From positions 1 to 64,000 of the forward strand of contig JACIWK010000011.1 in the NCBI GenBank assembly GCA_014360985.1: 64,000 nucleotides of DNA. The letters are read 5' to 3'. Below are positions 1-64,000 of this stretch, one piece after another. Position 1 is the first letter of the stretch; the number at the start of each line of letters is the position of its first letter. The notes beneath the pieces are model-generated. The model was not told the DNA's origin. It searched no databases and worked only from the letters and a program-made list of their open reading frames with translations. Origin of the DNA: Candidatus Bipolaricaulota bacterium (GTDB taxonomy: Bacteria; Bipolaricaulota; Bipolaricaulia; Bipolaricaulales; Bipolaricaulaceae). Both the position numbers and the translations under genes were made by a program.

Positions 1-1074
1 GCCGGCCTCACGCACGGGTTCGTGGGCTCGGACATCGCGGCGCTCGCCCGCGAGGCGGCGATGAACGTCCTGAGGAAACTGCTGCCCAGGATCAACCTCG
101 ACGAGGAGGGGATCCCCAAGGAGGTAGCCGACGAGCTCGTCGTGCGGTGGGAGGACTTCGACCGGGCATTGAAGGAGGTCCGGCCGTCGGCGATGCGGGA
201 GGTGATGGTGGAGGTTCCGACCGTCACCTGGGCCGACATCGGGGGGCTGGAGGAGGTCCAGCAGCTCCTGCGCGAGGCGGTGGAGCTCCCCCTCACCAAC
301 CCCGACGCGTTCCGCCGCCTGGGGGTCACACCCCCAAAGGGGATCCTCCTCTATGGCCCCCCCGGGACGGGGAAGACGACGCTCGCCAAGGCGGTGGCCA
401 ACGAATCCCAGGCCAACTTCATCACCGCCAAGGGGTCCGAGCTCCTCTCCAAGTGGTACGGGGAGAGCGAGCAGCGGATCGCGGAGGTGTTCCGGCGCGC
501 GCGGCAGGTCGCCCCGGCCGTGGTGTTCTTGGACGAGCTCGATGCCCTCGTCCCCCGCCGCGGGACGGCGGCCGGGGAGCCCCACGCCACAGAGCGGATC
601 GTGAACCAGATGCTCGCCGAGATGGACGGGCTCGAGGAGCTGCGGCGGGTGGTGGTGATCGGGGCCACCAACCGCCCCGACCTCGTCGACCCGGCCCTCC
701 TCCGCCCGGGGAGGTTCGACGAGCTCATCTACGTCCCGGTCCCGGACGAGCAGGCCCGTCTTGCCATCCTCCGCGTCCACACCAACGGGATGGCCCTCGC
801 CCCGGACGTGGACCTCAACAAGCTCGCCGCGCGCACCACCGGCTACACGGGAGCTGACCTGGCCGAGGTGTGCCGCAAGGCGGGCCGGATCGCCCTCCGG
901 GAGGCCCTCGACGCCACCGTGGTCACGATGCGCCACTTCGAGCAAGCCCTCGACAAGACGCCGCGCTCGGTGACCCCGGACCTGGAGGAGCAGTACCGGC
1001 GGCTCTCCAAGAACCTCCGCGGGGCGGTGCGGCGGATCGGCCTGATCCCCGAGGAAAAGGAAGCCACGTCATGA
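1..1074 (+). CDS. CDC48/VCP-like AAA+ ATPase, 5' end outside the window
   Basis: The frame is open from base 1, so this is the C-terminal part of a longer protein; the first in-frame GTG (22) is probably internal. What remains is the end of the first AAA module, with its GFVGSDIAAL sensor-2-like segment, and a complete second module. The second module has Walker A GPPGTGKT, Walker B VVFLDELDAL, the arginine-finger segment [19 protein letters not shown] and a sensor-2 helix with GYTGADLAEV. Two such modules in tandem are typical of CDC48/VCP unfoldases, which thread ubiquitin-like-tagged or misfolded proteins in archaea and eukaryotes; the bacterial role is poorly known. Its stop overlaps the start of the SurA-like gene by 4 bp, so the two are probably co-translated. 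Missing N-terminal domains could change the subfamily. Confidence 0.88.
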   Translation, partial: AGLTHGFVGSDIAALAREAAMNVLRKLLPRINLDEEGIPKEVADELVVRWEDFDRALKEVRPSAMREVMVEVPTVTWADIGGLEEVQQLLREAVELPLTNPDAFRRLGVTPPKGILLYGPPGTGKTTLAKAVANESQANFITAKGSELLSKWYGESEQRIAEVFRRARQVAPAVVFLDELDALVPRRGTAAGEPHATERIVNQMLAEMDGLEELRRVVVIGATNRPDLVDPALLRPGRFDELIYVPVPDEQARLAILRVHTNGMALAPDVDLNKLAARTTGYTGADLAEVCRKAGRIALREALDATVVTMRHFEQALDKTPRSVTPDLEEQYRRLSKNLRGAVRRIGLIPEEKEATS

Positions 1075-1757
1075 TGCGGATTCTTCTCGTTGCGGGCCTG
1101 GTCTGGGGCACCCTCGCCGTGGCGAGCGAGCCCGTGGCGTACGTGAACGGGGAGCCGATTACTCGGGGGGAGCTCGACCGCGCCACCGGGCTTGCGGAGA
1201 TCCTGTTCTCCCTCTCCCAGCAGTTCCCGGCGTTCGCCCAATCCCTCCTGCTGACCGAGGAAGGGAAGGCGTTCCTCGCCCGCTACGAGCGGGACGTGCT
1301 GGAGAAGTTGATCCTCCAACGTGTCCAACTCCAGGAAGCGCGGGCGCGGAGCCTCACCGTCGACGAGGAGGAAGTCGAGCGGCGAACGGAGGAGACCCTG
1401 AACCAGATCTACCTCTACTATGCCCTGACCGAGGAGGAGTTCGCCGCAGGGCTCCTCTTGCAGGGGGACACTCTCGAGCGGTTCCGGAACGACATCGCCC
1501 GCCAGCACCGCGAGAACCTCCTCCTCTCTGCGCTCAAAGCCGCGGTGCTGGCAGAGATCACGGTCAGCGAGGAGGAGATCGCAAGCTCCTACAACGAGGA
1601 TCCGGAGCGGTTCGTGGATGAGGAGGGGGAGCCCCTTCCCCTTTCTCATGTCCGAGAGCGGATCGCGGCGATCCTGCGTGCGGAGAAGGGCGAAGCACAT
1701 TGGCAGGCCTGGCTCGCCGCGGCCCGGGAACGGGCCGTGGTGGAGATCAACCTGTAG
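1071..1757 (+). CDS. SurA N-domain-like periplasmic chaperone (PpiC/SurA relative without a visible PPIase domain)
   Basis: About 228 residues. A short hydrophobic signal peptide ends near the ALA/VAS junction around residue 20. It is followed by the [14 protein letters not shown] signature found at the start of SurA/PrsA/PpiD chaperone domains, then a long acidic helical region. I do not see a parvulin domain, whose usual histidine-rich core is absent, so the protein is about half the usual SurA length and probably acts only as a holdase. The start ATG lies inside the ATGA overlap with the upstream AAA ATPase stop; a second ATG follows immediately at 1074. The 3' end overlaps the convergent glgB gene by 11 bp. 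Family assignment rests on the N-terminal motif and overall architecture. Confidence 0.65.
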
Positions 1758-3663
1758 CGGGCTTCAAGAAGAGCATCGCCAGCGGAGGGAGGGTAAGAGA
1801 GAGGGAATAGGCGAACCCGTGGGCCGCGATCGGGTCAGCCTCGACACCCCCCAGATTCCCGTGCCCGCTTCCCCCATACGCGGTTGCATCCCCATTGAGG
1901 AGCTCCGCCCACCGGCCGGGGTACGGCACCCCAACTCGATACCCCCACCGCACGACGGGGGTGAAGTTCCCCACGGCGAGGACCACCTCGCGCTCCCCCC
2001 GCCCCCAGCGCAGGAATGCCACCACGCTCGACGCGGCATCGTTCGGTTCCACCCACTGGAACCCGACGTCCCCGCAGTCCCGCGTGTGGAGGGCGGGTTG
2101 CGTTCGATAGAGGCGGTTCAGGTCCACCACCCACCGCTGAACGCCCCGATGAGGGGCGTACTCAAGAAGGGCCCACTCCAGCGCCCTCTCGTGGTCCCAC
2201 TCCAGCCACTGGCCGATCTCTCCACCCATGAAGAGGAGCTTCTTCCCCGCGCTCGCGTACAGGTAGCCCAGAAGCAGCCTGAGGTTGGCGAACTTCTGCC
2301 AGTCGTCCCCCGGCATCCTCCCCAGGAGCGAGCCCTTCCCGTGCACGACCTCGTCGTGCGATAGGGGGAGCACAAAGTTCTCGTGGGCAGCGTACAGCAT
2401 GCGGAACGTCAGCTTGTCGTGGTGATGGCCGCGGTGGATGGGGTCCTTGCCCATGTACAGGAGCGTGTCGTGCATCCACCCCATGTCCCACTTCAGGCCG
2501 AACCCGAGCCCGCCCATCGAGGTGGGTCGGGACACCATCGGCCACGCGGTCGACTCCTCAGCGATCGTCTGCACGGCGGGGTACTGGCGGTACACCTCCT
2601 CATTCAGCTTCTTCAGGAATGCGATCGCTGCCAGGTCCTCCCGCCCTCCGTGCTCGTTGGGGACCCACTCCCCGTCCTTGCGCGAGTAGTCCAAGTACAG
2701 CATCGACGCCACCGCATCCAACCGCAGCCCATCCGCGTGGTAGCGATCGAGCCAGAACAGGGCGCTGGAGAGGAGGAAGCTCCGCACCTCGTGCCGGCCG
2801 TAGTTGAACGTGAAGCTCCCCCAGTCGGGGTGGACCCCCCGCCGGGGATCGGCGTGCTCGTAGAGGTGAGATCCATCGAAGGTTCCGAGCCCGTGTCCGT
2901 CGGTGGCAAAGTGGGACGGAACCCAATCCAGGATCACCCCGATCCCGTTCTGATGCAGGTGATCCACCAGGTACATGAAGTCCTGGGGCGTCCCGTAGCG
3001 GGAGGTGGGGGCGAAGTAGGCCGTGGTCTGGTACCCCCACGACCCGTAGAACGGGTGCTCCATCACCGGGAGGAACTCGACGTGGGTGAACCCCATCTCC
3101 GTCACGTAGGCGGCGAGGAGCGGGGCCACCTCGCGGTAGGTGAGGAACCGTCCGCCCTCGCCCCGCCGCCAGGAGCCGAGGTGGACCTCGTAGATCGCAA
3201 TCGGGGCGTCGAGAGCGTTGCGTCCCGCGCGCGCCCGGAGCCAGTCAGCATCGCCCCACCGGTGGGCGAGGTCCCACACCACCGATGCCGAGCGAGGTGG
3301 GACCTCAGAATGGAATGCGAACGGATCGGCCTTGAGGAGGTGCGGCCCATGGCGGGAGGCGAGGTGGTACTTGTACAGGGCCCCCCGCCCCACGCCGGGG
3401 ACGAAGCACTCCCAGATGCCGGACTGCCGGTGGGGCCGCATTCTGTGGCGCTCCGGGTTCCAGCCGTTGAAGTCCCCCACCACGGACACGGCCTCCGCCT
3501 CGGGAGCCCACACCGCGAACAGGACCCCCCTCTTCCCGTCCACGGTCAGGGGATGGGCCCCCAGGACCTCGTACAGGCGCGCGTGGGTTCCCTCCGCGAA
3601 CAGCCACAGGTCCTCCTCCGTGAGGAGGGTCGGTTCCCCGGCCACGATCCGCACCTGTCTCAT
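1747..3663 (-). CDS. glgB: 1,4-alpha-glucan branching enzyme GlgB
   Basis: 638 residues, normal for bacterial GlgB of GH13. It makes alpha-1,6 branches in glycogen. An N-terminal CBM48-like segment ([18 protein letters not shown]) precedes the catalytic barrel. The four GH13 regions are present: [17 protein letters not shown] with the nucleophile Asp, AEEST with the acid/base Glu, and [12 protein letters not shown] chose the ATG at 3663 over the upstream ATG at 3714 because AGGAGG sits 9 nt upstream and the protein then starts at normal length. The gene diverges from glgP across about 100 bp, so glycogen synthesis and breakdown share a control region. Its 3' end overlaps the convergent SurA-like gene. 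Confidence 0.95.
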
Positions 3664-3748
3664 CCCGTCCGCCCTCCTCGGATCCTCATGATAGGGTTCG
3701 ATCCCTGCCCCCACAACCCGAGGCCTGGGGGCGAGATCAGGCAGGAGC

Positions 3749-3754
3749 TACAAT
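3749..3754 (+). promoter_or_regulatory. -10 element of glgP (TACAAT), near-leaderless
   Basis: TACAAT lies 10 nt before the glgP ATG, with no Shine-Dalgarno sequence between them. Transcription would start only a few bases before the ATG. No good -35 hexamer is visible 16-18 bp upstream. The spacing matches several other operon-leading genes in the window. Confidence 0.5.
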
Positions 3755-3764
3755 CGGCACAACG

Positions 3765-5900
3765 ATGGAGCACAGATGCGATCCCAAGTTGCCGGAACGG
3801 ATCCAGGGGTTGACGGACCTCGCCTACAACCTGTGGTGGAGCTGGAACCCGGATGCGCGGCGGCTCCTGCGGGCCCTCGATCTCCAGGCGTACCGCGAGA
3901 GCGTGCACAACCCAGTGCGGATGCTCGACATGGTTTCGCCAGAGGTGCTCGCGCGGGCAGCCCAGGACGAGGGGTTCCTCTCCCTGTACGACCGGGTGAT
4001 GGAGCGGTTCCGGGCGGAGACCCAGGTTCCCATGGACAAGTCCTTCCCCGGGCCGGTCGCCTACTTCTCGGCGGAATTTGGGGTCCACGTGTCGCTCCCC
4101 ACGTACGCGGGGGGGCTGGGGATCCTCGCCGGGGACACCCTCAAGGAGGCGAGCGATCTCGGGCTCCCGCTCGTGGGGGTCGGCCTCATCTACTCCCACG
4201 GCTATGTACGGCAGCGGATCCGCGACGACGGATGGCAGGAGGAGGCCCACGAGCCCCTCGATGGCTCCTGCTACCCGATCCGCCCCGCCGTCGATGGCGA
4301 GGGGAATCCGCTCATCGTTCCTGTGCCCCCGTTCGACCCCCCGGTCTGCGTCGGGGTGTGGCGAGCGCAGGTCGGGCGCGTCCCCCTGTACCTCCTCACC
4401 ACCGATCTGGAGCAGAACCAGCCGTGGGATCGGGCGATCTCCCAGGACCTCTACACGGGTGACCTCGAGCAGCGGCTCCGTCAGGAGATCGTGCTTGGGA
4501 TCGGTGGGATGCAGGCGTTGCGGGCGGTGGGGACCATCCCGGCGGCGGTGCACCTGAATGAAGGGCATCCCGCGTTCGCCTCCCTGGAGCGGCTTGCGGC
4601 GCACCTCACGGAAGGGAAGAGCTGGCCGGAGGCCCTCGCCGCGGTGCGGGAGACGACGATCTTCACCACCCATACCCCCCTCCACGCCGGGACCGACCTC
4701 TTCCCGTTTCCGCTGATCGAGCGGCACCTCCTGCCGTACTGCGAGCGGTCCGGGATCCCTCGCGACGGCTTCCTCGCCCTCGGGCTCGACCCGTCGGACC
4801 GCGGAGCGGGGTTCAACATGACCGCGTTCGCGATGCGCATGAGCCGGGCCACCAACGCGGTGAGCCGGCGCCACGCCGAGGTGGCAACCAAGATCTGGTC
4901 CGGAGTCCGCTGGGACGAGACGCCCGTTACGATCCGGCCGATCACGAACGGGGTTCATCTCCCGACCTGGATCGAGCCGTTGCGCCTCCAGGCGCTGTTC
5001 GACCGCTACCTGGGGCCTGGGTGGCGGGAGCGCCCCGATGACCCCGCGTCCTGGGACGGGGTGGAGGGGATCCCGGACGAGGAGCTGTGGCGCGTCCACG
5101 AGGAGCGCAAAGGAGCGCTCGTCGCGGAGATCGACGGTCGGGCCCGGCGGCGGTGGCAGAGCGGGACAGCCAATGCGGCGGGCCTCATCGCCGCGGGGAC
5201 CCTCCTCGACCCCCGGATCCTCACCCTCGGGTTCGCCCGGCGGTTCACCGCCTACAAGCGGCCAACCCTTCTCCTCCACGACCTCGACCGCCTGCGGCGG
5301 CTGCTCACCGACCCCCTGCGGCCGATCCAGCTCGTGTTCGCCGGCAAGGCCCATCCTGCTGACCTCGACGGGAAGCGCCTCATCCAGGAGGTGTACCGCC
5401 TGGCCCTCGACCCCCGGTTCGCGGGGCGGATCGCGTTCGTGGAGGAGTACGACCAGCACCTCGCCAAGTACCTCGTGGTCGGGGTGGACGTATGGCTCAA
5501 CACGCCGCTGCCGCCCCTCGAGGCGAGCGGGACGAGCGGGATGAAGGCGTCCGTAAACGGGGTGCCTGTCCTGTCCATCCTCGACGGGTGGTGGCTGGAG
5601 GGGTACACCGGGACGAACGGGTGGGCGTTCGGGGGGGAGGAGATCTCCGGCGACCGCACCGCGGCCGACGCCGACGCCCTGTACCGCCTCCTTGCGGAGG
5701 AGGTGGTCCCCCTGTACTACGATCGTGGACCGGACGGGATCCCCCACCGGTTCGTACGGGTGATGAAGGAAGCGATCAGAACCGTCGCCCCCCGGTTCTC
5801 AGCGCGGCGGATGATGCGGGACTACCTCGAGCTCTACCGCCCGGCGCTCGGCCTCAGTGCGGCCGACGAGCAGCCAAGGAACGGACCCCTACCGCAGTAA
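3765..5900 (+). CDS. glgP: Alpha-glucan (glycogen) phosphorylase
   Basis: 711 residues, matching the shorter GT35 alpha-glucan phosphorylases of thermophiles and actinobacteria rather than the ~800-residue muscle/E. coli type. It releases glucose 1-phosphate from alpha-1,4-glucan ends using phosphate and pyridoxal phosphate. The N-terminus LTDLAYNLWWSWNPDA and the AYFSAEFGVH segment are typical of this subfamily. The PLP lysine is K594 in EASGTSGMKASVNG, and the following LDGWWLEGY is also conserved. It sits head-to-head with glgB, giving a compact glycogen unit. No glgC or glgA is present nearby. A strong hairpin follows the gene at 5920-5949. Confidence 0.95.
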   Translation: MEHRCDPKLPERIQGLTDLAYNLWWSWNPDARRLLRALDLQAYRESVHNPVRMLDMVSPEVLARAAQDEGFLSLYDRVMERFRAETQVPMDKSFPGPVAYFSAEFGVHVSLPTYAGGLGILAGDTLKEASDLGLPLVGVGLIYSHGYVRQRIRDDGWQEEAHEPLDGSCYPIRPAVDGEGNPLIVPVPPFDPPVCVGVWRAQVGRVPLYLLTTDLEQNQPWDRAISQDLYTGDLEQRLRQEIVLGIGGMQALRAVGTIPAAVHLNEGHPAFASLERLAAHLTEGKSWPEALAAVRETTIFTTHTPLHAGTDLFPFPLIERHLLPYCERSGIPRDGFLALGLDPSDRGAGFNMTAFAMRMSRATNAVSRRHAEVATKIWSGVRWDETPVTIRPITNGVHLPTWIEPLRLQALFDRYLGPGWRERPDDPASWDGVEGIPDEELWRVHEERKGALVAEIDGRARRRWQSGTANAAGLIAAGTLLDPRILTLGFARRFTAYKRPTLLLHDLDRLRRLLTDPLRPIQLVFAGKAHPADLDGKRLIQEVYRLALDPRFAGRIAFVEEYDQHLAKYLVVGVDVWLNTPLPPLEASGTSGMKASVNGVPVLSILDGWWLEGYTGTNGWAFGGEEISGDRTAADADALYRLLAEEVVPLYYDRGPDGIPHRFVRVMKEAIRTVAPRFSARRMMRDYLELYRPALGLSAADEQPRNGPLPQ

Positions 5901-5919
5901 CCGTCGCCGACACGTGCCG

Positions 5920-5949
5920 ACGCGGTGAGGGCCGGGACCCCCACCGCGT
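5920..5949. terminator. GC-rich hairpin between convergent genes, probable bidirectional terminator
   Basis: ACGCGGTG (5920-5927) pairs perfectly with CACCGCGT (5942-5949), and an inner GGG/CCC can extend the stem. It lies in the 75-bp gap between glgP and the convergent small exported protein. No T-run follows, so intrinsic termination is inferred from position and stem strength only. Confidence 0.4.
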
Positions 5950-5975
5950 GGGCCCACACACCGCGAAGGATCCTC

Positions 5976-6416
5976 CTACCGGCAGTTCCGAACCATCGGC
6001 ATCCACCCGGTGAACCCACGGAGCATGCCCCCCTCTCGACCGAACATCCCACGGCCCGGCCCGCGAACGAGCGCGAGCTGATCGCGGGTGATCTTCCCCG
6101 CCGCGACGGCCTGGTCCAGCACATCGCGCAGCGCCTGCCGGGCCTCGATTCGATCCTTCAGCGCTTGGGCTTGCTCCGCACTGATCCGTCCCGCCGCGAC
6201 CGCCTCGTCGATCATCTCCAGGCGGGCCTTCGTGAACGCGGCCACGAGGTCGTCCGCGCTCACGCCCAGGTTCGCCGCCACCTTGGCCAGCAGGCCCTCC
6301 CGTGGCGCAGTCGCTGCCACCTCGGCATCGTCCTGGCCGAGCACCACGAACGCCACCGCCGTCGCCGCTACGACGGCCACCAACCCCATCCCCACTGCTT
6401 TGGATCGTCTGGTCAT
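5976..6416 (-). CDS. Small exported protein with two repeated helical segments, function unknown
   Basis: 146 residues. The ATG at 6416 is preceded by GGAAGGAGG, which decides the start over the longer open frame. Residues 1-8 are basic (MTRRSK), followed by one hydrophobic segment (about 9-28) that can be a signal peptide or anchor. The mature part is helical and shows a repeated pattern: VAAGRISAEQAQALKDRIEAR and then VAAGKITRDQLALVRG. Proteins with this 'aGrIt.eqA..lk..i' pattern are common exported proteins in high-GC bacteria; I know no assigned function. The C-terminus is rich in Gly, Met and Arg. No operon partner is obvious; the reductase gene upstream on the same strand ends 125 bp away. 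Confidence 0.7.
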   Translation of the reverse strand: MTRRSKAVGMGLVAVVAATAVAFVVLGQDDAEVAATAPREGLLAKVAANLGVSADDLVAAFTKARLEMIDEAVAAGRISAEQAQALKDRIEARQALRDVLDQAVAAGKITRDQLALVRGPGRGMFGREGGMLRGFTGWMPMVRNCR

Positions 6417-6541
6417 GGTTCGTCCTCCTTCCGTTGAACAGCTAGGATGAGGGATACGATACGCCCCCATCGTGGAGCGGTTCGGCCGCGGTTGTGGCAG
6501 GACGGTGGAGACCCAACAACCGAGAACCCGCACGCTCACTT

Positions 6542-7735
6542 TCAGCTCAGCCGCCCGAGCAACTGCGCCAGCTCCTCCTCGACCGGCACGCCAGCCTGGG
6601 CGAGCTCCTCCACGCGGGGGGCGATGTCCGCCGCCCCAAGGAGGATCGCTCCCACCAGCTCCCCGTCCGCGCCGAGCACGAGCTTCACGTACCGGCCCCG
6701 TTCGTGATCCGCGGCGCGCAGCTCCCGGCGTGCCCCCCCTTGGGGCTGGGTCTCCCCCAAGCACACGAGGTCCACCCCTCCCACCCTGAGCGTGTTCGAA
6801 CGGGTGGTGCCCGCGTACCGGACGCTACGGGGCTCGAGCATGTTCCGCGCCGCCACCTCGCCCTGCTCCCGCGCCGCGGGGATGATCCCGTAGATCTGGC
6901 CCCGCCACTCAGCACCGTCCCCCGCGGCGTAGACATCGGGGGCCGACGTGGCGAGGTGGTCATCCACGATCACCCCCTGATTCGTGGCCAACCCCGCCGC
7001 GGCGGCCAGCGCTGTGCGCGGTTGGATGCCAGTCGAGATCACCACAAGCCCCACCGCGAGCTCCTCCCCACTAGCCAGGCGGACAGCGGTTACCCCCTCC
7101 CGGCCCAGGATCGCCGCGCACTCCACCCCAACGCGAACCTGGACGCCTTGGTGGGCAAGGAGCGCGGTCAGGACCTCCGCCCCCTCCCGATCGAGCTGGC
7201 GGTGGAGGAGCCATCGGCCCCGTTCGAGCACGGTCACCGCGAGGCCGAGGTCGTGCAGTGCCCGGGCGACCTCGATCCCGAGCCATCCTCCACCGATCAC
7301 CGCCGCCACCCTCTCCCCGTGAGCCCTCGTCCGAATGCGTTCCACATCCGCTGCCGAGCGGAGGGTGAACACGCCCTCCCGCGCCACGCCGGGCAGCTCC
7401 GGCTGAGCAGCGGCCGCTCCGCAGGAGAGGAGAAGCCGGTCGTACGCCACCTTCTCCCCCGAGGCGAGGGTCACGCGGTGCCCCGCAACATCGAGCTCCA
7501 CGGCAGCTAACCCTGATCTGTAGAGAATCCTTTTGTGCTCGAACCACGCCCGGGGAAAGGGGGTGATCTCGGCGAGGGTCTTCCGACCCGCGAGGACCTC
7601 GATCAGTCCCGGGCGCAGGTAGTAGGAAACGGGCTCCGCTTCGACTACCCTGATCTCCGCCCCCGCGTCGGACGCACGCAGGGTCCGCGCCGCGGTGATC
7701 CCGGCGAGCCCCCCACCCACGATGACGAACCGCAT
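6542..7735 (-). CDS. FAD-dependent NAD(P)H:rubredoxin-type oxidoreductase
   Basis: About 397 residues of the pyridine nucleotide-disulfide oxidoreductase family (NADH:rubredoxin reductase, nitrite reductase flavoprotein and NADH oxidase group). Two Rossmann motifs are visible: FVIVGGGLAGITAA at the N-terminus for FAD and AAVIGGGWLGIEVA in the middle for NAD(P)H. The ST-GIQPRTALA segment and VYAAGDGAEWRG close the FAD site. The start ATG (7735) overlaps the rubredoxin stop by one base (TGATG), so the pair is translationally coupled. The likely job is moving electrons from NAD(P)H to rubredoxin, for example for oxygen or peroxide reduction in an anaerobe; the terminal acceptor is not in the window. 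Confidence 0.88.
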   Translation of the reverse strand: MRFVIVGGGLAGITAARTLRASDAGAEIRVVEAEPVSYYLRPGLIEVLAGRKTLAEITPFPRAWFEHKRILYRSGLAAVELDVAGHRVTLASGEKVAYDRLLLSCGAAAAQPELPGVAREGVFTLRSAADVERIRTRAHGERVAAVIGGGWLGIEVARALHDLGLAVTVLERGRWLLHRQLDREGAEVLTALLAHQGVQVRVGVECAAILGREGVTAVRLASGEELAVGLVVISTGIQPRTALAAAAGLATNQGVIVDDHLATSAPDVYAAGDGAEWRGQIYGIIPAAREQGEVAARNMLEPRSVRYAGTTRSNTLRVGGVDLVCLGETQPQGGARRELRAADHERGRYVKLVLGADGELVGAILLGAADIAPRVEELAQAGVPVEEELAQLLGRLS

Positions 7736-7896
7736 CAGCCCACGAGCTCGAACATGTCCTTCGGCGCACCACACTCCGGGCAGACCCAATCTTCGGGGAG
7801 ATCTTCAAACGGTGTCCGGGGGGAGACGCCCTGGCTGGGATCGCCCTTCGCTGGATCGTAGATCCATCCACACACGGTGCATTCCCACTTCTCCAT
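7735..7896 (-). CDS. Rubredoxin
   Basis: A 53-residue protein. It has the two knuckles of a rubredoxin iron site: C6-T-V-C9-G and C39-P-E-C42-G-A-P, with the WIYDPAKGD and DWVCPECG contexts typical of the family. It carries one electron on a single Fe(Cys)4. GGGAGGTG lies about 6 nt before the ATG, and a TATAAT -10 lies upstream at 7923-7928. The stop overlaps the start of the downstream flavoprotein, its probable electron donor. Confidence 0.95.
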
Positions 7897-7922
7897 CGCA
7901 CACCTCCCGTTCAGGTTGCGCC

Positions 7923-7928
7923 ATTATA
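7923..7928 (-). promoter_or_regulatory. -10 element (TATAAT) of the rubredoxin operon
   Basis: A perfect TATAAT on the minus strand, 26 nt before the rubredoxin ATG. Unlike many promoters here it leaves room for a leader with a Shine-Dalgarno sequence. The -35 region is weak (TGACGC-like). Confidence 0.6.
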
Positions 7929-7950
7929 GCGACCCGTCCCGCGCGGTGCG

Positions 7951-9207
7951 TCAGAGGAGGAATGCGAGGCCCACCCCCGCGACGAGCATCGCCGCGAGCG
8001 CCGGGGCGATCGCCCGCCGGAGCGACCGGCCCCCGAGGACGACCACCATCCCCCCCTTGACGGCGGTGTTCGCCATCGCCGCCACCACGATCGCCCGCCC
8101 GGCCGTGACCGGATCGACCCCGCCCCCGGTGCGCCCGAGCTCGGCCATGGTGAGCGTGATCGCGTCGACGTCGGCCACCGCCGCGACCACGCTCGACAGG
8201 TAGACCCCGAGGTCTCCCAGGTAGAGGTGCGCCGCCCGGGCCGCGACGAGGATCGCCGCGTAGAGGAGCCCGAACCGGACCGCGGGCCCGAGCTCGAACG
8301 GCGCCTCGACCTCGAGGGCGCCCCCCTCCCCGCGGGCCGCCGCCCGAAGGAGGACCAACGAGTAGACCGAGCCCACCGCCCCGGCCACCGCCATCGGGAG
8401 CGCGATCCGCGGCAGGAGCGCGACGTTCACCACGGACACGACAACCAGCATCCGCCCGAACATCACCGTCCACGCGGCGACGATCCCCAGGGCGAGGGCG
8501 CGGGCAAGCCCCGCCTCGCGCCGCCCGCGCTGGGCGAAGGAGAGGGTGACCGCCGTGCTCGACACAAGCCCGCCCACGAACCCGGTGAGGCCGATCCCCT
8601 TCCCGGGGCCGAGTCGCTTCATGAGGACGTACCCCGCGAACCCCACGCCCGAGACGAGGACGACCATCACCCACACCCGGTACGGGTTGAACGCGTCCCA
8701 CGGCGGGGCACCGAACGTCCGGTTGGGGAGGAGAGGGAGCACGATCGCCGTGATCACGGCGAGCTTCAAGGCGGCCAAGATGTCGGCCTGGGTGAGCCGC
8801 TGGGCGAACCGGCGCAGCTCGCCCTTGAAAGAAAGGAGCACCGTCACCGTCACGCCCAGCGCCGCGGCGAGCTCGAGCATCCCCCGGTAGCAGAGCGCAC
8901 CGACGACGAACGTGAGGAGCGCCGCCATCTCCGTCGTCACCCCGACCGCGCCCCGCCAGGCGCTGATCCCATGGGACACGGTGATGAGCAGCCCCACGAG
9001 CGCGAGGAGAACGAGGAACGGCCAGGGGGAGGCGAGGACGTCGGCGAGGAGCGCCCCCGCCGCGCCGGAAAGCGAAAACAGGGCGAACGTCCTCACCCCA
9101 GCGAACAGCTCGCCCTTGCCGCCCTCGGCGTGCTCCCGCTGGAGCCCCACGAGGCCCCCGATCACGAGGGCAAGTCCGAACCTGTAGAACAGGGTCGCTG
9201 GGTCCAC
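7951..9207 (-). CDS. MgtC/SapB and DUF4010 membrane protein
   Basis: 418 residues, almost entirely hydrophobic with about a dozen predicted membrane segments. The N-terminal third matches the MgtC/SapB family (GLALVIGGLVGLQRE, then GVRTFALFSLSGAAGAL). The rest matches DUF4010, including GFVGGLVSSTAVTLSFAQRG and the late AAVADVDAITLTMAEL and AMANTAVKGG segments. MgtC proteins affect magnesium homeostasis and ATP synthase in pathogens; the role of the long MgtC-DUF4010 form is not established. The start is a GTG at 9207 with a TAGGAT hexamer only 6 nt upstream and no Shine-Dalgarno sequence, so it may be translated from a leaderless mRNA. It diverges from the citrate lyase operon. Confidence 0.85.
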   Translation of the reverse strand: MDPATLFYRFGLALVIGGLVGLQREHAEGGKGELFAGVRTFALFSLSGAAGALLADVLASPWPFLVLLALVGLLITVSHGISAWRGAVGVTTEMAALLTFVVGALCYRGMLELAAALGVTVTVLLSFKGELRRFAQRLTQADILAALKLAVITAIVLPLLPNRTFGAPPWDAFNPYRVWVMVVLVSGVGFAGYVLMKRLGPGKGIGLTGFVGGLVSSTAVTLSFAQRGRREAGLARALALGIVAAWTVMFGRMLVVVSVVNVALLPRIALPMAVAGAVGSVYSLVLLRAAARGEGGALEVEAPFELGPAVRFGLLYAAILVAARAAHLYLGDLGVYLSSVVAAVADVDAITLTMAELGRTGGGVDPVTAGRAIVVAAMANTAVKGGMVVVLGGRSLRRAIAPALAAMLVAGVGLAFLL

Positions 9208-9213
9208 GGGACG

Positions 9214-9219
9214 ATCCTA
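9214..9219 (-). promoter_or_regulatory. -10 element (TAGGAT) of the MgtC/DUF4010 gene
   Basis: TAGGAT lies 6 nt from the GTG start at 9207, so the first transcribed base would be at or next to the start codon. No clear -35 is seen. Confidence 0.4.
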
Positions 9220-9293
9220 CCACGTCCACCCGCTCGACGGGGACGAGGAGCGACGCCCACCTTCCCACCCTGTGCCCACCGCGCAACGGGCGG

Positions 9294-9299
9294 TACAAT
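9294..9299 (+). promoter_or_regulatory. -10 element (TACAAT) upstream of the citrate lyase operon
   Basis: TACAAT is the only good -10 in the gap before citDE and predicts a start near 9306, about 130 nt before the citDE ATG. A GTG sits 8 bases downstream of its last base, at 9307, the same spacing seen at leaderless genes in this window. The -35 is weak. Confidence 0.5.
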
Positions 9300-9306
9300 C
9301 CCTCGC

Positions 9307-9444
9307 GTGCGGGGAGAGCATGGGACCCGGGCCGGATGCAGACAGGGGCAACGTCCTCTCCGGAGGGAGCGGTGGGCGCGGGGCAGTCGACGGACCGGCG
9401 GCATGGCCCGGACGCACAGGCCAACCGAGGTGAGATGCGCCTGA
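9307..9444 (+). CDS. Possible 45-codon Arg-rich leader ORF overlapping the citDE start
   Basis: The frame starts with GTG directly after the -10 at 9294-9299 and stops at a TGA (9442-9444) that overlaps the first codons of citDE by 10 bases. It would encode 45 residues with 13 arginines. The placement fits a leader peptide translationally coupled to citDE. Arg-rich shadows are common in GC-rich DNA, so this may be only leader RNA. I see no hydrophobic segment or known domain. Confidence 0.25.
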   Translation: MRGEHGTRAGCRQGQRPLRRERWARGSRRTGGMARTHRPTEVRCA

Positions 9445-10604
9445 AACGGGAAGCGACAGCGGGATCGGTGGACCGATCCGATGCCTTGGTCCGGGTGCAG
9501 CCGGGAACGGGCCTCGCCGTCTCCGTGCGGACGAGGACCGGCCCGATGGACGAGGAGCACATCGCCACCGTGGTCCGAGACGCCCTGAGCGGGTACGGGG
9601 TGGAGAACGCCCACGTCGAGGTCGAGGAGGCCGGGGCGTACGACCACGTCATCCTCGCTCGCCTCGAGGCGGCGTTGTCCCGGTCCGTGGGGAGCGAAGA
9701 GCCGTTCCGGTCTCCCCTCCCCCGTCCGGACCGGCAGCCCACGCTCCGCGACCGGCCGCGCCGCACCCGCCTCTACGTCCCGGGAGCGAACGCGCGCCTG
9801 TTGGCGTTCGCGGACTCGTTCGGGCCGGACTGCCTCCTCCTCGACCTCGAGGACGCGGTGGCCCCCTCCGAGAAGGACAGCGCCCGGTTCCTCGTGCGGC
9901 GGGCGTTGGCGACGATGGACTTCGGAGCCACCGAGCTGTGGGTGCGCATCAACCCCCTCGACGCGGGCGGGGCCGACGACGTCGCGCTCGTCGTGGCCGG
10001 CCATCCCCACGGGATCTGCCTCCCCAAGGCCGAGGACCCCGCCGAGGTCCGGGCGCTCGCCGATCTCCTCTCCTCCGTCGAGGCAGCGTACTCCGTCCCG
10101 TGGCCGCTGTGGATCATGCCGATCATCGAGTCCCCTCGGGGGGTCCTCGCCGCGGCGGACATCGCGGGGGCCTCGGAGCGGGTGGTGTGCCTCGCCTTCG
10201 GTGCCGAGGACTACACGCGCGAGGTGGGGGCGCAGCGGTCGTGGGAGGCCCTCCTCTGGGCCCGGTCCCAGCTCGTCGCCTCCGCCAAGGCCGCCGGGAT
10301 CCAGGCATCGGACACCGTGTTCCCGAACGTGGAGGACGAGGAGGGGCTGCGCGAGGAAGCGCGCCGGGCGCGGGAGCTGGGGTTCGACGGAAAGGGGGTC
10401 ATCCACCCCCTCCAGATTGCCATCGTCCACGATGCGTTTGCCCCGAACGCCGCCGAGGTGGCCTGGGCGCGGGGGGTCGTGGAAGCGGCCGCGCAGGGTG
10501 GGCGGGGGGTGGTTGCCCACGAGGGGCGGATGATCGACCGCCCGGTCCTCGAACGGGCGAAGAGGATCCTCGAACAGGTCGGGGAGGGGACCGATGCCGA
10601 CTAA
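9435..10604 (+). CDS. Citrate lyase CitD-CitE fusion (acyl carrier protein plus citryl-CoA lyase subunit)
   Basis: 389 residues when started at the ATG at 9435, preceded by GAGGTGAG. Residues 1-84 match CitD (gamma, the acyl carrier subunit): TAGS near residues 8-11, then VRDALSGYGVENAHVEVEEAGA and ILARLEAAL. A linker of about 25 residues leads to CitE (beta): TRLYVPGANARLL, LLDLEDAVAP, the FGAEDYTRE segment, AGIQASDTVF and LGFDGKGVIHP. CitE cleaves the acyl-bound citryl group to oxaloacetate and acetyl-carrier. In Klebsiella/E. coli CitD the prosthetic group sits on Ser14 of an ES(S/G)D motif; here the motif reads DRSD, with Arg at 14 and Ser at 15. The gene overlaps citF by 11 bp. Citramalate lyase has the same architecture and cannot be excluded. 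Confidence 0.85.
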   Translation: MRLKREATAGSVDRSDALVRVQPGTGLAVSVRTRTGPMDEEHIATVVRDALSGYGVENAHVEVEEAGAYDHVILARLEAALSRSVGSEEPFRSPLPRPDRQPTLRDRPRRTRLYVPGANARLLAFADSFGPDCLLLDLEDAVAPSEKDSARFLVRRALATMDFGATELWVRINPLDAGGADDVALVVAGHPHGICLPKAEDPAEVRALADLLSSVEAAYSVPWPLWIMPIIESPRGVLAAADIAGASERVVCLAFGAEDYTREVGAQRSWEALLWARSQLVASAKAAGIQASDTVFPNVEDEEGLREEARRARELGFDGKGVIHPLQIAIVHDAFAPNAAEVAWARGVVEAAAQGGRGVVAHEGRMIDRPVLERAKRILEQVGEGTDAD

Positions 10605-12141
10605 CGCGGTGGGAAGGGAGATCCCGGCCACGGTGGCTGGAAGGGCCCTGCGACCCTACCAAGGGGCGTTCGCCACCGTCCCCGCGGGGCGTCGGGCCGG
10701 GGGCCCCCTGAAGACGATCCGCCCCCGGGAGGACAAGGTCGCTCCCTCGCTCGAGGACGCGATCCGCCGCTCCGGCCTCCGCGACGGGATGACGATCTCC
10801 TTCCACCACTGCTTCCGCGATGGGGACAGGCTCGTCCTCCAGGTCGTCGAGGCCTGCGCCCGGTTGGGGATCGGCGATCTAAGGCTCTTCCCCACCGCCC
10901 TGTTCCCCTGCCACGAGCCCCTCGTCCGCCACATCGAGGCCGGGGTCCTCACCCGGATCGAGGGGTCGATGAACGGTCCGATCGGGGCGTTCGTGTCCCA
11001 GGGGGGGAAGCTCCGCGAGCCCCCGATCCTCCGCTCCCACGGCGGCCGGTGGCGGGCCGTGGCGTGCGGCGAGGTCGAGATCGACGTCGCGTTCATCGCC
11101 GCCTCGGAGGCGGACCCCTGGGGCAACGCCAACGGGATCCATGGCCCCCACGCCTGCGGCCCGATCTCGTTCTCGGTCGTGGATTCCTGGTGCGCAAACC
11201 ACGTGGTGGTCGTCACCGACCACCTCGTCCCCTACCCGGCGGTGCCTCCCACGATCGAGCAGGGGTACGTCGACCAGGTGGCGGTGGTGGACCAGGTGGG
11301 CGATCCGGCGGGGATCGTCACGGGCACCCTCCGCATCACCCGCTCCCCGACCCAGCTCAAGATCGCCGAGCTCGCGGTGCGGGCGGTGGAGGCGGCGGGG
11401 CTGGTGCGGGACGGGATGTCGTTCCAGGCAGGCGCAGGCGGGATCTCACTCGCCGCGTTGGAGTTCCTCTCCCAGCGAATGCGGGCCACGGGGGCCCGGG
11501 CCGCGTTCGCGATCGGGGGGACAACGCGGTACCTCGTGGGGATGCTCAACGAGGGCCTCGTGGGGACGATCCTCGATGGGCAGGCGTTCGACGAGGAGGC
11601 GATCGCGTCCCTGCGGGCCAATCCCCGCCACCAGCCGATCACGCCCGGGTTCTACGCGGACTACAACTCGCTCGGGTGCGCGACGTACATGCTCGACTTC
11701 GCGTTCCTGGGTGGAACCGAGGTCGATCTCGAGTTCAACGTGAACGTGAACACCCACTCCGACGGACAGCTCCTCCACGGGATCGGCGGGCACCAGGACG
11801 TGGCGAGCGGGGCCGGGGTCACGGTGATCACCCTCCCCACCTTGCGGGGCCGGGTGCCGATGATCCGCGACCGCGTGACCACCGTCACCACCCCCGGCGA
11901 GGTGGTGGACCTCGTGGTCACCGAGCGCGGGATCGCCGTGAACCCGCGCCGCTCGGATCTCGCCGCCGACCTCCGTCGGGCGGGGCTCCCGGTGCGGACG
12001 CTGGCCGAGATGAAGGAGGCCGCGGAGCGGCTCGTGGGGGAGAGGAGAAAGCCCGTGTTCGGAGACGAGATCGTGGGGATCATCCAGTGGCGGGACGGAA
12101 CGGTGATCGACGTCGTGCGAAAGGTGGAGGGTTGGAGATGA
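10594..12141 (+). CDS. citF: Citrate lyase alpha subunit (acetyl-ACP:citrate ACP transferase)
   Basis: 515 residues, close to the 510 of E. coli CitF. After a variable N-terminus of about 40 residues come LEDAIRRSGLRDGMTISFHH, the SHGGRWRAV segment, DPWGNANG, LVPYPAVPPTIEQ, GAGGISLAALEFL and IDVVRKVEG at the end, all in CitF order. The enzyme swaps the acetyl group on the carrier for citrate. It starts inside the citDE 3' end and ends in an ATGA overlap with the HD protein, so CitDE and CitF should be made together. The usual helpers citC, citG and citX are not in the window, so activation of the carrier must depend on genes elsewhere. Substrate could be citrate or a close relative such as citramalate. 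Confidence 0.88.
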   Translation: MPTNAVGREIPATVAGRALRPYQGAFATVPAGRRAGGPLKTIRPREDKVAPSLEDAIRRSGLRDGMTISFHHCFRDGDRLVLQVVEACARLGIGDLRLFPTALFPCHEPLVRHIEAGVLTRIEGSMNGPIGAFVSQGGKLREPPILRSHGGRWRAVACGEVEIDVAFIAASEADPWGNANGIHGPHACGPISFSVVDSWCANHVVVVTDHLVPYPAVPPTIEQGYVDQVAVVDQVGDPAGIVTGTLRITRSPTQLKIAELAVRAVEAAGLVRDGMSFQAGAGGISLAALEFLSQRMRATGARAAFAIGGTTRYLVGMLNEGLVGTILDGQAFDEEAIASLRANPRHQPITPGFYADYNSLGCATYMLDFAFLGGTEVDLEFNVNVNTHSDGQLLHGIGGHQDVASGAGVTVITLPTLRGRVPMIRDRVTTVTTPGEVVDLVVTERGIAVNPRRSDLAADLRRAGLPVRTLAEMKEAAERLVGERRKPVFGDEIVGIIQWRDGTVIDVVRKVEGWR

Positions 12142-12665
12142 CCGACGAACTGAGGGAGCTGCTGCCGGAGGTGGATTGGATCGAAGACGCGACCCTGCGG
12201 GCGGGGGTGCTCGCCACCTACGCCCGCGCCCTCGCCGAGGGGGGGTGGGTCCCCGCGGACCTGAACAGGATCCCGTTCACCCTCCTCAAGGCATCGGGGG
12301 TGAGCTACGTCGAGCACGTGCGGGCGGTGACGCGGATCGCCCGTGCCGCGTGCGACACGTTCCAGGACGTGTTCGGAGGCCGGGTGCCCCTGAACCGGGA
12401 CGTCCTCCTCGCCGGGGCCCTCCTCCACGACGTGGGGAAGCTCGTCGAGGTCGAGGAGGTGGAGGGGAAGTTCCGCAAATCCCGATCGGGAAAGGCCCTC
12501 CGCCACCCGTTCTCCGGAGCGGCCCTCGCCTACGCGGCGGGGCTCCCCCCGGAGGTAGTGCACATCATCGCCGTGCACTCCAAGGAGGGGGACCCCTACC
12601 CCCGGTCCCCGGAGGGGGCGGTGGTCCACCACGCGGATTTCATCACGTTCGACGCGATTCCGTAA
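12138..12665 (+). CDS. HD-domain hydrolase in the citrate lyase operon
   Basis: 175 residues. Metal ligands of an HD phosphohydrolase domain are visible: H60, the pair H97-D98 in LLHDVGK, H142, H147 in IIAVHSKEG, and H164/H165-x-D167. This places it among small stand-alone HD proteins that hydrolyse phosphomonoesters or nucleotides; the substrate is unknown. The start ATG overlaps the citF stop by 4 bp and the next gene begins 10 bp downstream, so it is an internal operon member. I know no established HD protein of citrate lyase assembly. It could process a CoA-derived or nucleotide metabolite linked to the pathway, but that is only a suggestion from position. Confidence 0.75.
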   Translation: MTDELRELLPEVDWIEDATLRAGVLATYARALAEGGWVPADLNRIPFTLLKASGVSYVEHVRAVTRIARAACDTFQDVFGGRVPLNRDVLLAGALLHDVGKLVEVEEVEGKFRKSRSGKALRHPFSGAALAYAAGLPPEVVHIIAVHSKEGDPYPRSPEGAVVHHADFITFDAIP

Positions 12666-12675
12666 AGGAGGGACG

Positions 12676-13929
12676 GTGGGGAAGACGTTCGCGGAGAAGA
12701 TCCTCGCCCAGAAGGCGGGCCTGGCCGCGGTCGAGCCGGGGCAGATCGTGACCGTGAAGCCGGACCTCGGGATGTCCCATGACAACACGGCGGCGATCGC
12801 CAAGCTGTTCGCGAAAATCGGCCGGAAGCGGGTGAGAGAGCCGGAGAAGCTCGTGGTCATCCTCGACCACGTCGTGCCCGCCGCCAGTGTGGACTACGCC
12901 CAGAACCACAGGGAGATCCGGGAATTCGTGCGCGAGCAGGGGATCCGGTTCTACGACGTCGGGCGCGGGGTGTGCCACCAGGTGGTGGTCGAAGAGGGCC
13001 TCGTCGGTCCGGGGGACCTCGCGCTGGGGGCGGATTCCCACACCCCGACCTACGGCGCGGTGGGGGCGTTCTCCGCCGGGATCGGTCGCTCGGAGATGGC
13101 GGCCGTGTGGGCGACCGGCGAGCTGTGGCTCAAGGTCCCGACGACCCTGCGCATCGAGCTCGACGGGGCCCTGCCCGAGCTCGTCACCCCCAAGGACGTG
13201 ATCCTCCACGTGATCGGAAGGCTCGGTGCCGATGGGGCCCTCTACCGGTCCGTCGAGTTCGCGGGCCCGCTCGCGGGGCGGATGACGGTCTCCGACCGGA
13301 TGGTGATCGCGAACATGGCCGCGGAGATGGGGGCCAAGAACGCGTTCTTCGCCCCCGACGAGACCACGCTCAGCTACCTCTCCGCGCGCACCGACCGCAC
13401 GTTCGCCCCCGTTTTCCCCGACCCGGATGCCCACTACGAGGGGACGGTCCGGTTCGAGGTCGGGGAGCTGGAACCCCAGGTGGCGTGCCCGCCGGATGTG
13501 GACCACGTGGTGCCGATCTCGGAGATCGCCGGGAAGAGGGTGGACCAGGTGGTGGTCGGCACGTGCACGAACGGGCGGATCGAGGACCTGCGCCTGGCGG
13601 CGGAGGTGATGGCAGGCCGCCCGGTGGCGGACGGGGTCAGAATGCTCATCGTCCCCGCCTCGCGGGAGGTGTGGCTGCGCGCCGCCGAGGAGGGGTTGCT
13701 CGCCCTGTTCGCCGAGGCGGGGGCCCTCGTCCTGAACCCCGGTTGCGGCCCGTGCCTCGGGGCCCACGAGGGCGTGCTCGCCGCCGGTGAGGTCTGCCTC
13801 GCCACCTCGAACCGCAACTTCCGGGGGCGGATGGGGTCGCCGGACGCGGAGCTGTACCTGGGCTCCCCGGCGGTGGCCGCGGCGGCAGCGGCGACGGGGA
13901 AGATCACCGACCCCCGGCAGCTGATCTGA
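12676..13929 (+). CDS. Aconitase-superfamily hydratase, large subunit (LeuC/homoaconitase type)
   Basis: 417 residues. The start is a GTG after AAAGGAGGG. The 4Fe-4S ligands are C297 in GTCTNGR and C357 and C360 in PGCGPC. The GADSHTPTYGAVGAF and ATSNRNFRGRMGSP segments are typical of two-subunit 3-isopropylmalate dehydratase, homoaconitase, dimethylmaleate hydratase and mesaconase enzymes, which move a hydroxyl group across a C=C bond. Substrate cannot be read from the large subunit. The neighbours (citrate lyase and an isocitrate-type dehydrogenase, no leuA or leuB proper) argue against leucine synthesis and for citrate, homocitrate or a methylated analogue. The small subunit follows 9 bp later. 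Confidence 0.85.
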   Translation: MGKTFAEKILAQKAGLAAVEPGQIVTVKPDLGMSHDNTAAIAKLFAKIGRKRVREPEKLVVILDHVVPAASVDYAQNHREIREFVREQGIRFYDVGRGVCHQVVVEEGLVGPGDLALGADSHTPTYGAVGAFSAGIGRSEMAAVWATGELWLKVPTTLRIELDGALPELVTPKDVILHVIGRLGADGALYRSVEFAGPLAGRMTVSDRMVIANMAAEMGAKNAFFAPDETTLSYLSARTDRTFAPVFPDPDAHYEGTVRFEVGELEPQVACPPDVDHVVPISEIAGKRVDQVVVGTCTNGRIEDLRLAAEVMAGRPVADGVRMLIVPASREVWLRAAEEGLLALFAEAGALVLNPGCGPCLGAHEGVLAAGEVCLATSNRNFRGRMGSPDAELYLGSPAVAAAAAATGKITDPRQLI

Positions 13930-13938
13930 GGAGGAGCG

Positions 13939-14433
13939 ATGATCGTTGGACGCGCTTGGAAGTACGGGGACAACGTGAACACGGACGTCATCTTCCCCGG
14001 CCGGTACACCTACGCGCGGATGGAGCCGGAGGAGATGGCCAAGCACGCCCTGGAGGACCTCGATCCGTCGTTCGCGCGCGAGGTGAAGCCGGGGGACGTG
14101 ATCGTGGCCGGCCGCAACTTCGGGTGCGGCTCGTCCCGGGAGCAGGCGGCGACGTGCCTCGCTGCGGCCGGGGTCGGGGCCGTGGTGGCGAAGGGGTTCG
14201 CCCGGATCTTCTTCCGCAACGCGATCAACTCCGGGCTCCTCGTCCTCGAGATCCCGGACGCGGTGGACGCGATCCAGTCCGGGGACAGGGTGGAGATCGA
14301 CACCGAGAACGGGGTGCTCATCCACGAGGGGAAGAGGCACCCGTTCCCGCCGCTCCCGGATGGGGTGCGGGAGATCCTCGCCGCCGGGGGGCTGATCCCC
14401 TACCTCCGGGACCGGCTCGCCAAGGAGGGATGA
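13939..14433 (+). CDS. Aconitase-superfamily hydratase, small subunit (LeuD type)
   Basis: 164 residues, a normal LeuD-type swivel domain. Visible motifs are [15 protein letters not shown] at the start, [14 protein letters not shown] in the middle, and [17 protein letters not shown]. The loop after the TD motif that helps choose the substrate reads [10 protein letters not shown]. Characterised homoaconitases and isopropylmalate isomerases usually carry a YLR-x or YLVY-like loop here, so the sequence does not point cleanly to either. It pairs with the large subunit upstream, and its TGA stop directly abuts the ATG of the dehydrogenase. Confidence 0.85.
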
Positions 14434-15555
14434 ATGGCCCGCTACCGGATCGCGTACCTCCCCGGGGACGGGATCGGGCCCGAGGTACTGGAGGCAGCGC
14501 GCCTCGTCCTCGACTCCGTCGGGTTCAACGCCGAATACGTGCCGGGCGACATCGGGTGGCGGTTCTGGTGCGAGGAAGGGGACCCCTTCCCCCAGCGGAC
14601 GATCGACCTCCTCCACGAGGTGGATGCCGCCCTGTTCGGGGCGATCACGTCCAAGCCGGCCAAGGATGCGGAGGCCGAGCTCTCCCCGGCGCTGCGGGGC
14701 AAGGGCCTCGCCTACCGGTCGCCCATCGTGCGCATGCGCCAGCTGTTCGACCTCTACGTGTGCCTGCGGCCGTGCAAGGCCTACCCGGGGAATCCCCTCA
14801 ACTACCGGGAGGGGATCGACCTCGTCGTGTTCCGGGAGAACACGGAGGACCTCTACGCCGGGGTCGAGTTCCGCCCCGTGCCGCCGGAGCTTGCCCAAAC
14901 CCTCAGCGGGCTGGCGAAGCCGTTCGCCCCGTTCCGGGACCTCGCCCTCGACCAATACGCGATCTCGTGCAAGATCAACACCCGCCAGGGGTCGGAGCGG
15001 ATCGTGCGCGCCGCGTTCGAGTTCGCCCGCCAGCACGGGCGGAAGAAGGTCACCGCGGTCCACAAGGCGAACGTGGTGCGGGCCACGGACGGCCTGTTCC
15101 TCGAGGCGGCGCGGGAGGTGGCAGCCGACTACCCGGAGATCGCGTTCGACCACGCCAACATCGACGCCCTGTGCATGTGGCTCCTCAAGAACCCGTTCAA
15201 CTACGACGTCCTCGTCGCCCCGAACCTCTACGGGGACATCATCTCCGACCTGTGCGCCCAGATGGTGGGCGGGCTTGGGTTCGGCTGTTCGGGGAACATC
15301 GGGGATCGGCTGGGGGTGTTCGAGCCGACCCACGGTTCGGCCCCCAAGTACGCGGGCCAGCGCAAGGTGAACCCGATCGCGTCCATCCTCGCCGCGAAGA
15401 TGATGCTCGAGTGGTTGGGAGAAGGGGAGCAGGCAGCGCGGGTCGAGCGCGGCGTGGCGCAGGTCATCGCCGAGGGGAAGGTCCGCACCTACGACATGGG
15501 CGGGACGGCGACCACGGATGAGATGGCCGAGGCGATCGCCCGCGCCGCCCACTAG
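14434..15555 (+). CDS. Beta-decarboxylating dehydrogenase, isocitrate/homoisocitrate type
   Basis: 373 residues of the isocitrate/isopropylmalate dehydrogenase family. N-terminal YLPGDGIGPEV, the active-site stretch with RSPIVRMRQLFDLY, the RENTEDLYAGVEF segment and NLYGDIISDL (metal-binding Asp) are all present. A serine aligns with the substrate-binding serine of isocitrate dehydrogenases and LRP follows, which fits isocitrate or homoisocitrate better than isopropylmalate. The coenzyme loop reads APKYAGQRKVNP; the Lys-Tyr pair is typical of NADP use in E. coli Icd, although the later Arg of that set is missing. The start ATG abuts the small hydratase stop. It is a separate, shorter type than the second dehydrogenase at 61819. 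Confidence 0.82.
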   Translation: MARYRIAYLPGDGIGPEVLEAARLVLDSVGFNAEYVPGDIGWRFWCEEGDPFPQRTIDLLHEVDAALFGAITSKPAKDAEAELSPALRGKGLAYRSPIVRMRQLFDLYVCLRPCKAYPGNPLNYREGIDLVVFRENTEDLYAGVEFRPVPPELAQTLSGLAKPFAPFRDLALDQYAISCKINTRQGSERIVRAAFEFARQHGRKKVTAVHKANVVRATDGLFLEAAREVAADYPEIAFDHANIDALCMWLLKNPFNYDVLVAPNLYGDIISDLCAQMVGGLGFGCSGNIGDRLGVFEPTHGSAPKYAGQRKVNPIASILAAKMMLEWLGEGEQAARVERGVAQVIAEGKVRTYDMGGTATTDEMAEAIARAAH

Positions 15556-15565
15556 GGAGGGGACG

Positions 15566-16945
15566 ATGCAATCGATCAGCAGACGACTGGCCGAGTTCGC
15601 CCACGAGCTCCGCTACGAGGAGATCCCGAACGAGGCGTGTACTGAGGCGAAGCGGTTCCTCCTCGACTCGGTGGGGTGTGCGCTCGCCGCGCTCGACCTC
15701 CCCGACATGGCCGCCGCCCACCGCTACGTCGCGAAGCTCGGGGGAGCGGATCACGCCACCGTGATCGGGTTCGGGACGCGGACGAACCTCCCCCTCGCCG
15801 CCCTCATGAACTCCCTCCTCATCCGGGCGCTGGACTACAACGACATCTACTGGAAGCAGGATCCATCGCACCCCTCTGACATCATCCCCGCCGCGCTCGC
15901 CCCCGCGGAGGCCCTCGGCCGCTCCGGGAAGGACCTCCTCGTGGGGATCGTCCTCGCCTACGAGGTCGAGATGCGGCTCTGCCTTGCCGCCCACCCCGGG
16001 ATCCGCGAGGTGGGGTGGCACCACGCGAGCCTGACCCAGTTCGCGAGCCCGCTCGTGGCAGGGCGAATGCTCGGGCTCTCCCCAGACGAGCTCGTGGCCG
16101 CGGTGGGGATCTCCGGGTCGAGCCACTTCACCCTCGGTGGGGTGGTGGCCGGCAAGCTCACGAACATGAAGAACACCGCCGATCCGATGGCGGTGGAGGC
16201 CGGGGTGCGGGCGGCGCTCCTCGCCCGCGAGGGCTACACCGGGCCGGTGGAGGTGTTCGAGGGCAAGGAGGGCCTGTTCCACGTCCTCCACAACGTGACC
16301 TGGGACTCCGAGGCGCTCCTCGCCGACCTCGGGGAGAAGTTCCTCATCACCGAGTGCGGGTACAAGGCGTTCCCCACCGAGGCCCTCACCCACCAGCCGA
16401 TCACCGCGGTCCTCGAGCTTGCGCGCGAGCACGGGATCGACCCCCGCGCGGTGCGGGAGGTCCTCGTCGAAACCACAACCCGCGGCGCGGACATCCTGTC
16501 CGACCCGGAGAAGTACCACCCCACGACGAAGGAGACGGCTGACCACTCGCTTCCCTACTGCCTTGCGGTGGCCCTGGCCAAGGGGAACGTTCTGCCGAGC
16601 GACTTCACCGACGAGGCGCTGCGCGACCCCCTCGTGGGGGAGCTCCTCCCGAAGATCAAGGTCGTCAAGAACCCCGAGATCGACGCCCTGTTCCCGAAGG
16701 TGAAGCGGGCGATCGTGACGATTGTCCTCGCCGACGGGCGACGCCTCCGCCGGGTGGAGGACCACGCCAAGGGCGAGCCGGAGCGGCCGCTCTCCCCGGC
16801 CGAGCTGCTCGCCAAGTTCCGCGCCAACGCGGGGACCGCGCTCCCCGAGCGACGGCGAGAGGAGCTGATCGAGGCAACGCTGGAGTTGGAGAAGGTCGGA
16901 AACATTCGCGACTACGTGCGGCTCCTCGTGCGGGGCGGGGGGTGA
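15566..16945 (+). CDS. MmgE/PrpD family protein (2-methylcitrate/citrate dehydratase family)
   Basis: 459 residues. The ATG at 15566 follows AGGGAGGGG, which decides it over an upstream in-frame start. Family hallmarks are the N-terminal RFLLDSVGCALAA, RALDYNDIYW, the HPSDIIPAALA segment, KNTADPMAVEAG, and TADHSLPYCLAVAL near residue 335. MmgE/PrpD enzymes dehydrate 2-methylcitrate or citrate without a metal cluster; relatives decarboxylate cis-aconitate or epimerise iminodisuccinate. As last gene of the operon it could provide the citrate (or analogue)-to-aconitate step that feeds the hydratase pair upstream. The true substrate is not readable from sequence. Confidence 0.85.
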   Translation: MQSISRRLAEFAHELRYEEIPNEACTEAKRFLLDSVGCALAALDLPDMAAAHRYVAKLGGADHATVIGFGTRTNLPLAALMNSLLIRALDYNDIYWKQDPSHPSDIIPAALAPAEALGRSGKDLLVGIVLAYEVEMRLCLAAHPGIREVGWHHASLTQFASPLVAGRMLGLSPDELVAAVGISGSSHFTLGGVVAGKLTNMKNTADPMAVEAGVRAALLAREGYTGPVEVFEGKEGLFHVLHNVTWDSEALLADLGEKFLITECGYKAFPTEALTHQPITAVLELAREHGIDPRAVREVLVETTTRGADILSDPEKYHPTTKETADHSLPYCLAVALAKGNVLPSDFTDEALRDPLVGELLPKIKVVKNPEIDALFPKVKRAIVTIVLADGRRLRRVEDHAKGEPERPLSPAELLAKFRANAGTALPERRREELIEATLELEKVGNIRDYVRLLVRGGG

Positions 16946-17004
16946 GGAAGCCTGGCGCGTAGCCCCTCTCCACCTCTTGGGGGGCGTAGCTTGGCCGACC
17001 CGCG

Positions 17005-17105
17005 GACTGCCATCCACGGCCTACGGACCGCGGTGAGCGGAGGCCGGACCCCAGAACAGGGGTCTACGGACCACAGACTCCGGACAACGGTCGACGGACC
17101 ACGGG
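17005..17105. repeat. Degenerate short-unit repeat related to ACGGACCACGG
   Basis: The gap before nagA (16946-17128) holds several imperfect copies of a roughly 10-nt unit such as CTACGGACC, CGGACAACGG and ACGGACCACGG. The same unit recurs in the gaps at 23664-23710 and 57950-58015. No ORF is credible here. Confidence 0.5.
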
Positions 17106-17110
17106 GGGCG

Positions 17111-17116
17111 TAGAAT
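17111..17116 (+). promoter_or_regulatory. -10 element (TAGAAT) of nagA
   Basis: TAGAAT ends 12 nt before the nagA ATG; there is no Shine-Dalgarno sequence in between. The -35 position falls in the degenerate repeat and shows no consensus. It fits the short-leader pattern of this genome. Confidence 0.4.
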
Positions 17117-17128
17117 GCCGTCGCAACC

Positions 17129-18271
17129 ATGGAGAACAGCGGGAACCTCCTCATTCGCAACGCGCGCCTCGTGACCCCCACCGGTGTGCGCGAGGGCGAC
17201 TGCCTGATCCAAGACGGCCGGATCGCCGCCCTGGGGGAGGTGAAGAGCCCCGGGCCCGCGCCGAAGCTCGACGCCGACGGGGGGTACCTCGCCCCGGGGT
17301 TCCTCGACCTCCACGTCCACGGGGGAGCGGGGGCCGACTTCTCCCACGGCGATCCCGCCGCTGCGCGGCAGATCGTCCAGCTGCACGCCGCGCACGGGAC
17401 GACCGGCCTCCTCGCGACGATCGTCCCCGGCCCCATCGCACGGATGCGACGGGCGATGGCCGCCGTCGTGGGGGTCCCGGGAATCCTGGGAATCCACCTC
17501 GAAGGGCCGTTCCTGAACGCTGAGAAGGCGGGCGCGCTCGATCCGGGGTCGTTCCTCCCGCCGGGCCGCGACGCGTTCCGCAGGCTCGTCACCGGGTTCG
17601 AGGACCAGATCAAGGTCGTCACGTTCGCCCCCGAGCTCCCCGGCGCGCTCGACCTCGTCCCCGAGATCCAGGGGATGGCCGCCGTCCCCGCGATCGGCCA
17701 CACCGCGGCCACGTACGACCAGGCAACGGCGGTGCTGGACCGCGGGGCACGGCACGTGACCCACCTCGGGAACGCGATGACCGGGCTCCAGCACCGGGAT
17801 CCGGGGTGCGTGGGCGCGGCGCTCCTCTCCGGGGCCTCGCTTGAGCTGATCCTCGACGGGATCCACATTCACCCGGCGTTCGTCCGGTTGGTGGTCGAGT
17901 TCCTCCGCGGGCGGGGGGAGCTCCACCGTCTCTGTCTCGTCACCGATGCCACTTCCGCCTCGGGGATGCCAGAGGGGAGCTATCGCTTGGGGGATCGGCA
18001 GGTCCGCCTAGAGCGCGGGGAGGTGCGCCTCGCCGACGGGACCCTCGCCGGCTCCGCCCTGACCCTGACTCAGGCCCTGCGGAACGCCATCCGATTCGCG
18101 AACCTCTCGCTCGAGGACGCCCTGACCCTGGTCACCACAAACCCGGCAGGGCTCCTAGGGCTAGACTGCCACCTCGGAACCCTCGCTGTAGGCGCCAGAG
18201 CGGACCTCGTCCTACTGGACTCCGACCTCTCCGTTCGGGCCACGCTCCGCAATGGCGAGATCGCCTTCTAG
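17129..18271 (+). CDS. nagA: N-acetylglucosamine-6-phosphate deacetylase
   Basis: 380 residues, the normal NagA length. It removes acetate from GlcNAc-6-phosphate in amino sugar use and cell-wall recycling. Motifs in order are GFLDLHVHGG (metal site), GIHLEGPFLN with the metal-binding Glu, AIGHTAATYDQA, THLGNAMTGLQHRDPG, LILDGIHIHP and LVTDATSASG with the catalytic Asp. No nagB, sugar kinase or transporter is adjacent, so it appears as a single gene. The gene downstream converges from the opposite strand, leaving a 124-bp gap (18272-18395) in which I see nothing specific. Confidence 0.93.
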   Translation: MENSGNLLIRNARLVTPTGVREGDCLIQDGRIAALGEVKSPGPAPKLDADGGYLAPGFLDLHVHGGAGADFSHGDPAAARQIVQLHAAHGTTGLLATIVPGPIARMRRAMAAVVGVPGILGIHLEGPFLNAEKAGALDPGSFLPPGRDAFRRLVTGFEDQIKVVTFAPELPGALDLVPEIQGMAAVPAIGHTAATYDQATAVLDRGARHVTHLGNAMTGLQHRDPGCVGAALLSGASLELILDGIHIHPAFVRLVVEFLRGRGELHRLCLVTDATSASGMPEGSYRLGDRQVRLERGEVRLADGTLAGSALTLTQALRNAIRFANLSLEDALTLVTTNPAGLLGLDCHLGTLAVGARADLVLLDSDLSVRATLRNGEIAF

Positions 18272-18395
18272 AGCGAATGACCCGCAAGCAGATTGGCACG
18301 TCGAGCGCAGTGGCTGGCGGATAACGGAACTACGCCGCTTCCCCGTCCGCCCCCTAACGCTGAAGGTTTGACCGCGTCCAGAAGCGGCCAACCGT

Positions 18396-19430
18396 TCAGG
18401 CCACACACCGAGGAGGTGACTGGATAGACAATACGGCATCTGACCCCGAGCTTGCTGTTTCCAGAACTTGGCCGGACTCAGCTGATCCTTCGATCAGGTG
18501 GCGGAGGGTCGGAAGAGCGGCCTCCATCGCCTCCTTTCCAACACGGACCGCATCGGCAGCGTGGAGGTAGCTTACCCCGGCCGAGGACAGATTGGGCTGA
18601 ATGAGAAGATCTGCTGGGCACAGGGTGAGCTTGAGACGCAGGATCTCCTGCTGGAAGATGGCTACTGCCTGGTTAAGGATGCTGTAGATCCCAGGGATGG
18701 AGCGTTCCGCACCCGATCGGTCTGCGAGAATCCCCTCGAGGAGGTTGGTCAAGTTAGATGGAACCGAGGTATGGGTCGGCATCTCTTTTGCCAGGCGTAC
18801 GGGAAGAGGCTGCCAGAGGCAACGCCGCTTCGTACCTGCAGGAGAGGGGGCGGGGACTACATCTACCGCGACCACGATCTGCGCCCCCAGGTCGCGACAC
18901 GCTCGCACCGGCAGGGGTTCTACAAGGCCTCCGTCCACGAGGACCTGTCCCTGCCACGGAACCGGATAGAAGATCCCCGGGATGGCGGCGGAAGCCCGTA
19001 GGGCATCCACCAAGAGGCCTTCACGCAGCACAACCTCCTTCCCGGTGTCGAGGTCGCATGCCACTGCTGCGAAGGGGAGGGGGAGATCTTCGATCCGGGT
19101 GTTCCCCAGGACGGAGCGGAGGTACTTGCGCAGCCCGCCGCCTGAACTCAGCCCGGCTCGAGGGAACGTGGGAAGGAAGCTCCGGACCACCTTGGGGAGG
19201 TCGGTGTTCAGCCACTCCTGCGAAATCCGCTCCGGAGACAGCCCAGCGGCGTAGGCCCCGCCCACCACGGCCCCGATGCTAGAGCCGCTCACGGCGGAGA
19301 TTTGGACTCCTTCGCGGGCCAGGACTTCGAGAACGCCAGCGTGGGCTGCCCCGCGCGCCCCGCCCGACGAGAGCGCAAGTCCTATCGTCGCTCTTTCAGC
19401 GGGAGTTCGATTCTGTCCCTTCGTGTTCAT
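18396..19430 (-). CDS. Patatin-like phospholipase
   Basis: 344 residues with the patatin catalytic dyad. The oxyanion motif SSGGARGAAH is near residue 20, the nucleophile Ser is in VSGSSIGAVV, and the Asp is in LVDGGLVEP. The length and the RssA/NTE-like core fit bacterial patatin-like lipid acyl hydrolases. No signal peptide is seen. It lies 63 bp downstream of the glycosyltransferase on the same strand and may be the last gene of the TetR-radical SAM-glycosyltransferase unit. Base composition is visibly less GC-rich than the neighbouring nagA. The substrate (membrane lipid or glycolipid) is unknown. Confidence 0.85.
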   Translation of the reverse strand: MNTKGQNRTPAERATIGLALSSGGARGAAHAGVLEVLAREGVQISAVSGSSIGAVVGGAYAAGLSPERISQEWLNTDLPKVVRSFLPTFPRAGLSSGGGLRKYLRSVLGNTRIEDLPLPFAAVACDLDTGKEVVLREGLLVDALRASAAIPGIFYPVPWQGQVLVDGGLVEPLPVRACRDLGAQIVVAVDVVPAPSPAGTKRRCLWQPLPVRLAKEMPTHTSVPSNLTNLLEGILADRSGAERSIPGIYSILNQAVAIFQQEILRLKLTLCPADLLIQPNLSSAGVSYLHAADAVRVGKEAMEAALPTLRHLIEGSAESGQVLETASSGSDAVLSIQSPPRCVA

Positions 19431-19493
19431 CTTCTTGCCTTCTCAACCGCTCGCTGGCGGTGACTGGCTCTGGGAGCACGCTGCCCCCTGTTC

Positions 19494-20345
19494 CTAGCCC
19501 TTCTTGGTTCCATGGGATCGGTGCGAGACAGACCAATACCGATCAGCGGGGATTCGGTCAGATCCCGTGGCCACGTCGAGCCAGTACCGAAACGCCTCAC
19601 CAGCTGCACGAGCGCGCCCGGCATGGACGAAGCGACGATTGGAGGTGTAGCAAGGCATTGTGGGGACGAACCGCACCCGGCCCTCCCTCTCCAGGGCCCG
19701 GGCCAGACGGAAATCGGGCGAAGCCCAGCCTTCGTAGGCGGGGTATCCACCAACGGAAAAGTAGGCTTCACGTCGCATCCCGAAGTTCGCGGCCCCTGCG
19801 AGATGGACCCTCCCCAAACGGGACAGCCCAACGATGACGCAGTACGCCGTCACCTCGAGCGGGCGCAAGACGTGAGGGCTCTCTCGAAACCCCATCGGTC
19901 CGTAGGCAGCCACCGTCCCCGGCTCCAGGAGGACCTGCACCATCCGTTCCAGCCAGCGGCGAGGGTAGATCGTGTCCGAGTCGCAGGAGACGATGAGGTC
20001 ACCCCGGGCCTCGCTGAACCGACGGTGCATGGCCCACAGCGCACCCCGTTGCGGCTCCACGAGCATCCGATCAGCGAACCGGGCCGCAATCCAGGGACTT
20101 CGGTCCGTGCTCCCGTTGTCTACTATCAAGAGCTCGAAGTCCCGGAACGTCTGCCGCCGTAGCGAGCAGAGCGTGCTCTCCAGGAGTTCTTCCTCGTCCA
20201 GCACCGGGACGACCACGCTGATCACGGGGGCACCCGCTGCTCGTGCCCCTTGTTCAGCATGGCTCAGCGCGCTCGGGAAGTTCCTTTCCCGGGGTCCCCC
20301 CGCACCTGGCGGCAGCTGTCCATTCCTATCCAGATACCGGTTCAC
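19494..20345 (-). CDS. Family 2 glycosyltransferase
   Basis: 283 residues. The GT-A core is clear: ISVVVPVLDEEELL, ELLIVDNGSTDRS, and SCDSDTIYP in the DXD position, followed by GAANFGMRREAY. It would transfer a sugar from a nucleotide donor to an unknown acceptor. There is no long C-terminal membrane domain, so it is probably cytosolic or loosely attached. The start is a GTG overlapping the radical SAM stop by 4 bp (GTGA), which makes translational coupling likely. Acting with a radical SAM enzyme and a patatin suggests work on a lipid or surface glycan, but nothing in the sequence fixes the acceptor. Confidence 0.85.
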   Translation of the reverse strand: MNRYLDRNGQLPPGAGGPRERNFPSALSHAEQGARAAGAPVISVVVPVLDEEELLESTLCSLRRQTFRDFELLIVDNGSTDRSPWIAARFADRMLVEPQRGALWAMHRRFSEARGDLIVSCDSDTIYPRRWLERMVQVLLEPGTVAAYGPMGFRESPHVLRPLEVTAYCVIVGLSRLGRVHLAGAANFGMRREAYFSVGGYPAYEGWASPDFRLARALEREGRVRFVPTMPCYTSNRRFVHAGRARAAGEAFRYWLDVATGSDRIPADRYWSVSHRSHGTKKG

Positions 20346-21853
20346 CCCAGTGCACCTTGAGCCACAGCCTCTCGTCCAACTGTCGCTTCCCCTTTCTCAT
20401 CTAGCTGCCGATACTCGCGAAGCCATATCGGGTCCAGCACTTCCGCGCAGGCAGCCCCATAGGCGAGCAGCCCCCAAACGTAGGTTGGGTTCTTCAAGGC
20501 ATCTTGGGCTTCTTGGTTGATGGGTTTCGGTCGGTGACGATCGAGCAATGGGAGCAGGAAGTCGAAGTGGTCCCTGTGGGGACAGGGCCGGATGAGGTTC
20601 TGGGTCGCTTGGGGCTTGGTCCTGTAGCCATAGCTCAACTGCCATTGGCGGATGTCTGCGAAGAAGGGGACCCTCATGAGGTCGTTGATCGTACCGCCTG
20701 CGGCGTAGATCTCGTGAATGTTCGCCCCAGCGTACGGGATGAACACACAGGGGGTTACGTCGCCGTTCCAGTTGATGTAGAAGTAGCCGCCCGCGCGCCC
20801 GGCCGCAACGCAGCCGTGGCAGGCCGTTCCGCTGTTCCAGAAGTCCATGAGGAAGATCCTCTTCGTTCGAATCACCTCCCACATCCGGCGCTGAAGTCGC
20901 AGTCGCTGCTCTGGGGTGACCATGAGGGACAGATCATAGCCCCGGCCAATCGGCATGTACTGGAATATCCAGCCATAGAGGGCTCCTTGTCCCTCGAAGT
21001 AGAACCCAACCACATCGTCGGAAAGGAGTTCCTCGCAATTCTCGCGGGTAGCGGTCATGGATATTCCGAACGGGACGCCCTCCGCGCGAAGGTGGCGGAA
21101 AGCTTCCAGAACCTTGGTGAACGTGCCGTCCCCTCGCCGCCTTTCCGTTGTCGGCGCGGTTCCTTCCACCGAGATCGCCGGGGTCACGTTCCCCGCTTCG
21201 GCCAGTCGCTTCGCAAGGGGTCTGTCGATGACAGTGCCGTTGGTGTAGACGAGAAAGTAGAGCTTGGGGTGCCGTTCCGCCAGGTTCAAGAGGTCGTTAC
21301 CCTCGCTCTGGTACAGAAAAGGTTCTCCACCCGAGATGACGGCGAACCGCGCGCCCCAGAGATCCTCCATCTCCTGCACGACACGGTCGAGGACAGCGAA
21401 GCTCAGCGTGCGCGCGTCATTCTCCGTCCCCGCGTAGCAGCCAGTACAGCTCAGGTTGCAGCTTCGGGTAGGGCTGATGGTGAGGAAACCGGGGGGAGAC
21501 TGCCCATATGCCCCTCGGAACGCTTCCCGGGCCGGGTGCGCCCCCAACGCGTGGGCTGCAAACTCCACGAATCGCTGCCAAGCCTGGGGAGAGATCGTGC
21601 GGTTCGACAAGCCCTGGTGGAAGGAGTAGAGGAGGGAGCGCAGGGTGAGCCACTCATCCCGAGCCACTCCGGGCAGATTGTCGCTACGGCGGAGGGATTC
21701 CCACATGGCGCGGTCGGCCAGTCGCACCACGCTCCCGCGAACCGGGAGAGCGGAGAGAGCGCGGAAGAGGGTTTTGATCGCGCGAGGGTTTGCTGCGACA
21801 GATGCGGCCTGCCTGATCACGGACTGCTGTACAGCAGACACTTTCACTGCCAT
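20342..21853 (-). CDS. Radical SAM/SPASM-like enzyme of unknown substrate
   Basis: 503 residues with AGGAGG 5 nt before the ATG. The first ~125 residues are a helical extension with no motif I recognise. The cluster-binding CNLSCTGCYAG is near residue 133, followed by ISGGEPF and VYTNGTVID typical of SAM radical enzymes. A C-terminal cysteine set (CHGC and, ~20 residues later, TPCVFIPYAG; then RPCPHRDHF) looks like a SPASM/twitch auxiliary cluster region. SPASM enzymes often modify peptides, but others act on lipids or sugars. No precursor peptide is visible nearby. It is the second gene of the TetR-led operon and is coupled to the glycosyltransferase. Confidence 0.82.
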   Translation of the reverse strand: MAVKVSAVQQSVIRQAASVAANPRAIKTLFRALSALPVRGSVVRLADRAMWESLRRSDNLPGVARDEWLTLRSLLYSFHQGLSNRTISPQAWQRFVEFAAHALGAHPAREAFRGAYGQSPPGFLTISPTRSCNLSCTGCYAGTENDARTLSFAVLDRVVQEMEDLWGARFAVISGGEPFLYQSEGNDLLNLAERHPKLYFLVYTNGTVIDRPLAKRLAEAGNVTPAISVEGTAPTTERRRGDGTFTKVLEAFRHLRAEGVPFGISMTATRENCEELLSDDVVGFYFEGQGALYGWIFQYMPIGRGYDLSLMVTPEQRLRLQRRMWEVIRTKRIFLMDFWNSGTACHGCVAAGRAGGYFYINWNGDVTPCVFIPYAGANIHEIYAAGGTINDLMRVPFFADIRQWQLSYGYRTKPQATQNLIRPCPHRDHFDFLLPLLDRHRPKPINQEAQDALKNPTYVWGLLAYGAACAEVLDPIWLREYRQLDEKGEATVGREAVAQGALG

Positions 21854-21863
21854 CCCAACCTCC

Positions 21864-22481
21864 TCATGATGATGGCTGACACAGCCCGGTCCATAGGAAC
21901 GTGGACAGTTCTTCAGCTGCCTTATCCACGGGACACAGGGCTCCCTTCCCGGCAGCGAGGACGCGCAAGCTCACTGCCTCCATCGCACCCAACATGGCGT
22001 GAGCAACTAGCACAGGATCACGCGATTGGATCTGCCCTACTGCGATGCCATCCCGGATGATCTGCGCTAAGCACTCGGCGATCTCGTCGTGGATCTTCTG
22101 GAGGTTGACGCGGAGGCCGGGGGTTGGATCGAGCCACTCGCGTAGCAGAAGGCGCGCGAGATGCTTCCTTTCTCGGATCAGGGCGAAGTGATCCTCGGCG
22201 ATGGCGCGGATCTGAGCTTCCAGGGACGCGCCATGCCGCCGCAGATCCTCGAGGAATCCGCGTCTTCGTGCCATCTCCTCGCCGAGGATGCGTTCCAGGA
22301 TGGCCTCTTTGCTCCGGAAGTAGTGGTATACGGTGCCGATGGATACCCGGGCGGCCCGAGCCACGTCCCGAATTCCAGCACCATAGAAGCCGCGTTGCGC
22401 GAAGACGCGGGTTGCCGTTCTCAGTAGTCTCGTTTCCAAGGCACTTGGCTCTTTGTGTATCGAACGAGCGTTCGTTCGCAT
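21864..22481 (-). CDS. TetR family transcriptional regulator
   Basis: About 205 residues. The N-terminal helix-turn-helix is classic TetR: LLRTATRVFAQRGFYGAGIRDVA, then SIGTVYHYFRSKEAIL. The C-terminal ligand domain is diverse and gives no clue to the inducer. I place the start at the ATG at 22481. An upstream in-frame ATG (22493) lies inside the -10 hexamer and cannot be used. With the -10 at 22490-22495 the mRNA would begin at or beside this ATG. An alternative TTG 42 bases further in is possible. An 18-bp palindrome covers codons 2-7, so the protein probably represses its own operon, which includes the radical SAM and glycosyltransferase genes. Confidence 0.88.
   Translation of the reverse strand: MRTNARSIHKEPSALETRLLRTATRVFAQRGFYGAGIRDVARAARVSIGTVYHYFRSKEAILERILGEEMARRRGFLEDLRRHGASLEAQIRAIAEDHFALIRERKHLARLLLREWLDPTPGLRVNLQKIHDEIAECLAQIIRDGIAVGQIQSRDPVLVAHAMLGAMEAVSLRVLAAGKGALCPVDKAAEELSTFLWTGLCQPSS
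22461..22478. promoter_or_regulatory. 18-bp palindromic operator for the TetR regulator
   Basis: CGAACGAGCGTTCGTTCG is a near-perfect inverted repeat (16 of 18 positions symmetric). It lies just downstream of the predicted transcription start and inside the first codons of the TetR gene. Size and symmetry fit TetR-family operators. Autorepression is inferred. Confidence 0.6.
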
Positions 22482-22489
22482 CGCCCCAA

Positions 22490-22518
22490 ACAATAGCCCA
22501 TCTGGGGTCTCGTGTCAA
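22490..22518 (-). promoter_or_regulatory. Sigma70-type promoter of the TetR operon
   Basis: On the minus strand, TTGACA (22518-22513) is followed by a 17-bp spacer and TATTGT (22495-22490). The predicted start is about 22483, two bases before the TetR ATG. This is the best consensus promoter in the window. Confidence 0.75.
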
Positions 22519-22906
22519 GACCGCGTGTTGCCTCAGTGAAGAGCTACCGCGCGGCGGAGGGCACGGCTATGTTCTTGGTGTGCGACGCAGTACGCGGAAG
22601 CCAAGGTGCTGCGGCTGTCGGTGAAGTACGCATCAACCTGAAGAGTGAGGGCTTCGAGCTTCGGGGTCAGACCTTCATTCTTAGGGTCCCGGACCGGCAC
22701 AGCGGAGCACGGGTCCGCTCGGTCGGGCGCATGGAGCGGCGGGAGTCTACCCTCGGTTGCTTACGTAGAAGGGGGGCGATCCAAGGGAGGATGGAGAACG
22801 GCAGGGATGCGGTTCATGCCAAGCCGTCGCAGGCAAGCTGCGACGCTACTTGCGACCCGGACAACACTACATGCCGTCCGCGCCCAACAGCCAGTCTTGG
22901 TCTGAG
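22519..22906. other. Gene-free stretch upstream of vapB
   Basis: I see no credible gene in these ~390 bases. A plus-strand frame open from 22512 to 22925 has no recognisable domain and low-complexity composition. A hairpin repeat lies at 22825-22845. GGGGTCAGACCTT near 22662 resembles ends seen around REP-associated transposases, but no transposase is present. Confidence 0.5.
22825..22845. repeat. Dispersed hairpin repeat, copy 1 (CAG/CTG inner stem)
   Basis: CGTCGCAG and CTGCGACG form a perfect 8-bp stem around the loop GCAAG, flanked by GC on the left and CTAC on the right. The same architecture recurs at 23889, 26727, 26754 and 45555. Confidence 0.75.
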
Positions 22907-22935
22907 TTGCCTTGCGTGGCAGTAAGGAGTAGAAT
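22907..22935 (+). promoter_or_regulatory. Promoter of the vapBC pair
   Basis: TTGCCT (22907-22912), a 17-bp spacer and TAGAAT (22930-22935). The start would fall near 22942, before GAGGTG (22945-22950) and the vapB ATG at 22957. Confidence 0.65.
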
Positions 22936-22941
22936 CCTTAC
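22922..22941. promoter_or_regulatory. Inverted repeat over the vapBC -10, probable autoregulatory operator
   Basis: GTAAGGA and TCCTTAC are perfect 7-bp arms separated by GTAGAA; they cover the -10 hexamer. VapB antitoxins of the AbrB fold usually bind such palindromes with VapC to repress their own operon. Confidence 0.6.
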
Positions 22942-22956
22942 CGTGAGGTGGGCCAG

Positions 22957-23187
22957 ATGACCAAGGCCAAGCTGACGAGCAAGGGACAGATCACCCTCCC
23001 CAAGCAGGTCCGGGTGCGACTGGGACTTGCGACGGGAGACGAGGTGGAGTTCGTCGAGGACGGTGGCGAGTTCCGACTGCGTCGCCACGTGCGCGAATCC
23101 GCGTTCGCCCCGTACCGCGGCCGCCTCTCCCACCTGCGGGGGGAATCTCCGGATGCGATCGTCGAGGAGCTACGGGGTCGTCCTTGA
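22957..23187 (+). CDS. AbrB-fold antitoxin (VapB type)
   Basis: 76 residues. The N-terminus MTKAKLTSKGQITLPKQVR is the swapped-hairpin AbrB/MazE DNA-binding domain, followed by LGLATGDEVEFVEDGG. The C-terminal tail (residues 50-76) is charged and would wrap the toxin. I chose the ATG at 22957, 6 nt after GAGGTG, over a GTG nine bases earlier. The stop overlaps the TTG start of the PIN-domain gene (TTGA). It should neutralise VapC and repress the promoter through the palindrome at 22922-22941. Confidence 0.88.
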   Translation: MTKAKLTSKGQITLPKQVRVRLGLATGDEVEFVEDGGEFRLRRHVRESAFAPYRGRLSHLRGESPDAIVEELRGRP

Positions 23188-23660
23188 TCACCGCCCTCGA
23201 CACGAACGTCCTCCTCGACCTCCTCATCCCGGATTCCCGGCACGCCGATGCATCGCAGCGGGCGCTCGATGCGGTCCTGGCCGAGGGTGCGCTCGTGATC
23301 GGCGAGGTCGTCTACGCCGAGCTCGCATCCCAGTTCCCGACCGCAGACGAACTCAACCGGTTTCTGGACGAGACGCACATCCGTCTCGATCCATCCCCGC
23401 CGGAGGCCCTGTGGCAAGCCGCGCAGGCGTGGCACCGGTACCTTGCACGGCAGGGGAGGGCCTTCCGTTGCCCGAAGTGCGGCAGGCAGGTGACGGTTGC
23501 GTGCAGTGGCTGTGGGGAGAGGATCAGCGGCCGCCAGCACATCCTGAGCGACTTCCTCGTCGGCGGCCATGCCCTGACCCAGGCCGACCGACTGCTCACG
23601 CGGGACCGGGGATTCTACGGGAGCTGTTTCCCGAAGCTCGTGATCGTGGCCCCAGGGTGA
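23184..23660 (+). CDS. PIN-domain toxin (VapC type) with an inserted zinc ribbon
   Basis: 158 residues with a probable TTG start in a 4-bp overlap with vapB. PIN acidic residues are D6 in LDTNVLLD, E46 in YAEL, D123 in HILSDFLVG and D141 in LLTRDRGF, so the ribonuclease site looks intact. Between residues 96 and 110 there are two CxxC knuckles (C96-PK-C99 and C107-SG-C110) that can bind zinc. Standard VapC toxins of this length have no ribbon here; it sits just before the third active-site acid and may tune RNA recognition. VapC enzymes usually cleave tRNA or rRNA loops. The target is unknown. Confidence 0.85.
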   Translation: MITALDTNVLLDLLIPDSRHADASQRALDAVLAEGALVIGEVVYAELASQFPTADELNRFLDETHIRLDPSPPEALWQAAQAWHRYLARQGRAFRCPKCGRQVTVACSGCGERISGRQHILSDFLVGGHALTQADRLLTRDRGFYGSCFPKLVIVAPG

Positions 23661-23663
23661 AAG

Positions 23664-23710
23664 GCCGTGGACCGCTGTCCGTAACTCGCGGTCCGTTACC
23701 CGTGAGCTAC
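23664..23710. repeat. Degenerate short-unit repeat (second site)
   Basis: GCCGTGGACCGCTGTCCGT and CGCGGTCCGTTACCCGTGAG are imperfect copies of the unit seen before nagA and at 57950-58015. The site lies just after vapC. The rest of the gap to polA (23711-23941) holds further repeats and no gene. Confidence 0.4.
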
Positions 23711-23734
23711 TGAGGGAACGGCACGGTCCCCCTC

Positions 23735-23826
23735 ACCCTCCCCTCCCCGGCGTTGGGGACAGGGGACACTGGAGAAGCTACGTCCCCCTCGCCCTGCCCT
23801 CTTCCGCGGCGGGGAGAGGGGTTGCA
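23735..23826. repeat. CCTCTCCCC/GGGGAGAGG-type interspersed repeat
   Basis: Contains CCCCCTCACCCTCCCC and CCTCTTCC paired with GGGGAGAGG around GCGGC. The translated frames read LPRRGEG-like, a pattern known from interspersed repeats in many GC-rich genomes. A second copy is at 48469-48491. Confidence 0.45.
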
Positions 23827-23888
23827 GGAAAGAGGCCAACCGCACTGCCACCGTCGCGCGCGCCTCAAGCCACTTGGGATCGAACGGC

Positions 23889-23909
23889 CGTCGGGCATGA
23901 AGCCCGACG
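23889..23909. repeat. Dispersed hairpin repeat, copy 2 (GGC/GCC inner stem)
   Basis: CGTCGGGC and GCCCGACG form an 8-bp stem around ATGAA, flanked by GGC and CTACGACC. The outer CGTCG/CGACG matches the other copies while the inner three pairs differ in a compensated way. Confidence 0.75.
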
Positions 23910-23941
23910 CTACGACCTTCCCCCTCGAGCGGAGGCCGCGG

Positions 23942-26656
23942 CTAGATCGCGCCCCAGTGGCAGCCGATCGTGACGTCGACGGCGAGGGGGACGCGGAGCT
24001 CGGCGACCGACTCCATGATCTCCTTGATTACCCTTGCGGCGCGATCGGCGTCCGCTTCGTCGGCCTCGAACACGAGCTCGTCGTGGATCTGGAGGATCAT
24101 CTCCGCCGGGAGGTCCCCCGCCCGCCACGCCGCGTGCACCCGGAGCATGGCGAGCTTGATGAGGTCGGCCGCCGAGCCCTGGATCGGGGTGTTGATCGCG
24201 TTCCGCTCCTCGTACCCACCCGCACCGGCGAGCGGCAGCCGCTCCGCCGCCAGGTTGATCGGCCGGCGACGGCCGAGGAGGGTCCGCGCGTAGCCCGTCT
24301 TCCGCGCCTCGGCCACCAGCCCCTCCAGGAACGGGCCGACCTTGGGGTAGGCCGCGAAGAACCGGTCGATGTGCCCCTTCGCCTCGGCCTGGGGAATCCC
24401 GAGGTCGCGCGCCAGACCGTACGGGCTGATCCCGTACAGGATCCCGAAGTTGACCCGTTTCGCGATCGTCCGCATCCGCCCGTCCACCCGCTCCGGTGGG
24501 ACGTCGAACAGGGTCGCCGCCGTGCGCCGGTGGAGGTCCTCCCCGCCCGCGAACGCCGCGATCAGGTTCTCGTCGCCGGAGAGGTGGGCGAGCACGCGGA
24601 GCTCGATCTGGGAGTAATCGGCCCCGAGCAAGACCCGCCCCGGCGGGGCGACGAACGCGCTGCGGATGTCCACGCCCGCCTCGTGGGCGGCGGGGATGTT
24701 CTGGAGGTTCGGCTCGGAGGACGACAGGCGGCCGGTGGCGGTCCCGGTCTGGTTCCACGACGTGTGAACTCGCCCCGTGCGGGGATGGACGTAGGCCGGC
24801 AGCTTCTCGATGTACGTGTTGCGCAGCTTCTCGAGCTCGCGGTACGCGGCGAGCTTGCCCGGGAACTCGTGGTGCGCGGCAAGCTCGCGGAGGACGAGGG
24901 CGTCGGTGGCCGGCCCCGTCTTCCGCCGCCCCAGGACGGGGAGCTTCAGCTTCCCGTACAGGATCTCCCGCACCTGGGGCGTGGAGTTGGGGTTGAACGG
25001 CCCGCCGGCGAGGGCGAACAGCTCCTCCCGCAGCCGGTCAAGGAGGAGGGCGAGCTCTTTCCCCTGCGCGCGGAGGGCGTCCACGTCGAGCAGAACCCCC
25101 CGGCGCTCCATCGCGATCAACACCTCGACGAGCGGGAGCTCGACCTCGGCGAAGAGCTCCGCTAGCCCCGCCTCGTCGAGCTTGGCCGCAAGCCCGGGCC
25201 GCAGCCGGCACACGACCGCCGCGTCCTCCCCGGCGTAGCGGGCGGCGCGGTCCACCGGCACCTCGGCGATCCCCTTCTCCCCCCCGGCCGCGAGGAGCTC
25301 CTTGTAGCTCTGGACACGGATCCCGAGCTCGGAGCGGGCGATTGTGTCCAGCCCATGGGCCGGCGCGTCGGGGTAGAGGAGCCAGTGGGCGATCATCGCG
25401 TCGAACGCGACCCCGCGGACCTCGACCCCGTGGGAGGCGAGGACCTGGAGGTCGTACTTCAGGTTCTGGCCGAGGACCCGCGGCCGCTCGCCGGCGAGGA
25501 GGGGCCGCAGCGCACCGAGGACCTGCCCCACCGGGAGCTGGGCCGGGGCGCCGGGGTAGCTGTGCCCAACGGGGACGTACCACGCCCGCTCGGGGTCCAC
25601 AGCGAGGGCGATCCCGACGATCTCCGCCGTGAGGGGGTCCGTGCTCGTCGTCTCGAGGTCGAGCGCGAACTCCCCCGCCGCCCCCAGGGCGCGGATCACC
25701 GCCGCGAGCTCATCTTCGGTCGTGACGACCGTGCACGCGCCCTCGGGCTCGCCCGGCCGGTCGAGGGCCAGCTCGGCGAGGATGGTGCGGAACTCCAGAG
25801 CCTCGAGGACCCCCCGCAGCCTCGCCGAGTCAAGCGACCCCGGCGCGCAATCCGCCACCGACAGAGGAAGGGGAACCCGGCGCAAGGTGACGAGCTCCCG
25901 CGACAGGAGCGCATCCTCCCGACCGGCGAGGAGGGCAGCCGCGACCCGCTTGTTCCGGATCCGGTCCGCCGCGGCGAGCACCCCCTCCAGCGACCCGTGC
26001 TCCCGCAGGAGCTCGCGGGCCGTCTTCTCCCCGATCCCCTTCACCCCGGGGACGTTGTCCGAGGCGTCGCCCTCCAGGGCGAGAAGGTCCCCGATTCGCT
26101 CCGGGGGGACGCCGAACTTCTCCTCGACCCCGTCTCGGTCAAGCAGGGTCAGCGGATCGCCCGGCCGGCGGCCCGGCCGGAGGAGGAACACGCGCTCCGA
26201 CACGAGCTGGGCCATGTCCTTGTCGCCGGTGAGGAGGAGGACGGGGATCCCCGCCCGCTCCGCTTCCCAAGATAGGGTGGCCATCACGTCATCCGCCTCG
26301 TAGCCGGGGATGACAAGGGAAGGGATCCCCAGCGCGTCGAGGAGCTCCGGGACCCGCGGGATCTGGGCGACGAGCGGCTCGGGGGTCGGCTTGCGCGTCG
26401 CCTTGTAGTCAGCGTACGTCTCGTGGCGCACCGTGACCCCGCCGGCATCGAGGGCCACCGCGGCGTAGCGGGACGGGTACTCGCGGAGGACCATGAGCAA
26501 GGTGCGGAGGAACCCGTACAGCGCGCCGACCGGCTCCCCACGGGACGTGGTGAGTTCGGGAACGGCGAAGAACGACCGGTAGAGGGCGGAGTGGCCGTCC
26601 ACGAGGAGGAGCCGCTCCGGGACCTCCGAGATCCCCAGCGCGTCGTAGATCGTCAC
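23942..26656 (-). CDS. polA: DNA polymerase I with intact proofreading domain
   Basis: 904 residues, three domains in order. The 5' nuclease domain (about 1-290) shows LLVDGHSALYRSFF, IPGYEADDVMA, LTGDKDMAQL and SDNVPGVKGIGEKTA. The 3'-5' exonuclease (about 310-500) keeps DLETTSTDPL, NLKYDLQVL and YAGEDA, so all catalytic acids are present; many thermophilic PolA proteins have lost these. The polymerase domain has motif A DYSQIELR, the O-helix RTIAKRVNFGILYG with Phe at the sugar-selecting position, and motif C QIHDELVFE. The start is a GTG after GGAG. It lies downstream of ruvC with a repeat-bearing gap of 214 bp between them. Confidence 0.95.
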   Translation of the reverse strand: MTIYDALGISEVPERLLLVDGHSALYRSFFAVPELTTSRGEPVGALYGFLRTLLMVLREYPSRYAAVALDAGGVTVRHETYADYKATRKPTPEPLVAQIPRVPELLDALGIPSLVIPGYEADDVMATLSWEAERAGIPVLLLTGDKDMAQLVSERVFLLRPGRRPGDPLTLLDRDGVEEKFGVPPERIGDLLALEGDASDNVPGVKGIGEKTARELLREHGSLEGVLAAADRIRNKRVAAALLAGREDALLSRELVTLRRVPLPLSVADCAPGSLDSARLRGVLEALEFRTILAELALDRPGEPEGACTVVTTEDELAAVIRALGAAGEFALDLETTSTDPLTAEIVGIALAVDPERAWYVPVGHSYPGAPAQLPVGQVLGALRPLLAGERPRVLGQNLKYDLQVLASHGVEVRGVAFDAMIAHWLLYPDAPAHGLDTIARSELGIRVQSYKELLAAGGEKGIAEVPVDRAARYAGEDAAVVCRLRPGLAAKLDEAGLAELFAEVELPLVEVLIAMERRGVLLDVDALRAQGKELALLLDRLREELFALAGGPFNPNSTPQVREILYGKLKLPVLGRRKTGPATDALVLRELAAHHEFPGKLAAYRELEKLRNTYIEKLPAYVHPRTGRVHTSWNQTGTATGRLSSSEPNLQNIPAAHEAGVDIRSAFVAPPGRVLLGADYSQIELRVLAHLSGDENLIAAFAGGEDLHRRTAATLFDVPPERVDGRMRTIAKRVNFGILYGISPYGLARDLGIPQAEAKGHIDRFFAAYPKVGPFLEGLVAEARKTGYARTLLGRRRPINLAAERLPLAGAGGYEERNAINTPIQGSAADLIKLAMLRVHAAWRAGDLPAEMILQIHDELVFEADEADADRAARVIKEIMESVAELRVPLAVDVTIGCHWGAI

Positions 26657-26726
26657 GTCGGACTCCGAAGAGAGCCCCCGCCCTCACCGCCCGGCGCGCG
26701 GAGGTCGGAGCGAAAAAGGGTCGTCG

Positions 26727-26774
26727 CGTCGGGGTTCATCCCCGACGGCTGTCCGTCGCAGACAAGCTGCGACG
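26727..26774. repeat. Dispersed hairpin repeat, two tandem copies of different inner stem
   Basis: 26727-26747: CGTCGGGG and CCCCGACG around TTCAT. 26754-26774: CGTCGCAG and CTGCGACG around ACAAG. Only 6 bp separate the two hairpins. They sit in the 214-bp gap between ruvC and polA, which holds no other feature I can support. Confidence 0.75.
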
Positions 26775-26870
26775 CCACGGAACCTCGGGAATCTGGATTC
26801 AACTCCCAGGGTGGTGCCCCACGTCCTCTGGGCCTCAGCGGTAAACAGGGGTTCCGATCAGCAATGGACA

Positions 26871-27395
26871 TCAACGGCCACCGGCGAAAAACGCGCACAG
26901 GGCGATCGCCACCGCGTCTCCGGCGTGGTCGGACCACTTCGCCATCGCCTCCCCATCGCCGGACACGAGGGCCTTCACCATCGCCAGCATCTGCTCCTTG
27001 GGGGCAGAGCCGTTCCCGCAGATCCACTTCTTGACCTGGCGCGGGGGGAACGCCCGGAGCTCCCGGCCCCGGGCGAGGAGCTTCACGATCCCGATCACCT
27101 CTGCCGTGCCCATCGCCGACGGAGCGTTGCGGGCGAGGAACACCTCCTCCACCGCCACCGCTTGCGGCTCGTACGTCGCAATCGTCTGGACAAGGGCGTC
27201 GTGGATGTGTCCCAGCCGCTCTGGGAGGCCCGTCCCGGGCTGGGTGCGGATCGTCCCGGCAGCGAGCACGGAGAACCGCCGACCGCGCGCTTCGACCACC
27301 GCGTACCCGGTCGCCGAAAGACCCGGATCCACACCCAGCACCCTCGCTCCCACCTGCTCCACGACGCCCCCCCATCCCGCCATACACTCGGTCAT
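26871..27395 (-). CDS. ruvC: Holliday junction endonuclease RuvC
   Basis: 174 residues, the usual RuvC length. The RNase H-fold acids are visible: D in LGVDPGLSATGY, E in AVEEVFLARN and the closing SDHAGDAVAIAL. It resolves four-way DNA junctions as a dimer. The start ATG overlaps the DUF177 stop (ATGA), so I took 27395 rather than the second ATG four codons later. ruvA and ruvB are not in the window. Co-transcription with polA downstream would group repair functions. Confidence 0.92.
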   Translation of the reverse strand: MTECMAGWGGVVEQVGARVLGVDPGLSATGYAVVEARGRRFSVLAAGTIRTQPGTGLPERLGHIHDALVQTIATYEPQAVAVEEVFLARNAPSAMGTAEVIGIVKLLARGRELRAFPPRQVKKWICGNGSAPKEQMLAMVKALVSGDGEAMAKWSDHAGDAVAIALCAFFAGGR

Positions 27396-27889
27396 CGCTC
27401 GGAAGGGAGTTCGTCGAGAAGCTCACGCAGTTTGGCGAGCCGCGGGTCGAGCCGCTTCGTCTGCCCGTGGCAACCCTCACGGTGCCGCTCGCGGTTGAGA
27501 TCGGCCCCGCACTCCGGGCAGATGCCCAAGCAGCCCGGCGCGCAGAGGGGCTTGGGGGAGAGCCCAAGCCGCAGCGCAGCCACAATGAACGGCGCCAGCT
27601 CAAGGTAGGAACCGTCGACCTCGTCGGGGTGGAGCTCCGGCGTTCCGTCCTCCGCCACCTCCTCCACCAGCTCCACGAGACAGCGGGAGCACGTGCGCCG
27701 CACCCGAGCCCGCACGGACATCCGGAGGATGATCTCCCCTTCCTGGCAGATCGCGGTCGCCGCGACATGGACCGGCCCCAGCACGCGCAGGGTCTCCCCT
27801 TGCCACTCCACGTGGGGAAGATCCACGTCCTGACTCAGGCTGAACGGACGGCCAGGATCCGCCCGCAACGCTGCAAGGTCGAACCTCAT
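27392..27889 (-). CDS. DUF177/YceD family protein
   Basis: 165 residues. The N-terminal MRFDLAALR, the CSRCLVEL cysteine pair near residue 65 and the C-terminal APGCLGICPECGADLN match the DUF177 (YceD, Ylb N) family. The family is linked to 23S rRNA accumulation in plants and E. coli, and usually precedes rpmF. Here ruvC follows instead of rpmF. Two ATGs (27895 and 27889) share overlapping Shine-Dalgarno candidates (GAGGAG and AAGGAG); I prefer 27889, which gives the family-typical M-x-F-D start. Confidence 0.85.
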   Translation of the reverse strand: MRFDLAALRADPGRPFSLSQDVDLPHVEWQGETLRVLGPVHVAATAICQEGEIILRMSVRARVRRTCSRCLVELVEEVAEDGTPELHPDEVDGSYLELAPFIVAALRLGLSPKPLCAPGCLGICPECGADLNRERHREGCHGQTKRLDPRLAKLRELLDELPSER

Positions 27890-27932
27890 CGTCATCTCCT
27901 TCTCCTCGCGACGGGGAGAAGTATAGCGCCGT

Positions 27933-27961
27933 TTGAAGTTCCAGCAGCGCCCCTCTACCAT
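27933..27961 (+). promoter_or_regulatory. Promoter of rplI-murJ
   Basis: TTGAAG (27933-27938), a 17-bp spacer and TACCAT (27956-27961). AAGGAGGG follows at 27971-27978, before the GTG at 27985. Confidence 0.55.
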
Positions 27962-27984
27962 TGCTCGCTCAAGGAGGGATACAG

Positions 27985-28431
27985 GTGAAGGTGCTGCTGA
28001 CCCGTGAGGTAGCCGGACTGGGGATCCCGGGGGATGTGGTCGAGGTGAAGGACGGCTACGCCCGCAACTACCTCCTGCCACGGAAGCTCGGCGTGGTCCC
28101 CACGCCCCACGAACTGGCCCGGTTCGGGGACCTCCGCTCCCGGTACCAGACCGAGCTCGCCGATCGCCATGCCCAAGCACACGCCCTCGCCGAGAAGCTC
28201 GCCGGCGTGGAGCTCCTGTTCACCCGCCGCGTCCACGACGAGGACAAGCTGTACGCGTCGGTGCGGCCACAGGACGTGGCCAAGGAGATCGCGGACCGGT
28301 TCGGCGTGAAGATCGAACCGGACCGAGTGCGGATGGAACCGGTGGACACGATCGGCGAACACGAGGCGGAGATCCTCCTCTACGAGAACATCACCGCCAA
28401 GGTCAAGCTGACGGTAACACCGGCTGCGTAG
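27985..28431 (+). CDS. rplI: Ribosomal protein bL9
   Basis: 148 residues, standard bL9 length. The N-terminal domain has VKVLLTREVAGLGIPGDVV and the highly conserved VKDGYARNYLLPRKLG. A long helix and the C-terminal domain (YASVRPQDVAKEI, ENITAKVKL) follow. I start at the GTG at 27985, 7 nt after AGGAGGG, rather than the TTG at 27961. bL9 binds 23S rRNA at the base of the L1 stalk. The usual partners rpsF, ssb and rpsR are not adjacent; murJ follows after 6 bp. Confidence 0.95.
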   Translation: MKVLLTREVAGLGIPGDVVEVKDGYARNYLLPRKLGVVPTPHELARFGDLRSRYQTELADRHAQAHALAEKLAGVELLFTRRVHDEDKLYASVRPQDVAKEIADRFGVKIEPDRVRMEPVDTIGEHEAEILLYENITAKVKLTVTPAA

Positions 28432-28437
28432 CGCAGC

Positions 28438-29994
28438 GTGGGGGACGCAACGGCCTCCCCGCGCCCACCTGAACACGAGACACCGCCCGGTGCAAGGGGG
28501 GCAGGCGGCGGTTCGTTCCTCGGGGACGTGTTCCGCGGGGCAGGGGGGACGCTCCTGTCGCGGGTCCTTGGGTTCGCCCGCGACGCGGCGATCGCCTACG
28601 CGTTTGGCGCTTCGGCGGGGTACGATGCGTTCCTCGTGGCGCTGTTCATCCCCCAGGCGCTGCGCCAGGTCCTCGGGGAGGGGGGCCTTGCCGCGGCGTT
28701 CGTCCCCGTCTACGCCCGGGCCAATGAGCACGGGGAAGGGGACGCCCTCGCCCGGTCGGCGTTCCTGTACCTCGTCCTCGTCCTCCCTGTCCTGTGCGCC
28801 CTGGGTGCCCTGTGCGCTCCGTCGTATGTCCCCGTGCTCGCCGCGGGGTTCGCGCGGGAGACGATGTCCCAGAGCGTGACCCTGGCGCGGTGGCTGTTCC
28901 CCCTGATCGGGTTCATCTCCGTCTCCGCCCTCGCCGGCGGGATCCTCAACGCCCAGGGGCGGTTCTTCTGGCCAGCCTTCGCCCCCGCCGTCCTCAACGT
29001 GGGGATGATCGTTGGAGCGATCGTCCTTGCCCGGGTAGCGGAGCCCCCGATCTTCGGGCTGGCGCTGGGCGCCCTCCTCGGCGGAGCGGGGATGGTGAGC
29101 GTCCTCCTTCCCCCGTTGAGAGCGGTGCTGCGTGGGCCATGGCGGTTGTGGCCCCCCCACCCCGCGCTGCGCGAGGTGGTGTGGCGGCTCCTCCCTGCCC
29201 TGGGCGGGCTCATGGTGGCTGAGGTGAACACGCTCGTCGACAACCGCCTCGCCTCCCACCTTGCCCCTGGCTCGATCGCCACGCTCCAGTACGCGATGCG
29301 CCTGTTCCAGTTTCCCCTAGGGATCCTCGCCGTGTCCGTGACCACGGCCGCCCTCCCGCGCCTGTCCCGGTTCGCCGCCCGCTCCGACGAGGATGGGTTC
29401 CGCCGCGCGCTCGACCGAGGGTTCCTCACCACGGGAGCCCTCATCCTCCCTGCCCTGGCCGGGCTCCTCATCCTCGGGATGCCGATCCTCACCGTCCTCT
29501 TTCAGCGGGGGGCGTTCACGGCGGCCGACACGGCACGCACCTACATCGCGCTTGGGGGGTACCTCACCGGCCTGTGGGCCTACGCCCTGGTGTACCTGTT
29601 CTCCCGGGCGTGGTTCGCCCTCGGCCGGCCGCTGCTCCCCGTGCTCGCCGGTGCCGTCGCCCTCGTGGTGAACGTGGGGCTCGACCTATGGTGGGTGCGG
29701 CTGTGGGGCACGTTCGGGCTCGCCCTCGCCACGGGCGTCGCTGGGTGGGCGGATGCCCTCCTGCTCGGGGCGCTCCTCTGGCGGCGCTGTCGGGGGGGGA
29801 TCGACCTCCGGATGCTCCTCCCCCTCGCCCTCGCCGTGGGGGGGATGACGGGGGCCCTCCTCCTCGTCCGGCCCCTCCTCGCCCCTCTCGGGCCGTGGGG
29901 CACGGTCGGGATTGGCGTCCCGCTCGGGATCGCCCTCTACGTCGGACTGGCCTGGGCCCTCGGGATCACGCGGGCCCTCGCGGGCGCACGATGA
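28438..29994 (+). CDS. murJ: Lipid II flippase MurJ (MviN)
   Basis: 518 residues, about 14 predicted membrane segments, typical MOP-superfamily MurJ. Diagnostic stretches are LLSRVLGFARDAAIAYAFG, GYDAFLVALFIPQALRQVLGEGGL, AFVPVYARA, NAQGRFFWPAFAPAVLN and FQFPLGILAVSV. It moves lipid II to the outer face for peptidoglycan synthesis, so the organism has a wall. GTG start 6 bp after rplI; the first ~25 residues are a variable cytosolic tail. The 3' end overlaps the convergent zinc-finger gene by 29 bp. Confidence 0.93.
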   Translation: MGDATASPRPPEHETPPGARGAGGGSFLGDVFRGAGGTLLSRVLGFARDAAIAYAFGASAGYDAFLVALFIPQALRQVLGEGGLAAAFVPVYARANEHGEGDALARSAFLYLVLVLPVLCALGALCAPSYVPVLAAGFARETMSQSVTLARWLFPLIGFISVSALAGGILNAQGRFFWPAFAPAVLNVGMIVGAIVLARVAEPPIFGLALGALLGGAGMVSVLLPPLRAVLRGPWRLWPPHPALREVVWRLLPALGGLMVAEVNTLVDNRLASHLAPGSIATLQYAMRLFQFPLGILAVSVTTAALPRLSRFAARSDEDGFRRALDRGFLTTGALILPALAGLLILGMPILTVLFQRGAFTAADTARTYIALGGYLTGLWAYALVYLFSRAWFALGRPLLPVLAGAVALVVNVGLDLWWVRLWGTFGLALATGVAGWADALLLGALLWRRCRGGIDLRMLLPLALAVGGMTGALLLVRPLLAPLGPWGTVGIGVPLGIALYVGLAWALGITRALAGAR

Positions 29995-30574
29995 GCCCCT
30001 CCGGTTCCTCGGGGCGGGGAGGCAGGAGGCCGAGGATCCCGCGCACGAACCGGAGCGGGTCATCCGGGGACCGGTAGTCTGCGAGCCAGCCCGCAATGGC
30101 TTGCACCGCCTCCCGCAGCTTCTCCCCCTCCACCTTCCCTTCCCGCACGAGGGGGAGGAACCCCTCCTCGGCAAGGACCCTCCCCAGCGGCGGGGGGGAT
30201 GTGGGCACGAGCACAAGCGGGGACAGCGCTCGGTCCAGGTAGCGCAGCGCGGCCTCGACCTCGGCATCGGTGGCCACTGTGCGGTGGAGGATCGTGGCCA
30301 GCGCCTCGGCGAGGATCTCGATGTGGGGCCAGACCCGCTCTCTGCCCGCTTGAGCTAGGTCGCGGTACCAGACGGCCCATGCCCGCTCAAGCTCGCGGGC
30401 TCGCCGCTCCCGAAGCCTCTCCTCGGCCACCCGCCCGTACGCGCAATCGGGAGGGCAGCGCACGAATCGCCCCCGCTGCGACCCGCAGCACCGACTGCAC
30501 AGGCTGCGGTCGAGGCCCGGACAGCGGCGATCCCCAACCCGCTCGCCGCAAACGGCGCACAGCTCGCGGGTCAC
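29966..30574 (-). CDS. Cysteine-rich zinc-binding protein of unknown function
   Basis: 202 residues. The first ~45 carry a dense metal-binding set: CAVCG, RCPG, LCSRCCGS and RCPPDCAYG, probably two zinc sites. The rest is helical and charged, with no motif I recognise. The GTG start overlaps the stop of the MIP18-family gene (GTGA), so it belongs to the Rrf2-MIP18 run. Similar 'CxxCG..R.CP.L.R.LC..CCG' N-termini occur in uncharacterised bacterial proteins. I cannot assign a function. Confidence 0.75.
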   Translation of the reverse strand: MTRELCAVCGERVGDRRCPGLDRSLCSRCCGSQRGRFVRCPPDCAYGRVAEERLRERRARELERAWAVWYRDLAQAGRERVWPHIEILAEALATILHRTVATDAEVEAALRYLDRALSPLVLVPTSPPPLGRVLAEEGFLPLVREGKVEGEKLREAVQAIAGWLADYRSPDDPLRFVRGILGLLPPRPEEPEGLIVRPRGPA

Positions 30575-30870
30575 GGAGCGCCGAGCTGGCGGCGTGCGTC
30601 CTCGGACATCCTCTCCGGCGTCCAGCGGGGCTCCCACACCAGGGCCACCTCCACTGCCTGGCCAGGGAAATGCGCGCGGAGGACCTCCTCCACCCGCGCC
30701 GGGAGCGCAGAGGCGAGGGGACAAGATGGGGTGGTGAGCGTCATCTCCACGTGGATCCGCCCTTCTTCTACCCGGACTCCGTACACGAGACCGAGGTCGA
30801 CGATGTTGACCCCGAGCTCAGGGTCCGCCACCTGACGGAGGACGGCTTGCACCTGCCCCGGGGCGGGCAC
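30571..30870 (-). CDS. MIP18/DUF59 family iron-sulfur assembly protein
   Basis: 99 residues, GTG start. ADPELGVNIVDLGLVYGVRV and the TLTTPSCPLASALPARVE segment, with the conserved Cys in TPSC, define the MIP18 (SufT/PaaD/Cia2) family. Members assist Fe-S cluster insertion. The C-terminus VALVWEPRWTPERMSEDARRQLG is also typical. It lies 2 bp after the Rrf2 regulator stop, so an Fe-S or redox-linked operon is likely. No sufBCD or iscSU is in the window. Confidence 0.9.
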   Translation of the reverse strand: MPAPGQVQAVLRQVADPELGVNIVDLGLVYGVRVEEGRIHVEMTLTTPSCPLASALPARVEEVLRAHFPGQAVEVALVWEPRWTPERMSEDARRQLGAP

Positions 30871-30872
30871 GG

Positions 30873-31355
30873 CTACTTCCGGGTCTTCTTCCGCCGCCGG
30901 GCCGCGGTCCCCTGCGCCTTGGCCTTCGGCGCCCGCTTGCGGGAGGGAGTCCGGGACCGGTCCACCACATCCGCGAGCGTGCTCTCGACCAGGGCCCGAG
31001 TGAAGGTTTCCTCGATCCCCTTCCAGAACCCCTGCACCGGGCAGTCCTCGCCTGGGACATACCCGCCGCCGCGCTGGCGGCCGTACACCAGGCGCGGGGT
31101 ATCGGGTTCGAGGGCCTTGACGAGCTGGCCAAGCTTGATCGCCTGCGGGGGGTGCGCAAGGCGGTAACCGCCGGTGCGCCCCTTCTGTGCGGTGACGAGA
31201 CCGGCCCGGCGCAGATCGAGAAGAATTTTGCGCACGAACGCCTCGGGGACACGATACCCGTCCGCGATGTCACGCGCTGAGTGATAGCCCTCCTTGCGGG
31301 TCGCAAGCTCGTACAAAACACATACTCCGTACCCTAGACGCCTGCTCGTAATCAT
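30873..31355 (-). CDS. Rrf2 family transcriptional regulator
   Basis: About 160 residues. RLGYGVCVLYELATR and ARDIADGYRVPEAFVRKIL, then LVTAQKGRTGGYRLA, are the Rrf2 winged helix. Fe-S members such as IscR and NsrR carry three cysteines near residues 90-105; here only one is present in that region (EDCPVQ), so a standard three-Cys cluster is unlikely. The C-terminus is a Lys/Arg-rich tail. A -10/-35 pair at 31366-31395 lies within the 3' end of dxr, so the gene can be transcribed separately from ftsH-dxr. It precedes the MIP18 gene and probably controls it. Confidence 0.85.
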   Translation of the reverse strand: MITSRRLGYGVCVLYELATRKEGYHSARDIADGYRVPEAFVRKILLDLRRAGLVTAQKGRTGGYRLAHPPQAIKLGQLVKALEPDTPRLVYGRQRGGGYVPGEDCPVQGFWKGIEETFTRALVESTLADVVDRSRTPSRKRAPKAKAQGTAARRRKKTRK

Positions 31356-31365
31356 GGCCACCCAT

Positions 31366-31395
31366 TTTATACGCTGGAGGCTCGCCGCGCCACAA
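31366..31395 (-). promoter_or_regulatory. Promoter of the Rrf2-MIP18 unit
   Basis: TTGTGG (31395-31390), an 18-bp spacer and TATAAA (31371-31366) on the minus strand, 10 nt before the ATG at 31355. It overlaps the dxr stop region. The leader would be only a few bases long. Confidence 0.5.
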
Positions 31396-32539
31396 TCGCT
31401 CGGGCCATCTCCCGCCCCCAGTTGTCGGCGGCATAGATGGAATCGATGTCCTGGACGGGAACAGTCTCGTGCGCGGAAAGTACTTCGGCGATGCCAGCGG
31501 CGATCGCCGGGTACGGGATCTTCCCGGAGAGAAACGCCTCAACGAGGACCTCGTCGGCGGCGTTCGCCACCGCAGGGGCCGTCCCGCCGCGTCTCCCCGC
31601 GTCGAGCACTGACCAGAACGCGGGATACGGATCCACGGGCAACGGCTCGAAGGTGAGGGCAAGACCGGGCAGGGAAAGGCGAGCCGGAGCCGGGGACAGG
31701 CGGGCAGGATGGGTGAGGGCGGCCTGGATCGGGATCCGCATGTCGGGTGGGGAGAGCTGGGCGAGGATCGTCCCGTCGCGAAGCTCGACCAAGGCGTGGA
31801 CGCGCGCCTGGGGATGGATGAGGACGCCGATCCTGTCCCAGGGGAGGGCAAACAGGTGATGGGCCTCGATCACCTCGAACGCCTTGTTGACGAGGGTCGC
31901 GGAGTCGATCGTGATCCGCGGTCCCATCGCCCACACCGGATGGGCGAGGGCCTCCGTGGGGGTGACGGCGGCCAAGGTCGCCGGATCACGGCCCCGGAAT
32001 GCTCCCCCCGAGGCGGTGATCCACACGCGCTCCACCTCGCCAGGGTCGATGGCGGAGAGGATCTGGAACAGGGCAGCATGCTCGGAGTCCACGGGGACGA
32101 TCTGGCCCTCGCGGCGGCAGGCGCGCACGACGAGCTCCCCCCCGATCACGAGCGACTCCTTGTTCGCGAGGGCGAGGACCTTCCCCGCGGCGAGGGCGGC
32201 AAGGGTCGGGGTAAGGCCCACTGCACCGACGACCGCGTTCAGAACAAGATCCACATCGGGAAGGGACGCAAGATAACACAGCCCGTCGCGCCCCGTGACG
32301 ACCTCCACGGGGAGGATCTCCCGCAGCCGGTCCGCCTCGATCGGGCCCGCGACCCCCACCCGCTCCACCGCGAACTCGCGGGCCAGCGCGGCGAGGGCAT
32401 CCACCCTCCGGCCAGCAGCGAGCGCCACCACCGCCACGGGATAGCCGGCACGGCGCAGGGAGCGGATGACATCCAGGGCCTGGGTCCCGATCGACCCCGT
32501 TGCCCCGAGGATGGCGACCCGGAGCGGGGCAGAGCTCAT
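31367..32539 (-). CDS. dxr: 1-deoxy-D-xylulose 5-phosphate reductoisomerase
   Basis: 390 residues, the normal Dxr length. It makes 2-C-methyl-D-erythritol 4-phosphate, the first committed MEP-pathway product. Visible are the NADPH site ILGATGSIGTQ, LANKESLVIGG, the metal/substrate site VPVDSEHAALFQ, ASGGAFRGR, HPVWAMGPRITIDSATLVNKAFEVIEAHHLF and the C-terminal helical domain. The ATG overlaps the ftsH stop by 4 bp, so isoprenoid synthesis is co-expressed with the membrane protease. The end of the gene carries the Rrf2 promoter. Confidence 0.95.
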   Translation of the reverse strand: MSSAPLRVAILGATGSIGTQALDVIRSLRRAGYPVAVVALAAGRRVDALAALAREFAVERVGVAGPIEADRLREILPVEVVTGRDGLCYLASLPDVDLVLNAVVGAVGLTPTLAALAAGKVLALANKESLVIGGELVVRACRREGQIVPVDSEHAALFQILSAIDPGEVERVWITASGGAFRGRDPATLAAVTPTEALAHPVWAMGPRITIDSATLVNKAFEVIEAHHLFALPWDRIGVLIHPQARVHALVELRDGTILAQLSPPDMRIPIQAALTHPARLSPAPARLSLPGLALTFEPLPVDPYPAFWSVLDAGRRGGTAPAVANAADEVLVEAFLSGKIPYPAIAAGIAEVLSAHETVPVQDIDSIYAADNWGREMARAIVARRASSV

Positions 32540-34377
32540 CCCGTCGGCTCGAGAGCGAGGTCGGCGAGAAGGGCGTCCAATTCGGTGCCGTCGAGGGACT
32601 CCCGCCGCAGGAGCTCCTGCGCCACCCGATCGAGGGCCGCGCGGTACTGCAGGAGGAGGGCCTTCGCCCGCTCGTAGGCCCGGGCAAGGAAGCTGCGGAT
32701 CTCCCGATCCACGAACGCGGACAGCTCCTCGGAGTGCTCGTCGCTGCGCACGATCTCCTCGCCGAGGAAGATGTTCGTGCGCTCCTTGCCGAGGTTGATC
32801 GGGCCCAACTCCTCCGACATCCCGTACTCGACGACCATCTTCGTCGCGATCTCTGTCGCTTCCCGGAGGTCGTTCGCCGCACCGGTGCTCTGCTCCCCGA
32901 ACACGATCTCCTCCGCCGCCCGCCCCCCGAACGTCCAGGTGAGCATGTCCAGCAGGTCATCCTTGGACGTCCAGTACTTGTCCTCGAGGAGCCGCTGCGA
33001 GAACCCGAGGACCCCCGTTCCCCGGGGGACGATCGTCACTTTGTGCACCGGCCCCAGACGTGGGAGAAGCTTGTTCAGGAGGGCATGACCGGACTCATGG
33101 TACGCGATGCGCTGCCGCTCCTCCTCCTTGATGTACATCCCCTTGCGTGCCAGTCCGGTGAGGACGCGGTCCAATGCTTCCTCGAAATCCTCGATTTCGA
33201 TGCGGTCCTTGTTCCGCCGCGCAGCGAGGAGCGCCGCCTCGTTGCACAGGTTCTCGAGGTCCGCTCCGACAAACCCCGACGTGCGGCGGGCGAGGAGGGA
33301 GAGGTCCACGTCGGTGGCGAGCTTCTTCTCCCGGATGTGGACCTTGAGGATCGCTTCCCGTCCGTGCAAGTCCGGCGTGGGAACGGCGATCTTGCGGTCG
33401 AACCGCCCCGGCCGGAGCAGGGCCAGATCCAACACATCGGGGCGGTTCGTGGCAGCGAGGACGATCACCCCCGCGTTCCTCTCGAACCCGTCCATCTCCG
33501 AGAGGAGCTGGTTCAGCGTTTGCTCCCGCTCGTCATGGCCTCCGCCCAAGCCCGCCCCGCGCTTGCGACCCACGGCATCGATCTCGTCGATGAACACGAT
33601 GCACGGGGCGCTCGCCTTGGCCTTCTGGAACATGTCCCGCACCCGGGCCGCCCCGACGCCGACGAACATCTCCACGAAGTCGGAGCCGGAGATGGAGAAG
33701 AACGGGACCCCGGCCTCGCCGGCGATCGCCCGGGCGAGCAGCGTTTTCCCCGTCCCCGGAGGGCCCACGAGGAGAATCCCTTTCGGGATCTTCGCCCCCA
33801 GGCGCACGAACCGCCCCGGGTCCTTGAGGTAGTCCACGATCTCGCGGACCTCGTCCAGCACCTCATCGATCCCCGCCACGTCCTTGAAGGTGACCTTGGT
33901 GAACTCCTTGGTGACGAGTTTGGCTCGGGATTGACCGAACGTGAACGCGCTCCCCCCCTGCATGCGGCGCATCATGTACATCCAGAAAACGACGACCAGG
34001 ATCACGGGGAGCGAGTAGGCGAGCAGGGGGAGGATCCACGACGCTCCCCCCGCCTCCTGGAAACGGTACGTCACGCCCGCCGCCTCCATCGCCTGGGTCA
34101 GGCCGGCGTAGAGGGGCGATCCCTCGGGAGGCCCCTGAGCGACGAAAGACCGGATCTCTCCGGTCCTGAGGGTCCCCTCGATCCGCGATCCCTGGATCGC
34201 CACTGCCTCCACGTTTCCTCGCTCGATCTCGGCGAGGAGGTCCGAGTACGTGAGCTCGACCACGCGACTGCGGGACGGCCACAGCGCCTGAAGCACGAGA
34301 AGCCCGACCATCACGAGCATCACGAGGATGGTGATGCTGCGCAGCGTGCGGGGCGGCTGAATCGGACGGCGGTCCAT
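32536..34377 (-). CDS. ftsH: ATP-dependent zinc metalloprotease FtsH
   Basis: 613 residues. Two membrane segments (about 13-32 and 113-133) flank a small periplasmic domain. The AAA module has Walker A GPPGTGKT at 205-212, Walker [12 protein letters not shown], the second region of homology [18 protein letters not shown] and sensor 2 [10 protein letters not shown]. The zinc site is HESGH at 427-431, with the third ligand Asp expected in the later [10 protein letters not shown] stretch. It degrades misfolded membrane proteins. The -10 TAAAAT lies 9 nt before the ATG, with no Shine-Dalgarno sequence. Confidence 0.96.
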
Positions 34378-34386
34378 ATCGGAAAC

Positions 34387-34414
34387 ATTTTAGCCCACGT
34401 CCCTCCAGGATCAA
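34387..34414 (-). promoter_or_regulatory. Promoter of ftsH-dxr, near-leaderless
   Basis: TTGATC (34414-34409), a 16-bp spacer and TAAAAT (34392-34387) on the minus strand; the ftsH ATG follows 9 nt later. Confidence 0.6.
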
Positions 34415-34443
34415 TGGGCCTGGCCCGATCCGTAGCCCAAGGC

Positions 34444-34449
34444 TACAAT
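34444..34449 (+). promoter_or_regulatory. -10 element (TACAAT) of the subtilase gene, near-leaderless
   Basis: TACAAT ends 8 nt before the GTG start at 34458. It shares an 80-bp divergent gap with the ftsH promoter. No clear -35 is seen. Confidence 0.5.
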
Positions 34450-34457
34450 GTCCCCCC

Positions 34458-36617
34458 GTGACCCGGCTGGCGCTGCTTCTGGTGATCCTTCCCCTCCTCT
34501 CCCTCCCCGCGGCGGCCGGGCCGGAGAAGCTCGATCCCCTACTACGGGCTCTCGTCCAAGCGCGCGGGGTAGGCGGTCCGGTAGACCTCCTGTCCCCCGA
34601 GGTCCTCCCCACGCTCGTGGCGCTGGGGGGAGACGCGGCCCTCCCCCCCGCGGAGGGCGGGCCATCCGCCCCGCTGCGGGTGCTGCTCCTGACGAAGGAT
34701 CCCCAGGGAGCGTGGATGGTCCCCCTCTTCCGCCCCCATCAGGTGGTGGGGACGCTCGCCACCGGTGAGGTGGAGCTCGCCGATCTCGGGGCCCTCGCCG
34801 ACCATCCCCAGGTCGTCTACGTGCAGGCAAGCCGCCCCGTGTATCCCATGGTGGACCGGTCCGTGCCCGAGATCGGGGCCCCTGCCCTCTGGTACAGCAC
34901 TCCCGCCGCCACCGGTGAAGGGGTGATCCTCGGGGTTGTGGACACGGGGATCGACATCCTCCACCGCGATTTCCGGGTGGACCGCACGGGGGATGGGTTC
35001 GAGGAGGGGTCGCGGATCCTGTGGTTGTGGGACCAGACTGGGGTGGGTGCCACGGGGTTCCCGTACTGGTGGGGAGACGACCTCACGGGCGCAGAGGCCC
35101 ACTACGGACGGGCCTTCTCGCGACAGGAGCTGGAGATCGCGATCGCAACAGGCTCCCCCCCCACGCGGGACGCGAGTGGTCACGGGACCCACGTCGCCGG
35201 GATCGCCGCGGGGGACGGTTCCGCCTCGGGAGGCGGAATGCGCGGTGCCGCACCTGGAGCGGACCTCGTCATCGTGAAGACCACGTTCTACGAGGACACC
35301 GTGCTGGACGGGGTGCGGTTCGTGTTCGAGGCCGCGGAAGCGCTGGGGAAGCCCGCGGTCGTCAACCTGTCCCTCGGCGGGCACAGCGGCCCCCACGACG
35401 GGAGCTCGCTGTTTGAGCGGATGCTCGATGCCCTGGTCGACCGTCCGGGCCGGGCGGTGGTCGTCGCCGCGGGGAACGAAGGGGACCGCCGGATCCACAT
35501 CGGGGCCGACGTGCGGGCCCCGACCACGTGGCACCTCGAGGTGGAGAAGAGCACGGTCACCGTCCAACTCTGGCACAGCGGGACGGCGAGCTTCTCCACG
35601 GAGGTCCGCGCCCCAAGCGGCGAGACGGTGACCGTGCTCCCCGGAACGCAGCGCGGGGCATCGACATCCTCGGGTGGGGTGTGGCTCGATAACACCTCCC
35701 TCCCCGATCCCCGTAACCTGAGTCGCTACATCTACATCGCCCTCACCGATGTCACGCCGGGGGCAACGTGGGTGGTCACCCTCACCCCAATCCTCGGGGG
35801 GGGGCGGGTGGACGGGTGGGTGGAGAACCCCTCCTCGGCCCAGTTCCGGGAGGGGGACTCAAGGTCCACGATCAGCGAGCCGGGGAACGCCCACCGCGCG
35901 ATCACGGTCGGGGCGTATGTGACGAAGACGCAGTGGACATCCGTGGTCGGCAATCAGGCGGAGGAAGGGGAGATCGGAGCCCTCGCCTCGTTCTCCTCGC
36001 GCGGGCCGACGCGCGACGGGCGGGTGAAGCCCGACCTCGCGGCGCCGGGAGCATGGATCGCCTCCGCCCGCTCCTGGAACGTCACGACCGCCCCGCGGCT
36101 TACCCTACCGGGAGGGGAGTACACGATGCTCCTCGGGACGAGCATGGCTGCCCCTCACGCGACGGGAGCGGTGGCGCTCCTCTTCTCCCGCCAACCGAAC
36201 CTTACGTGGTCCGAGGTCAAGGATGCCCTCCTCTCCGGAGCGCGGGTCGACAGCCAGGTGGGGGCCACCCCCAACTACATCTGGGGCGCGGGGAAGCTGG
36301 ACGTGTCCCGTGCGGCGGCCCTCATCGGCAGCCCTGGCCCAGTGGAGCGACCCACCCTCACCCTCCTTGCCAACCCCGTGTCGCGGGAGGCGACCTTCCG
36401 CTACCACTGCCCCTCCGGAACGCGTTGGGCGAGCCTCCACGTGTACGACCTTGCCGGGAAGCTTGTCTCCACCCAGCTTCTCCCCCTCCCGTCCGGGGAC
36501 GCGCGGTGGACGGTCACCACGTCCGACGGCCGGGCCGTGGCGAGCGGCCTGTACCTCGCCGTCCTCGTTACGGACCGCGCGCAATCCGAGATCGTCCGGG
36601 TGGTGGTCCAGCGATGA
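34458..36617 (+). CDS. Secreted subtilisin-like protease with a C-terminal sorting-tail/FlgD-like domain
   Basis: 719 residues. The GTG start gives a signal peptide (1-21, LLLVILPLLSLPAAA). A prodomain-like region runs to about 130. The S8 catalytic triad is D162 in VVDTGID, H242 in SGHGTHVAG and S562 in GTSMAAPHATG; a beta-rich insert of about 150 residues separates the oxyanion Asn region (AAGNEGD) from the Ser. The last ~80 residues (ANPVSREATFRY, VYDLAGKLV, ASGLYLAVLV, ending EIVRVVVQR) resemble the type A tails of type IX secretion cargo and FlgD-like domains. The stop overlaps the next gene by 4 bp, tying it to a PorV-like protein. Confidence 0.9.
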   Translation: MTRLALLLVILPLLSLPAAAGPEKLDPLLRALVQARGVGGPVDLLSPEVLPTLVALGGDAALPPAEGGPSAPLRVLLLTKDPQGAWMVPLFRPHQVVGTLATGEVELADLGALADHPQVVYVQASRPVYPMVDRSVPEIGAPALWYSTPAATGEGVILGVVDTGIDILHRDFRVDRTGDGFEEGSRILWLWDQTGVGATGFPYWWGDDLTGAEAHYGRAFSRQELEIAIATGSPPTRDASGHGTHVAGIAAGDGSASGGGMRGAAPGADLVIVKTTFYEDTVLDGVRFVFEAAEALGKPAVVNLSLGGHSGPHDGSSLFERMLDALVDRPGRAVVVAAGNEGDRRIHIGADVRAPTTWHLEVEKSTVTVQLWHSGTASFSTEVRAPSGETVTVLPGTQRGASTSSGGVWLDNTSLPDPRNLSRYIYIALTDVTPGATWVVTLTPILGGGRVDGWVENPSSAQFREGDSRSTISEPGNAHRAITVGAYVTKTQWTSVVGNQAEEGEIGALASFSSRGPTRDGRVKPDLAAPGAWIASARSWNVTTAPRLTLPGGEYTMLLGTSMAAPHATGAVALLFSRQPNLTWSEVKDALLSGARVDSQVGATPNYIWGAGKLDVSRAAALIGSPGPVERPTLTLLANPVSREATFRYHCPSGTRWASLHVYDLAGKLVSTQLLPLPSGDARWTVTTSDGRAVASGLYLAVLVTDRAQSEIVRVVVQR

Positions 36618-37417
36618 GGGCGATCGCGGTCGTGCTCGTCGTCGGGGTGGGATTGAGCGGGATCGGCCAGGGGGTTGTGGGAGGGGACATCCTGTTCGAT
36701 CTGGCCACGGCACCCCGCAGCGTAGGGATGGGCGGGGCCGGGATCGCCCTGCCGTCCAACGGTGCCCTGTTCATGAACCCCGCCGGTCTCCCTTGGGTAG
36801 AGGGGGTTCAGCTGCTATCGTCGTACGGGGATCAGTTCGGGGCAGCACGCCTGGGGCTCGTGGCCGTGGCCGTGCCGGGCATCGCCGCCGCCGGGATCGT
36901 GCTCGATGCGGGGGAGATCGGGCCCGACCTCTCGTTCCGCACGGCGGGTGCCCTCCTCGGGATCGGGGTCCGGCTGGGGCCCCTGGGAGCGGGGGCACGG
37001 ACGCGGGTCCTGGTCCCGATCGCCCCCGTCCCTGGCGTGGGGGGGGCGCTCGATCTCGCGTTCCTGTGGCGGGGGCCGATCCACCTCGGGGCGATGTGGA
37101 AGGGCGTTTTCTCCCAGGCGCCGGTCGCGGGGGAGACCTGGCCCTCCCAGCTCGTGGTGGGCTTCGCCCTCCCCCTCGAGCTCGGTCCCGTGACCCTCGC
37201 CCTCGCCTGCGACCTCCTCGACCTGGGGGGGGACACCGCGTTCGCCGCGGGGGGCGAGCTGGGGATGGAGTGGCTTCTCGTTCGCGCCGGCTACGGACCG
37301 AGCGGGCTCGCGTTCGGGGGCACGGTGCGGTGGGGCCCGTTCGGGGTGGAGTGGGTGATCCTCGTCCATCCTGTGCTCCCCCCGGCCGTCCGCGTATCCT
37401 TCGCCGTGAGGATTTGA
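36614..37417 (+). CDS. PorV/UPF0164-like outer-membrane beta-barrel protein, first copy
   Basis: 267 residues with a signal peptide (1-23). The mature start DLATAPRSVGMGGAGIAL, then ALFMNPAGLPW, is the hallmark of the PorV/UPF0164 family (sRsvgmGgA..A......NPAgL). Alternating hydrophobic and glycine-rich strands continue to a C-terminal RVSFAVRI, ending as outer-membrane barrels do. In Bacteroidota PorV carries type IX cargo to the cell surface. Here it overlaps the subtilase upstream (ATGA) and the 1288-residue protein downstream (TGATG). A paralogue lies at 41280-42128. Confidence 0.78.
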   Translation: MRAIAVVLVVGVGLSGIGQGVVGGDILFDLATAPRSVGMGGAGIALPSNGALFMNPAGLPWVEGVQLLSSYGDQFGAARLGLVAVAVPGIAAAGIVLDAGEIGPDLSFRTAGALLGIGVRLGPLGAGARTRVLVPIAPVPGVGGALDLAFLWRGPIHLGAMWKGVFSQAPVAGETWPSQLVVGFALPLELGPVTLALACDLLDLGGDTAFAAGGELGMEWLLVRAGYGPSGLAFGGTVRWGPFGVEWVILVHPVLPPAVRVSFAVRI

Positions 37418-40400
37418 TGACCAAGGCCTTCCTTTCCCTCGTGCTCGTGGGCTTCATCGCCGTGGCCCAGCAGACCCCGAGCTTCGACCTCGTCGTGCGC
37501 GGGGAGAAGACGTGGACGATCCGGCTCGGGTGGGGAGCGAGCGACCTCCTGGGCGCGGAGGGCCTCACCCCCGGGCAGCTGGCCCTCACCCAGACCCTCC
37601 GCGCCGAGATCGAAGGCACCGCCCTCGGTTTCCTCACCCTCCGCGCGAGCTTCAACGACCAGCTGGGACCTGGGTTCCAGGACTTCCTCCTCACCGTGGA
37701 CCGCACCCCATGGACCGGCGAGCTGGGGCGGTTCGTGGTCGGGGCGGAGGGAGAGGGCCTCGGCGTGTACAACAAGCGCGTCCTCGGGGCGCGCGTCACG
37801 TACGCAGGGGACGGGGCCTCGTTGGGTGCCGTCGTCACGCGGCTCGAGGGGGTCTCCGAGACCCGCACCTTCACCGGCGAGCGCGGGGAGGGCGAGGCCT
37901 TGTTCACCACGACCGACCCCGACGAGCCGTGGCGGGAGGCGCCGTATGGGCAGTCCGTGGAGGGGTTGGCCTACTGGCCGCTTTCGCTCCAGTTCGTGGA
38001 GGGGTTGTCCCAAGTCCGGCTCCGGCTGGAGGGGGGGATGGAGCTGTGGACGTTCCTCGCCGCCTGGGAGCTCGGGTACATCCGCGAGGATCTCGAGGCG
38101 GAGCGGGTCATGGACCTACCCGCGGGCCAGTACCTGGTGCTGCGCGAGGAAGGGGAGGCCGACGCCCTCGCGTTGCGCGTGGCCCCAGCCGCGATCGCCC
38201 GCCGCCGGATCCAGGACGCGATCGATGCCCACAACACCCGGCTCGGCCTGACCGATGACAACCGGAAGGCGTACCCCTTCGTCGAGGGGAGCGAGCTCGA
38301 GACGCGCTTCCTTTCCGAGCTGGGTCGGTTCCTGGCCGTGCTCGTGGACGAGGATGCCTACCCGTTCTCCCAGGCGCAGCGCCGGCGCTACCTGTACCTC
38401 GGCGAGCCCGATGTGATCGCGGACACGGTGGAGGTGTGGATCCGTCGGCCTGGGGAAACGGACTTCCGTCCCCTTCCCGATCCCACCCTCGCGGACTTTG
38501 TGTGGACGCTCCTCCCCGCGCCGGGCGTCCTCCGGGTTTCGTTCCCGGATACCTTCTTCCAAGGGGGGGCCGTCCAGGTGGGGTTCGCCTACCAGCGGGA
38601 GGGAAGCACGTTCGCGCTCGGCCTCAGCCTGGTGCCAGCCTCGGACCAGGTGCGCCGGAACGGCCAGCTCCTCACGCGAGGAGTGGACTACGCGATCGAT
38701 TACGAAAGCGGACTGCTGATCCTCTTCTCCCCCCTTGGGCCGGAGGAGGAGCTGAAGGTGGACTTCGAGCGCCAGCGGGGGGGCCTCGGTGGGTACGCGG
38801 ACTACGAGAGGGACCTCTTGGGCCTCGTGTTGAACGTTCCCGGGTGGGATGGGTTCAAGCTCGCCCTGTACCGAGCCCACGACCTCGGTGCCCCCCGCCC
38901 GACCACGGCCACCATGCCCAACACCCACACCGTGGCTGCCCTGTCCCTGGCCGGCAGGATCGGGGAGTGGACGTACCGCCTCGCCGTCGGGGGATCGGAG
39001 AACGTGTTCCCGTCCGACGACAACGCCCGGATCCCCACCCCGAACCGAATCAACGCCATCGCCGCCGCCTCCGCCGCCGACGGGGCGTACGTCGTGTTCG
39101 GGCACCAGAACGGGTTGACGGTGTACAAGGATGGCCTCTTCACCAGCTACGGGACTGCCCACGGCCTCTCCGGTCGGGCCGTTCATGCTCTCCTCGCTGT
39201 CCCGGACAGGCTCCTCGTGGGCACGGACGCCGGTCTGACGATCGTTCGGCTCGTGGAGGCAACGCCGTTCGACCGCGTGCGGAGCTGGGTCCGGCTGTTT
39301 GAGGACGACGGGGTTCCCGGGACGGAGGTCCTCGCCCTCGCCCACGGGGGAGGGCGGATCTACCTCGCCACCGAGAGCGACGTGGCCTCGCTCCTCACCG
39401 CCGATGCCGAGACCCCAGACCGGTGGGAGAGGCTCGGGCTCCCCGAGGAGGGGCCGCGCCCGACGACGCTCCTGTGGGCCGACGAACGGTTGTACCTGGG
39501 GACGGAGGAGGGGCTGTTCGTGAGAGAGGGAGAAGCATGGACCCTCCTCCCCGAGGCTCCGGGGCCGGTGCACGCCCTCGCTGCGCGCGGAGAGGAGCTA
39601 TATGTTGCGTCCGAGGAGGGGATCCGAATCGTCCGTGGGGGGCGCGGGGCGGGATGGATCGCTCCCGGACAGCCGGTGTACGGGATGGCGTTCCACGAAG
39701 GCGTCCTGTGGTATGCGACGGGGAATGGCCTGTGGAGGGAGGGGGAGGCCGCACCGGTGGCCCAGGCGCCGATCGTGGCCGTGGGCGCCGCCGGGGGCGC
39801 GGTGTGGGCTGGGGAAAAGGCAGATGAAGCGTTCACCCTCCACCTGTGGCGGGTCGCCGCGACCACGGAGCGGTTCCCCCAGACCCGGACCAAGCTCGAC
39901 GGGCGCGACCTCGCCCGGTTCCAGGACATCCCGGCGGGAGAGCACACCCGCTACGGAGCGATGGGAAGCCTCAACCTGAGCCGCACCCTGGGGGACTGGC
40001 AATGGGAGCTCCAAGCCGCGACCCGGCTCCCCGGTTACGAGGAGATCGGGCGCGCGGGCCGCTCCGATAGCCACAGCCTCGGGTTCACCGCGCGGTACGT
40101 TGGCGATGGCCCGTCCAGCCTCGCGGTCAGTGGACGGTGGAACGTGGCCGATCTCCTGACCGAACCTGCGGGGAAGCTCAGCGCGGCGTTGGACTGGCGC
40201 TGGTCCGGCCCGGTGACGATCACCGTCTCCCTCACCCCGACCACGATCGGTACGGGGCTGGTCCCCTTCGCTGGGGTGGAGAGCGGGTGGCGGGCGGGGA
40301 TTTCCGGCCAGAGCGGGGCCCTGACGTGGAGCGTGACCACAAGCGGTACGGGGACCTGCCCTGAGCCCTCCGCCGCCGGCCAAGTTGGGGCCAGCCTCTC

Positions 40401-41283
40401 CTTTCCCCCGCTTCAGGGGTGGACCGTGAGCGGGAGCTGGTCGCGGCCGTTCCGGACGTCGGGGAAGCCGGGAGACGAGTCGATCGCCCTCACGGCGAAA
40501 GGGACCGGGGAGATGGGGCCAATCGGGTGGACGGCGACCGTCCAGGAGTCCCTCCGGCACTCCCTGGCCACCGGAACGTGGCGCGAGGAGCGGACGGTCG
40601 CCCTCACCCTGCGGAGGGGATCGCGGCTCGTGGGACCGATCGAGGTCACGCCGCGGTTCTCGGGGTCATGGAAGACGACGGCGACGGAGTGGCGGTGGAG
40701 CGGGCAGTTGAGCGCGGACCTCGTCCAGGCGCCGGCCTCGCTGCGCCTCAGCGTAGGAGTGGGACAGGGGTACCGCCCCCTCACCGCGCGTTCCGACCGC
40801 TCCCTCACCCTGTCCATGACCTGGGAGCACAGCGGATGGGGCGGGATCCGACCGTCCATGCGCTGGGACCGGTCATGGACGCTCCTTTCTCACCCCCGCT
40901 ACGACGACCAGCTCACGGAAAAGGAAGAAGCGACGCTGCGGGTGACGTGGGAGCCGGCAGGGGCCCAGTGGCGGGACACGTTCGCTCTGGTGTGGAAGCC
41001 GCGCGAGGGATCACTTGCCGTGACGAACCGCCTGTCGTGGCCGCTCGAGTCAGGTTCGGTCACCGCCGAAGGGGGCCTCACCGTGAAGGAGGGGGTGATC
41101 GACGCGAAGGCCACCGCTCAGCTTGGGATCCCCCTTGACGCCCTGCTTGCCGCGCTCGGGAGGGGGCCCGTCGGCGACGCGTGGGGGCTAAGCGCGGATG
41201 CCACTTACGCGCTGCACCTCCCCGCGGGTGCCGCGCCCACCCAGACCCTGTTCGTGGGGGCGACCCTCGCCGTCCGGTTCTAG
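37417..41283 (+). CDS. 1288-residue outer-membrane candidate with an internal beta-propeller
   Basis: Signal peptide at 1-18 (MTKAFLSLVLVGFIAVAQ). Residues ~20-210 are strand-rich. Residues ~310-450 contain VEVWIRRPGETDFRPL and GVDYAIDYESGLLILFSPL, a pattern also found in SprA-like and other large surface proteins. Residues ~550-815 form a propeller with repeats such as GLTVYKDGLFTSYGTAHGL, LLVGTDAGLTIV, LYLGTEEGLFV and LYVASEEGIRIV, as in two-component-regulator propellers. From ~820 to the end alternating strands finish in FVGATLAVRF, an outer-membrane barrel ending. Its neighbours on both sides are PorV-like proteins. I do not recognise a named family for the whole protein; a translocon or surface-assembly role is inferred from context. 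Confidence 0.7.
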   Translation: MTKAFLSLVLVGFIAVAQQTPSFDLVVRGEKTWTIRLGWGASDLLGAEGLTPGQLALTQTLRAEIEGTALGFLTLRASFNDQLGPGFQDFLLTVDRTPWTGELGRFVVGAEGEGLGVYNKRVLGARVTYAGDGASLGAVVTRLEGVSETRTFTGERGEGEALFTTTDPDEPWREAPYGQSVEGLAYWPLSLQFVEGLSQVRLRLEGGMELWTFLAAWELGYIREDLEAERVMDLPAGQYLVLREEGEADALALRVAPAAIARRRIQDAIDAHNTRLGLTDDNRKAYPFVEGSELETRFLSELGRFLAVLVDEDAYPFSQAQRRRYLYLGEPDVIADTVEVWIRRPGETDFRPLPDPTLADFVWTLLPAPGVLRVSFPDTFFQGGAVQVGFAYQREGSTFALGLSLVPASDQVRRNGQLLTRGVDYAIDYESGLLILFSPLGPEEELKVDFERQRGGLGGYADYERDLLGLVLNVPGWDGFKLALYRAHDLGAPRPTTATMPNTHTVAALSLAGRIGEWTYRLAVGGSENVFPSDDNARIPTPNRINAIAAASAADGAYVVFGHQNGLTVYKDGLFTSYGTAHGLSGRAVHALLAVPDRLLVGTDAGLTIVRLVEATPFDRVRSWVRLFEDDGVPGTEVLALAHGGGRIYLATESDVASLLTADAETPDRWERLGLPEEGPRPTTLLWADERLYLGTEEGLFVREGEAWTLLPEAPGPVHALAARGEELYVASEEGIRIVRGGRGAGWIAPGQPVYGMAFHEGVLWYATGNGLWREGEAAPVAQAPIVAVGAAGGAVWAGEKADEAFTLHLWRVAATTERFPQTRTKLDGRDLARFQDIPAGEHTRYGAMGSLNLSRTLGDWQWELQAATRLPGYEEIGRAGRSDSHSLGFTARYVGDGPSSLAVSGRWNVADLLTEPAGKLSAALDWRWSGPVTITVSLTPTTIGTGLVPFAGVESGWRAGISGQSGALTWSVTTSGTGTCPEPSAAGQVGASLSFPPLQGWTVSGSWSRPFRTSGKPGDESIALTAKGTGEMGPIGWTATVQESLRHSLATGTWREERTVALTLRRGSRLVGPIEVTPRFSGSWKTTATEWRWSGQLSADLVQAPASLRLSVGVGQGYRPLTARSDRSLTLSMTWEHSGWGGIRPSMRWDRSWTLLSHPRYDDQLTEKEEATLRVTWEPAGAQWRDTFALVWKPREGSLAVTNRLSWPLESGSVTAEGGLTVKEGVIDAKATAQLGIPLDALLAALGRGPVGDAWGLSADATYALHLPAGAAPTQTLFVGATLAVRF

Positions 41284-42128
41284 AACTTCACCCCAAACCC
41301 GAACCGGTGCGAGGCCGACAGCACCGGATGCGTGAGCAGGGCGTAGTCGAGGACGAACATCCCCCATTCCACGCCGAGGCCGAACGCCCACTGGAGCACC
41401 CCCTGCAGGCGCAGCCCGGCCCGGACCTCGACCAACCTGGCCCAGCTCCAGCCCACGCCGACCGCGGAGTACTCCGAGGTCAGGTCGAGGGCGACCGTGA
41501 GCCCCAGCGGGTGCCTGAGGCCAAGCCCGAGGGCGAACGCGGTCGACCAGCCGTCCCCTTCCTCACCGATCGTCGGCCCGAACCCGAGCTCCTGGATCGC
41601 GATCCCCAGCCGCCCTTCTCCGAACGGGGTCGTGGTGCGGCCGAGGAACCCGAAATCGAGGGCGAACCCAGAGCCGCCTTCCTCTCCGGCCCGCACGGTG
41701 TTGTACTTGATCCCCACCCCCGCCGCGGCCGGGAACGGAACGATCCGGAACGGCCCGAGGTCGAGCCCCGCCGCGATCGCCAGAGCGAACTGAGAGAAGG
41801 GAAGCGGGTTCCCCTCAGGGTCCTCAATCCCGCCCACGCCGAGGTAGGCCAGGCCCCCCCCGAGGTTCGGCATCGCCGCGGCAAGCCACGTCACGGAGTA
41901 GATCCCGAGGATGCTCGACAGGCTGGAATCGGCACGCATCCCGGAGGTCCAACCGAGCCCCGCCGGGTTGGCGAGGAGGGACTCCGAGCCCTCGGCGAGG
42001 GCCGTTTGGGCGCCGCCGAACCCCATCGCCCGCACCCCGAGCCCGGCATCGAACGGGTTCGGCATGCCCTGGCCGAGGGCGCTGCTCCCCATCAGGGCCA
42101 GAATCAGCAGAGCTAGCTTCGTACGCAT
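41280..42128 (-). CDS. PorV/UPF0164-like outer-membrane beta-barrel protein, second copy
   Basis: 282 residues with a signal peptide ending near GSSALGQ (residue 20). PFDAGLGVRAMGFGGAQTALAEG and SLLANPAGLGW match the family start, and the protein ends HRFGFGVKF. It is paralogous to the protein at 36614 but only modestly similar. It converges on the 1288-residue gene with a 4-bp overlap and lies 9 bp after the PKD-domain gene on its own strand, so it is co-transcribed with that probable cargo or surface protein. Confidence 0.78.
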   Translation of the reverse strand: MRTKLALLILALMGSSALGQGMPNPFDAGLGVRAMGFGGAQTALAEGSESLLANPAGLGWTSGMRADSSLSSILGIYSVTWLAAAMPNLGGGLAYLGVGGIEDPEGNPLPFSQFALAIAAGLDLGPFRIVPFPAAAGVGIKYNTVRAGEEGGSGFALDFGFLGRTTTPFGEGRLGIAIQELGFGPTIGEEGDGWSTAFALGLGLRHPLGLTVALDLTSEYSAVGVGWSWARLVEVRAGLRLQGVLQWAFGLGVEWGMFVLDYALLTHPVLSASHRFGFGVKF

Positions 42129-42137
42129 GTCTCCTCC

Positions 42138-45100
42138 CTACCGAACGACGAGGATCTTCCCGACCTCGGACCGCTCCGTCCCCTCTCCAACGGTGGCCGT
42201 GACGAGGTAGACGTAGAGCCCGTCGGCGATCCTCCGCCCGGCGTTGTCGGTGAGGTCCCACGTGAACGGGTTCCCCGTCACATCCTGGGCCACGACGGGC
42301 CGGCCGAGGGCATCGAAGATCTGGATCTTCACCCCCGTCGCCCCCTGGGGAAGGAAGAGCTGGATCCGGCACCGGGTCGAGGCGGGGTTATCGAGGACCT
42401 TCGTCCCGATGAGGGCTCCACCCTTCGGCCGTACGTACACGTTCAGCGAGAACCAGTCCCCGAACCCCTCAGCGTCGCGGGCGCGTACCTCGACCTGGAA
42501 CACATTTGAGGCTGCAAACGTGTGGGAAGCGGTGTTGGCGGTCGTGGCCAGAACGGCAGAGCCGTCACCGAAGTCCCACTCGTAGCCCGTGATCGGATCG
42601 CCGTCCGGATCAGTGGCCGTGGCCGTGAACGTGGCCACTTGGCCCACTTCGGGCACCGGCGGGGTCACCGTAACCCGCGTCACGCTCGGCCGGCGGTTCA
42701 CCGGGGTTTCGGTCACGGTGATCGTCTTCTCCTTGCGCCCGGTCTCCCCGCGGCTGTTGGTCACGGTGAGGACGACTGTGTACGTCCCGGCCGCGGTGTA
42801 GGTATGCCGGGGATTGGCTTCCGTGGAGGTCCCGCCGTCGCCGAACGTCCAGGCGTACGTGTACGGGGTGAGCGGTGGCGTGGCGGGGTCCGTCACGTTC
42901 GAGGTGAACGCGACCTCCCGCCCCACGGATGGCGCATCGGGGGAGAAGCTGAAGTCCACCACCGGCTGTTTGCCGATCACGTCCACCTGGCGCGTCTTCG
43001 CGGTGGACAGGCCCCCTTCGCCCGTCACCGTCAGGGTGACCTGGAACGTGCCGCCGATCGCGAACCTGTGGGTGACCGGTGCTGAGCCCTTCGTCTGGGC
43101 CGTTTTGCCATCGCCGAAGTTCCAGTGGAACGTGGCATTGGCAATGTTCCCCGACGGGTCGGCGATCCCCGCCGCGGGTGTGAACGTCACATCCACCCCT
43201 GCCTCCGGCGCAGTGGGCGCCCAACTGAAGTCCACCCCCGTCGGGCGCTGACCGATCGCCGTGGTGAACGTGGCCGGGCCCGCCAATGCTTCTGTCTGGA
43301 ACGTTGCCGTACCTTCGGTGTGCCAGACGACGGTCTCCAGCTTGAGCTTCCGCCCCGCGGGGGACGTGTCCTTCAGCGTCACCCAGATCTGGAGCTCGAC
43401 GCTCGTGTCGTCCGGCACGACGTTGTTCTCCGCCGTGACCACGCGGACCCCGGCCAGGCTCAGCCCCACCGGGTTCGTAACCTCGCCGAGGAGCTTCCCA
43501 TCGGACTTGCGGCGCACCTCGATCCGGGCCACGTGTTGGTCGGCGAGGGGACTCGCGGCCTCCGTGTTCCGGATCATGAGCGACGTGATCACGACATCGT
43601 ACGGATCGAGGTCGTCGTCCTGGAGGTCGAGCCGCTGGGCGAGGAACCGTACCCCCTGGAACACCGTCCGGTTCGCCATCTCTACCGTCGTGGCCTGGTC
43701 GAAGCCCTTGGCCCCCTCTTCCTCCGGGCCGGTGGTGAACTCCGCCCCGTCCAGGGGGTCCTCGCCGGTTCCGGGCTTGCCGAACGTCTTCGTGTCCTCT
43801 GTGTGCCAGACCACGGTCCGGAGCTGGATCACCCGGCCATGGGGCACGTTGTCCTTGAGGGTCACCCACAGCTCGATGACCTCGGATGTGTCGTCGCGCA
43901 CGACGTTGTTCGCTCCGGTCGTGATGCGCACGCCGCCTGAGTTGAGCCCGGAGACGCTCGTCACCGACCCCATCACCGCCCCGTCGCGGGCGCGGACGAC
44001 CTCGATCGAGGCGATCTGCGTGTCGGCGAGCCGCGTCGCGGGATCGGCCACGTTCTGCACGACGACCGAGTTGATCAGCACGTCGTACGGATCGAGATCG
44101 TCATCCACGACCTTGATCCGCTGGGCGAGGAACCGTTGCCGAGAGAACACCCGCCCGCCCGTGAGACCGAGGTTCACCAGCTCCTCGAACCCCTGCGGCT
44201 GCCCGACCGTGAATTCCGCTCCGGGGCCCGCGTTGAAGTCCGTGCCCCCGCACCGCACGCTGGCTTGTAGTTTCAGCTTGTGCCCAGTGGGGGCGTCCCC
44301 TTTCAGCGTGACCCAGATCTCGAGGAACACCGTGCTGTATGCGGGGAGCTTGTTGTTGGACGACGTGGTGACGGCCGTGCCCGTGGTGGTGAGCTTCGCG
44401 ATCTCTGTGCTCGTGGCCTCGCCGAGGAGGGCGCCGTCGCTCGCCCGGCGGACCTCGATCGCCGCGACGTACGAGCCGGACAACGGGGTCGCATCCGTAT
44501 TGGCCACATTCTTGACAAGGAGCCGGCTGATCGTGGTCTCGAACGGGACCTCTTCCGCGTCGACCTCGATCCGGCCGGCCAGGAACCGCTCGCCGCGGTA
44601 CACGTTGGCACCCACGACCGACCCGTCGAACGCGATCGCCGGCGACGGCCCGACGGTGAACACCGTCGCAGCGGGCGGGTAGGTGATGGGCACACTCTCG
44701 ATCTTCGTGTCTCCCAGGGCGAGGTTCCGTTCCAGAGGCACATCTGCCTTGAGTTTGATGAGGACGTACAAGTAATGGGTGCCCACAGCGAAATTGCGGA
44801 TCGAAGCCGTGGTCACCGTGGAGAAGGTCACCCCAGTCGTATGAAAGTTGGTGAGCCCCGACGTCAGTTTCCTCAGGACCGGGCCGGTCCCGCTATCGCG
44901 GCGAACCTCGATGTACTCGATCTCCGCCCCCTGCGCCGGATTGCCCGCAGTGTTCTTGACAGTGAGTTCTGTGACGGCTTTGGCCTCCCCTGTCACCACG
45001 ATCTTGATCTTTTGGGCCAAGACCAAGGCTCCCGGATTGACCTTCAGATCATCGCCACTGAGCCCGAGATCCTCGTTGGTATAAGTGGCTGCTCCCAACG

Positions 45101-45152
45101 CGATCGGCGCCGCCAGCCCCACCGCCAACGCGACCAACAGAAAGCGTCTCAT
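42138..45152 (-). CDS. Surface protein with tandem N-terminal repeats, PKD domains and a sorting-tail-like C-terminus
   Basis: 1004 residues, signal peptide 1-20, start after GTGAGGAGG. Residues ~20-630 hold four tandem modules of about 150-170 residues; shared blocks are RFLAQRI, DDDLDPYDV, IASIEVVR, GVRITT-x-NNVV, and LWVTLKD. Three PKD domains follow, with HWNFGDG, AWTFGDGG and EWDFGDGS. The final ~85 residues (DNPASTRCRIQLFLP, IQIFDALGRPV, IADGLYVYLVT, EVGKILVVR) match type A sorting tails of type IX cargo. It is probably exported and surface-attached. Its operon partner is the PorV-like protein downstream. Confidence 0.82.
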   Translation of the reverse strand: MRRFLLVALAVGLAAPIALGAATYTNEDLGLSGDDLKVNPGALVLAQKIKIVVTGEAKAVTELTVKNTAGNPAQGAEIEYIEVRRDSGTGPVLRKLTSGLTNFHTTGVTFSTVTTASIRNFAVGTHYLYVLIKLKADVPLERNLALGDTKIESVPITYPPAATVFTVGPSPAIAFDGSVVGANVYRGERFLAGRIEVDAEEVPFETTISRLLVKNVANTDATPLSGSYVAAIEVRRASDGALLGEATSTEIAKLTTTGTAVTTSSNNKLPAYSTVFLEIWVTLKGDAPTGHKLKLQASVRCGGTDFNAGPGAEFTVGQPQGFEELVNLGLTGGRVFSRQRFLAQRIKVVDDDLDPYDVLINSVVVQNVADPATRLADTQIASIEVVRARDGAVMGSVTSVSGLNSGGVRITTGANNVVRDDTSEVIELWVTLKDNVPHGRVIQLRTVVWHTEDTKTFGKPGTGEDPLDGAEFTTGPEEEGAKGFDQATTVEMANRTVFQGVRFLAQRLDLQDDDLDPYDVVITSLMIRNTEAASPLADQHVARIEVRRKSDGKLLGEVTNPVGLSLAGVRVVTAENNVVPDDTSVELQIWVTLKDTSPAGRKLKLETVVWHTEGTATFQTEALAGPATFTTAIGQRPTGVDFSWAPTAPEAGVDVTFTPAAGIADPSGNIANATFHWNFGDGKTAQTKGSAPVTHRFAIGGTFQVTLTVTGEGGLSTAKTRQVDVIGKQPVVDFSFSPDAPSVGREVAFTSNVTDPATPPLTPYTYAWTFGDGGTSTEANPRHTYTAAGTYTVVLTVTNSRGETGRKEKTITVTETPVNRRPSVTRVTVTPPVPEVGQVATFTATATDPDGDPITGYEWDFGDGSAVLATTANTASHTFAASNVFQVEVRARDAEGFGDWFSLNVYVRPKGGALIGTKVLDNPASTRCRIQLFLPQGATGVKIQIFDALGRPVVAQDVTGNPFTWDLTDNAGRRIADGLYVYLVTATVGEGTERSEVGKILVVR

Positions 45153-45575
45153 CGCGCGACCTCCTCACCCAACCGGCCGGCCCGCGTCCTGCCACCGACC
45201 GAAATCAACTCTTCCCCAGCACAACCGTCTCTGCGCCAGGATCGCCCTTCCCTAGGCGTTATCAATCGGATCTTCTCCTCGTAAGCGAGGCTTCTCCACA
45301 CGGTGCCCAGTCTAGGTGACCCGCATCACTCCGCGCAGGATCGGGGTTACCCCCACCCCAGGCGTTTGTCCGCTCACCCGTGCACCCGTGTCCGATGAGG
45401 TCAGTATAGGGTCCGAGAACTGGTCGTGTCGGTGATGGGAACCACACCCCGCCACGCCGTGATGGGTGACGGGACGAATGCCCGACCGGTTATCCGTCAC
45501 CGGTCAACGGGGCTTCGTAACGGCGAGGCTTGTCCCTACCGAATGATGAAAGGCCGTCGCAGACGAGCTGCGACG
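45153..45575. other. Non-coding gap between the PKD-protein gene and the M32 peptidase gene
   Basis: 423 bases with no credible gene. The part next to 45152 carries the Shine-Dalgarno sequence of the PKD gene; I could not fix its promoter. The left end of the M32 gene is bordered by a hairpin repeat (45555-45575). GC-rich short inverted repeats occur around 45330-45360 without T-runs. Confidence 0.5.
45555..45575. repeat. Dispersed hairpin repeat, copy abutting the M32 stop codon
   Basis: CGTCGCAG and CTGCGACG around ACGAG. The flank that is CTAC in other copies is TTAC here, and on the minus strand its TAA is the stop codon of the M32 carboxypeptidase. Confidence 0.75.
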
Positions 45576-47060
45576 TTACAGGCCGTACACTTCGCCGTAC
45601 TTGGCACGCACGTAGCGGAGGAACGGGTCCGGGGAGAGCCCGCTCCCGGTGATCCGCTTCACAAGCTCATCGGGCAGGTACACCTGACCGTGGCGGTGCA
45701 CCTTCTCCCGCAACCACTCCCGGATCGGGAGGAGATCCCCCGTCTGCACCTTGTCCCAAAAGCCGGGGACCTCTCGCTCCGCAACGGCGGTGATCTGCGC
45801 CGCGTACAGGTTCCCTAGGGCGTAGGACGGGAAGTACCCGATCATCCCCGCGGACCAGTGCACGTCCTGCAGGACCCCATGGGCATCGTCGGGTGGGGTG
45901 ATGCCGAGGTAGTCCTCCATCGCCCGGTTCCACCGCGCGGGAAGCTCGTCCACGGCGAGCTTCCCCTCGATCATGTCCAGCTCGATCTTGAACCGGAGGC
46001 AGATGTGGAGGTTGTACGTGACCTCATCGGCCTCGACGCGGATGAACGAGGCTCGCACCCGGTTCACGTGCCGCCACACGTCATCGGGGTCGGTGCTGGC
46101 CAGGGTCGGGAAGTGGTGGGCGAGATGGGGGTGGGCGAACTGCCAGAACGGGCGACTCCGTCCGATCTGGTTCTCCCAAAATCTCGACTGGGACTCGTGG
46201 ATCCCGAACGAGGCCCCGCCGGAGAGCCCGGTCCAACCAAGCTGGGGATCCACCCCTTGCCCATACAGGGCGTGGCCGCCCTCGTGCAGCGCCCCGAACA
46301 GGGACGAGAACGGATCGCTCTCCTGATAGCGGTTCGTGACCCGCACGTCGCCCGGCCCGACCCCGATCGTGAACGGGTGGACGGAGTCATCGAGCCGGCC
46401 CGCTTGGAAGTCGTACCCGATCCAGCCGAGGGCCTGGCGGCACAGCGCCCGCTGGGCGTCGAGGGGGAACCTCCCCCTGGGAAGCTTGTCGGGCGGGGTG
46501 CCGCGCGCGAGCTCCTCGAGGAACGCGACGAGCTCCCTCCGCAGCTCGCCCAGGAGCGGGCGGAGGGCGGAGGTCGTCATCCCCGGCTCGTACTCCTCGA
46601 CCAGGGCGTCGTACGGGCTGTCCGTGTACCCGATCAGCCGCGCCATCTCTCGCACCAGGTCCACCACCTCGGCAAGGTACGGCCGAAACAGGCCGAAGTC
46701 CGAGGCAGCTTTGGCCTTCTCCCACACGCTCTCCGCGCGGGTCGTTGTCTCGACGAACTTCTGGTAGAGGGAGGGCGGGATCGCGCGGTGCCTCGTGTGG
46801 TCGCGCTTCCAGACCCGGATCAGGGCCTCGTCCACCTCGGAGGATGCTCCCTCACGCTCCGCGGCGGCGAGGAGCTCCCCCATCCGATCGGACACCCGTC
46901 GCTCGAACGCCAGCCGTTCAAGCTTCCCCGCGACCTTGGCCCGCGCCTCGGCCCCGCCGGGGGGCATGTGCGTCCGCTGGTCCCACGCCGCCAGGGCGGC
47001 CGCCGAGGAGATCTCGGCGATCTCCCGCACGTACGCCTTGAGCTCGTCGAGGGCGGCCAT
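45576..47060 (-). CDS. Carboxypeptidase Taq (M32 family)
   Basis: 494 residues, the usual M32 length. The zinc site is H259-E-G-G-H263 in GALHEGGHALYGQG, with the third ligand in the downstream HESQSRFWEN. Also typical are DQRTHMPPGGAEAR near the N-terminus and VEADEVTYNLHI. The enzyme removes C-terminal residues with broad specificity and is common in thermophiles. It starts in a one-base TGATG overlap with the TldD/PmbA protein stop, so two peptidases are coupled. The stop codon is supplied by a hairpin repeat. Confidence 0.94.
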   Translation of the reverse strand: MAALDELKAYVREIAEISSAAALAAWDQRTHMPPGGAEARAKVAGKLERLAFERRVSDRMGELLAAAEREGASSEVDEALIRVWKRDHTRHRAIPPSLYQKFVETTTRAESVWEKAKAASDFGLFRPYLAEVVDLVREMARLIGYTDSPYDALVEEYEPGMTTSALRPLLGELRRELVAFLEELARGTPPDKLPRGRFPLDAQRALCRQALGWIGYDFQAGRLDDSVHPFTIGVGPGDVRVTNRYQESDPFSSLFGALHEGGHALYGQGVDPQLGWTGLSGGASFGIHESQSRFWENQIGRSRPFWQFAHPHLAHHFPTLASTDPDDVWRHVNRVRASFIRVEADEVTYNLHICLRFKIELDMIEGKLAVDELPARWNRAMEDYLGITPPDDAHGVLQDVHWSAGMIGYFPSYALGNLYAAQITAVAEREVPGFWDKVQTGDLLPIREWLREKVHRHGQVYLPDELVKRITGSGLSPDPFLRYVRAKYGEVYGL

Positions 47061-48397
47061 CACATCCGCTCCGTGCGGCCGGTGAACGCGAACTTCGCGA
47101 TGCGGACCTTGGGAACGAGGTACGCCCCGAACCCCTCCCCATGCGTGATCAGCCGCTGCTCGCGGCCGACAGCCTCGACGAGGGACAGGGCCCGCAACCC
47201 GGATTCCGTGATCCGCATGTCCTCCACCGCCTCCCTCACGCGGCCCTCCTCGATGAGGAACGTCCCATCGCGGGTCATCATCGTCATCACCCCCCGCATC
47301 GGGTCCACCGTGCGGGCGTAGTGGAACCGCGTGACGAGGAGCCCTCGCTTCACGCCGGAGACGAGCTCGTCGTCGGGGGTCGTACCGGGCTCCATCACCA
47401 CGTGCGTCGGCATCGGCGACCACCCCACTGCAGGCGGGGGAAGGGCATGGCCGGTGGAGGTGGTGTTGAGGAGGGCCGCCGTGCGCGTGTCGTGCACCAC
47501 CCCTTCCGCGACCCCGGCCCGGAAGAAGTACACGCGCTGCTTGGGCATCCCCTCGAAGTCGAACGGCATCACCGTCGTCTGGGGATGAAGGCCATCGTCG
47601 TACACGGTCACAAGATCGGAGACGAGCTTCTGGCCAAACTTCCCGTCGAGGAAACTGCGCTTCTCGAGGAGCGCGCGGGCGGAGAACCCCATCGAGGAGA
47701 GCATCCCAAGCAAGGTAGCCACCGCTGGCTCCTCGAGGACGACCGTGTACTCCCCAGGCTCGAGCGCCCTCCTCACCTCCGACTGCCGCGCCTTGGCCAG
47801 GGCTCGCTCCGCGGCCTCCTCGGGGACGAACTCGGAGAGCCTGATCCCGGAAAACTCGGCGTACCCCGACCCGCCGCTCTTGCCCACGATCACGGTCACG
47901 AATCGCACCGAGGACGTGCGGTGGTGGACATCGATCCCGCGCGTGGTACGCACCCAGACCTCCCCTCCTCCCGTGGCGAGGGACCCCGAGGCGTTGAACC
48001 CGAGCGCTGCCGCGCCCTGCACCGCACGGGCCACGAGGGCCGCCCGCTCAGCAGGGCTGGCCTCCCACGTCGCCTCGTCCCACGCCGCGGCCTCCTCCAC
48101 CGGCCGCGGATCCGGCGGCGCGTAGCCGGCGGGGCGGGTCTGGGCGCGGGCGATCTCCGCCGCGTCCCGCGCCGCCCGAGCGAGACCTTCGGCGGTGAGG
48201 TCGTTCGTGGTCGCCACGCCCGTCTTCCCGTCCGCCCACGCTCGGATGTGGACCGTGGTGTCCACCGCCGCCACGTTCTGGTGGATCTGGCAGCCCGTGA
48301 ACCTCGTCAGCTCCTCCCGGCTCCGGATCGCGACCAGCTCCAGCTCGTCCGCGACCTTCTTCCCCAGCACATCATCGAGCAATGCCTCTACGTTCAC
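47060..48397 (-). CDS. TldD/PmbA (TldE) family protein
   Basis: 445 residues from the GTG at 48397 (preceded by AAAGGGGGAG). The N-terminal domain is variable; the C-terminal half has TVVLEEPAVATLLGML, the FDFEGMPKQRV segment and GYA/HALPPPAVGWSPMPTHVVMEPG, typical of PmbA/TldE. I do not see the HExxxH zinc motif of TldD, so this looks like the non-catalytic partner. TldD/E complexes process peptides such as microcins and CcdA. No TldD partner lies in the window. It is translationally coupled to the M32 peptidase. Confidence 0.82.
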   Translation of the reverse strand: MNVEALLDDVLGKKVADELELVAIRSREELTRFTGCQIHQNVAAVDTTVHIRAWADGKTGVATTNDLTAEGLARAARDAAEIARAQTRPAGYAPPDPRPVEEAAAWDEATWEASPAERAALVARAVQGAAALGFNASGSLATGGGEVWVRTTRGIDVHHRTSSVRFVTVIVGKSGGSGYAEFSGIRLSEFVPEEAAERALAKARQSEVRRALEPGEYTVVLEEPAVATLLGMLSSMGFSARALLEKRSFLDGKFGQKLVSDLVTVYDDGLHPQTTVMPFDFEGMPKQRVYFFRAGVAEGVVHDTRTAALLNTTSTGHALPPPAVGWSPMPTHVVMEPGTTPDDELVSGVKRGLLVTRFHYARTVDPMRGVMTMMTRDGTFLIEEGRVREAVEDMRITESGLRALSLVEAVGREQRLITHGEGFGAYLVPKVRIAKFAFTGRTERM

Positions 48398-48468
48398 CGC
48401 TCCCCCTTTCCAGTACAGCACCTGGTTTACTCCAACTCGTCGACACGAAGGCACCCCCCTCTCCTCTT

Positions 48469-48491
48469 CCTCTCCCCCCCGTGGGGAGAGG
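48469..48491. repeat. CCTCTCCCC/GGGGAGAGG interspersed repeat
   Basis: Perfect 9-bp arms around the loop CCCGT, followed by GTGGGGTGAAGGGGG. It lies between the TldD/PmbA gene and a broken GxxExxY gene and resembles the repeat near 23800. Confidence 0.55.
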
Positions 48492-48566
48492 GTGGGGTGA
48501 AGGGGGCCGTTGAGAAGCCCAGCCCTCGTACTCCCCACAGTCCTGCCGGTTCGTGCCGGAACATCC

Positions 48567-48680
48567 CCCGTACACGCTCTCCAACAAATCCGGACCGAGA
48601 GCGCTGTGAACAGCGTACGCTGCTCCGACTACACCCTTGGCGATCCGTTCTTCTTCCGCCGAAAGGGGCTGATGCTCCAT
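48567..48680 (-). pseudogene. 5' remnant of a GxxExxY family gene
   Basis: From the ATG at 48680 about 38 codons match the start of GxxExxY proteins: EERIAKGVVGAAYAVHSALGPDLLESVYG, with the namesake GxxxESVY block. After this the frame runs into unrelated, repeat-like sequence (LPTGGRGRGEGG) without the rest of the domain (about 120 residues expected). It is therefore a truncated remnant, probably cut by the interspersed repeat at 48469-48491. Confidence 0.65.
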
Positions 48681-48751
48681 CTCCTCTCCCCCGTGGTGCC
48701 CTCGTGTCTTCGTGGTAACCGGACGCGGTTCATAGGCAGCAGGCAGGCGTC

Positions 48752-49546
48752 TCATGCGGGCCAGCCAAGCTTGTCCCGGAGACGGGCGAAGAACGGCCCT
48801 GTAGTTGGCAGGCGTACAAGGAGCGTGGCCGCTGGGGCGGGACCCACTGTAACCTCCTCCCCAAAGTCGAGATTCGCGATTGGATCACCATCGAGAAGCA
48901 CTCTCCCCGGCCGCCGGGCGCGGATCGTGACCGTCGCCCCTTCCGGTACGACAAGGGGGCGGATCCCGAGGCGGTGGGGGGCAAGGGGGACGAGGAGAAA
49001 CGCAGGCAGATTCGGATGGAGGACCGGCCCTCCCGCCGCGAGGGCGTACGCCGTGCTCCCCGTGGGAGTGGACACGATCAATCCATCCCCTTCCAGGGTC
49101 AGGATCCCTTCCCCTTCCGCCTCCACTTCGAGCGCGGTGAACCGCTCCGCGTCCGAGCCGACCACCGCGACATCGTTGAGGGCTGACCCTGAGAACCGCG
49201 CCCCGTGGACCCATAGCCGCCCCCGCCGCTCCACCTCGCAATGGCCGGCGGCCACCTCACCTAGCGCCGCCTCGACCTCCCCCGCGCCACACGAGGCGAG
49301 GAACCCTAGTCCCCCCGCGTTCACCCCGAGGATCGGTACCTCGCGGGGATAGACGAGGCCCGCTGCCCGCAGGAGCGTCCCGTCCCCCCCCACGGCCACG
49401 ACGAGGTCCCCCTCCACGCGCCCTCCCGGGGCGTAGATCTCTGCACCCACGCCGTGCTCGCGGCACCAGGCGAGGCCCCGCTCCACGGCGGCCGAGGCCG
49501 CAGGCCGCTCCCGGTTGTGAATGAACAGGACACGCCTAAGTTCCAC
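48752..49546 (-). CDS. nadK: NAD kinase
   Basis: 264 residues from the GTG at 49546. Motifs are VAVGGDGTLLRAA, LGVNAGGLGFLA, LNDVAVVGSD and GDGLIVSTPTGSTAYALAAGGP, all standard for NadK, which phosphorylates NAD to NADP with ATP or polyphosphate. The start overlaps the ABC permease 3' end by 11 bp, so it is the last gene of a four-gene transporter operon. An upstream in-frame extension to 49648 lies in the permease gene and is unlikely. Confidence 0.93.
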   Translation of the reverse strand: MELRRVLFIHNRERPAASAAVERGLAWCREHGVGAEIYAPGGRVEGDLVVAVGGDGTLLRAAGLVYPREVPILGVNAGGLGFLASCGAGEVEAALGEVAAGHCEVERRGRLWVHGARFSGSALNDVAVVGSDAERFTALEVEAEGEGILTLEGDGLIVSTPTGSTAYALAAGGPVLHPNLPAFLLVPLAPHRLGIRPLVVPEGATVTIRARRPGRVLLDGDPIANLDFGEEVTVGPAPAATLLVRLPTTGPFFARLRDKLGWPA

Positions 49547-50321
49547 CGCGCGCCCCCACGAACTTCCACCGGCACAGCACCCGCTCCAGGAGCTCGAGGA
49601 CCACGTAGAACAGGAGGCCAAGCAGGGCCAGCCCAACCACGCCCGCAAGCGCGATGTCGCCGCGGAACGTGTAGTACTCGATGAACCGCCCCAAGCCCGC
49701 TCCGGGGCCGAGGAGCACCCCTAGCTTCGTCTCCGCGATGTAGAGCATGGTGATCCCCAGCCCCACCGACACCCGCGCCGCGGTGAGGACACTGGGGAGG
49801 GTGGCGGGGAGGACGACGTGACGGTAGATCTGCCACCGCGTTGCCCCGGCGGAGCGGACGGCGGTGATGTGGGACGGCACGACGTACTTCGCCGCGCCCT
49901 GGGCGGCGACGACGACCTGGAAGAAGAGCGCCATCACCACCACCACCAGTCGCACTACCTCTCCCAGCCCGAACGCGAGGTAGAGGAAGAGGAGGAGCGC
50001 CACCGGCGGCATCGGGTAGAGGAGGTAGATGAGGGGGGATAGGTAGCGGTCCAGTTTCCGCTCGAACCCCACCGCGAGGCCCAACGGGAGCCCGAGCGCG
50101 AACGCCACGGCGAGGGCGATGAGGAACCGCAGGGCGGAAGTTCCGAACGCCGTGGCGAGGACAGAGAGCGTCTCCCCGGCCGCGATCGCGGTGTCCCACG
50201 GCGCGGGGAGGATCTGGCGGCCCCGCACCACCTCCAGGAGCCACGACACCCCCGCCCACACCGCAGTGATGACGACCATCGCCACGAGATAGCGGAGGAT
50301 CATCTTCAGGCCCTCCCTCAT
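49536..50321 (-). CDS. ABC transporter permease, NitT/TauT type
   Basis: 261 residues with about six membrane segments. The EAA-like loop IRSAGATRWQIYRHVVLPATLPSV (here TAVRSAGATRWQIYRHV) is the ATPase-docking motif of SsuC/TauC-type permeases. Start ATG overlaps the ATPase stop by 4 bp. It forms a complete importer with the ATPase and binding protein upstream. Substrate class for this family is nitrate, taurine, alkylsulfonates or thiamine precursors; sequence alone does not choose. Confidence 0.9.
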   Translation of the reverse strand: MREGLKMILRYLVAMVVITAVWAGVSWLLEVVRGRQILPAPWDTAIAAGETLSVLATAFGTSALRFLIALAVAFALGLPLGLAVGFERKLDRYLSPLIYLLYPMPPVALLLFLYLAFGLGEVVRLVVVVMALFFQVVVAAQGAAKYVVPSHITAVRSAGATRWQIYRHVVLPATLPSVLTAARVSVGLGITMLYIAETKLGVLLGPGAGLGRFIEYYTFRGDIALAGVVGLALLGLLFYVVLELLERVLCRWKFVGARGGT

Positions 50322-51052
50322 GGCCCGTTCCCCCCCAGGACCTGCCGCAGGTGGGCCACCCTCTCCATGAACTCGGGGGTGCCGCGGTAGCCCGGCTCGC
50401 CCATCCCCGGGTTGTCGAGGACCTCCACCACCCGCGCCGGCCGCCCCGACAGAACGAGGATCCTCTTCCCGAGGAACACCGCCTCCTCCATGTCGTGGGT
50501 CACCAGCACCCCGGTGAACCCCATCTCCCACCACAGGCCGAGGATGAGGTTCTGGATGTGCTCCCGGGTGATGGAATCCAGGTTCGCGGTCGGCTCGTCC
50601 ATGAGCATCACCCGCGGCTGGAGGGCGAGCGCGCGGGCGATCCCCACCCGGCGCTTCATCCCCTCCGATAGCTCGCTGGGGAACCGCCTCTCGAACCCGG
50701 CCAACCCCAGGTCAGCCAGCACCCTCGTCGCCGACTCCTTGCGGCCCTGGACGCGGAGGGCGAGCTCCGCGTTGGCGCGGACGGTCTTCCACGGGAGGAG
50801 CCCCGCGTCCTGGAGGATGAGGGCCACATCGCGCCGCACCCCCCGTACCTCCTCCCCGTGGATGCGGATCTTCCCCGCGGTCGGGGTGAGCAGCCCGTCG
50901 AGGGCGAACAGGAGCGTTGTCTTCCCGCACCCCGACGGGCCCACCACGGATACGAGCTCGTAGCTGTCCACGGCCATGGACAGGCCCGCCACCGCGGGCA
51001 CGGCCGCCTCGCCGCGCCCGTAGATGAGGGTCAGGCCGTCGACCTCGATCAT
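50318..51052 (-). CDS. ABC transporter ATP-binding protein, NitT/TauT type
   Basis: 244 residues. Walker A GPSGCGKTTLL, Q-loop ILQDAGLLPWKTV, signature LSEGMKRRVGIARAL, Walker B VMLMDEPTANLD and the switch His in VTHDMEEAV are all present. The LPWKTV after the Q-loop and MEEAVFLGKRILVLSGRPARV are typical of SsuB/TauB-like ATPases. The ATG overlaps the binding-protein stop (ATGA), and its own stop overlaps the permease start. Confidence 0.93.
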   Translation of the reverse strand: MIEVDGLTLIYGRGEAAVPAVAGLSMAVDSYELVSVVGPSGCGKTTLLFALDGLLTPTAGKIRIHGEEVRGVRRDVALILQDAGLLPWKTVRANAELALRVQGRKESATRVLADLGLAGFERRFPSELSEGMKRRVGIARALALQPRVMLMDEPTANLDSITREHIQNLILGLWWEMGFTGVLVTHDMEEAVFLGKRILVLSGRPARVVEVLDNPGMGEPGYRGTPEFMERVAHLRQVLGGNGP

Positions 51053-52068
51053 CCTGGGGGAGGAACGACCACGCTCTCGTAGGGGATGGGCAAGCGGAGG
51101 TACTTCTTCCCCACCGCCCACGTCATCACCCGATCGTAGATCTCCCGATCGAGCGGCCCCGGCTCGGGGAAGACCGGGATCCCGATCGCCGCGATCGCGG
51201 CCTCGATCTCAGCCCGCGTCTCGGGGTCCGCCTGCTCCAGCTCAACGCCGGGGAAGAACAGGTCCACCGCCACCGGAAGGGCATCGGCCACGACCTCGTC
51301 GCGCGCCGCGTCGTTCAGGCGGCTCACCGCCCGCCGCAGCCCACGCAGGAAGGCAGCGACCAGCTCCGGCTCTCTCTCCACAACCGAGCGGCGAACGACG
51401 ATGACCTCGGGGGGGAGGCTCTCCCCCGGAATCCAGCGCAGCGCCACAAGCTCCGGCTTCCCTGGATAACCGAAGGTCACGACGTAATCCACGTAAGGCT
51501 GGGGGAGGACCCCCACCGCGACCATCCCCAGGAGCACCCACGACGCATTGGTGAGGAGGTTGTCCTGCCCAATGTACAGGTCGGACGGGACCGCGACCCC
51601 CTCCTCTTGAAACACGGTGTCCATCACGAACTCGAGGTCCGACTGGCGTGGGAGCGCGATCTGCAGCCGCTGGCCATTGCGGAGGCGGGTCAGGAGATCT
51701 CCCCAGGTCTCGATGCGGGAGAACGTGGCCGGGGTAAGGATCGCCAGGTGATCGGCCTCCGCCTGGGGGGCATACGCGACGACGAGGAGCGCCGCCTCGC
51801 GGGGGACGCTCGCCACGAGGAGGAGCGCTGCGGTGAGATCGGAGACCATCACATCGACCTGGCCAGCCTGGAAGGCGAGCATCCGATCCCGCTGACTGGG
51901 AAGGGGGATCATCTCGATCTCGACTCCCTCCTCCTCAAATAGGCCCCACACCTCCCCCATCACGATCGGAACGGCGCCAAGCGCCGGCGGAAGCGATACT
52001 CTGAGGGGACCAGCGAGGGAAACCAGCGACCACGCGGCGATCACCGCGAGTACGATCAGAGTACGCAT
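51049..52068 (-). CDS. ABC transporter substrate-binding protein, NMT1/THI5-like
   Basis: 339 residues. The ATG at 52068 gives a signal peptide (MRTLIVLAVIAAWSLVSLAG) without a lipobox Cys, so it is a soluble periplasmic protein. LRVSLPPALGAVPIVMGEVWGLFEEEGVEIEM and FQAGQVDVMVSDLTAAL are typical of the NMT1/TauA fold. First gene of the binding protein-ATPase-permease-nadK operon. The promoter at 52077-52105 places the transcription start next to the ATG. Coupling to NAD kinase is unusual and might hint at a cofactor-related ligand, but this is only inference. Confidence 0.86.
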   Translation of the reverse strand: MRTLIVLAVIAAWSLVSLAGPLRVSLPPALGAVPIVMGEVWGLFEEEGVEIEMIPLPSQRDRMLAFQAGQVDVMVSDLTAALLLVASVPREAALLVVAYAPQAEADHLAILTPATFSRIETWGDLLTRLRNGQRLQIALPRQSDLEFVMDTVFQEEGVAVPSDLYIGQDNLLTNASWVLLGMVAVGVLPQPYVDYVVTFGYPGKPELVALRWIPGESLPPEVIVVRRSVVEREPELVAAFLRGLRRAVSRLNDAARDEVVADALPVAVDLFFPGVELEQADPETRAEIEAAIAAIGIPVFPEPGPLDREIYDRVMTWAVGKKYLRLPIPYESVVVPPPG

Positions 52069-52076
52069 GGTGTCGC

Positions 52077-52105
52077 ATTGTACGCGCACACCTGTGGCCC
52101 AGCAA
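52077..52105 (-). promoter_or_regulatory. Promoter of the ABC transporter-nadK operon, leaderless
   Basis: TTGCTG (52105-52100), a 17-bp spacer and TACAAT (52082-52077) on the minus strand; the ATG at 52068 is 8 nt beyond the -10 and there is no Shine-Dalgarno sequence. Confidence 0.65.
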
Positions 52106-52245
52106 TCGGCGGGCCCTGGTCCCGGCTCGTTGTGCCTCGCCGGGGGGAATGGGAGGCTCCGGGGTTGAGACCAGACCTCACCGCCGGGGCCATCGAGGGG
52201 ATCGGTGGCTTCGCGGCGCGTTGCCCGTACCCAGTGCACGTCCCA

Positions 52246-53088
52246 TCACGCATCACGCGGAGAACCGCCATCGCGCAGGCCGTGGATGAGCCCATCGGCA
52301 GCGGGGCCCATGACCTCCGGGATGTACCCCCCTTCAAGGACGGCGAACGTGGGCAGCTTCCGCTCCCCAAGCACGTACCCGATGTCGTAGAACGCGTCCA
52401 CGTCCAGTCCCAACGAAGCCAGCGGATCCTCCTGGTACGTGTCGAACCCCACCGAGATCGCGAGCTCATCGTGGGTGGGGCCGGCCGCAGCGAGGGCCTG
52501 CTCCAGGGTTTCCACGTAGAGGGCCTTGCCGCACCGCGGGGGGAGAGGATAGTTGAGGCAGTTGCCGCGCGACTCGTGGCCCGTGCCGGGGTAGTTGTAG
52601 ATGCGGTGGAGCGAGATGTAGGTCACGGCCGGATCGCCGTAGAACACGGCCTCGGTGCCATTCCCGTGGTGCCCGTCGATGTCCACGATCAAGGTTCGCT
52701 TTCCGGACCGGCGCACCGCGATCGCGATGTTGTTGTAATAGCAGAACCCGCCCAAGAACGAGGGCCCCGCGTGATGGCCCGGCGGGCGGAGGATGGAGAA
52801 CCCATGGCGCTGCTGGGCGAGGACGGCCCCGCCCGCGGCGAGGCGCGCGTAGAACCCGATGTTGGGGTAGGGCGGGCAGTCCGGATCGCGGAAGTCCCCG
52901 CTTTCGACGCGGCGGATGTGGTCGGGGGTATGGACGGAGAGGAGATCCTCGTCGGTAGCGGGGGACGGCCCCACAAACGGGTAGCCTGCCCGAGCCAGGT
53001 AGTGCTGGAGCATCCGCACCCGCGCCGGCCCCTCGGGGTGCCCCACCGCGTGGTACTCGAGGCACCTCTCGTCGAAAATGATGTCCAT
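52246..53088 (-). CDS. Histone deacetylase-family (acetylpolyamine/acetoin-type) amidohydrolase
   Basis: 280 residues. Zinc and catalytic features are RPPGHHAGP (tandem His), VDIDGHHGNGT (Asp and His ligands) and SVGFDTYQEDPL (third ligand Asp); FAVLEGGY near the end holds the usual glycine-rich site. The family removes acetyl groups from acetyl-lysine or acetylpolyamines. The start codon shares a CATG with the divergent maf gene, so neither gene has a separate upstream region. A CATAAT hexamer at 53100-53105 within maf could be its -10. Confidence 0.9.
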   Translation of the reverse strand: MDIIFDERCLEYHAVGHPEGPARVRMLQHYLARAGYPFVGPSPATDEDLLSVHTPDHIRRVESGDFRDPDCPPYPNIGFYARLAAGGAVLAQQRHGFSILRPPGHHAGPSFLGGFCYYNNIAIAVRRSGKRTLIVDIDGHHGNGTEAVFYGDPAVTYISLHRIYNYPGTGHESRGNCLNYPLPPRCGKALYVETLEQALAAAGPTHDELAISVGFDTYQEDPLASLGLDVDAFYDIGYVLGERKLPTFAVLEGGYIPEVMGPAADGLIHGLRDGGSPRDA

Positions 53089-53692
53089 GGCCGAGCATCA
53101 TTATGGGAGCCCCACCCCTGCTGGGCAACGCGTCGTCCTCGCCTCGACCAGCCCGCGCCGAAGCTCGCTCCTGAAGCTCCTTGGAGTGCAGTTCACCGTC
53201 GTCAGGCCGGACGTGGAGGAAGGGGAGATCCGCATGCCACAGGACCTCCTCACCGTCGCCCGCCGCAAGGCGGAACGCGCACGGGAACGCCATCCACAAG
53301 CAATCGTGATCGGGGCGGACACAGGGGTGTTCCGGGACGGCCGGCCGTACGGCAAGCCGCGCAATGTGGAGGAGGCGCGGGCCACGTTGGCCGCCCTCGC
53401 GGGAGGGTGGCACTCCGTGTTCACCGGGCTTGCCCTCCTCGCCCCCCACGCCGAGCGCGCGGACTTGGCAGAAACGCGGGTCCTGGTCAAGCCCCTCAGC
53501 GAAGAGGAGATCGCGTGGTACCTCTCCCGAGAGGACGTCCTCGACAAGGCGGGGGCGTATGCGATCCAGGGAGGGGCAGCGCCGTTTGTGGAGCGGATCG
53601 AGGGCGACTACTTCAACGTGATGGGCCTCCCCCTCTCCCTCCTCTACCAGCGGCTCCGGGAGCTGGGGTGGCGACCGGGGAGGGAGCGATGA
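53087..53692 (+). CDS. Maf-family nucleoside triphosphate pyrophosphatase
   Basis: About 201 residues. VVLASTSPRRSSLLKLLG with the SxSPRR motif, VIGADTGVF, GKPRNVEEAR, and the AYAIQGGAAPFVERIEGDYFNVMGLPL block are standard Maf. It hydrolyses non-canonical or excess NTPs to NMPs. The final block is closest to the dTTP/UTP-specific YhdE type. Three in-frame ATGs (53078, 53081, 53087) are possible; I use the last, which overlaps the HDAC start codon in one CATG. The stop overlaps the next gene by 4 bp. Confidence 0.9.
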   Translation: MAEHHYGSPTPAGQRVVLASTSPRRSSLLKLLGVQFTVVRPDVEEGEIRMPQDLLTVARRKAERARERHPQAIVIGADTGVFRDGRPYGKPRNVEEARATLAALAGGWHSVFTGLALLAPHAERADLAETRVLVKPLSEEEIAWYLSREDVLDKAGAYAIQGGAAPFVERIEGDYFNVMGLPLSLLYQRLRELGWRPGRER

Positions 53693-54591
53693 CCCACCCC
53701 CTCTACCTCGACCTCACCGCGACCGAGCTCAAGGCCCGCGCCGCGGAGCTGCGGGCCCTGGCCTCCCCATGCCGCCTCTGTCCGCGGGAGTGCGGGGCCC
53801 ACCGCGAGCGGGGGGAGCGGGGGTTCTGCCGAGCCGGGCTCGCCCCATGGGTGGCGAGCTTCGGCCCCCACTTCGGCGAGGAGGACGTGCTGGTCGGAGA
53901 AGGGGGGTCGGGAGCGATCTTCCTCTCCGGGTGCAACCTTCATTGCCTGTTCTGCCAGAACTACGCGATCTCCCAGCTCGGTGAGGGGGAGGAGATCGGG
54001 ATCCACGACCTGGCGCGGATCATGCTCCGGCTGCAGGAGGTGGGGTGCGAGAACGTGAACCTCGTCACCCCCACCCACCAGGCCCCCCAGATCGTGGCCG
54101 CCCTCGCCCTGGCCCGCGACGAAGGCCTGCGGCTGCCCCTTGTGTGGAACTGCGGCGGGTACGAGTCGGTGGACACGCTGCGCCTCCTGGCGGGGATCGT
54201 CGACATCTACATGCCGGACTTCAAGTACGGGGACAACGCGATCGCCGCCGAGCTCTCGGGCGCGCCGGACTACGTGGAGCGAGCCCGGGACGCGCTCCGG
54301 GAGATGCACCGCCAGGTGGGGGACCTCATCGTGGAGGACGGGATCGCCGTGCACGGCCTCCTCGTCCGCCACCTCGTCCTCCCCGATGGGCTCGCGGGCT
54401 CGGAGGCCGTTCTCACGTTCATCGCCCGCGAGATCTCGCCAGACACGTTCGTCAACGTGATGGCCCAGTACCGACCCACCCACCGGGCACGGGAGTGCCC
54501 CACGCTTGCCCGCCGCCCCACAGCCGCGGAGTACGAGCGCGCCCTCGACATCGCCCGTCGGTCGGGGCTTCACCGCGCAGGCCCACACTGA
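53689..54591 (+). CDS. PflX/COG1313-like radical SAM protein
   Basis: 300 residues. An N-terminal cysteine set CRLCPRECGAHR, with another Cys in GFCRAG, precedes the cluster motif CNLHCLFCQNYAIS near residue 83. The VNLVTPTHQAP, WNCGGYES and DIYMPDFKYGDN segments match the COG1313 family, which is related to pyruvate formate-lyase activating enzymes but has no proven substrate. The ATG overlaps the maf stop. No glycyl radical enzyme lies in the window. Confidence 0.87.
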   Translation: MTHPLYLDLTATELKARAAELRALASPCRLCPRECGAHRERGERGFCRAGLAPWVASFGPHFGEEDVLVGEGGSGAIFLSGCNLHCLFCQNYAISQLGEGEEIGIHDLARIMLRLQEVGCENVNLVTPTHQAPQIVAALALARDEGLRLPLVWNCGGYESVDTLRLLAGIVDIYMPDFKYGDNAIAAELSGAPDYVERARDALREMHRQVGDLIVEDGIAVHGLLVRHLVLPDGLAGSEAVLTFIAREISPDTFVNVMAQYRPTHRARECPTLARRPTAAEYERALDIARRSGLHRAGPH

Positions 54592-54592
54592 C

Positions 54593-54621
54593 TTGAATCC
54601 GAGATCGATTTGGGCAATGAT
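54593..54621 (+). promoter_or_regulatory. Promoter of the serine-biosynthesis cluster
   Basis: TTGAAT (54593-54598), a 17-bp spacer and AATGAT (54616-54621), followed by AAGGAGGGG and the ATG at 54654. Confidence 0.5.
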
Positions 54622-54653
54622 CCCCGCGACGAGACCCACCCAAGGAGGGGTTC

Positions 54654-55730
54654 ATGCGTAACGTGCACAGCAAACTGTTCACCCCTGGGCCGACCGAGGT
54701 TCGCCCGGAGATCCTGCAGGCCATGGCCACTCCCCAGATCTACCACCGTTCCCCCGAGTTCCGCGAGCTGTACGCGGAGCTCCAACCCAAGCTCCAGAAG
54801 TTCCTGTACACAGAGCAGACGGTGCTCCTGCTCACCTCCTCGTCCACCGGGGCGATGGAAGCGGCGGTCCAGAACTGTGTGGGAAAGAAGTGCCTCAACT
54901 TCGTGAACGGGGCGTTCTCCAAGCGGTGGCACGAGATCACGGCCGCGTGCGGAATCCCGTGCGAGGCGCTCGAGGTGCCGTGGAACGTGGCGATCAAGCC
55001 GGAGATGGTGGAGGAGAAGCTCGCCGGCGGGGAGTTCGACGCAGTGACCCTGGTCTACAATGAGACCTCGACCGGGCTCATGAACCCCCTCCCCCAGATC
55101 GCGGAGGTGGTGCGGAAGTTCCCCGATGTCCTCCTCCTCGTGGACGCGGTGTCGGCGATGGGGGGCGTGAAGATCGAATTCGACGCCCTCGGCCTCGACG
55201 TGTGCTTGGCCGGGGTCCAGAAGGCGCTCGCCCTCCCGGCCGGGCTCGCCGTGTGCGCGGTCTCCGACCGTGCCCTGAAGCGAGCCGAGGCGATCAAGCC
55301 CCGCACCTACTACTTCAGCTTCCCGGTGATGGTGAAGTCCCACAAGAAGAACGAGACCCCCGCCACCCCGTCCATCCCGCACCTGTTCGCCCTCAACGCC
55401 CAGCTCGATGCGATGTTCGCCGAAGGCCTCGACCGCCGGTTCGCCCGCCATGAGGCGATGGCGTCCGCGGTCCAACGTTGGGCCAAGCAGCACTTCGACA
55501 TCTACCCCGAGGAAGGGTACTGGTCGCAGACGGTGAGCTGTATCACCAACACCCGCGGCATCTCCGTGGACGACCTGAACAAGACGTTGGTTCAGGAACA
55601 CGGGATGCGGATCTCCAACGGGTATGGTGATCTGAAGGGCAGGACGTTCCGCATCGCCCACATGGGCGATCTCACCGTGGCCGACGTCCGCGGGCTCTTG
55701 GCGACGATCGACGCCATCCTCGGGCTCTAG
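54654..55730 (+). CDS. Class V aminotransferase (serine-glyoxylate/phosphoserine aminotransferase type)
   Basis: 358 residues of fold-type I. FTPGPTEVRPEILQAM at the start, LTSSSTGAMEAAV (phosphate site), ETSTGLMNPL, VDAVSAMGG and the PLP lysine K190 in AGVQKALALP define the alanine/serine-glyoxylate aminotransferase group. In anaerobes and thermophiles such proteins sit beside serA and are thought to act as phosphoserine aminotransferases. The gene order here (this, serA, DUF1015) supports that reading. It starts the cluster after AAGGAGGGG. Confidence 0.88.
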   Translation: MRNVHSKLFTPGPTEVRPEILQAMATPQIYHRSPEFRELYAELQPKLQKFLYTEQTVLLLTSSSTGAMEAAVQNCVGKKCLNFVNGAFSKRWHEITAACGIPCEALEVPWNVAIKPEMVEEKLAGGEFDAVTLVYNETSTGLMNPLPQIAEVVRKFPDVLLLVDAVSAMGGVKIEFDALGLDVCLAGVQKALALPAGLAVCAVSDRALKRAEAIKPRTYYFSFPVMVKSHKKNETPATPSIPHLFALNAQLDAMFAEGLDRRFARHEAMASAVQRWAKQHFDIYPEEGYWSQTVSCITNTRGISVDDLNKTLVQEHGMRISNGYGDLKGRTFRIAHMGDLTVADVRGLLATIDAILGL

Positions 55731-55739
55731 GGAGGGAAG

Positions 55740-56648
55740 ATGCGCGTTCTCATCTGCGATCCTTTGGCGGAGAACGCCCTCGCCCGGCTCCGGGAGGGAG
55801 GGGTCGAAGTGACGGTGAAGACGGGAATGTCCCCGGAGGAGCTGGCCCATGAGCTCGCTCAGGGCTACGAGGCGATCGTCGTCCGCTCCGCGACGAAGGT
55901 CCGCAAGCCCGCGCTCGATGCCGCGGTGGGCCTCAAGCTCATCGTCCGCGCCGGGGTCGGCCTGGACAATGTCGATGCCGACCATGCGCGGGCGAAGGGG
56001 ATCGAGGTCGTGAACACCCCGAGGGCGAGCTCGGACTCCGTGGCCGAGCTCGCCCTCGCCCACATGTTCGCCCTCGCCCGCTCCCTCCCCCAGGCCACCC
56101 AGTCCATCCGCGACGGGAAATGGGAGAAGAAGGCGTTCGTGGGGATCGAGCTTCAGGGGAGGACCCTCGGCGTGGTGGGGATCGGGCGGATCGGCCAGGC
56201 GCTGGCCCGGCGGGCGCTCGCTTTGGGGATGAAGGTCATTGCCTCCGACAAGTTCGTCATCCAGTCTCCCCTCCCCGAGGTGCCACTCATCCCACTGCCC
56301 GACCTCCTCGCCCAGAGCGATTTCGTCTCCCTCCATGTCCCCGCCGATCCGGCGGGACCGGTGATCGGCGCGGCCGAGATCGCCCGGATGAAGGACGGGG
56401 CGTACCTCATCAACTGCGCGCGGGGCGAGGTGGTGGATGAGGGGGCGCTGCTGGCTGCCCTCCGCTCGGGCAAGCTCGCCGGGGCGGGGCTCGATGTGTT
56501 CGCGGTCGAGCCGCCCACGAACCTGGAACTCGTCCGCCATCCCAAGGTCACCCTCACCCCCCACATCGGGGCCCAGACCCGCGAGGCCCAGGAGCGGATC
56601 GGGGGCGAGGTGGTGGAGATCCTCCTCCAGCGCGCGCGGGCCGGCTGA
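55740..56648 (+). CDS. serA: D-3-phosphoglycerate dehydrogenase (short form)
   Basis: 302 residues, the short type without ACT or ASB regulatory domains. The NAD fold shows LGVVGIGRIGQALARRA. Catalytic features are INCARGEVVDE, DVFAVEPP and TPHIGAQTREAQ with the catalytic His. It oxidises 3-phosphoglycerate to phosphohydroxypyruvate, the first step of serine synthesis. It lies 9 bp after the aminotransferase and 2 bp before DUF1015. Lack of an ACT domain means there is no built-in serine feedback. Confidence 0.9.
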   Translation: MRVLICDPLAENALARLREGGVEVTVKTGMSPEELAHELAQGYEAIVVRSATKVRKPALDAAVGLKLIVRAGVGLDNVDADHARAKGIEVVNTPRASSDSVAELALAHMFALARSLPQATQSIRDGKWEKKAFVGIELQGRTLGVVGIGRIGQALARRALALGMKVIASDKFVIQSPLPEVPLIPLPDLLAQSDFVSLHVPADPAGPVIGAAEIARMKDGAYLINCARGEVVDEGALLAALRSGKLAGAGLDVFAVEPPTNLELVRHPKVTLTPHIGAQTREAQERIGGEVVEILLQRARAG

Positions 56649-56650
56649 CG

Positions 56651-57946
56651 ATGGCCGTCATCCACCCGTTCCGCGGCCTCCGCTACAACCCCGCTGTCGT
56701 GAGGGACCTGTCGCGCGTCGTCACCCAGCCCTACGACCGGATCGGACCGGACGAGGAGCGGGAGTACCTTCGCCGTTCCCCCTACAGCTTCGTCCGTCTG
56801 ATCGGGACGAAGTCCCCGCCGCCGGACGAGGCCGACTACGCCCGTCGAGCCCAGGTCCTCCAAGCGTGGATTCGCGATCGAATCCTAGTCCAGGACGAGA
56901 AGCCCGGGGTCTATTTCTACCGCCAGTCGTTCACCCACAGTGGGCAGAGCCTCGTCCGGACCGGGATCATCGCCCTCCTCGACCTCAGCCAAAGCGGGGC
57001 GAAGGCCCACGAGCACACCCTGCGTGGTCCCAAGGAGGACCGGCTGAAGCTGTTTCGGGCCACGGAGGCTCACCTCGAGCACATCTTCCTCCTCTACCGC
57101 GACCCGGCCCGGGCGGCGACCACGGCTGCCGAGCGGGCGGTGGCCGGCCGGCTCTCCGATGCCACGGCAAAGGACGAGTTCGGGAACACCCACGAGCTGT
57201 GGCACATCGCAGATCCAAACACGGTGCAGATCGTCCAGGATGCACTGCTCCCGCTCGACCTGTACATCGCCGACGGGCACCACCGGTTCGAGACCGCGCA
57301 GGCGTTCATGCGGGAGTGCCTCGCCAAGGGATGGAAACCCGCATCCCCCCAGAGCTTCACGGCGTTGCCCGTCACCCTGGTCAACGTGGAGGAGCCGGGA
57401 TGCGTCATCCGCCCCACCCCGCGTGTCGTCCGCGACCTCCCCGCGTTCTCCCCGCAGGCGTTCCTTGCGGCGGCGCGGGGGGAGTTCGCCGTGGCGGAGC
57501 TCGGCTCGCTCGCCGAGGCACGGGAGTTCCTGGCGAGCGCCGTGGGGAAGGAGCACGCCTTCGTGCTCTACACCGAGGGAAGGTTTTGGTCCCTCGTCCT
57601 CCACGACGAGAACCGGCTCCGCCTCATCCCCGGCGACCACCCCCTGGCCTGGAAGAAGCTCGACGTGGCGATCCTCCACAAGGCGCTCCTCGAGCCGATT
57701 CTCGGGATCGACGACGAGGCCCTCGCCCGCCAGTCCCACGTGGACTACGCTCACACGGACGAGGAGGCGGTCGCCCTCGTGGACGCGGGGAAGGGGCAAG
57801 CCGCGTTCCTGCTCAACCCCACTCGGGTCGAGGAGGTCCTCGCGATCGCCGACCTCGGGGTCTCGATGCCCCAGAAGTCGACCGACTTCTACCCCAAGCT
57901 CCTCTCGGGGCTCGTGGCGATGACGATGGACATCGAAAAGCCATGA
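56651..57946 (+). CDS. DUF1015 family protein linked to serine synthesis
   Basis: 431 residues. VIHPFRGLRYNP and VVTQPYDRIGPDE at the start, HEHTLRGPKEDRLKL, and IADGHHRFETAQAF around residue 212 are DUF1015 hallmarks. The DGHHR motif recalls the ParB/Srx-fold serine kinase SerK and SbnI, where a DGHHR-like motif forms the active site. The gene directly follows the class V aminotransferase and serA, and no serB is present. A role in the last step, interconverting phosphoserine and serine, is therefore plausible but unproven here. Confidence 0.85.
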   Translation: MAVIHPFRGLRYNPAVVRDLSRVVTQPYDRIGPDEEREYLRRSPYSFVRLIGTKSPPPDEADYARRAQVLQAWIRDRILVQDEKPGVYFYRQSFTHSGQSLVRTGIIALLDLSQSGAKAHEHTLRGPKEDRLKLFRATEAHLEHIFLLYRDPARAATTAAERAVAGRLSDATAKDEFGNTHELWHIADPNTVQIVQDALLPLDLYIADGHHRFETAQAFMRECLAKGWKPASPQSFTALPVTLVNVEEPGCVIRPTPRVVRDLPAFSPQAFLAAARGEFAVAELGSLAEAREFLASAVGKEHAFVLYTEGRFWSLVLHDENRLRLIPGDHPLAWKKLDVAILHKALLEPILGIDDEALARQSHVDYAHTDEEAVALVDAGKGQAAFLLNPTRVEEVLAIADLGVSMPQKSTDFYPKLLSGLVAMTMDIEKP

Positions 57947-57949
57947 TCC

Positions 57950-58015
57950 GTGGACCGTCACGGCCCAAAGACATGCAACGGACCACGGACAACGAACCGC
58001 GAACTACGGTCCTGG
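57950..58015. repeat. Degenerate short-unit repeat running into a gene end
   Basis: TCCGTGGACCGTCACGG, ACGGACCACGGACAACG and CGCGAACTACGG are imperfect copies of the unit seen at 17005-17105 and 23664-23710. The repeat encodes the last ~16 residues of the small membrane protein on the minus strand. Confidence 0.45.
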
Positions 58016-58236
58016 ATTCGCGTGGCGATCCCCAGCAACGCGTGAAGCGTTGCCAGAAGCAAAGTGACGGAGGCCAGCCAACGGTGAACCTTCACCGGCC
58101 GCCGCTTCTTGAGAACCCGCGACAGCCCCATCGCCCCCGCTGTAGCAAGCAGGAACGCGTAGCCGACGATCCCGAGGTAGAAGATGACCGGGTACGGCCC
58201 GAGGTAGTGATAGGCGATCTCGCGTAGGGTGCCCAT
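57958..58236 (-). CDS. Small membrane protein, ferric reductase/cytochrome b561-like
   Basis: 92 residues with two or three membrane segments: YPVIFYLGIVGYAFLLATAGAMGL and, after a basic loop, VHRWLASVTLLLATLHALLGI. Two histidines spaced 14 apart in the second helix (VHRW and TLHA) could bind haem, as in ferric reductase-like and b561 domains. Such domains are normally larger, so this may be a shortened form. It starts 1 bp after the DOMON-protein stop, with GGAGGAG upstream. Its C-terminus is built from repeat sequence. DOMON plus b561 is a known haem-redox pairing. Confidence 0.65.
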   Translation of the reverse strand: MGTLREIAYHYLGPYPVIFYLGIVGYAFLLATAGAMGLSRVLKKRRPVKVHRWLASVTLLLATLHALLGIATRIQDRSSRFVVRGPLHVFGP

Positions 58237-58237
58237 C

Positions 58238-58633
58238 TCACTCCTCCAGCTTCATCTCCACCGACCCGCGGGCGGTGTGCAGCGCCGTGAACGAGGTCGA
58301 AGAGCGGTGGTAGGCGAGGAGCACGGTGTACGTCCGGCCAGGGATGAGCAGCTTGTCCTCGGGATCATTGCTGTCGAGCGGGACCGCGAACTCGACCACG
58401 GTTTGTCCTCCGCTGGCCGTCCCTGCGGCCCGGAGGATGTCCTCCCGCCCGTCGCGGCGGTGCGACGTCGTGCCAGTGCCGAAGTGGTCCTCGATCACAA
58501 GCCCGCCCGGGGTCACCGCGGCGAGGATGTAGTTCGCCCCTTGCATCCGGTTCACCGGGTCGAACCCCGCGGACACCCAGCCCGTGCCCGGGCTGTGTAG
58601 GGCGGTGAACAAGACCAGGGAGAAACGCTGCAT
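58238..58633 (-). CDS. DOMON-domain protein without a signal peptide
   Basis: 131 residues. GTGWVSAGFDPVNRMQGANYI, LAAVTPGGLVIEDHF, VVEFAVPLDSND and LLAYHRSSTSFTALHTARGSVEM follow the DOMON fold, which binds haem or sugar outside the cell. The N-terminal third of a normal DOMON protein and any signal peptide are missing, yet AAGGAGG sits 6 nt before the ATG, so this start looks real. Possibly the first strand was lost and the gene is degenerate. It is coupled to the small haem-membrane candidate downstream. Confidence 0.65.
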   Translation of the reverse strand: MQRFSLVLFTALHSPGTGWVSAGFDPVNRMQGANYILAAVTPGGLVIEDHFGTGTTSHRRDGREDILRAAGTASGGQTVVEFAVPLDSNDPEDKLLIPGRTYTVLLAYHRSSTSFTALHTARGSVEMKLEE

Positions 58634-59028
58634 CCAAGCCCTCCTTCAGGACCGAGGCTTGAAACTACTGTACCCGATCTACACGCCACCCACCGCCGAT
58701 TCCCGCCCGTGGGGGGATGAAGAGGGTGGGGCGGAGGTTGGGACCTCCGCCCCTTGGGTGGGATCGCCGTGGATGTGTGCCACGGCGGGGGTGGCAGACC
58801 TGCATCTCCTGGCCCTGCACGCTTCCCCCACGCTCACCGGCCGCGGCTCTCACTGCCGTTGAGCCCCGGGGAGTGGCAGGCCCTCGCTCGCATCACTCCT
58901 TATGATGCGGTGCACGCTTGGATGTACCGTGTAAAACCTGTGGACTTCCTATGGAGGCGGGACATCGCGCCCGCCACCCCGTCGCGGCGCCCCGTGGAAG
59001 ATCAGAACAGCAAGCCCCCTGCCCAGCC
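58634..59028. other. Gene-free stretch with two strong hairpins upstream of aconitase
   Basis: No credible gene. GGGGCGGAGG (58728-58737) pairs perfectly with CCTCCGCCCC (58744-58753), and CGCCGTGG (58765-58772) pairs perfectly with CCACGGCG (58780-58787). Neither is followed by a T-run. They may be terminators, a structured RNA or protein sites. A TACAGT hexamer near 58670 could serve the DOMON gene on the minus strand. Confidence 0.5.
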
Positions 59029-59056
59029 TTGACTTGGCGCGGCAACCGGGTAGGAT
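59029..59056 (+). promoter_or_regulatory. Promoter of the aconitase operon
   Basis: TTGACT (59029-59034), a 16-bp spacer and TAGGAT (59051-59056). The predicted start is near 59063, just before the palindrome at 59076. Confidence 0.65.
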
Positions 59057-59075
59057 CCGCCCCGATAAATGGGAC

Positions 59076-59098
59076 GTTGTCTCATTATTTGAGACGAC
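59076..59098. promoter_or_regulatory. Inverted repeat operator, probably for the IclR regulator
   Basis: GTTGTCTCA and TGAGACGAC (8 of 9 bp symmetric) flank TTATT. The site is AT-richer than its surroundings and lies just downstream of the predicted transcription start and 18 bp before the aconitase ATG, where a bound protein would block transcription. The operon itself encodes an IclR protein. Confidence 0.6.
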
Positions 59099-59116
59099 AT
59101 CCTCCCCACAGGGGTG

Positions 59117-61027
59117 ATGGAAGTGGCGAAAACGTTGCTGGAGAAGGTCCTTGCCGAACACGTCGTCGCGGGCGCGCTCGTCGAGGGGAGCGAGATCGGG
59201 ATCCGGATCGACCAATGTCTGACCCAGGATTCGACGGGGACGATGGCGTGGCTGGAGTTCGAATCCCTCGGCCTGGACAAGGTCCAGGCTGAGTTGGTGG
59301 TCTCCTACAGCGACCACACCTCGCTCGGGTTCAAGGGCGAGTCCACCGACGACCACCTGTTCCTGCAATCGATCGCCTCCCACTACGGGGCGAAGTTCTC
59401 GAAGAACGGGAACGGGGTCTGCCACCAGGTGCACTACGAACGGTTTGGGATCCCAGGCAAGACCCTGCTCGGCTCGGACTCCCACACCCCGACCGCGGGC
59501 GGGCTGGGGATGCTCGGGATCGGGGCCGGCGGCGCCGACGTCGCGGTGGCGATGGCCGGGGGGCCCTTCTACCTCACCGTGCCCAAGGTGATGCGCGTCG
59601 TCCTCACCGGGAAGCTTCCGTGGGGGGTCACGGCCAAGGATGTGGCCCTGGAGATCCTGCGCCGGATCTCGGTCAAGGGCGGAGTGGGGTACTTCATCGA
59701 GTTCACCGGGCCGGGGGTGAAGACCCTCTCCGTCCCCGAGCGGGCGACGATCACGAACATGTGCACCGAGACCGGGGCCACGTCGTCGATCTTCCCTTCC
59801 GACGAGGTCACGAAGGAGTTCCTCGAGCTGCAGGGCCGGGGCGCGGACTGGCGCGAGCTGTCCGCCGATCCCGACGCGAGTTACGACGCGACGCTGGAGA
59901 TCGACCTCTCGTCCCTCGTCCCCCTCGTCGCGATGCCCGGGAGCCCGGACAACGTGGTCCCGGTGACCGAGGTCGTAGGTACGAAGATCGACCAGGTGTT
60001 CATCGGTTCGTGCACGAATGGGTCGTACCGGGACATCAAGGTCGTGGCGGAGATGCTCAAGGGGAAGCGCGTCGCCCCGGAGATCGACGTCGTCGTTTCG
60101 CCGGCTTCGCGGCAGGCGTGGGAGATGCTCGTCGAGGACGGCAGCTTCCTCGCCCTGACCCGCGCCGGGGTTCGACTCATCGAGCCGGGGTGCAACGCGT
60201 GCATCGGGATCGGGTTCGTCCCCGGGACGAACACCCTGGCGCTCCGCACGGTGAACCGGAACTGGAAGGGCCGCGGGGGAAACGAGCTCGGGAAGCTCGC
60301 CCTCACAAGCCCGGAGGTGGCCGCGGCGTCGGCCCTGAAAGGGGCGATTGCCGACCCGCGCGAGCTCCCGCCGGTCACGGTGCGCGTCACCAAGCTCGTT
60401 GTCGATGACGTGATGATCGTCGAACCCCAGGGCCCGTCCGTTCCCATCCGCCGGGCGCCGAACATCGTGAAGATGGCCCCCCCGCGGCCCCTCCCGTCCG
60501 TGCTCAGGGGCGAGGTCCTGCTCAAGGTGGGGGACGGGATCTCCACCGACGCGATCCTCCCCGCGGGGCCGCTCACCCAGCACCTGCGCTCGAACCTGCC
60601 CGAGATCGCGAAGTTCACGTTCCACTACGAGGACAAGACGTTCGCCGCCCGCGCGGCGGAGAAGGGCGGAGGGTTCATCGTCGGGGGCGAGAACTACGGG
60701 CAGGGCTCGTCCCGCGAGCACGCCGCGCTCGCCCCGTGGCAGCTCGGGATCAAAGCCGTCATCGCCAAGAGCTTCGCCCGGATCCACAAGGCGAACCTCG
60801 TCAACGTGGGGATCCTCCCGCTCGTGGGCGACACCGCGGCCTTTGACCAGGGCGACGCGCTCGAGATCGACGTCTCCGACCTCCATCGCCCGCTCGTGGT
60901 GCGCAACGTGACGAAGGGGACGACGATCCCGGTCAAGGCGGAGCTCTCCGAGCGCGAGCGGCGGATGGTCAAAGCGGGCGGCCTCCTCGCGATGGCCGCG
61001 GCAGGGCAAGGAGTCGCGATCAGGTAG
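59117..61027 (+). CDS. Aconitate hydratase, short single-chain type
   Basis: 636 residues, shorter than AcnA/AcnB (~890) and similar to the compact single-chain aconitases of Aquifex and clostridia. The 4Fe-4S ligands are C299 in GSCTNGS and C359/C362 in EPGCNACIG. GSDSHTPTAGGLGMLGIG and the C-terminal swivel domain GGENYGQGSSREHAA are intact in one chain. It interconverts citrate and isocitrate. A GTG three bases upstream is an alternative start. It heads the operon aconitase-iclR-icd-ATP-citrate lyase, under the promoter and operator at 59029-59098. Confidence 0.92.
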   Translation: MEVAKTLLEKVLAEHVVAGALVEGSEIGIRIDQCLTQDSTGTMAWLEFESLGLDKVQAELVVSYSDHTSLGFKGESTDDHLFLQSIASHYGAKFSKNGNGVCHQVHYERFGIPGKTLLGSDSHTPTAGGLGMLGIGAGGADVAVAMAGGPFYLTVPKVMRVVLTGKLPWGVTAKDVALEILRRISVKGGVGYFIEFTGPGVKTLSVPERATITNMCTETGATSSIFPSDEVTKEFLELQGRGADWRELSADPDASYDATLEIDLSSLVPLVAMPGSPDNVVPVTEVVGTKIDQVFIGSCTNGSYRDIKVVAEMLKGKRVAPEIDVVVSPASRQAWEMLVEDGSFLALTRAGVRLIEPGCNACIGIGFVPGTNTLALRTVNRNWKGRGGNELGKLALTSPEVAAASALKGAIADPRELPPVTVRVTKLVVDDVMIVEPQGPSVPIRRAPNIVKMAPPRPLPSVLRGEVLLKVGDGISTDAILPAGPLTQHLRSNLPEIAKFTFHYEDKTFAARAAEKGGGFIVGGENYGQGSSREHAALAPWQLGIKAVIAKSFARIHKANLVNVGILPLVGDTAAFDQGDALEIDVSDLHRPLVVRNVTKGTTIPVKAELSERERRMVKAGGLLAMAAAGQGVAIR

Positions 61028-61035
61028 GGACAGGA

Positions 61036-61797
61036 GTGGAGACGCGGTTGAACACACTTCAGAAGTGCCTGCGCATCCTGACCCTGTTCGGGGAGGTTCG
61101 TGCGGAGCTGAGCGCCGCCGACATCGCCCGCTCGCTGGACCTCCCCCGGAGCACGACCTACCGCTACGTGCTCGCGCTCAAGGCCCACGGGCTCCTCGAG
61201 GAGGATCCGCGTACTGGTCTCCTCCGGCTGGGGGGGAGGCTTCTCCAGCTGGCAGGGGGGGTACGCAAGCGCGGGCTGATCGAGATCTCGCGTCCTGTGA
61301 TGGAACGCTTGGCAACGGAGACGGGCGAGACGTTCATCCTCGCCGGCCTCCACGAGACGAGCGGGATCTGCCTCGAGCGGGTGGAGGGGCACCACGCCCT
61401 GCGCGTGTCCCACGAACGGGGGGCAATCTTTCCGCTGCACGCTGGGGCGACGGGCAAGGTCCTCCTCGCGTACCTGCCCAAGGACGATCAGGAGAGGATC
61501 ATCGCCCAAGGCCTCCCCCGGTTCACCGAGACCACGATCACCGACCCAAAGGTGCTCCGGGCTGAGCTGCGGCGGATCCGTCGCCGCGGATACGCCGAGA
61601 GCGACGGGGAGGTCCTCCCCCACACCTACGGCCTGGCGATGCCGATCTTGAGCGACACAGGCTGGATCCTGGCCGCGCTGGGGATGTCCGCGCCGAGCAC
61701 GCGGCTCGATTCCACGCGCAAAACCCCGGTGCTGGAGAAGATGACCGCTGCCACGCGGGCGATCGCCCGCGAGCTGGCGGTCCACGATGTGACCTAG
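61036..61797 (+). CDS. IclR family transcriptional regulator
   Basis: 253 residues. The winged helix shows ADIARSLDLPRSTTYRYVLALKAHG (S-T-T-Y-R recognition helix). The effector domain has RPVMERLATETGETFILAG, FPLHAGATGKVLLAYLP and a MPILSDTGWILAALGMS end, all standard IclR. The effector is unknown; small organic acids are common ligands. Lying between aconitase and isocitrate dehydrogenase and 8 bp after the aconitase stop, it probably controls this operon through the palindrome at 59076-59098. GTG start with a short Shine-Dalgarno distance. Confidence 0.9.
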   Translation: METRLNTLQKCLRILTLFGEVRAELSAADIARSLDLPRSTTYRYVLALKAHGLLEEDPRTGLLRLGGRLLQLAGGVRKRGLIEISRPVMERLATETGETFILAGLHETSGICLERVEGHHALRVSHERGAIFPLHAGATGKVLLAYLPKDDQERIIAQGLPRFTETTITDPKVLRAELRRIRRRGYAESDGEVLPHTYGLAMPILSDTGWILAALGMSAPSTRLDSTRKTPVLEKMTAATRAIARELAVHDVT

Positions 61798-61818
61798 GAA
61801 CCGACAAGGAGGTTCAGC

Positions 61819-63117
61819 GTGACAACGAGCGTTCAAGCCCCCAAAGGGGGCCAACCCGTCACGATGACGGCCCGCGGCCTCACCGTGCCAGATCGCCCGA
61901 TCATCCCCTACATCCGCGGCGACGGGATCGGGGTCGACATCACGCCCGTGATGCTCCGCGTCGTGGACGCGGCGGTGGAGAAGGCGTACGGAGGGAAGAG
62001 GAAGATCGCCTGGATGAAGGTCTACGCCGGGGATGAGGCGATCGAGCACTTCCACCCCGGCCTGTCCGCGGACGAGATCAAGGCCATTCCCCCCGACGAG
62101 CGGCAGAAACTCTACCTCCCCGAGGAGACGGCCCAAGCGATCCAGAAGTACCTCGTGGCGATCAAGGGCCCGCTCACGACCCCGGTCGGGGGCGGGATCC
62201 GCAGCCTCAACGTGACCCTCCGCCAGGTGCTCGACCTCTACGCGTGCGTGCGTCCGGTGAAGCACATTGGGACCCCGGCTCCGGTTCGCGAGCCGGAGAA
62301 GGTGGACATGGTCTTCTTCCGGGAGAACACGGAGGACGTCTACGCGGGGATCGAGTGGAAGGCCGGCTCGCCCGAGGCGGACAAGGTCATCGCCTGGCTG
62401 CAGGGCGAGATGAAGGTGACGTCGATCCGCTTTCCCACGAAGTGCGGGATCGGTGTGAAGCCGATCAGCGAGGAGGGCTCGAAGCGCCTCGTCAAGGCGG
62501 CGATCGAGTACGCCATCGCCGACGGGCGCACGAAGGTCACCCTCGTTCACAAGGGGAACATCATGAAGTTCACCGAGGGGGCGTTCCGCGACTGGGGGTA
62601 CGAGGTCGGGAAGACGTACCCGCAGATCGTGACCGAGGAGGAGGTCGCCACGACCTACGGTGGCAGGGTCCCGGCCGGCAAGATCGTCCTCAACGACAGG
62701 ATCGCCGACCAGTTCTTCCAGCAGATGCTCCTGCGGCCCGACGAGTACTCCGTCGTCGCGACGACAAACCTCAACGGTGACTACATGACCGACGCCGCGG
62801 CGGCTCAGGTCGGTGGTCTCGGCGTAGCTCCCGGGGCGAACATCAACTACACCACGGGCCACGCCGTGTTCGAGGCCACCCACGGCACGGCCCCCAAGTA
62901 CGCCGGCCAGGACAAGGTGAACCCGGGAAGCCTCATCCTCTCCGCGGTGGAGATGCTGAAGTACCTCGGGTGGCGCGAGCCCGCCGAGGCGATCCTCCGC
63001 GCGATCCGCGCCGCGATCGCCGCCAAGCGCGTGACCTACGACCTCGAGCGGCTGATGCCGGGGGCGACCCTCGTCTCCTGCTCCCAGTTCGGCGACGAGA
63101 TCGTGAAGCGCCTGTAG
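61819..63117 (+). CDS. icd: NADP-type isocitrate dehydrogenase
   Basis: 432 residues from a GTG after AAGGAGG. The substrate site [15 protein letters not shown] carries the regulatory/binding serine and the Asn and Arg of E. coli Icd; [13 protein letters not shown], the [13 protein letters not shown] segment and NLNGDYMTD follow. The coenzyme determinants [17 protein letters not shown] and VTYDLERLM match NADP enzymes. It can oxidise isocitrate or, in a reductive cycle, carboxylate 2-oxoglutarate. ATP-citrate lyase follows after 10 bp, which favours the reductive direction or cytosolic acetyl-CoA supply. Confidence 0.94.
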
Positions 63118-63127
63118 GGAGAGAGAG

Positions 63128-64000
63128 ATGGCCCAGAAAGGGATTCGCGAGTACGACGCCAAGCGGATGCTCGCCCGGGCGATCGGGGAGTACTCCGGCG
63201 GCCGGTTCGCGTTCGACGATCGTCTCGTCCTCGTCACGCCGGAGACGGACCTGGCGAGGTTGGGGAAGGATCACCCCTGGCTCCGGACGGAGAAGCTCGT
63301 CGTGAAGCCCGACCAGCTGTTCGGCAAGCGGGGAAAGAACAACCTCCTCCTCCTCGACGCCGACCTCCGGGCCGCCGTGGCGTGGATCGGGGAGCGCATG
63401 GGAAAGGAGGTGACGATCGAGGGCGCGGGCGGGAAGACGACCGGCGTCCTCACCCACTTCCTCATCGAGCCGTTCGCCCCCCACGACGCGGAGTACTACC
63501 TCGCGTTCACGAGCTCCCGCGACGCGGACACGATCCACTTCTCCCCGCAGGGTGGGGTGGACATCGAGTCGGTGTGGAACACGGTGGTCTCGATCGAGGT
63601 CCCGGTGCTGACGGACCCGGCAGAGGTCGACGTTGCGTCGAAGCTGCCCGACATCCCCGAGAAGGAGACCGTGGCCGCGTTCGTGCAGGCCCTGTACCGG
63701 ATCTACGTGGACTACCACTTCACCTACCTTGAGTTCAACCCGATCGCGTTCTCCCGCGGGAGGCTCCTCCCCTTGGACACCGTGGCCAAGCTCGACGACA
63801 CGGCGGCGTTCCAGTGCGCGGACAAGTGGGGGCCGATCGAGTTCCCCCGTCCCTTCGGCCGGGCGATGACGAAGGAGGAAGCGTACGTCGAGTCGCTCGA
63901 CGCCAAGACCGGGGCGTCGCTCAAGCTGACCCTCCTCAACCCGGACGGCCGCGTGTGGCTCCTCGTCGCCGGCGGCGGGGCGAGCGTGATCTACGCCGAC
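63128..64000 (+). CDS. ATP-citrate lyase, ATP-grasp subunit (AclB/ACLA type), 3' end outside the window
   Basis: The frame is open to the window end, 291 codons from the ATG after GAGAGAG. IREYDAKRMLAR, VVKPDQLFGKRGKNNLL, LIEPFAPHDAEYYLAF, YLEFNPIAF, KLDDTAAFQCADKWGPIEFPRPFGR and VAGGGASVIYAD match the small/ATP-grasp subunit of ATP-citrate lyase in green sulfur bacteria and plants, in order. The enzyme splits citrate with ATP and CoA into acetyl-CoA and oxaloacetate. The large subunit is expected next, beyond the window. With aconitase and icd it makes three key steps of a reductive TCA route. Confidence 0.93.
   Translation, partial: MAQKGIREYDAKRMLARAIGEYSGGRFAFDDRLVLVTPETDLARLGKDHPWLRTEKLVVKPDQLFGKRGKNNLLLLDADLRAAVAWIGERMGKEVTIEGAGGKTTGVLTHFLIEPFAPHDAEYYLAFTSSRDADTIHFSPQGGVDIESVWNTVVSIEVPVLTDPAEVDVASKLPDIPEKETVAAFVQALYRIYVDYHFTYLEFNPIAFSRGRLLPLDTVAKLDDTAAFQCADKWGPIEFPRPFGRAMTKEEAYVESLDAKTGASLKLTLLNPDGRVWLLVAGGGASVIYAD

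Follow-up and report, generated by a model that had tools for sequence, protein, structure and literature searches.

A serine-less CitD domain fused to CitE in Bipolaricaulota: a candidate prosthetic-group-free member of the citrate lyase superfamily

Introduction

Citrate lyase is a textbook enzyme that needs a covalent CoA-derived arm, together with several dedicated genes to make this arm. The citramalate lyase of the Clostridium type is likewise a three-part enzyme and carries the same prosthetic group. We take Ser14 of the carrier subunit CitD to be the known attachment site of this group. The window analyzed here, a stretch of 64,000 nucleotides from the genome of a Candidatus Bipolaricaulota bacterium, contains a gene for a citrate lyase-like carrier in which residue 14 is arginine. 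This locus raises the question of how such an enzyme would work: with the arm on a neighboring residue, with another carrier group, or with no arm at all.

Results

Organization of the citDE operon

The features of the operon are collected in Table 1. The fusion of CitD to CitE, already claimed in the initial annotation, was evident from a Pfam search of the open reading frame taken from an in-frame ATG upstream at 9336 (a second possible start), which found both an ACP/CitD and an HpcH_HpaI/CitE domain in one chain, which has 389 aa when read from 9435. CitF reached the equivalog level for the citrate lyase alpha subunit (TIGR01584) and matched the solved structures 2hj0 and 1xr4 over its full length. 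The CitD and CitE domains reached the family models PF06857 and PF03328 and stayed below the equivalog level (TIGR01608, 54.6 bits vs a cut-off of 63.5; TIGR01588, 250.5 bits vs 443.4).

Table 1. Coordinates of the citDE fusion, its domains and the neighboring genes in the window
Feature	Position	Strand	Basis
citD-citE fusion gene	9435-10604	+	389 aa; translation; M at 9435 lines up with homologue starts
CitD (gamma, carrier) domain, residues 1-88	9435-9698	+	PF06857, 58.1 bits (cut-off 25.1); fold as MdcC
Residues S11-V12-D13-R14-S15, loop at the prosthetic-group site	9465-9479	+	Sequence; alignments
CitE (beta, C-C lyase) domain	9744-10604	+	PF03328, 174.3 bits; R171, E232, D259 conserved; lineage-specific R112, R121
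citF (alpha, acyl/CoA transferase)	10594-12141	+	Overlaps the end of citDE; TIGR01584, 527.2 bits (cut-off 501.45)
HD-domain hydrolase, 175 aa	12138-12665	+	ATGA overlap with citF; PF01966, 50 bits
Aconitase/isopropylmalate isomerase family large subunit	12676-13929	+	TIGR02086 and TIGR01343 over cut-off, subfamily level
LeuD/DmdB family small subunit	13939-14433	+	TIGR02087, 192 bits (cut-off 109)
Isocitrate/isopropylmalate-type dehydrogenase (family level)	14434-15555	+	PF00180, 308 bits
MmgE/PrpD family protein	15518-16945	+	PF03972, 245 bits; PF19305, 154 bits

Among solved structures, the small isomerase subunit was matched best by the small subunit of isopropylmalate/citramalate isomerase (3vba), and the dehydrogenase, which reached no NCBIfam cut-off, by isocitrate and homoisocitrate dehydrogenases. 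When the arginine-loop rule that we assume for homoaconitase-type small subunits was applied to the operon copies, such a loop proved not to be conserved, the copies reading G-[RK]-Y-T-Y-x-[PR]-[ML]. The order of an HD gene followed by the isomerase large subunit was found in all 12 phylum loci with sequence past citF (16 loci taken). Outside the window's genus, the dehydrogenase and PrpD neighbors were seen in L062 alone, a genome labeled 'proteobacterium'.

Position and fold of the carrier site

Residues 10-16 of the CitD domain read G-S-V-D-R-S-D. Residue 14 is thus Arg (codon 9474-9476) with the nearest serines at 11 and 15, exactly as had been annotated. Over 36 CitD sequences, including canonical ones, the invariant columns were G10, D16, G67 and R76. 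Since G10 and D16 are invariant with zero gaps between them, the Ser14 position is certain.

The CitD domain was modeled alone because the CitE barrel fills the fold-match list of the whole chain, in which no CitD-domain match was found. The AlphaFold model had a pLDDT of 91. No solved structure matched the domain by sequence; the fold search succeeded, with MdcC of malonate decarboxylase (5vit_C) as the best solved match (Z 10.9, rmsd 2.1, 84 aligned; next row Z 9.0). Model residues 1 to 85 lie on residues 12 to 97 of this chain, so that residue 14 falls on Ser25 (an offset of 11), provided that no indel precedes it. In MdcC, the prosthetic group is attached at Ser25 (PMC5534430). In the model, residues 11-15 form a loop between two strands, as in the description of MdcC. 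By this model, the serine-less domain retains the CitD fold.

Serine-less CitD domains form a family

Our phylum sample consisted of 100 genomes (Bipolaricaulota/Acetothermia); many of the genomes analyzed, here and below, are incomplete MAGs. PF06857 was detected in 45 of them. Open frames of at least 366 aa, that is, fusions, held 43 of the 46 matches, and the remaining three were cut by contig ends. A scan of named genomes gave at least 80 CitD loci and added Thermoplasmatota MAGs, the 'proteobacterium' L062, Calditrichota (L079) and a Spirochaetaceae MAG (L097), as well as an unfused archaeal serine-less version with K14 (L081, among the matches listed). The residue counts below cover 57 serine-less domains, of which 43 come from the 46 phylum loci and 14 are from among the matches listed; L045 and L046 (region absent) and L018 (a fragment, though with R14-S15) were left out, and L070 is truncated.

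Whether related fusions keep Ser14 had been proposed as a check, and none of the 57 domains does. Residue 14 is Lys in 30, Arg in 19, Glu in four, Ala in three and Pro in one, the 14 non-phylum domains being from among the matches listed. By group, these are R18 and A1 in the window's family, K23 and R1 in other Bipolaricaulota, and K7, E4, A2 and P1 in other hosts. Judging from these alignments, the lack of Ser14 is family-wide and not a single case. An artifact of sequencing or alignment is ruled out by the gapless, invariant G10-D16 segment and by the lack of Ser14 in all 57 relatives.

Ser15 is present in all 19 domains of the window's family, in one of 24 from other Bipolaricaulota and in three of 14 from other hosts. 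Because it occurs in only 23 of the 57 domains, the other 34 having Gly, Arg, Ala or Lys, a simple shift of the attachment to Ser15 cannot apply to the family as a whole, although it may have occurred in the window's own branch. Moreover, neither the 57-domain nor the 36-sequence alignment contains an invariant Ser, Thr, Tyr, Cys, Lys or His in the serine-less domain. A direct acyl thioester on a cysteine of CitD was also considered and rejected, as the window's domain has no Cys; Cys17 is present in 37 of the 57 domains but is Ala in the window's family.

Unfused CitD copies lacking Ser14 were also observed in Fusobacterium mortiferum (L096, 7995-8267) and Dethiosulfatibacter (L121, 7708-8004). 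They read E-K-D/N-S-D with Ser15 kept, and both genomes also hold canonical CitD paralogues with E-S-N-D or E-S-S-D.

Genes for making and attaching the arm

The initial annotation had stated that no citG, citX or citC lies in the operon. This was borne out, and the genome search that it proposed found none of the three in the whole genome (assembly 94% complete). CitX and CitG are the modifying enzymes, and CitC is the ligase for acetylation. CitG, CitX and CitC were each detected in 0 of the 100 phylum genomes with Pfam models (E. coli control positive each time), the three models being blind to any non-homologous modifying enzyme. The same held for 16 further serine-less-type genomes, mainly Thermoplasmatota, among the matches listed (0/16 for each protein). 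In genomes with Ser14-type CitD, again among the matches listed, CitX was found in 29 of 31, CitG in 29 of 31 and CitC in 30 of 31 (weak in G133). A second, normal CitD elsewhere was rejected as an explanation: the window's genome has one PF06857 match, and so does each of the 16 genomes G100-G115.

The association of Ser14 with CitX is strong when genomes are counted (Fisher p 6e-9, 49 genomes), while the tree offers only two to three independent pairs (sign test p 1). It thus represents one or two evolutionary events, spread over several host lineages. The genomes of L096 and L121 carry CitX, CitG and CitC, all three; neither CitX nor CitC was found in the flanks of their Ser14-less CitD copies.

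CitE and CitF lineage and constraint

In quick trees without bootstrap, the 34 serine-less, CitX-less rows of the CitE tree (81 rows) lie on one side of a branch with SH-aLRT 87, and the 26 serine-less-type rows of the CitF tree (72 rows) on one side of a branch with SH-aLRT 99; the Ser14 region is missing in three of the 34 CitE rows (L053, L070, L073). The unfused L081 branches beside the fused rows with weak support and, on this placement, the serine loss may have preceded the fusion.

The residue alignment of CitE was made without L097, L070 and L107. The catalytic residues R171, E232 and D259 are conserved in all 32 serine-less rows and all 43 Ser14 rows. Other positions distinguish the two sets. 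Position 112 is Arg in 32/32 serine-less vs 0/43 Ser14 rows, and a basic residue occupies position 121 in 31/32 (R29, K1, H1) vs 0/43. Position 195 is Cys in 30/32 serine-less rows and Arg in 36/43 canonical ones. R112 starts barrel strand beta-1 in the model and probably lies away from the active site, to judge from the barrel topology. As a general residue for free CoA, R121 gave a mixed picture, the equivalent being Lys in CLYBL and Thr in 5ugr. The CitE sequences of L096 and L121 each have Lys at position 121.

The median ratio of CitD to CitE divergence is 1.49 in the serine-less set (93 pairs) vs 1.42 in Ser14 rows (285 pairs). By this measure, the serine-less CitD domain appears not to be decaying, its ratio being like that of canonical sets. 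Within the window's genus, dN/dS over three pairs was higher for CitD (0.30-1.05, 88 codons) than for CitE (0.19-0.29), which hints at weaker constraint there.

The HD gene and the archaeal loci

An HD gene stands directly before citDE in all 11 Thermoplasmatota loci with upstream sequence, and citF is near citDE in four of 12 loci (both counts among the matches listed). Among the loci listed, an HD gene adjoins serine-less citDE at L060, L061, L064-L067, L069, L072, L074, L075, L081 and L094. At the 47 other citDE loci among the matches listed (L082-L130 without L094 and L097), no HD gene was found. The genes flanking the archaeal HD-citDE pair of L060 (5934-7478 and 9201-10214) matched no Pfam family.

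Discussion

We consider it probable, at roughly 0.6, that the window encodes an enzyme of the citrate lyase superfamily that depends on CoA and has no prosthetic group, with CitD kept for docking or assembly. On CitF, acetate and a 3-hydroxy acid, either citrate or citramalate, would exchange CoA, and the CitE domain would then split or form the thioester of the acyl group with CoA. In both steps, the CoA would be the ordinary, diffusible molecule. CitD, no longer the carrier of a swinging arm, would be a fused docking or assembly domain that holds CitE beside CitF. Residue 14 of this domain, mostly basic (Lys/Arg), may bind CoA through one of its phosphates. The initial annotation had left a choice between an attachment moved by one residue and a carrier that works differently. 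The second is favored, given that Ser15 is missing in most of the family, that the domain has no invariant nucleophile and that CitX, CitG and CitC are missing genome-wide; a moved attachment would at most concern the window's own family.

Isolated subunits of citrate lyase were reportedly described by Dimroth and Eggerer in 1975 as acting on CoA thioesters. A study of CitE-like enzymes describes members of this superfamily as acting on free CoA thioesters and as binding the phosphates of these through Arg, Lys or His (PMC3832036). Work on malonate decarboxylase likewise describes MdcC as a bridging subunit and MdcD-MdcE as decarboxylating free malonyl-CoA (PMC5534430).

The window's enzyme resembles the ATP-independent citrate lyase CitDEF of the K. 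pneumoniae/E. coli type in having all three components, a CitF over the TIGR01584 cut-off, the CitE catalytic residues and the CitD fold with its invariant Gly, Asp and Arg. It differs in that CitD and CitE form one chain without Ser14, in the lack of CitX, CitG and CitC from the genome, and in belonging to a separate lineage in both the CitE and CitF trees. Clostridium-type citramalate lyase is a homologous three-part enzyme, and an isopropylmalate/citramalate-type isomerase lies adjacent in the window. The free-CoA lyases related to CitE (malyl-CoA lyase, CLYBL, Rv2498c) share the CitE fold (Z about 30-35) and the catalytic residues, and free CoA use is what we propose here; on the other hand, those enzymes stand alone without CitD or CitF. 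MdcC is the best solved fold match of the window's CitD, whose residue 14 falls at its Ser25, but MdcC keeps this serine, which is modified by MdcB/MdcG (PMC5534430). Neither a serine-less CitD nor a prosthetic-group-free citrate lyase was found described in the open-licence papers, as far as their text was available.

The substrate may not be citrate. A citramalate lyase or synthase would join or split pyruvate and acetyl-CoA, and the adjacent LeuCD-like isomerase and dehydrogenase would turn citramalate into 2-oxobutyrate. This reading concerns the substrate and is therefore compatible with the free-CoA mechanism; we regard it as a real, if minority, possibility. A second citrate module lies at 59114-64000 and continues to 66258 of the contig, with a full-length aconitase (PRK07229, 798 bits, cut-off 612), an IclR regulator, an NADP-IDH (TIGR00183, 634 bits, cut-off 567) and ATP-citrate lyase, whose ATP-grasp subunit starts at 63128 and is followed by the large subunit. 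Citrate thus seems already served by an equivalog-level aconitase and NADP-IDH together with ATP-citrate lyase. A canonical citrate/isocitrate role of the operon neighbors is weakened by this set, and because of its presence the substrate of the operon isomerase and dehydrogenase may be a different acid, for example citramalate. The affinity of the small isomerase subunit to isopropylmalate/citramalate isomerase and the Cys at position 195 of CitE in place of the mostly canonical Arg also favor citramalate. So does the outcome for PF00682, the family of isopropylmalate, citramalate, homocitrate and Re-citrate synthases and of HMG-CoA lyase: the search, positive in 14 of 14 control genomes, found no such enzyme in the window's genome. 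On the other hand, CitF passes the citrate lyase alpha cut-off, the best solved matches of the dehydrogenase are isocitrate and homoisocitrate dehydrogenases, and the dehydrogenase and PrpD genes were observed nowhere but in the window's genus and L062. Moreover, no PF00285 domain was found in 27 of the 45 CitD-bearing phylum genomes, and citrate formation would make sense in these genomes lacking a citrate-synthase-type domain. A strong citrate synthase (PF00285, E < 1e-100) occurs in 15 phylum genomes and the CitD fusion in 45, with both in none; they belong to different families of the phylum.

A fuller and more speculative version of our reading, which we offer tentatively, is that in Bipolaricaulota, Thermoplasmatota and a few others the carrier was converted into a domain for docking and for binding CoA non-covalently. 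The basic residue replacing the serine would hold CoA, CitE would have acquired basic residues to match, and a fusion would have joined the domain to its catalytic partner. The resulting lyase would possibly work in the synthetic direction where citrate or citramalate synthase is lacking.

It seems unlikely that the same prosthetic group sits one residue further on, at Ser15, placed there by an unrecognized transferase. The invariance of Ser15 in the window's family would suit such a shift, as would its presence in the unfused L096 and L121 copies, whose genomes have CitX, CitG and CitC. However, Ser15 is missing in 34 domains that all belong to one CitE/CitF lineage, and CitX and CitG are missing genome-wide. 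Canonical CitD, too, often has Ser15 (E-S-S-D), so that this residue needs no new role, and the L096 and L121 genomes have canonical Ser14 CitDs for their CitX.

Still less probable, in our opinion, is the use of a different residue or carrier group, put in place by some protein that is not related to CitX and CitG, perhaps involving the adjacent HD hydrolase. The HD gene adjoins serine-less citDE in both bacteria and archaea and none of the 47 other loci among the matches listed, and this association speaks for some such link. HD proteins are, however, hydrolases and not transferases, the CitD domain has no invariant nucleophilic residue, and the variety of Lys, Arg, Glu, Ala and Pro at residue 14 argues against a single lysine-linked group. 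An inactive complex or decaying gene is very improbable: CitD does evolve faster than CitE within the window's genus, but 43 of the 46 phylum matches are full-length fusions, the other three being cut by contig ends, the catalytic residues are conserved, and CitD and CitE differ in rate by the same ratio as in canonical sets.

If the free-CoA reading is true, a three-part enzyme family without the arm would show an acyl-carrier machine reverting to a free-CoA enzyme, or else a state before the arm. The serine-less family would then offer a direct test of whether the covalent arm is needed at all. For genome annotation, 'citrate lyase' calls in Bipolaricaulota and Thermoplasmatota may hide a distinct enzyme.

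Follow-up and report, generated by a model that had tools for sequence, protein, structure and literature searches.

The question raised by this locus is whether five adjacent genes of a Bipolaricaulota bacterium encode an export pathway related to the type IX secretion system (T9SS), the genes of which have been stated to be absent outside the FCB phyla (PMC11285876), and which has been described as exclusive to Bacteroidota (PMC12618676). The window, i.e. the whole 64,000-nucleotide stretch of DNA that was analysed, lies on contig C3 of a 1.56-Mb genome with an estimated completeness of 94%, which named homologues assign to Candidatus Bipolaricaulota (Acetothermia, OP1). All five genes that the first-pass annotation had grouped as a possible export module are present. 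They form two convergent sets that meet at 41280-41283, with A, B and C on the forward strand (34458-41283) and E and D on the reverse strand (45152-41280), and comprise the following features.

34458-36617, + strand: A, exported subtilase of 719 aa ending in a sorting-type tail (PF00082, D/H/S motifs, tail at C-terminus)
36303-36614, + strand: tail (CTD) of A (genome search with the tail model, 1.0e-34; TIGR04183 slightly below cut-off at 19.8 bits)
36614-37417, + strand: B, outer-membrane barrel of the PorV family and putative carrier for A (NF033709, PDB profile match, gene position)
37417-41283, + strand: C, SprA-like outer-membrane barrel protein of 1288 aa, putative translocon (TIGR04189, PDB profile, Foldseek, N-terminal co-linearity)
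38629-38775, + strand: conserved module, residues 405-453 of C (SprA model match, profile positions 604-654)
39082-39876, + strand: beta-propeller insert of Reg_prop/PorZ type, residues about 556-820 of C (strand pattern in model and profile matches)
39904-41280, + strand: C-terminal barrel part, residues about 830-1288 of C, with 26 predicted strands (AlphaFold2 model)
41280-42128, - strand: D, PorV-family outer-membrane barrel of 282 aa, putative carrier for E (NF033709 1.6e-10; fold match PorV)
42138-45152, - strand: E, exported PKD-repeat protein of 1004 aa with a C-terminal tail (PKD_4 1.2e-40; FlgD_ig 7.6e-7)
42141-42452, - strand: tail (CTD) of E (TIGR04183 23.3 bits, over cut-off, in the genome search; tail model 1.2e-29)

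Genes A and B overlap by 4 nt and B and C by 1 nt, C and D meet stop-to-stop over 4 nt, and a gap of 9 nt separates the end of E from the start of D. The overlaps described in the first-pass annotation are therefore confirmed for A-B-C, but not for E-D.

C-terminal tails of the putative cargo proteins

Protein A matches the subtilase family PF00082 (E 1e-42), with D/H/S motifs at residues 160, 242 and 560, and both A and E start with a hydrophobic, signal-like segment as judged by eye. Each protein ends in a domain of ∼85 residues that Pfam assigns to FlgD_ig (0.0026 for A, 7.6e-7 for E) and NCBIfam to the T9SS type A sorting domain, with E scoring just over and A just under the TIGR04183 cut-off. 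A phylum-specific tail model, which was built from the tails of relatives and has the window tails of A and E among its input sequences, returned values of 1e-34 for A and 1e-29 for E in the genome search, with matches that stop exactly at the C-terminus; indeed, every strong tail placed by this model lies at the C-terminus or a few residues short of it. The sorting-type tails proposed for A and E are borne out by the TIGR04183, FlgD_ig and tail-model matches, and on sequence grounds are more than chance matches.

Within the wider family, 44 of 46 tails match TIGR04183 and 35 of 46 are called FlgD_ig by Pfam. Comparison of the tail model with solved structures placed the CTD of PorU first (3.8e-11), followed by the CTD of PorZ (5.5e-7) and then FlgD (2.8e-4), the next matches being CTDs solved inside the SprA translocon (0.002 and 0.011). 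The FlgD Ig domain, considered as nearest relative of the tails, is thus surpassed by the CTDs of PorU and PorZ, and cargo with a conserved C-terminal sorting domain, a feature of T9SS, is represented in this family. Restriction of the tail to A and E had been held in advance to speak against an export module. However, the window genome encodes three tailed proteins, namely A, E and the product of an ORF of 1004 aa located where contig C8 ends, and the number per genome ranges from 3 to 40 among 16 Bipolaricaulota genomes, with the largest complement in class relatives. The other FlgD_ig matches in the window genome, in a subtilase on contig C1 and a 256-aa protein on contig C37, are internal domains rather than tails.

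Putative PorV-family carriers and their linkage to cargo

The barrels B and D, which share 31% identity, had been annotated as PorV/UPF0164-like. Searches with the NCBIfam PorV family (NF033709) gave values of 0.0038 for B alone and 1.6e-10 for D, both window members falling under the curated cut-off of the family. Among 46 homologues of B and D, 42 match the PorV family (best 1.5e-29) as opposed to three for UPF0164, and of the two names only PorV is retained. The profile of the B/D family identified PorV of the Flavobacterium johnsoniae translocon in the PDB (6h3i_F, 6.5e-11), compared with 0.4 for a FadL-type protein, and D, as modelled with AlphaFold2 (pLDDT 88), forms a 14-strand barrel for which the best PDB match is again 6h3i_F (TM 0.77). 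A 14-strand barrel with PorV as nearest solved relative is the pattern of the PorV family within the FadL superfamily; B and D are members of that family, and the PorV-type carrier of T9SS is accordingly represented at the locus.

Nearly every relative for which sufficient sequence is available shows the order tailed protease, PorV-like gene, C, as do two MAGs labelled Bacillota (L104 and L110), with L107 having the order PorV, tail, C. Of the 53 PorV-like genes in the 16 Bipolaricaulota genomes, 49 have a tailed gene as their immediate upstream neighbour, and one of the other four (G020:C183) is cut by a contig end. All three tailed proteins of the single-contig genome G004 are paired with its three PorV-like genes. 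In the window genome, the contig ends just where the PorV gene of the third tailed gene would lie, and counterparts of this third cargo have a PorV in G003, G004, G006, G007 and G009. Overlaps of 1 or 4 nt occur in 28 of 59 unique tail-PorV pairs.

Analysis of divergence revealed that distances between tails correlate with those between PorV proteins (r 0.86). Where a locus holds two pairs, pairing as observed gave r 0.94 against a median r of 0.23 for swapped pairings, and among 8192 arrangements 4, counting the actual one, reached this value; joint duplication of pairs would equally yield such co-variation. The case for PorV homology and for 1:1 linkage of cargo and carrier is strong, but since tailed proteins outnumber PorV genes in class relatives (40 versus 3 in G031), the carriers of those genomes cannot all be private.

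The large protein C

C is a core gene of Bipolaricaulota, normally in single copy; 35 of 40 relatives encode it, as do 23 of the 24 good genomes. The SprA model TIGR04189 is matched by 29 of 30 C homologues (best 3.2e-9), and a phylum search with the same model matched 77 of 100 genomes, all far below the curated cut-off. The C profile matched SprA in the PDB (3.8e-5), and its N-terminal half aligned with SprA-like proteins of Aerophobetes (433 columns, 2.8e-22) and Poribacteria (343 columns) and with Hydrothermus SprA (415 columns), while reversed-profile controls were negative everywhere (E ≥0.1). Profile comparison found no sequence similarity between the C-terminal barrel of C and SprA. 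The conserved module of C occurs also in other, shorter outer-membrane proteins of Fibrobacter (968 aa) and Hydrothermus (996 aa), and because these proteins share only that module, it does not by itself prove SprA identity. The stretch that separates the module from the N-terminal block, however, measures about 250 residues in C and SprA-like proteins and roughly 10-35 in the module-only paralogues, a difference in sequence layout that sets C apart from the latter.

Outside the propeller, the AlphaFold2 model of C (residues 89-1288, pLDDT 86) contains some 36 long strands by manual count. The top four PDB matches obtained with Foldseek are all SprA (1e-16 to 2.3e-9); since TM-scores are low (0.29) and rmsd large, the resemblance is one of local topology as opposed to superposition. 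Weaker matches were to LptD (4.5e-9), the next outer-membrane fold after SprA, and to the surface-layer barrel SlpA (3.7e-6), and identity of C as LptD or a porin was rejected in favour of the stronger SprA match. The propeller, of Reg_prop/PorZ type, resembles that of PorZ. The outer-membrane candidate of the first-pass annotation is therefore predicted to be a barrel protein of the outer membrane that finds its best structural match in SprA, and, given the homologous N-terminal half, is probably best described as SprA-like.

Motor, sortase and the proposed export route

Searches with sequence models for the remaining parts of a T9SS were conducted in the 16 Bipolaricaulota genomes, which are mostly draft or otherwise of an estimated 90-99% completeness, two being in single contigs (G004 and G009). 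These took in GldL, GldM, the PorU peptidase and ExbD/TolR. GldM was found in none of the 16 genomes, compared with 7 of 31 over cut-off in a Bacteroidota panel, which was added because the first control set gave no match. Neither GldL (controls 3 of 3 positive) nor an ExbD/TolR-type motor (controls positive) was found in any of the 16. The PorU model matched in these genomes solely at its CTD end, with no C25 peptidase, whereas the peptidase part was matched in controls from Rhodothermaceae, Hydrothermus, Fibrobacter and Poribacteria. Neither the GldLM (PorLM) proton-driven motor nor the PorU sortase was thus found in the 16 genomes. Absence of PorU- and GldKLMN-like genes was another finding that had been expected to count against the module, and it holds for GldM, GldL and the PorU peptidase. 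Since the tested motor and sortase features were not found, the locus is not termed a full T9SS; it is T9SS-like in its parts and probably in its action, the description 'type IX-like' being upheld by PorV homology, 1:1 linkage and the SprA-like C. The PorZ-like propeller within C, the conservation across the phylum and the pairing of each cargo with a carrier of its own go beyond the first-pass annotation.

It seems likely that the locus encodes a reduced, T9SS-like outer-membrane export pathway, apparently without motor or sortase and with one carrier per cargo. That the five genes serve one export route we infer, with backing from their phylum-wide linkage. Sec would take A, E and the third tailed protein to the periplasm, as their signal-like N-termini suggest, and the cargo CTDs would then enter the lumen of the SprA-like barrel C. 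There, each CTD could be bound by the dedicated PorV-family barrel encoded directly 3' of its own cargo gene (B for A, D for E), which would take the cargo sideways out of C and hold it on the surface; in families with far more tailed proteins than PorV genes, carriers would be shared. As the searches gave neither a motor nor PorU, and a relative reportedly has no LPS genes, export may be driven by capture and by folding outside, the latter making it one-way, with the cargo remaining on its carrier, neither cut nor linked to LPS.

Comparison with known systems shows both likenesses and differences. The F. johnsoniae translocon (SprA-PorV; PDB 6h3i, 8gl6, 8gl8) likewise combines a SprA-like channel, a PorV carrier and cargo with type A-like CTDs, and the SprA-PorV complex is the best PDB match of both C and D. 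Unlike that system, C has 1288 aa as opposed to about 2400, carries a beta-propeller and shares an operon with cargo and carrier, and GldL, GldM and the PorU peptidase were not found in the searched genomes. In Porphyromonas gingivalis, PorU and PorV offer a parallel to A, a tailed protease adjoining a PorV gene, the CTDs of PorU and PorZ are closest to the window-family tails, and the PorZ propeller is the one that C recalls. However, A belongs to the subtilases rather than to the C25 sortases, the propeller sits inside the channel protein, and the relative Ran1 has no reported LPS genes (PMC6092417). For cargo with type B CTDs, too, the gene of the cognate PorP/SprF carrier lies directly 3' of the cargo gene (PMC12618676), but the carriers here are PorV-family proteins and the tails are similar to CTDs of type A/PorU. 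The SprA-like proteins of Hydrothermus, Aerophobetes and Poribacteria are co-linear with C in their N-terminal half and come from genomes that encode tailed proteins, but are longer (1660-2200 aa); in contrast to Bipolaricaulota, Hydrothermus and Poribacteria have a PorU peptidase, and all three have ExbD.

When the motor of F. johnsoniae is blocked, cargo becomes stuck inside the channel (PMC10994853); a SprA channel that lacked a motor would have no precedent, which counts against the preferred reading. An alternative is a complete but strongly diverged T9SS, with motor, ring and sortase in forms unseen by sequence models, and the GldL and GldM models were silent too in genomes of Fibrobacter and Hydrothermus in which SprA and PorU-like proteins are encoded. 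Incomplete genomes and the components outside the searches, GldK, GldN, PorW and Skp among them, also leave room for it. It is nevertheless unlikely, given that PorU peptidase, GldL, GldM and ExbD were not found in 16 genomes, the two single-contig ones included, although the same searches or parallel ones did detect the controls, and that no motor-like or ring-like gene was seen in the neighbourhood of the five-gene block. Less probable still is a non-secretory role, in which C would be a large surface or scaffold protein of the outer membrane and the PorV-like barrels would anchor tailed proteins arriving by another route; the propeller, the SlpA matches and the mere three tailed proteins of the window genome would suit such a role, but SprA far outranks SlpA as fold match, and nearly all relatives show linkage of C to both a tailed protein and a PorV. 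The notion that the tails are ordinary FlgD-like Ig domains in a coincidental gene order, with C exporting another substrate, e.g. a lipid as LptD does, draws on the Pfam calls and on the rank of LptD after SprA, and is largely refuted, and thus very improbable, given the higher scores of PorU and PorZ CTDs, the C-terminal placement of the tails, their recurrent PorV neighbours, the weaker LptD match and the lack of reported LPS genes in the closed relative Ran1.

There is perhaps an even chance that the locus represents phylum-wide, SprA-like export outside the FCB group, free of motor, sortase and LPS and with one private PorV per cargo, and possibly the simplest known form of such export or a T9SS ancestor to which motor, ring and sortase were added later. 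No earlier report of such a system in Bipolaricaulota was found in the literature covered, which excluded subscription papers and preprints. From the first closed genome of the phylum, the distinction between mono- and diderm was judged ambiguous, with no genes for adhesins or LPS (PMC6092417). The conserved operon of SprA-like, PorV and tailed cargo genes supports an outer membrane in Bipolaricaulota and offers a route for protein export, and makes testable whether a SprA-type channel can function without GldLM. It bears also on Poribacteria, for whose tailed proteins a 2014 study had no known secretion route to offer (PMC3909097), and whose searched genomes contain SprA-, PorU- and PorV-like genes.

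Tailed proteins in the same genome and in class relatives

A third protein of this genome that ends in a C-terminal sorting-type domain (tail) is encoded by a 1004-residue open reading frame at the end of contig C8 (L059:67-3078), for which no Pfam match was obtained. The contig stops 66 bases downstream of this frame, and in relatives a PorV-like gene occupies the position at which it breaks off. Another subtilase of the genome, a 1625-residue frame with PKD repeats on contig C1 (L060:2914-7788), has an FlgD-type stretch that is internal, not terminal.

Tailed proteins are clustered in class relatives (L056:3-7005, L054, L100; genomes G031, G028), where tandem tail-PorV pairs are present along with many tailed proteins without an adjoining PorV; G031 has 40 tails versus 3 PorV-like genes.

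Shorter proteins and sets under other names

The conserved module of the window's 1288-residue SprA-like protein is common to SprA and to two outer-membrane-type proteins of 968-996 residues (L193:3496-6399, L194:3173-6160), in which the spacing between N-terminal block and module is short. These proteins, whose genomes have SprA too, are a separate branch.

The same tail/PorV/SprA-like set is borne by L104, L107 and L110, which are either misnamed MAGs (labelled Bacillota) or a separate lineage; in contrast to the Bipolaricaulota searched, L104 and L110 come from genomes that encode ExbD. A block of the Bipolaricaulota type is also carried by contigs recorded as Thermotoga sp. (L069) and Neomarinimicrobiota (L092), which are probably from mislabelled MAGs.

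Poribacteria, Fibrobacter and Hydrothermus

Poribacteria (L111-L120, G102) encode SprA-like proteins of about 2200 residues, a PorU-type peptidase, numerous PorV-like genes and 55 tails; a 2014 report on this group described tailed proteins, but without Por secretion genes (PMC3909097).

SprA exceeds the family cut-off in Fibrobacter (G103) and Hydrothermus (G104). Since both genomes also encode PorU-like proteins, and neither was matched by the GldL or GldM motor models, motor-less or diverged systems may extend beyond Bipolaricaulota.
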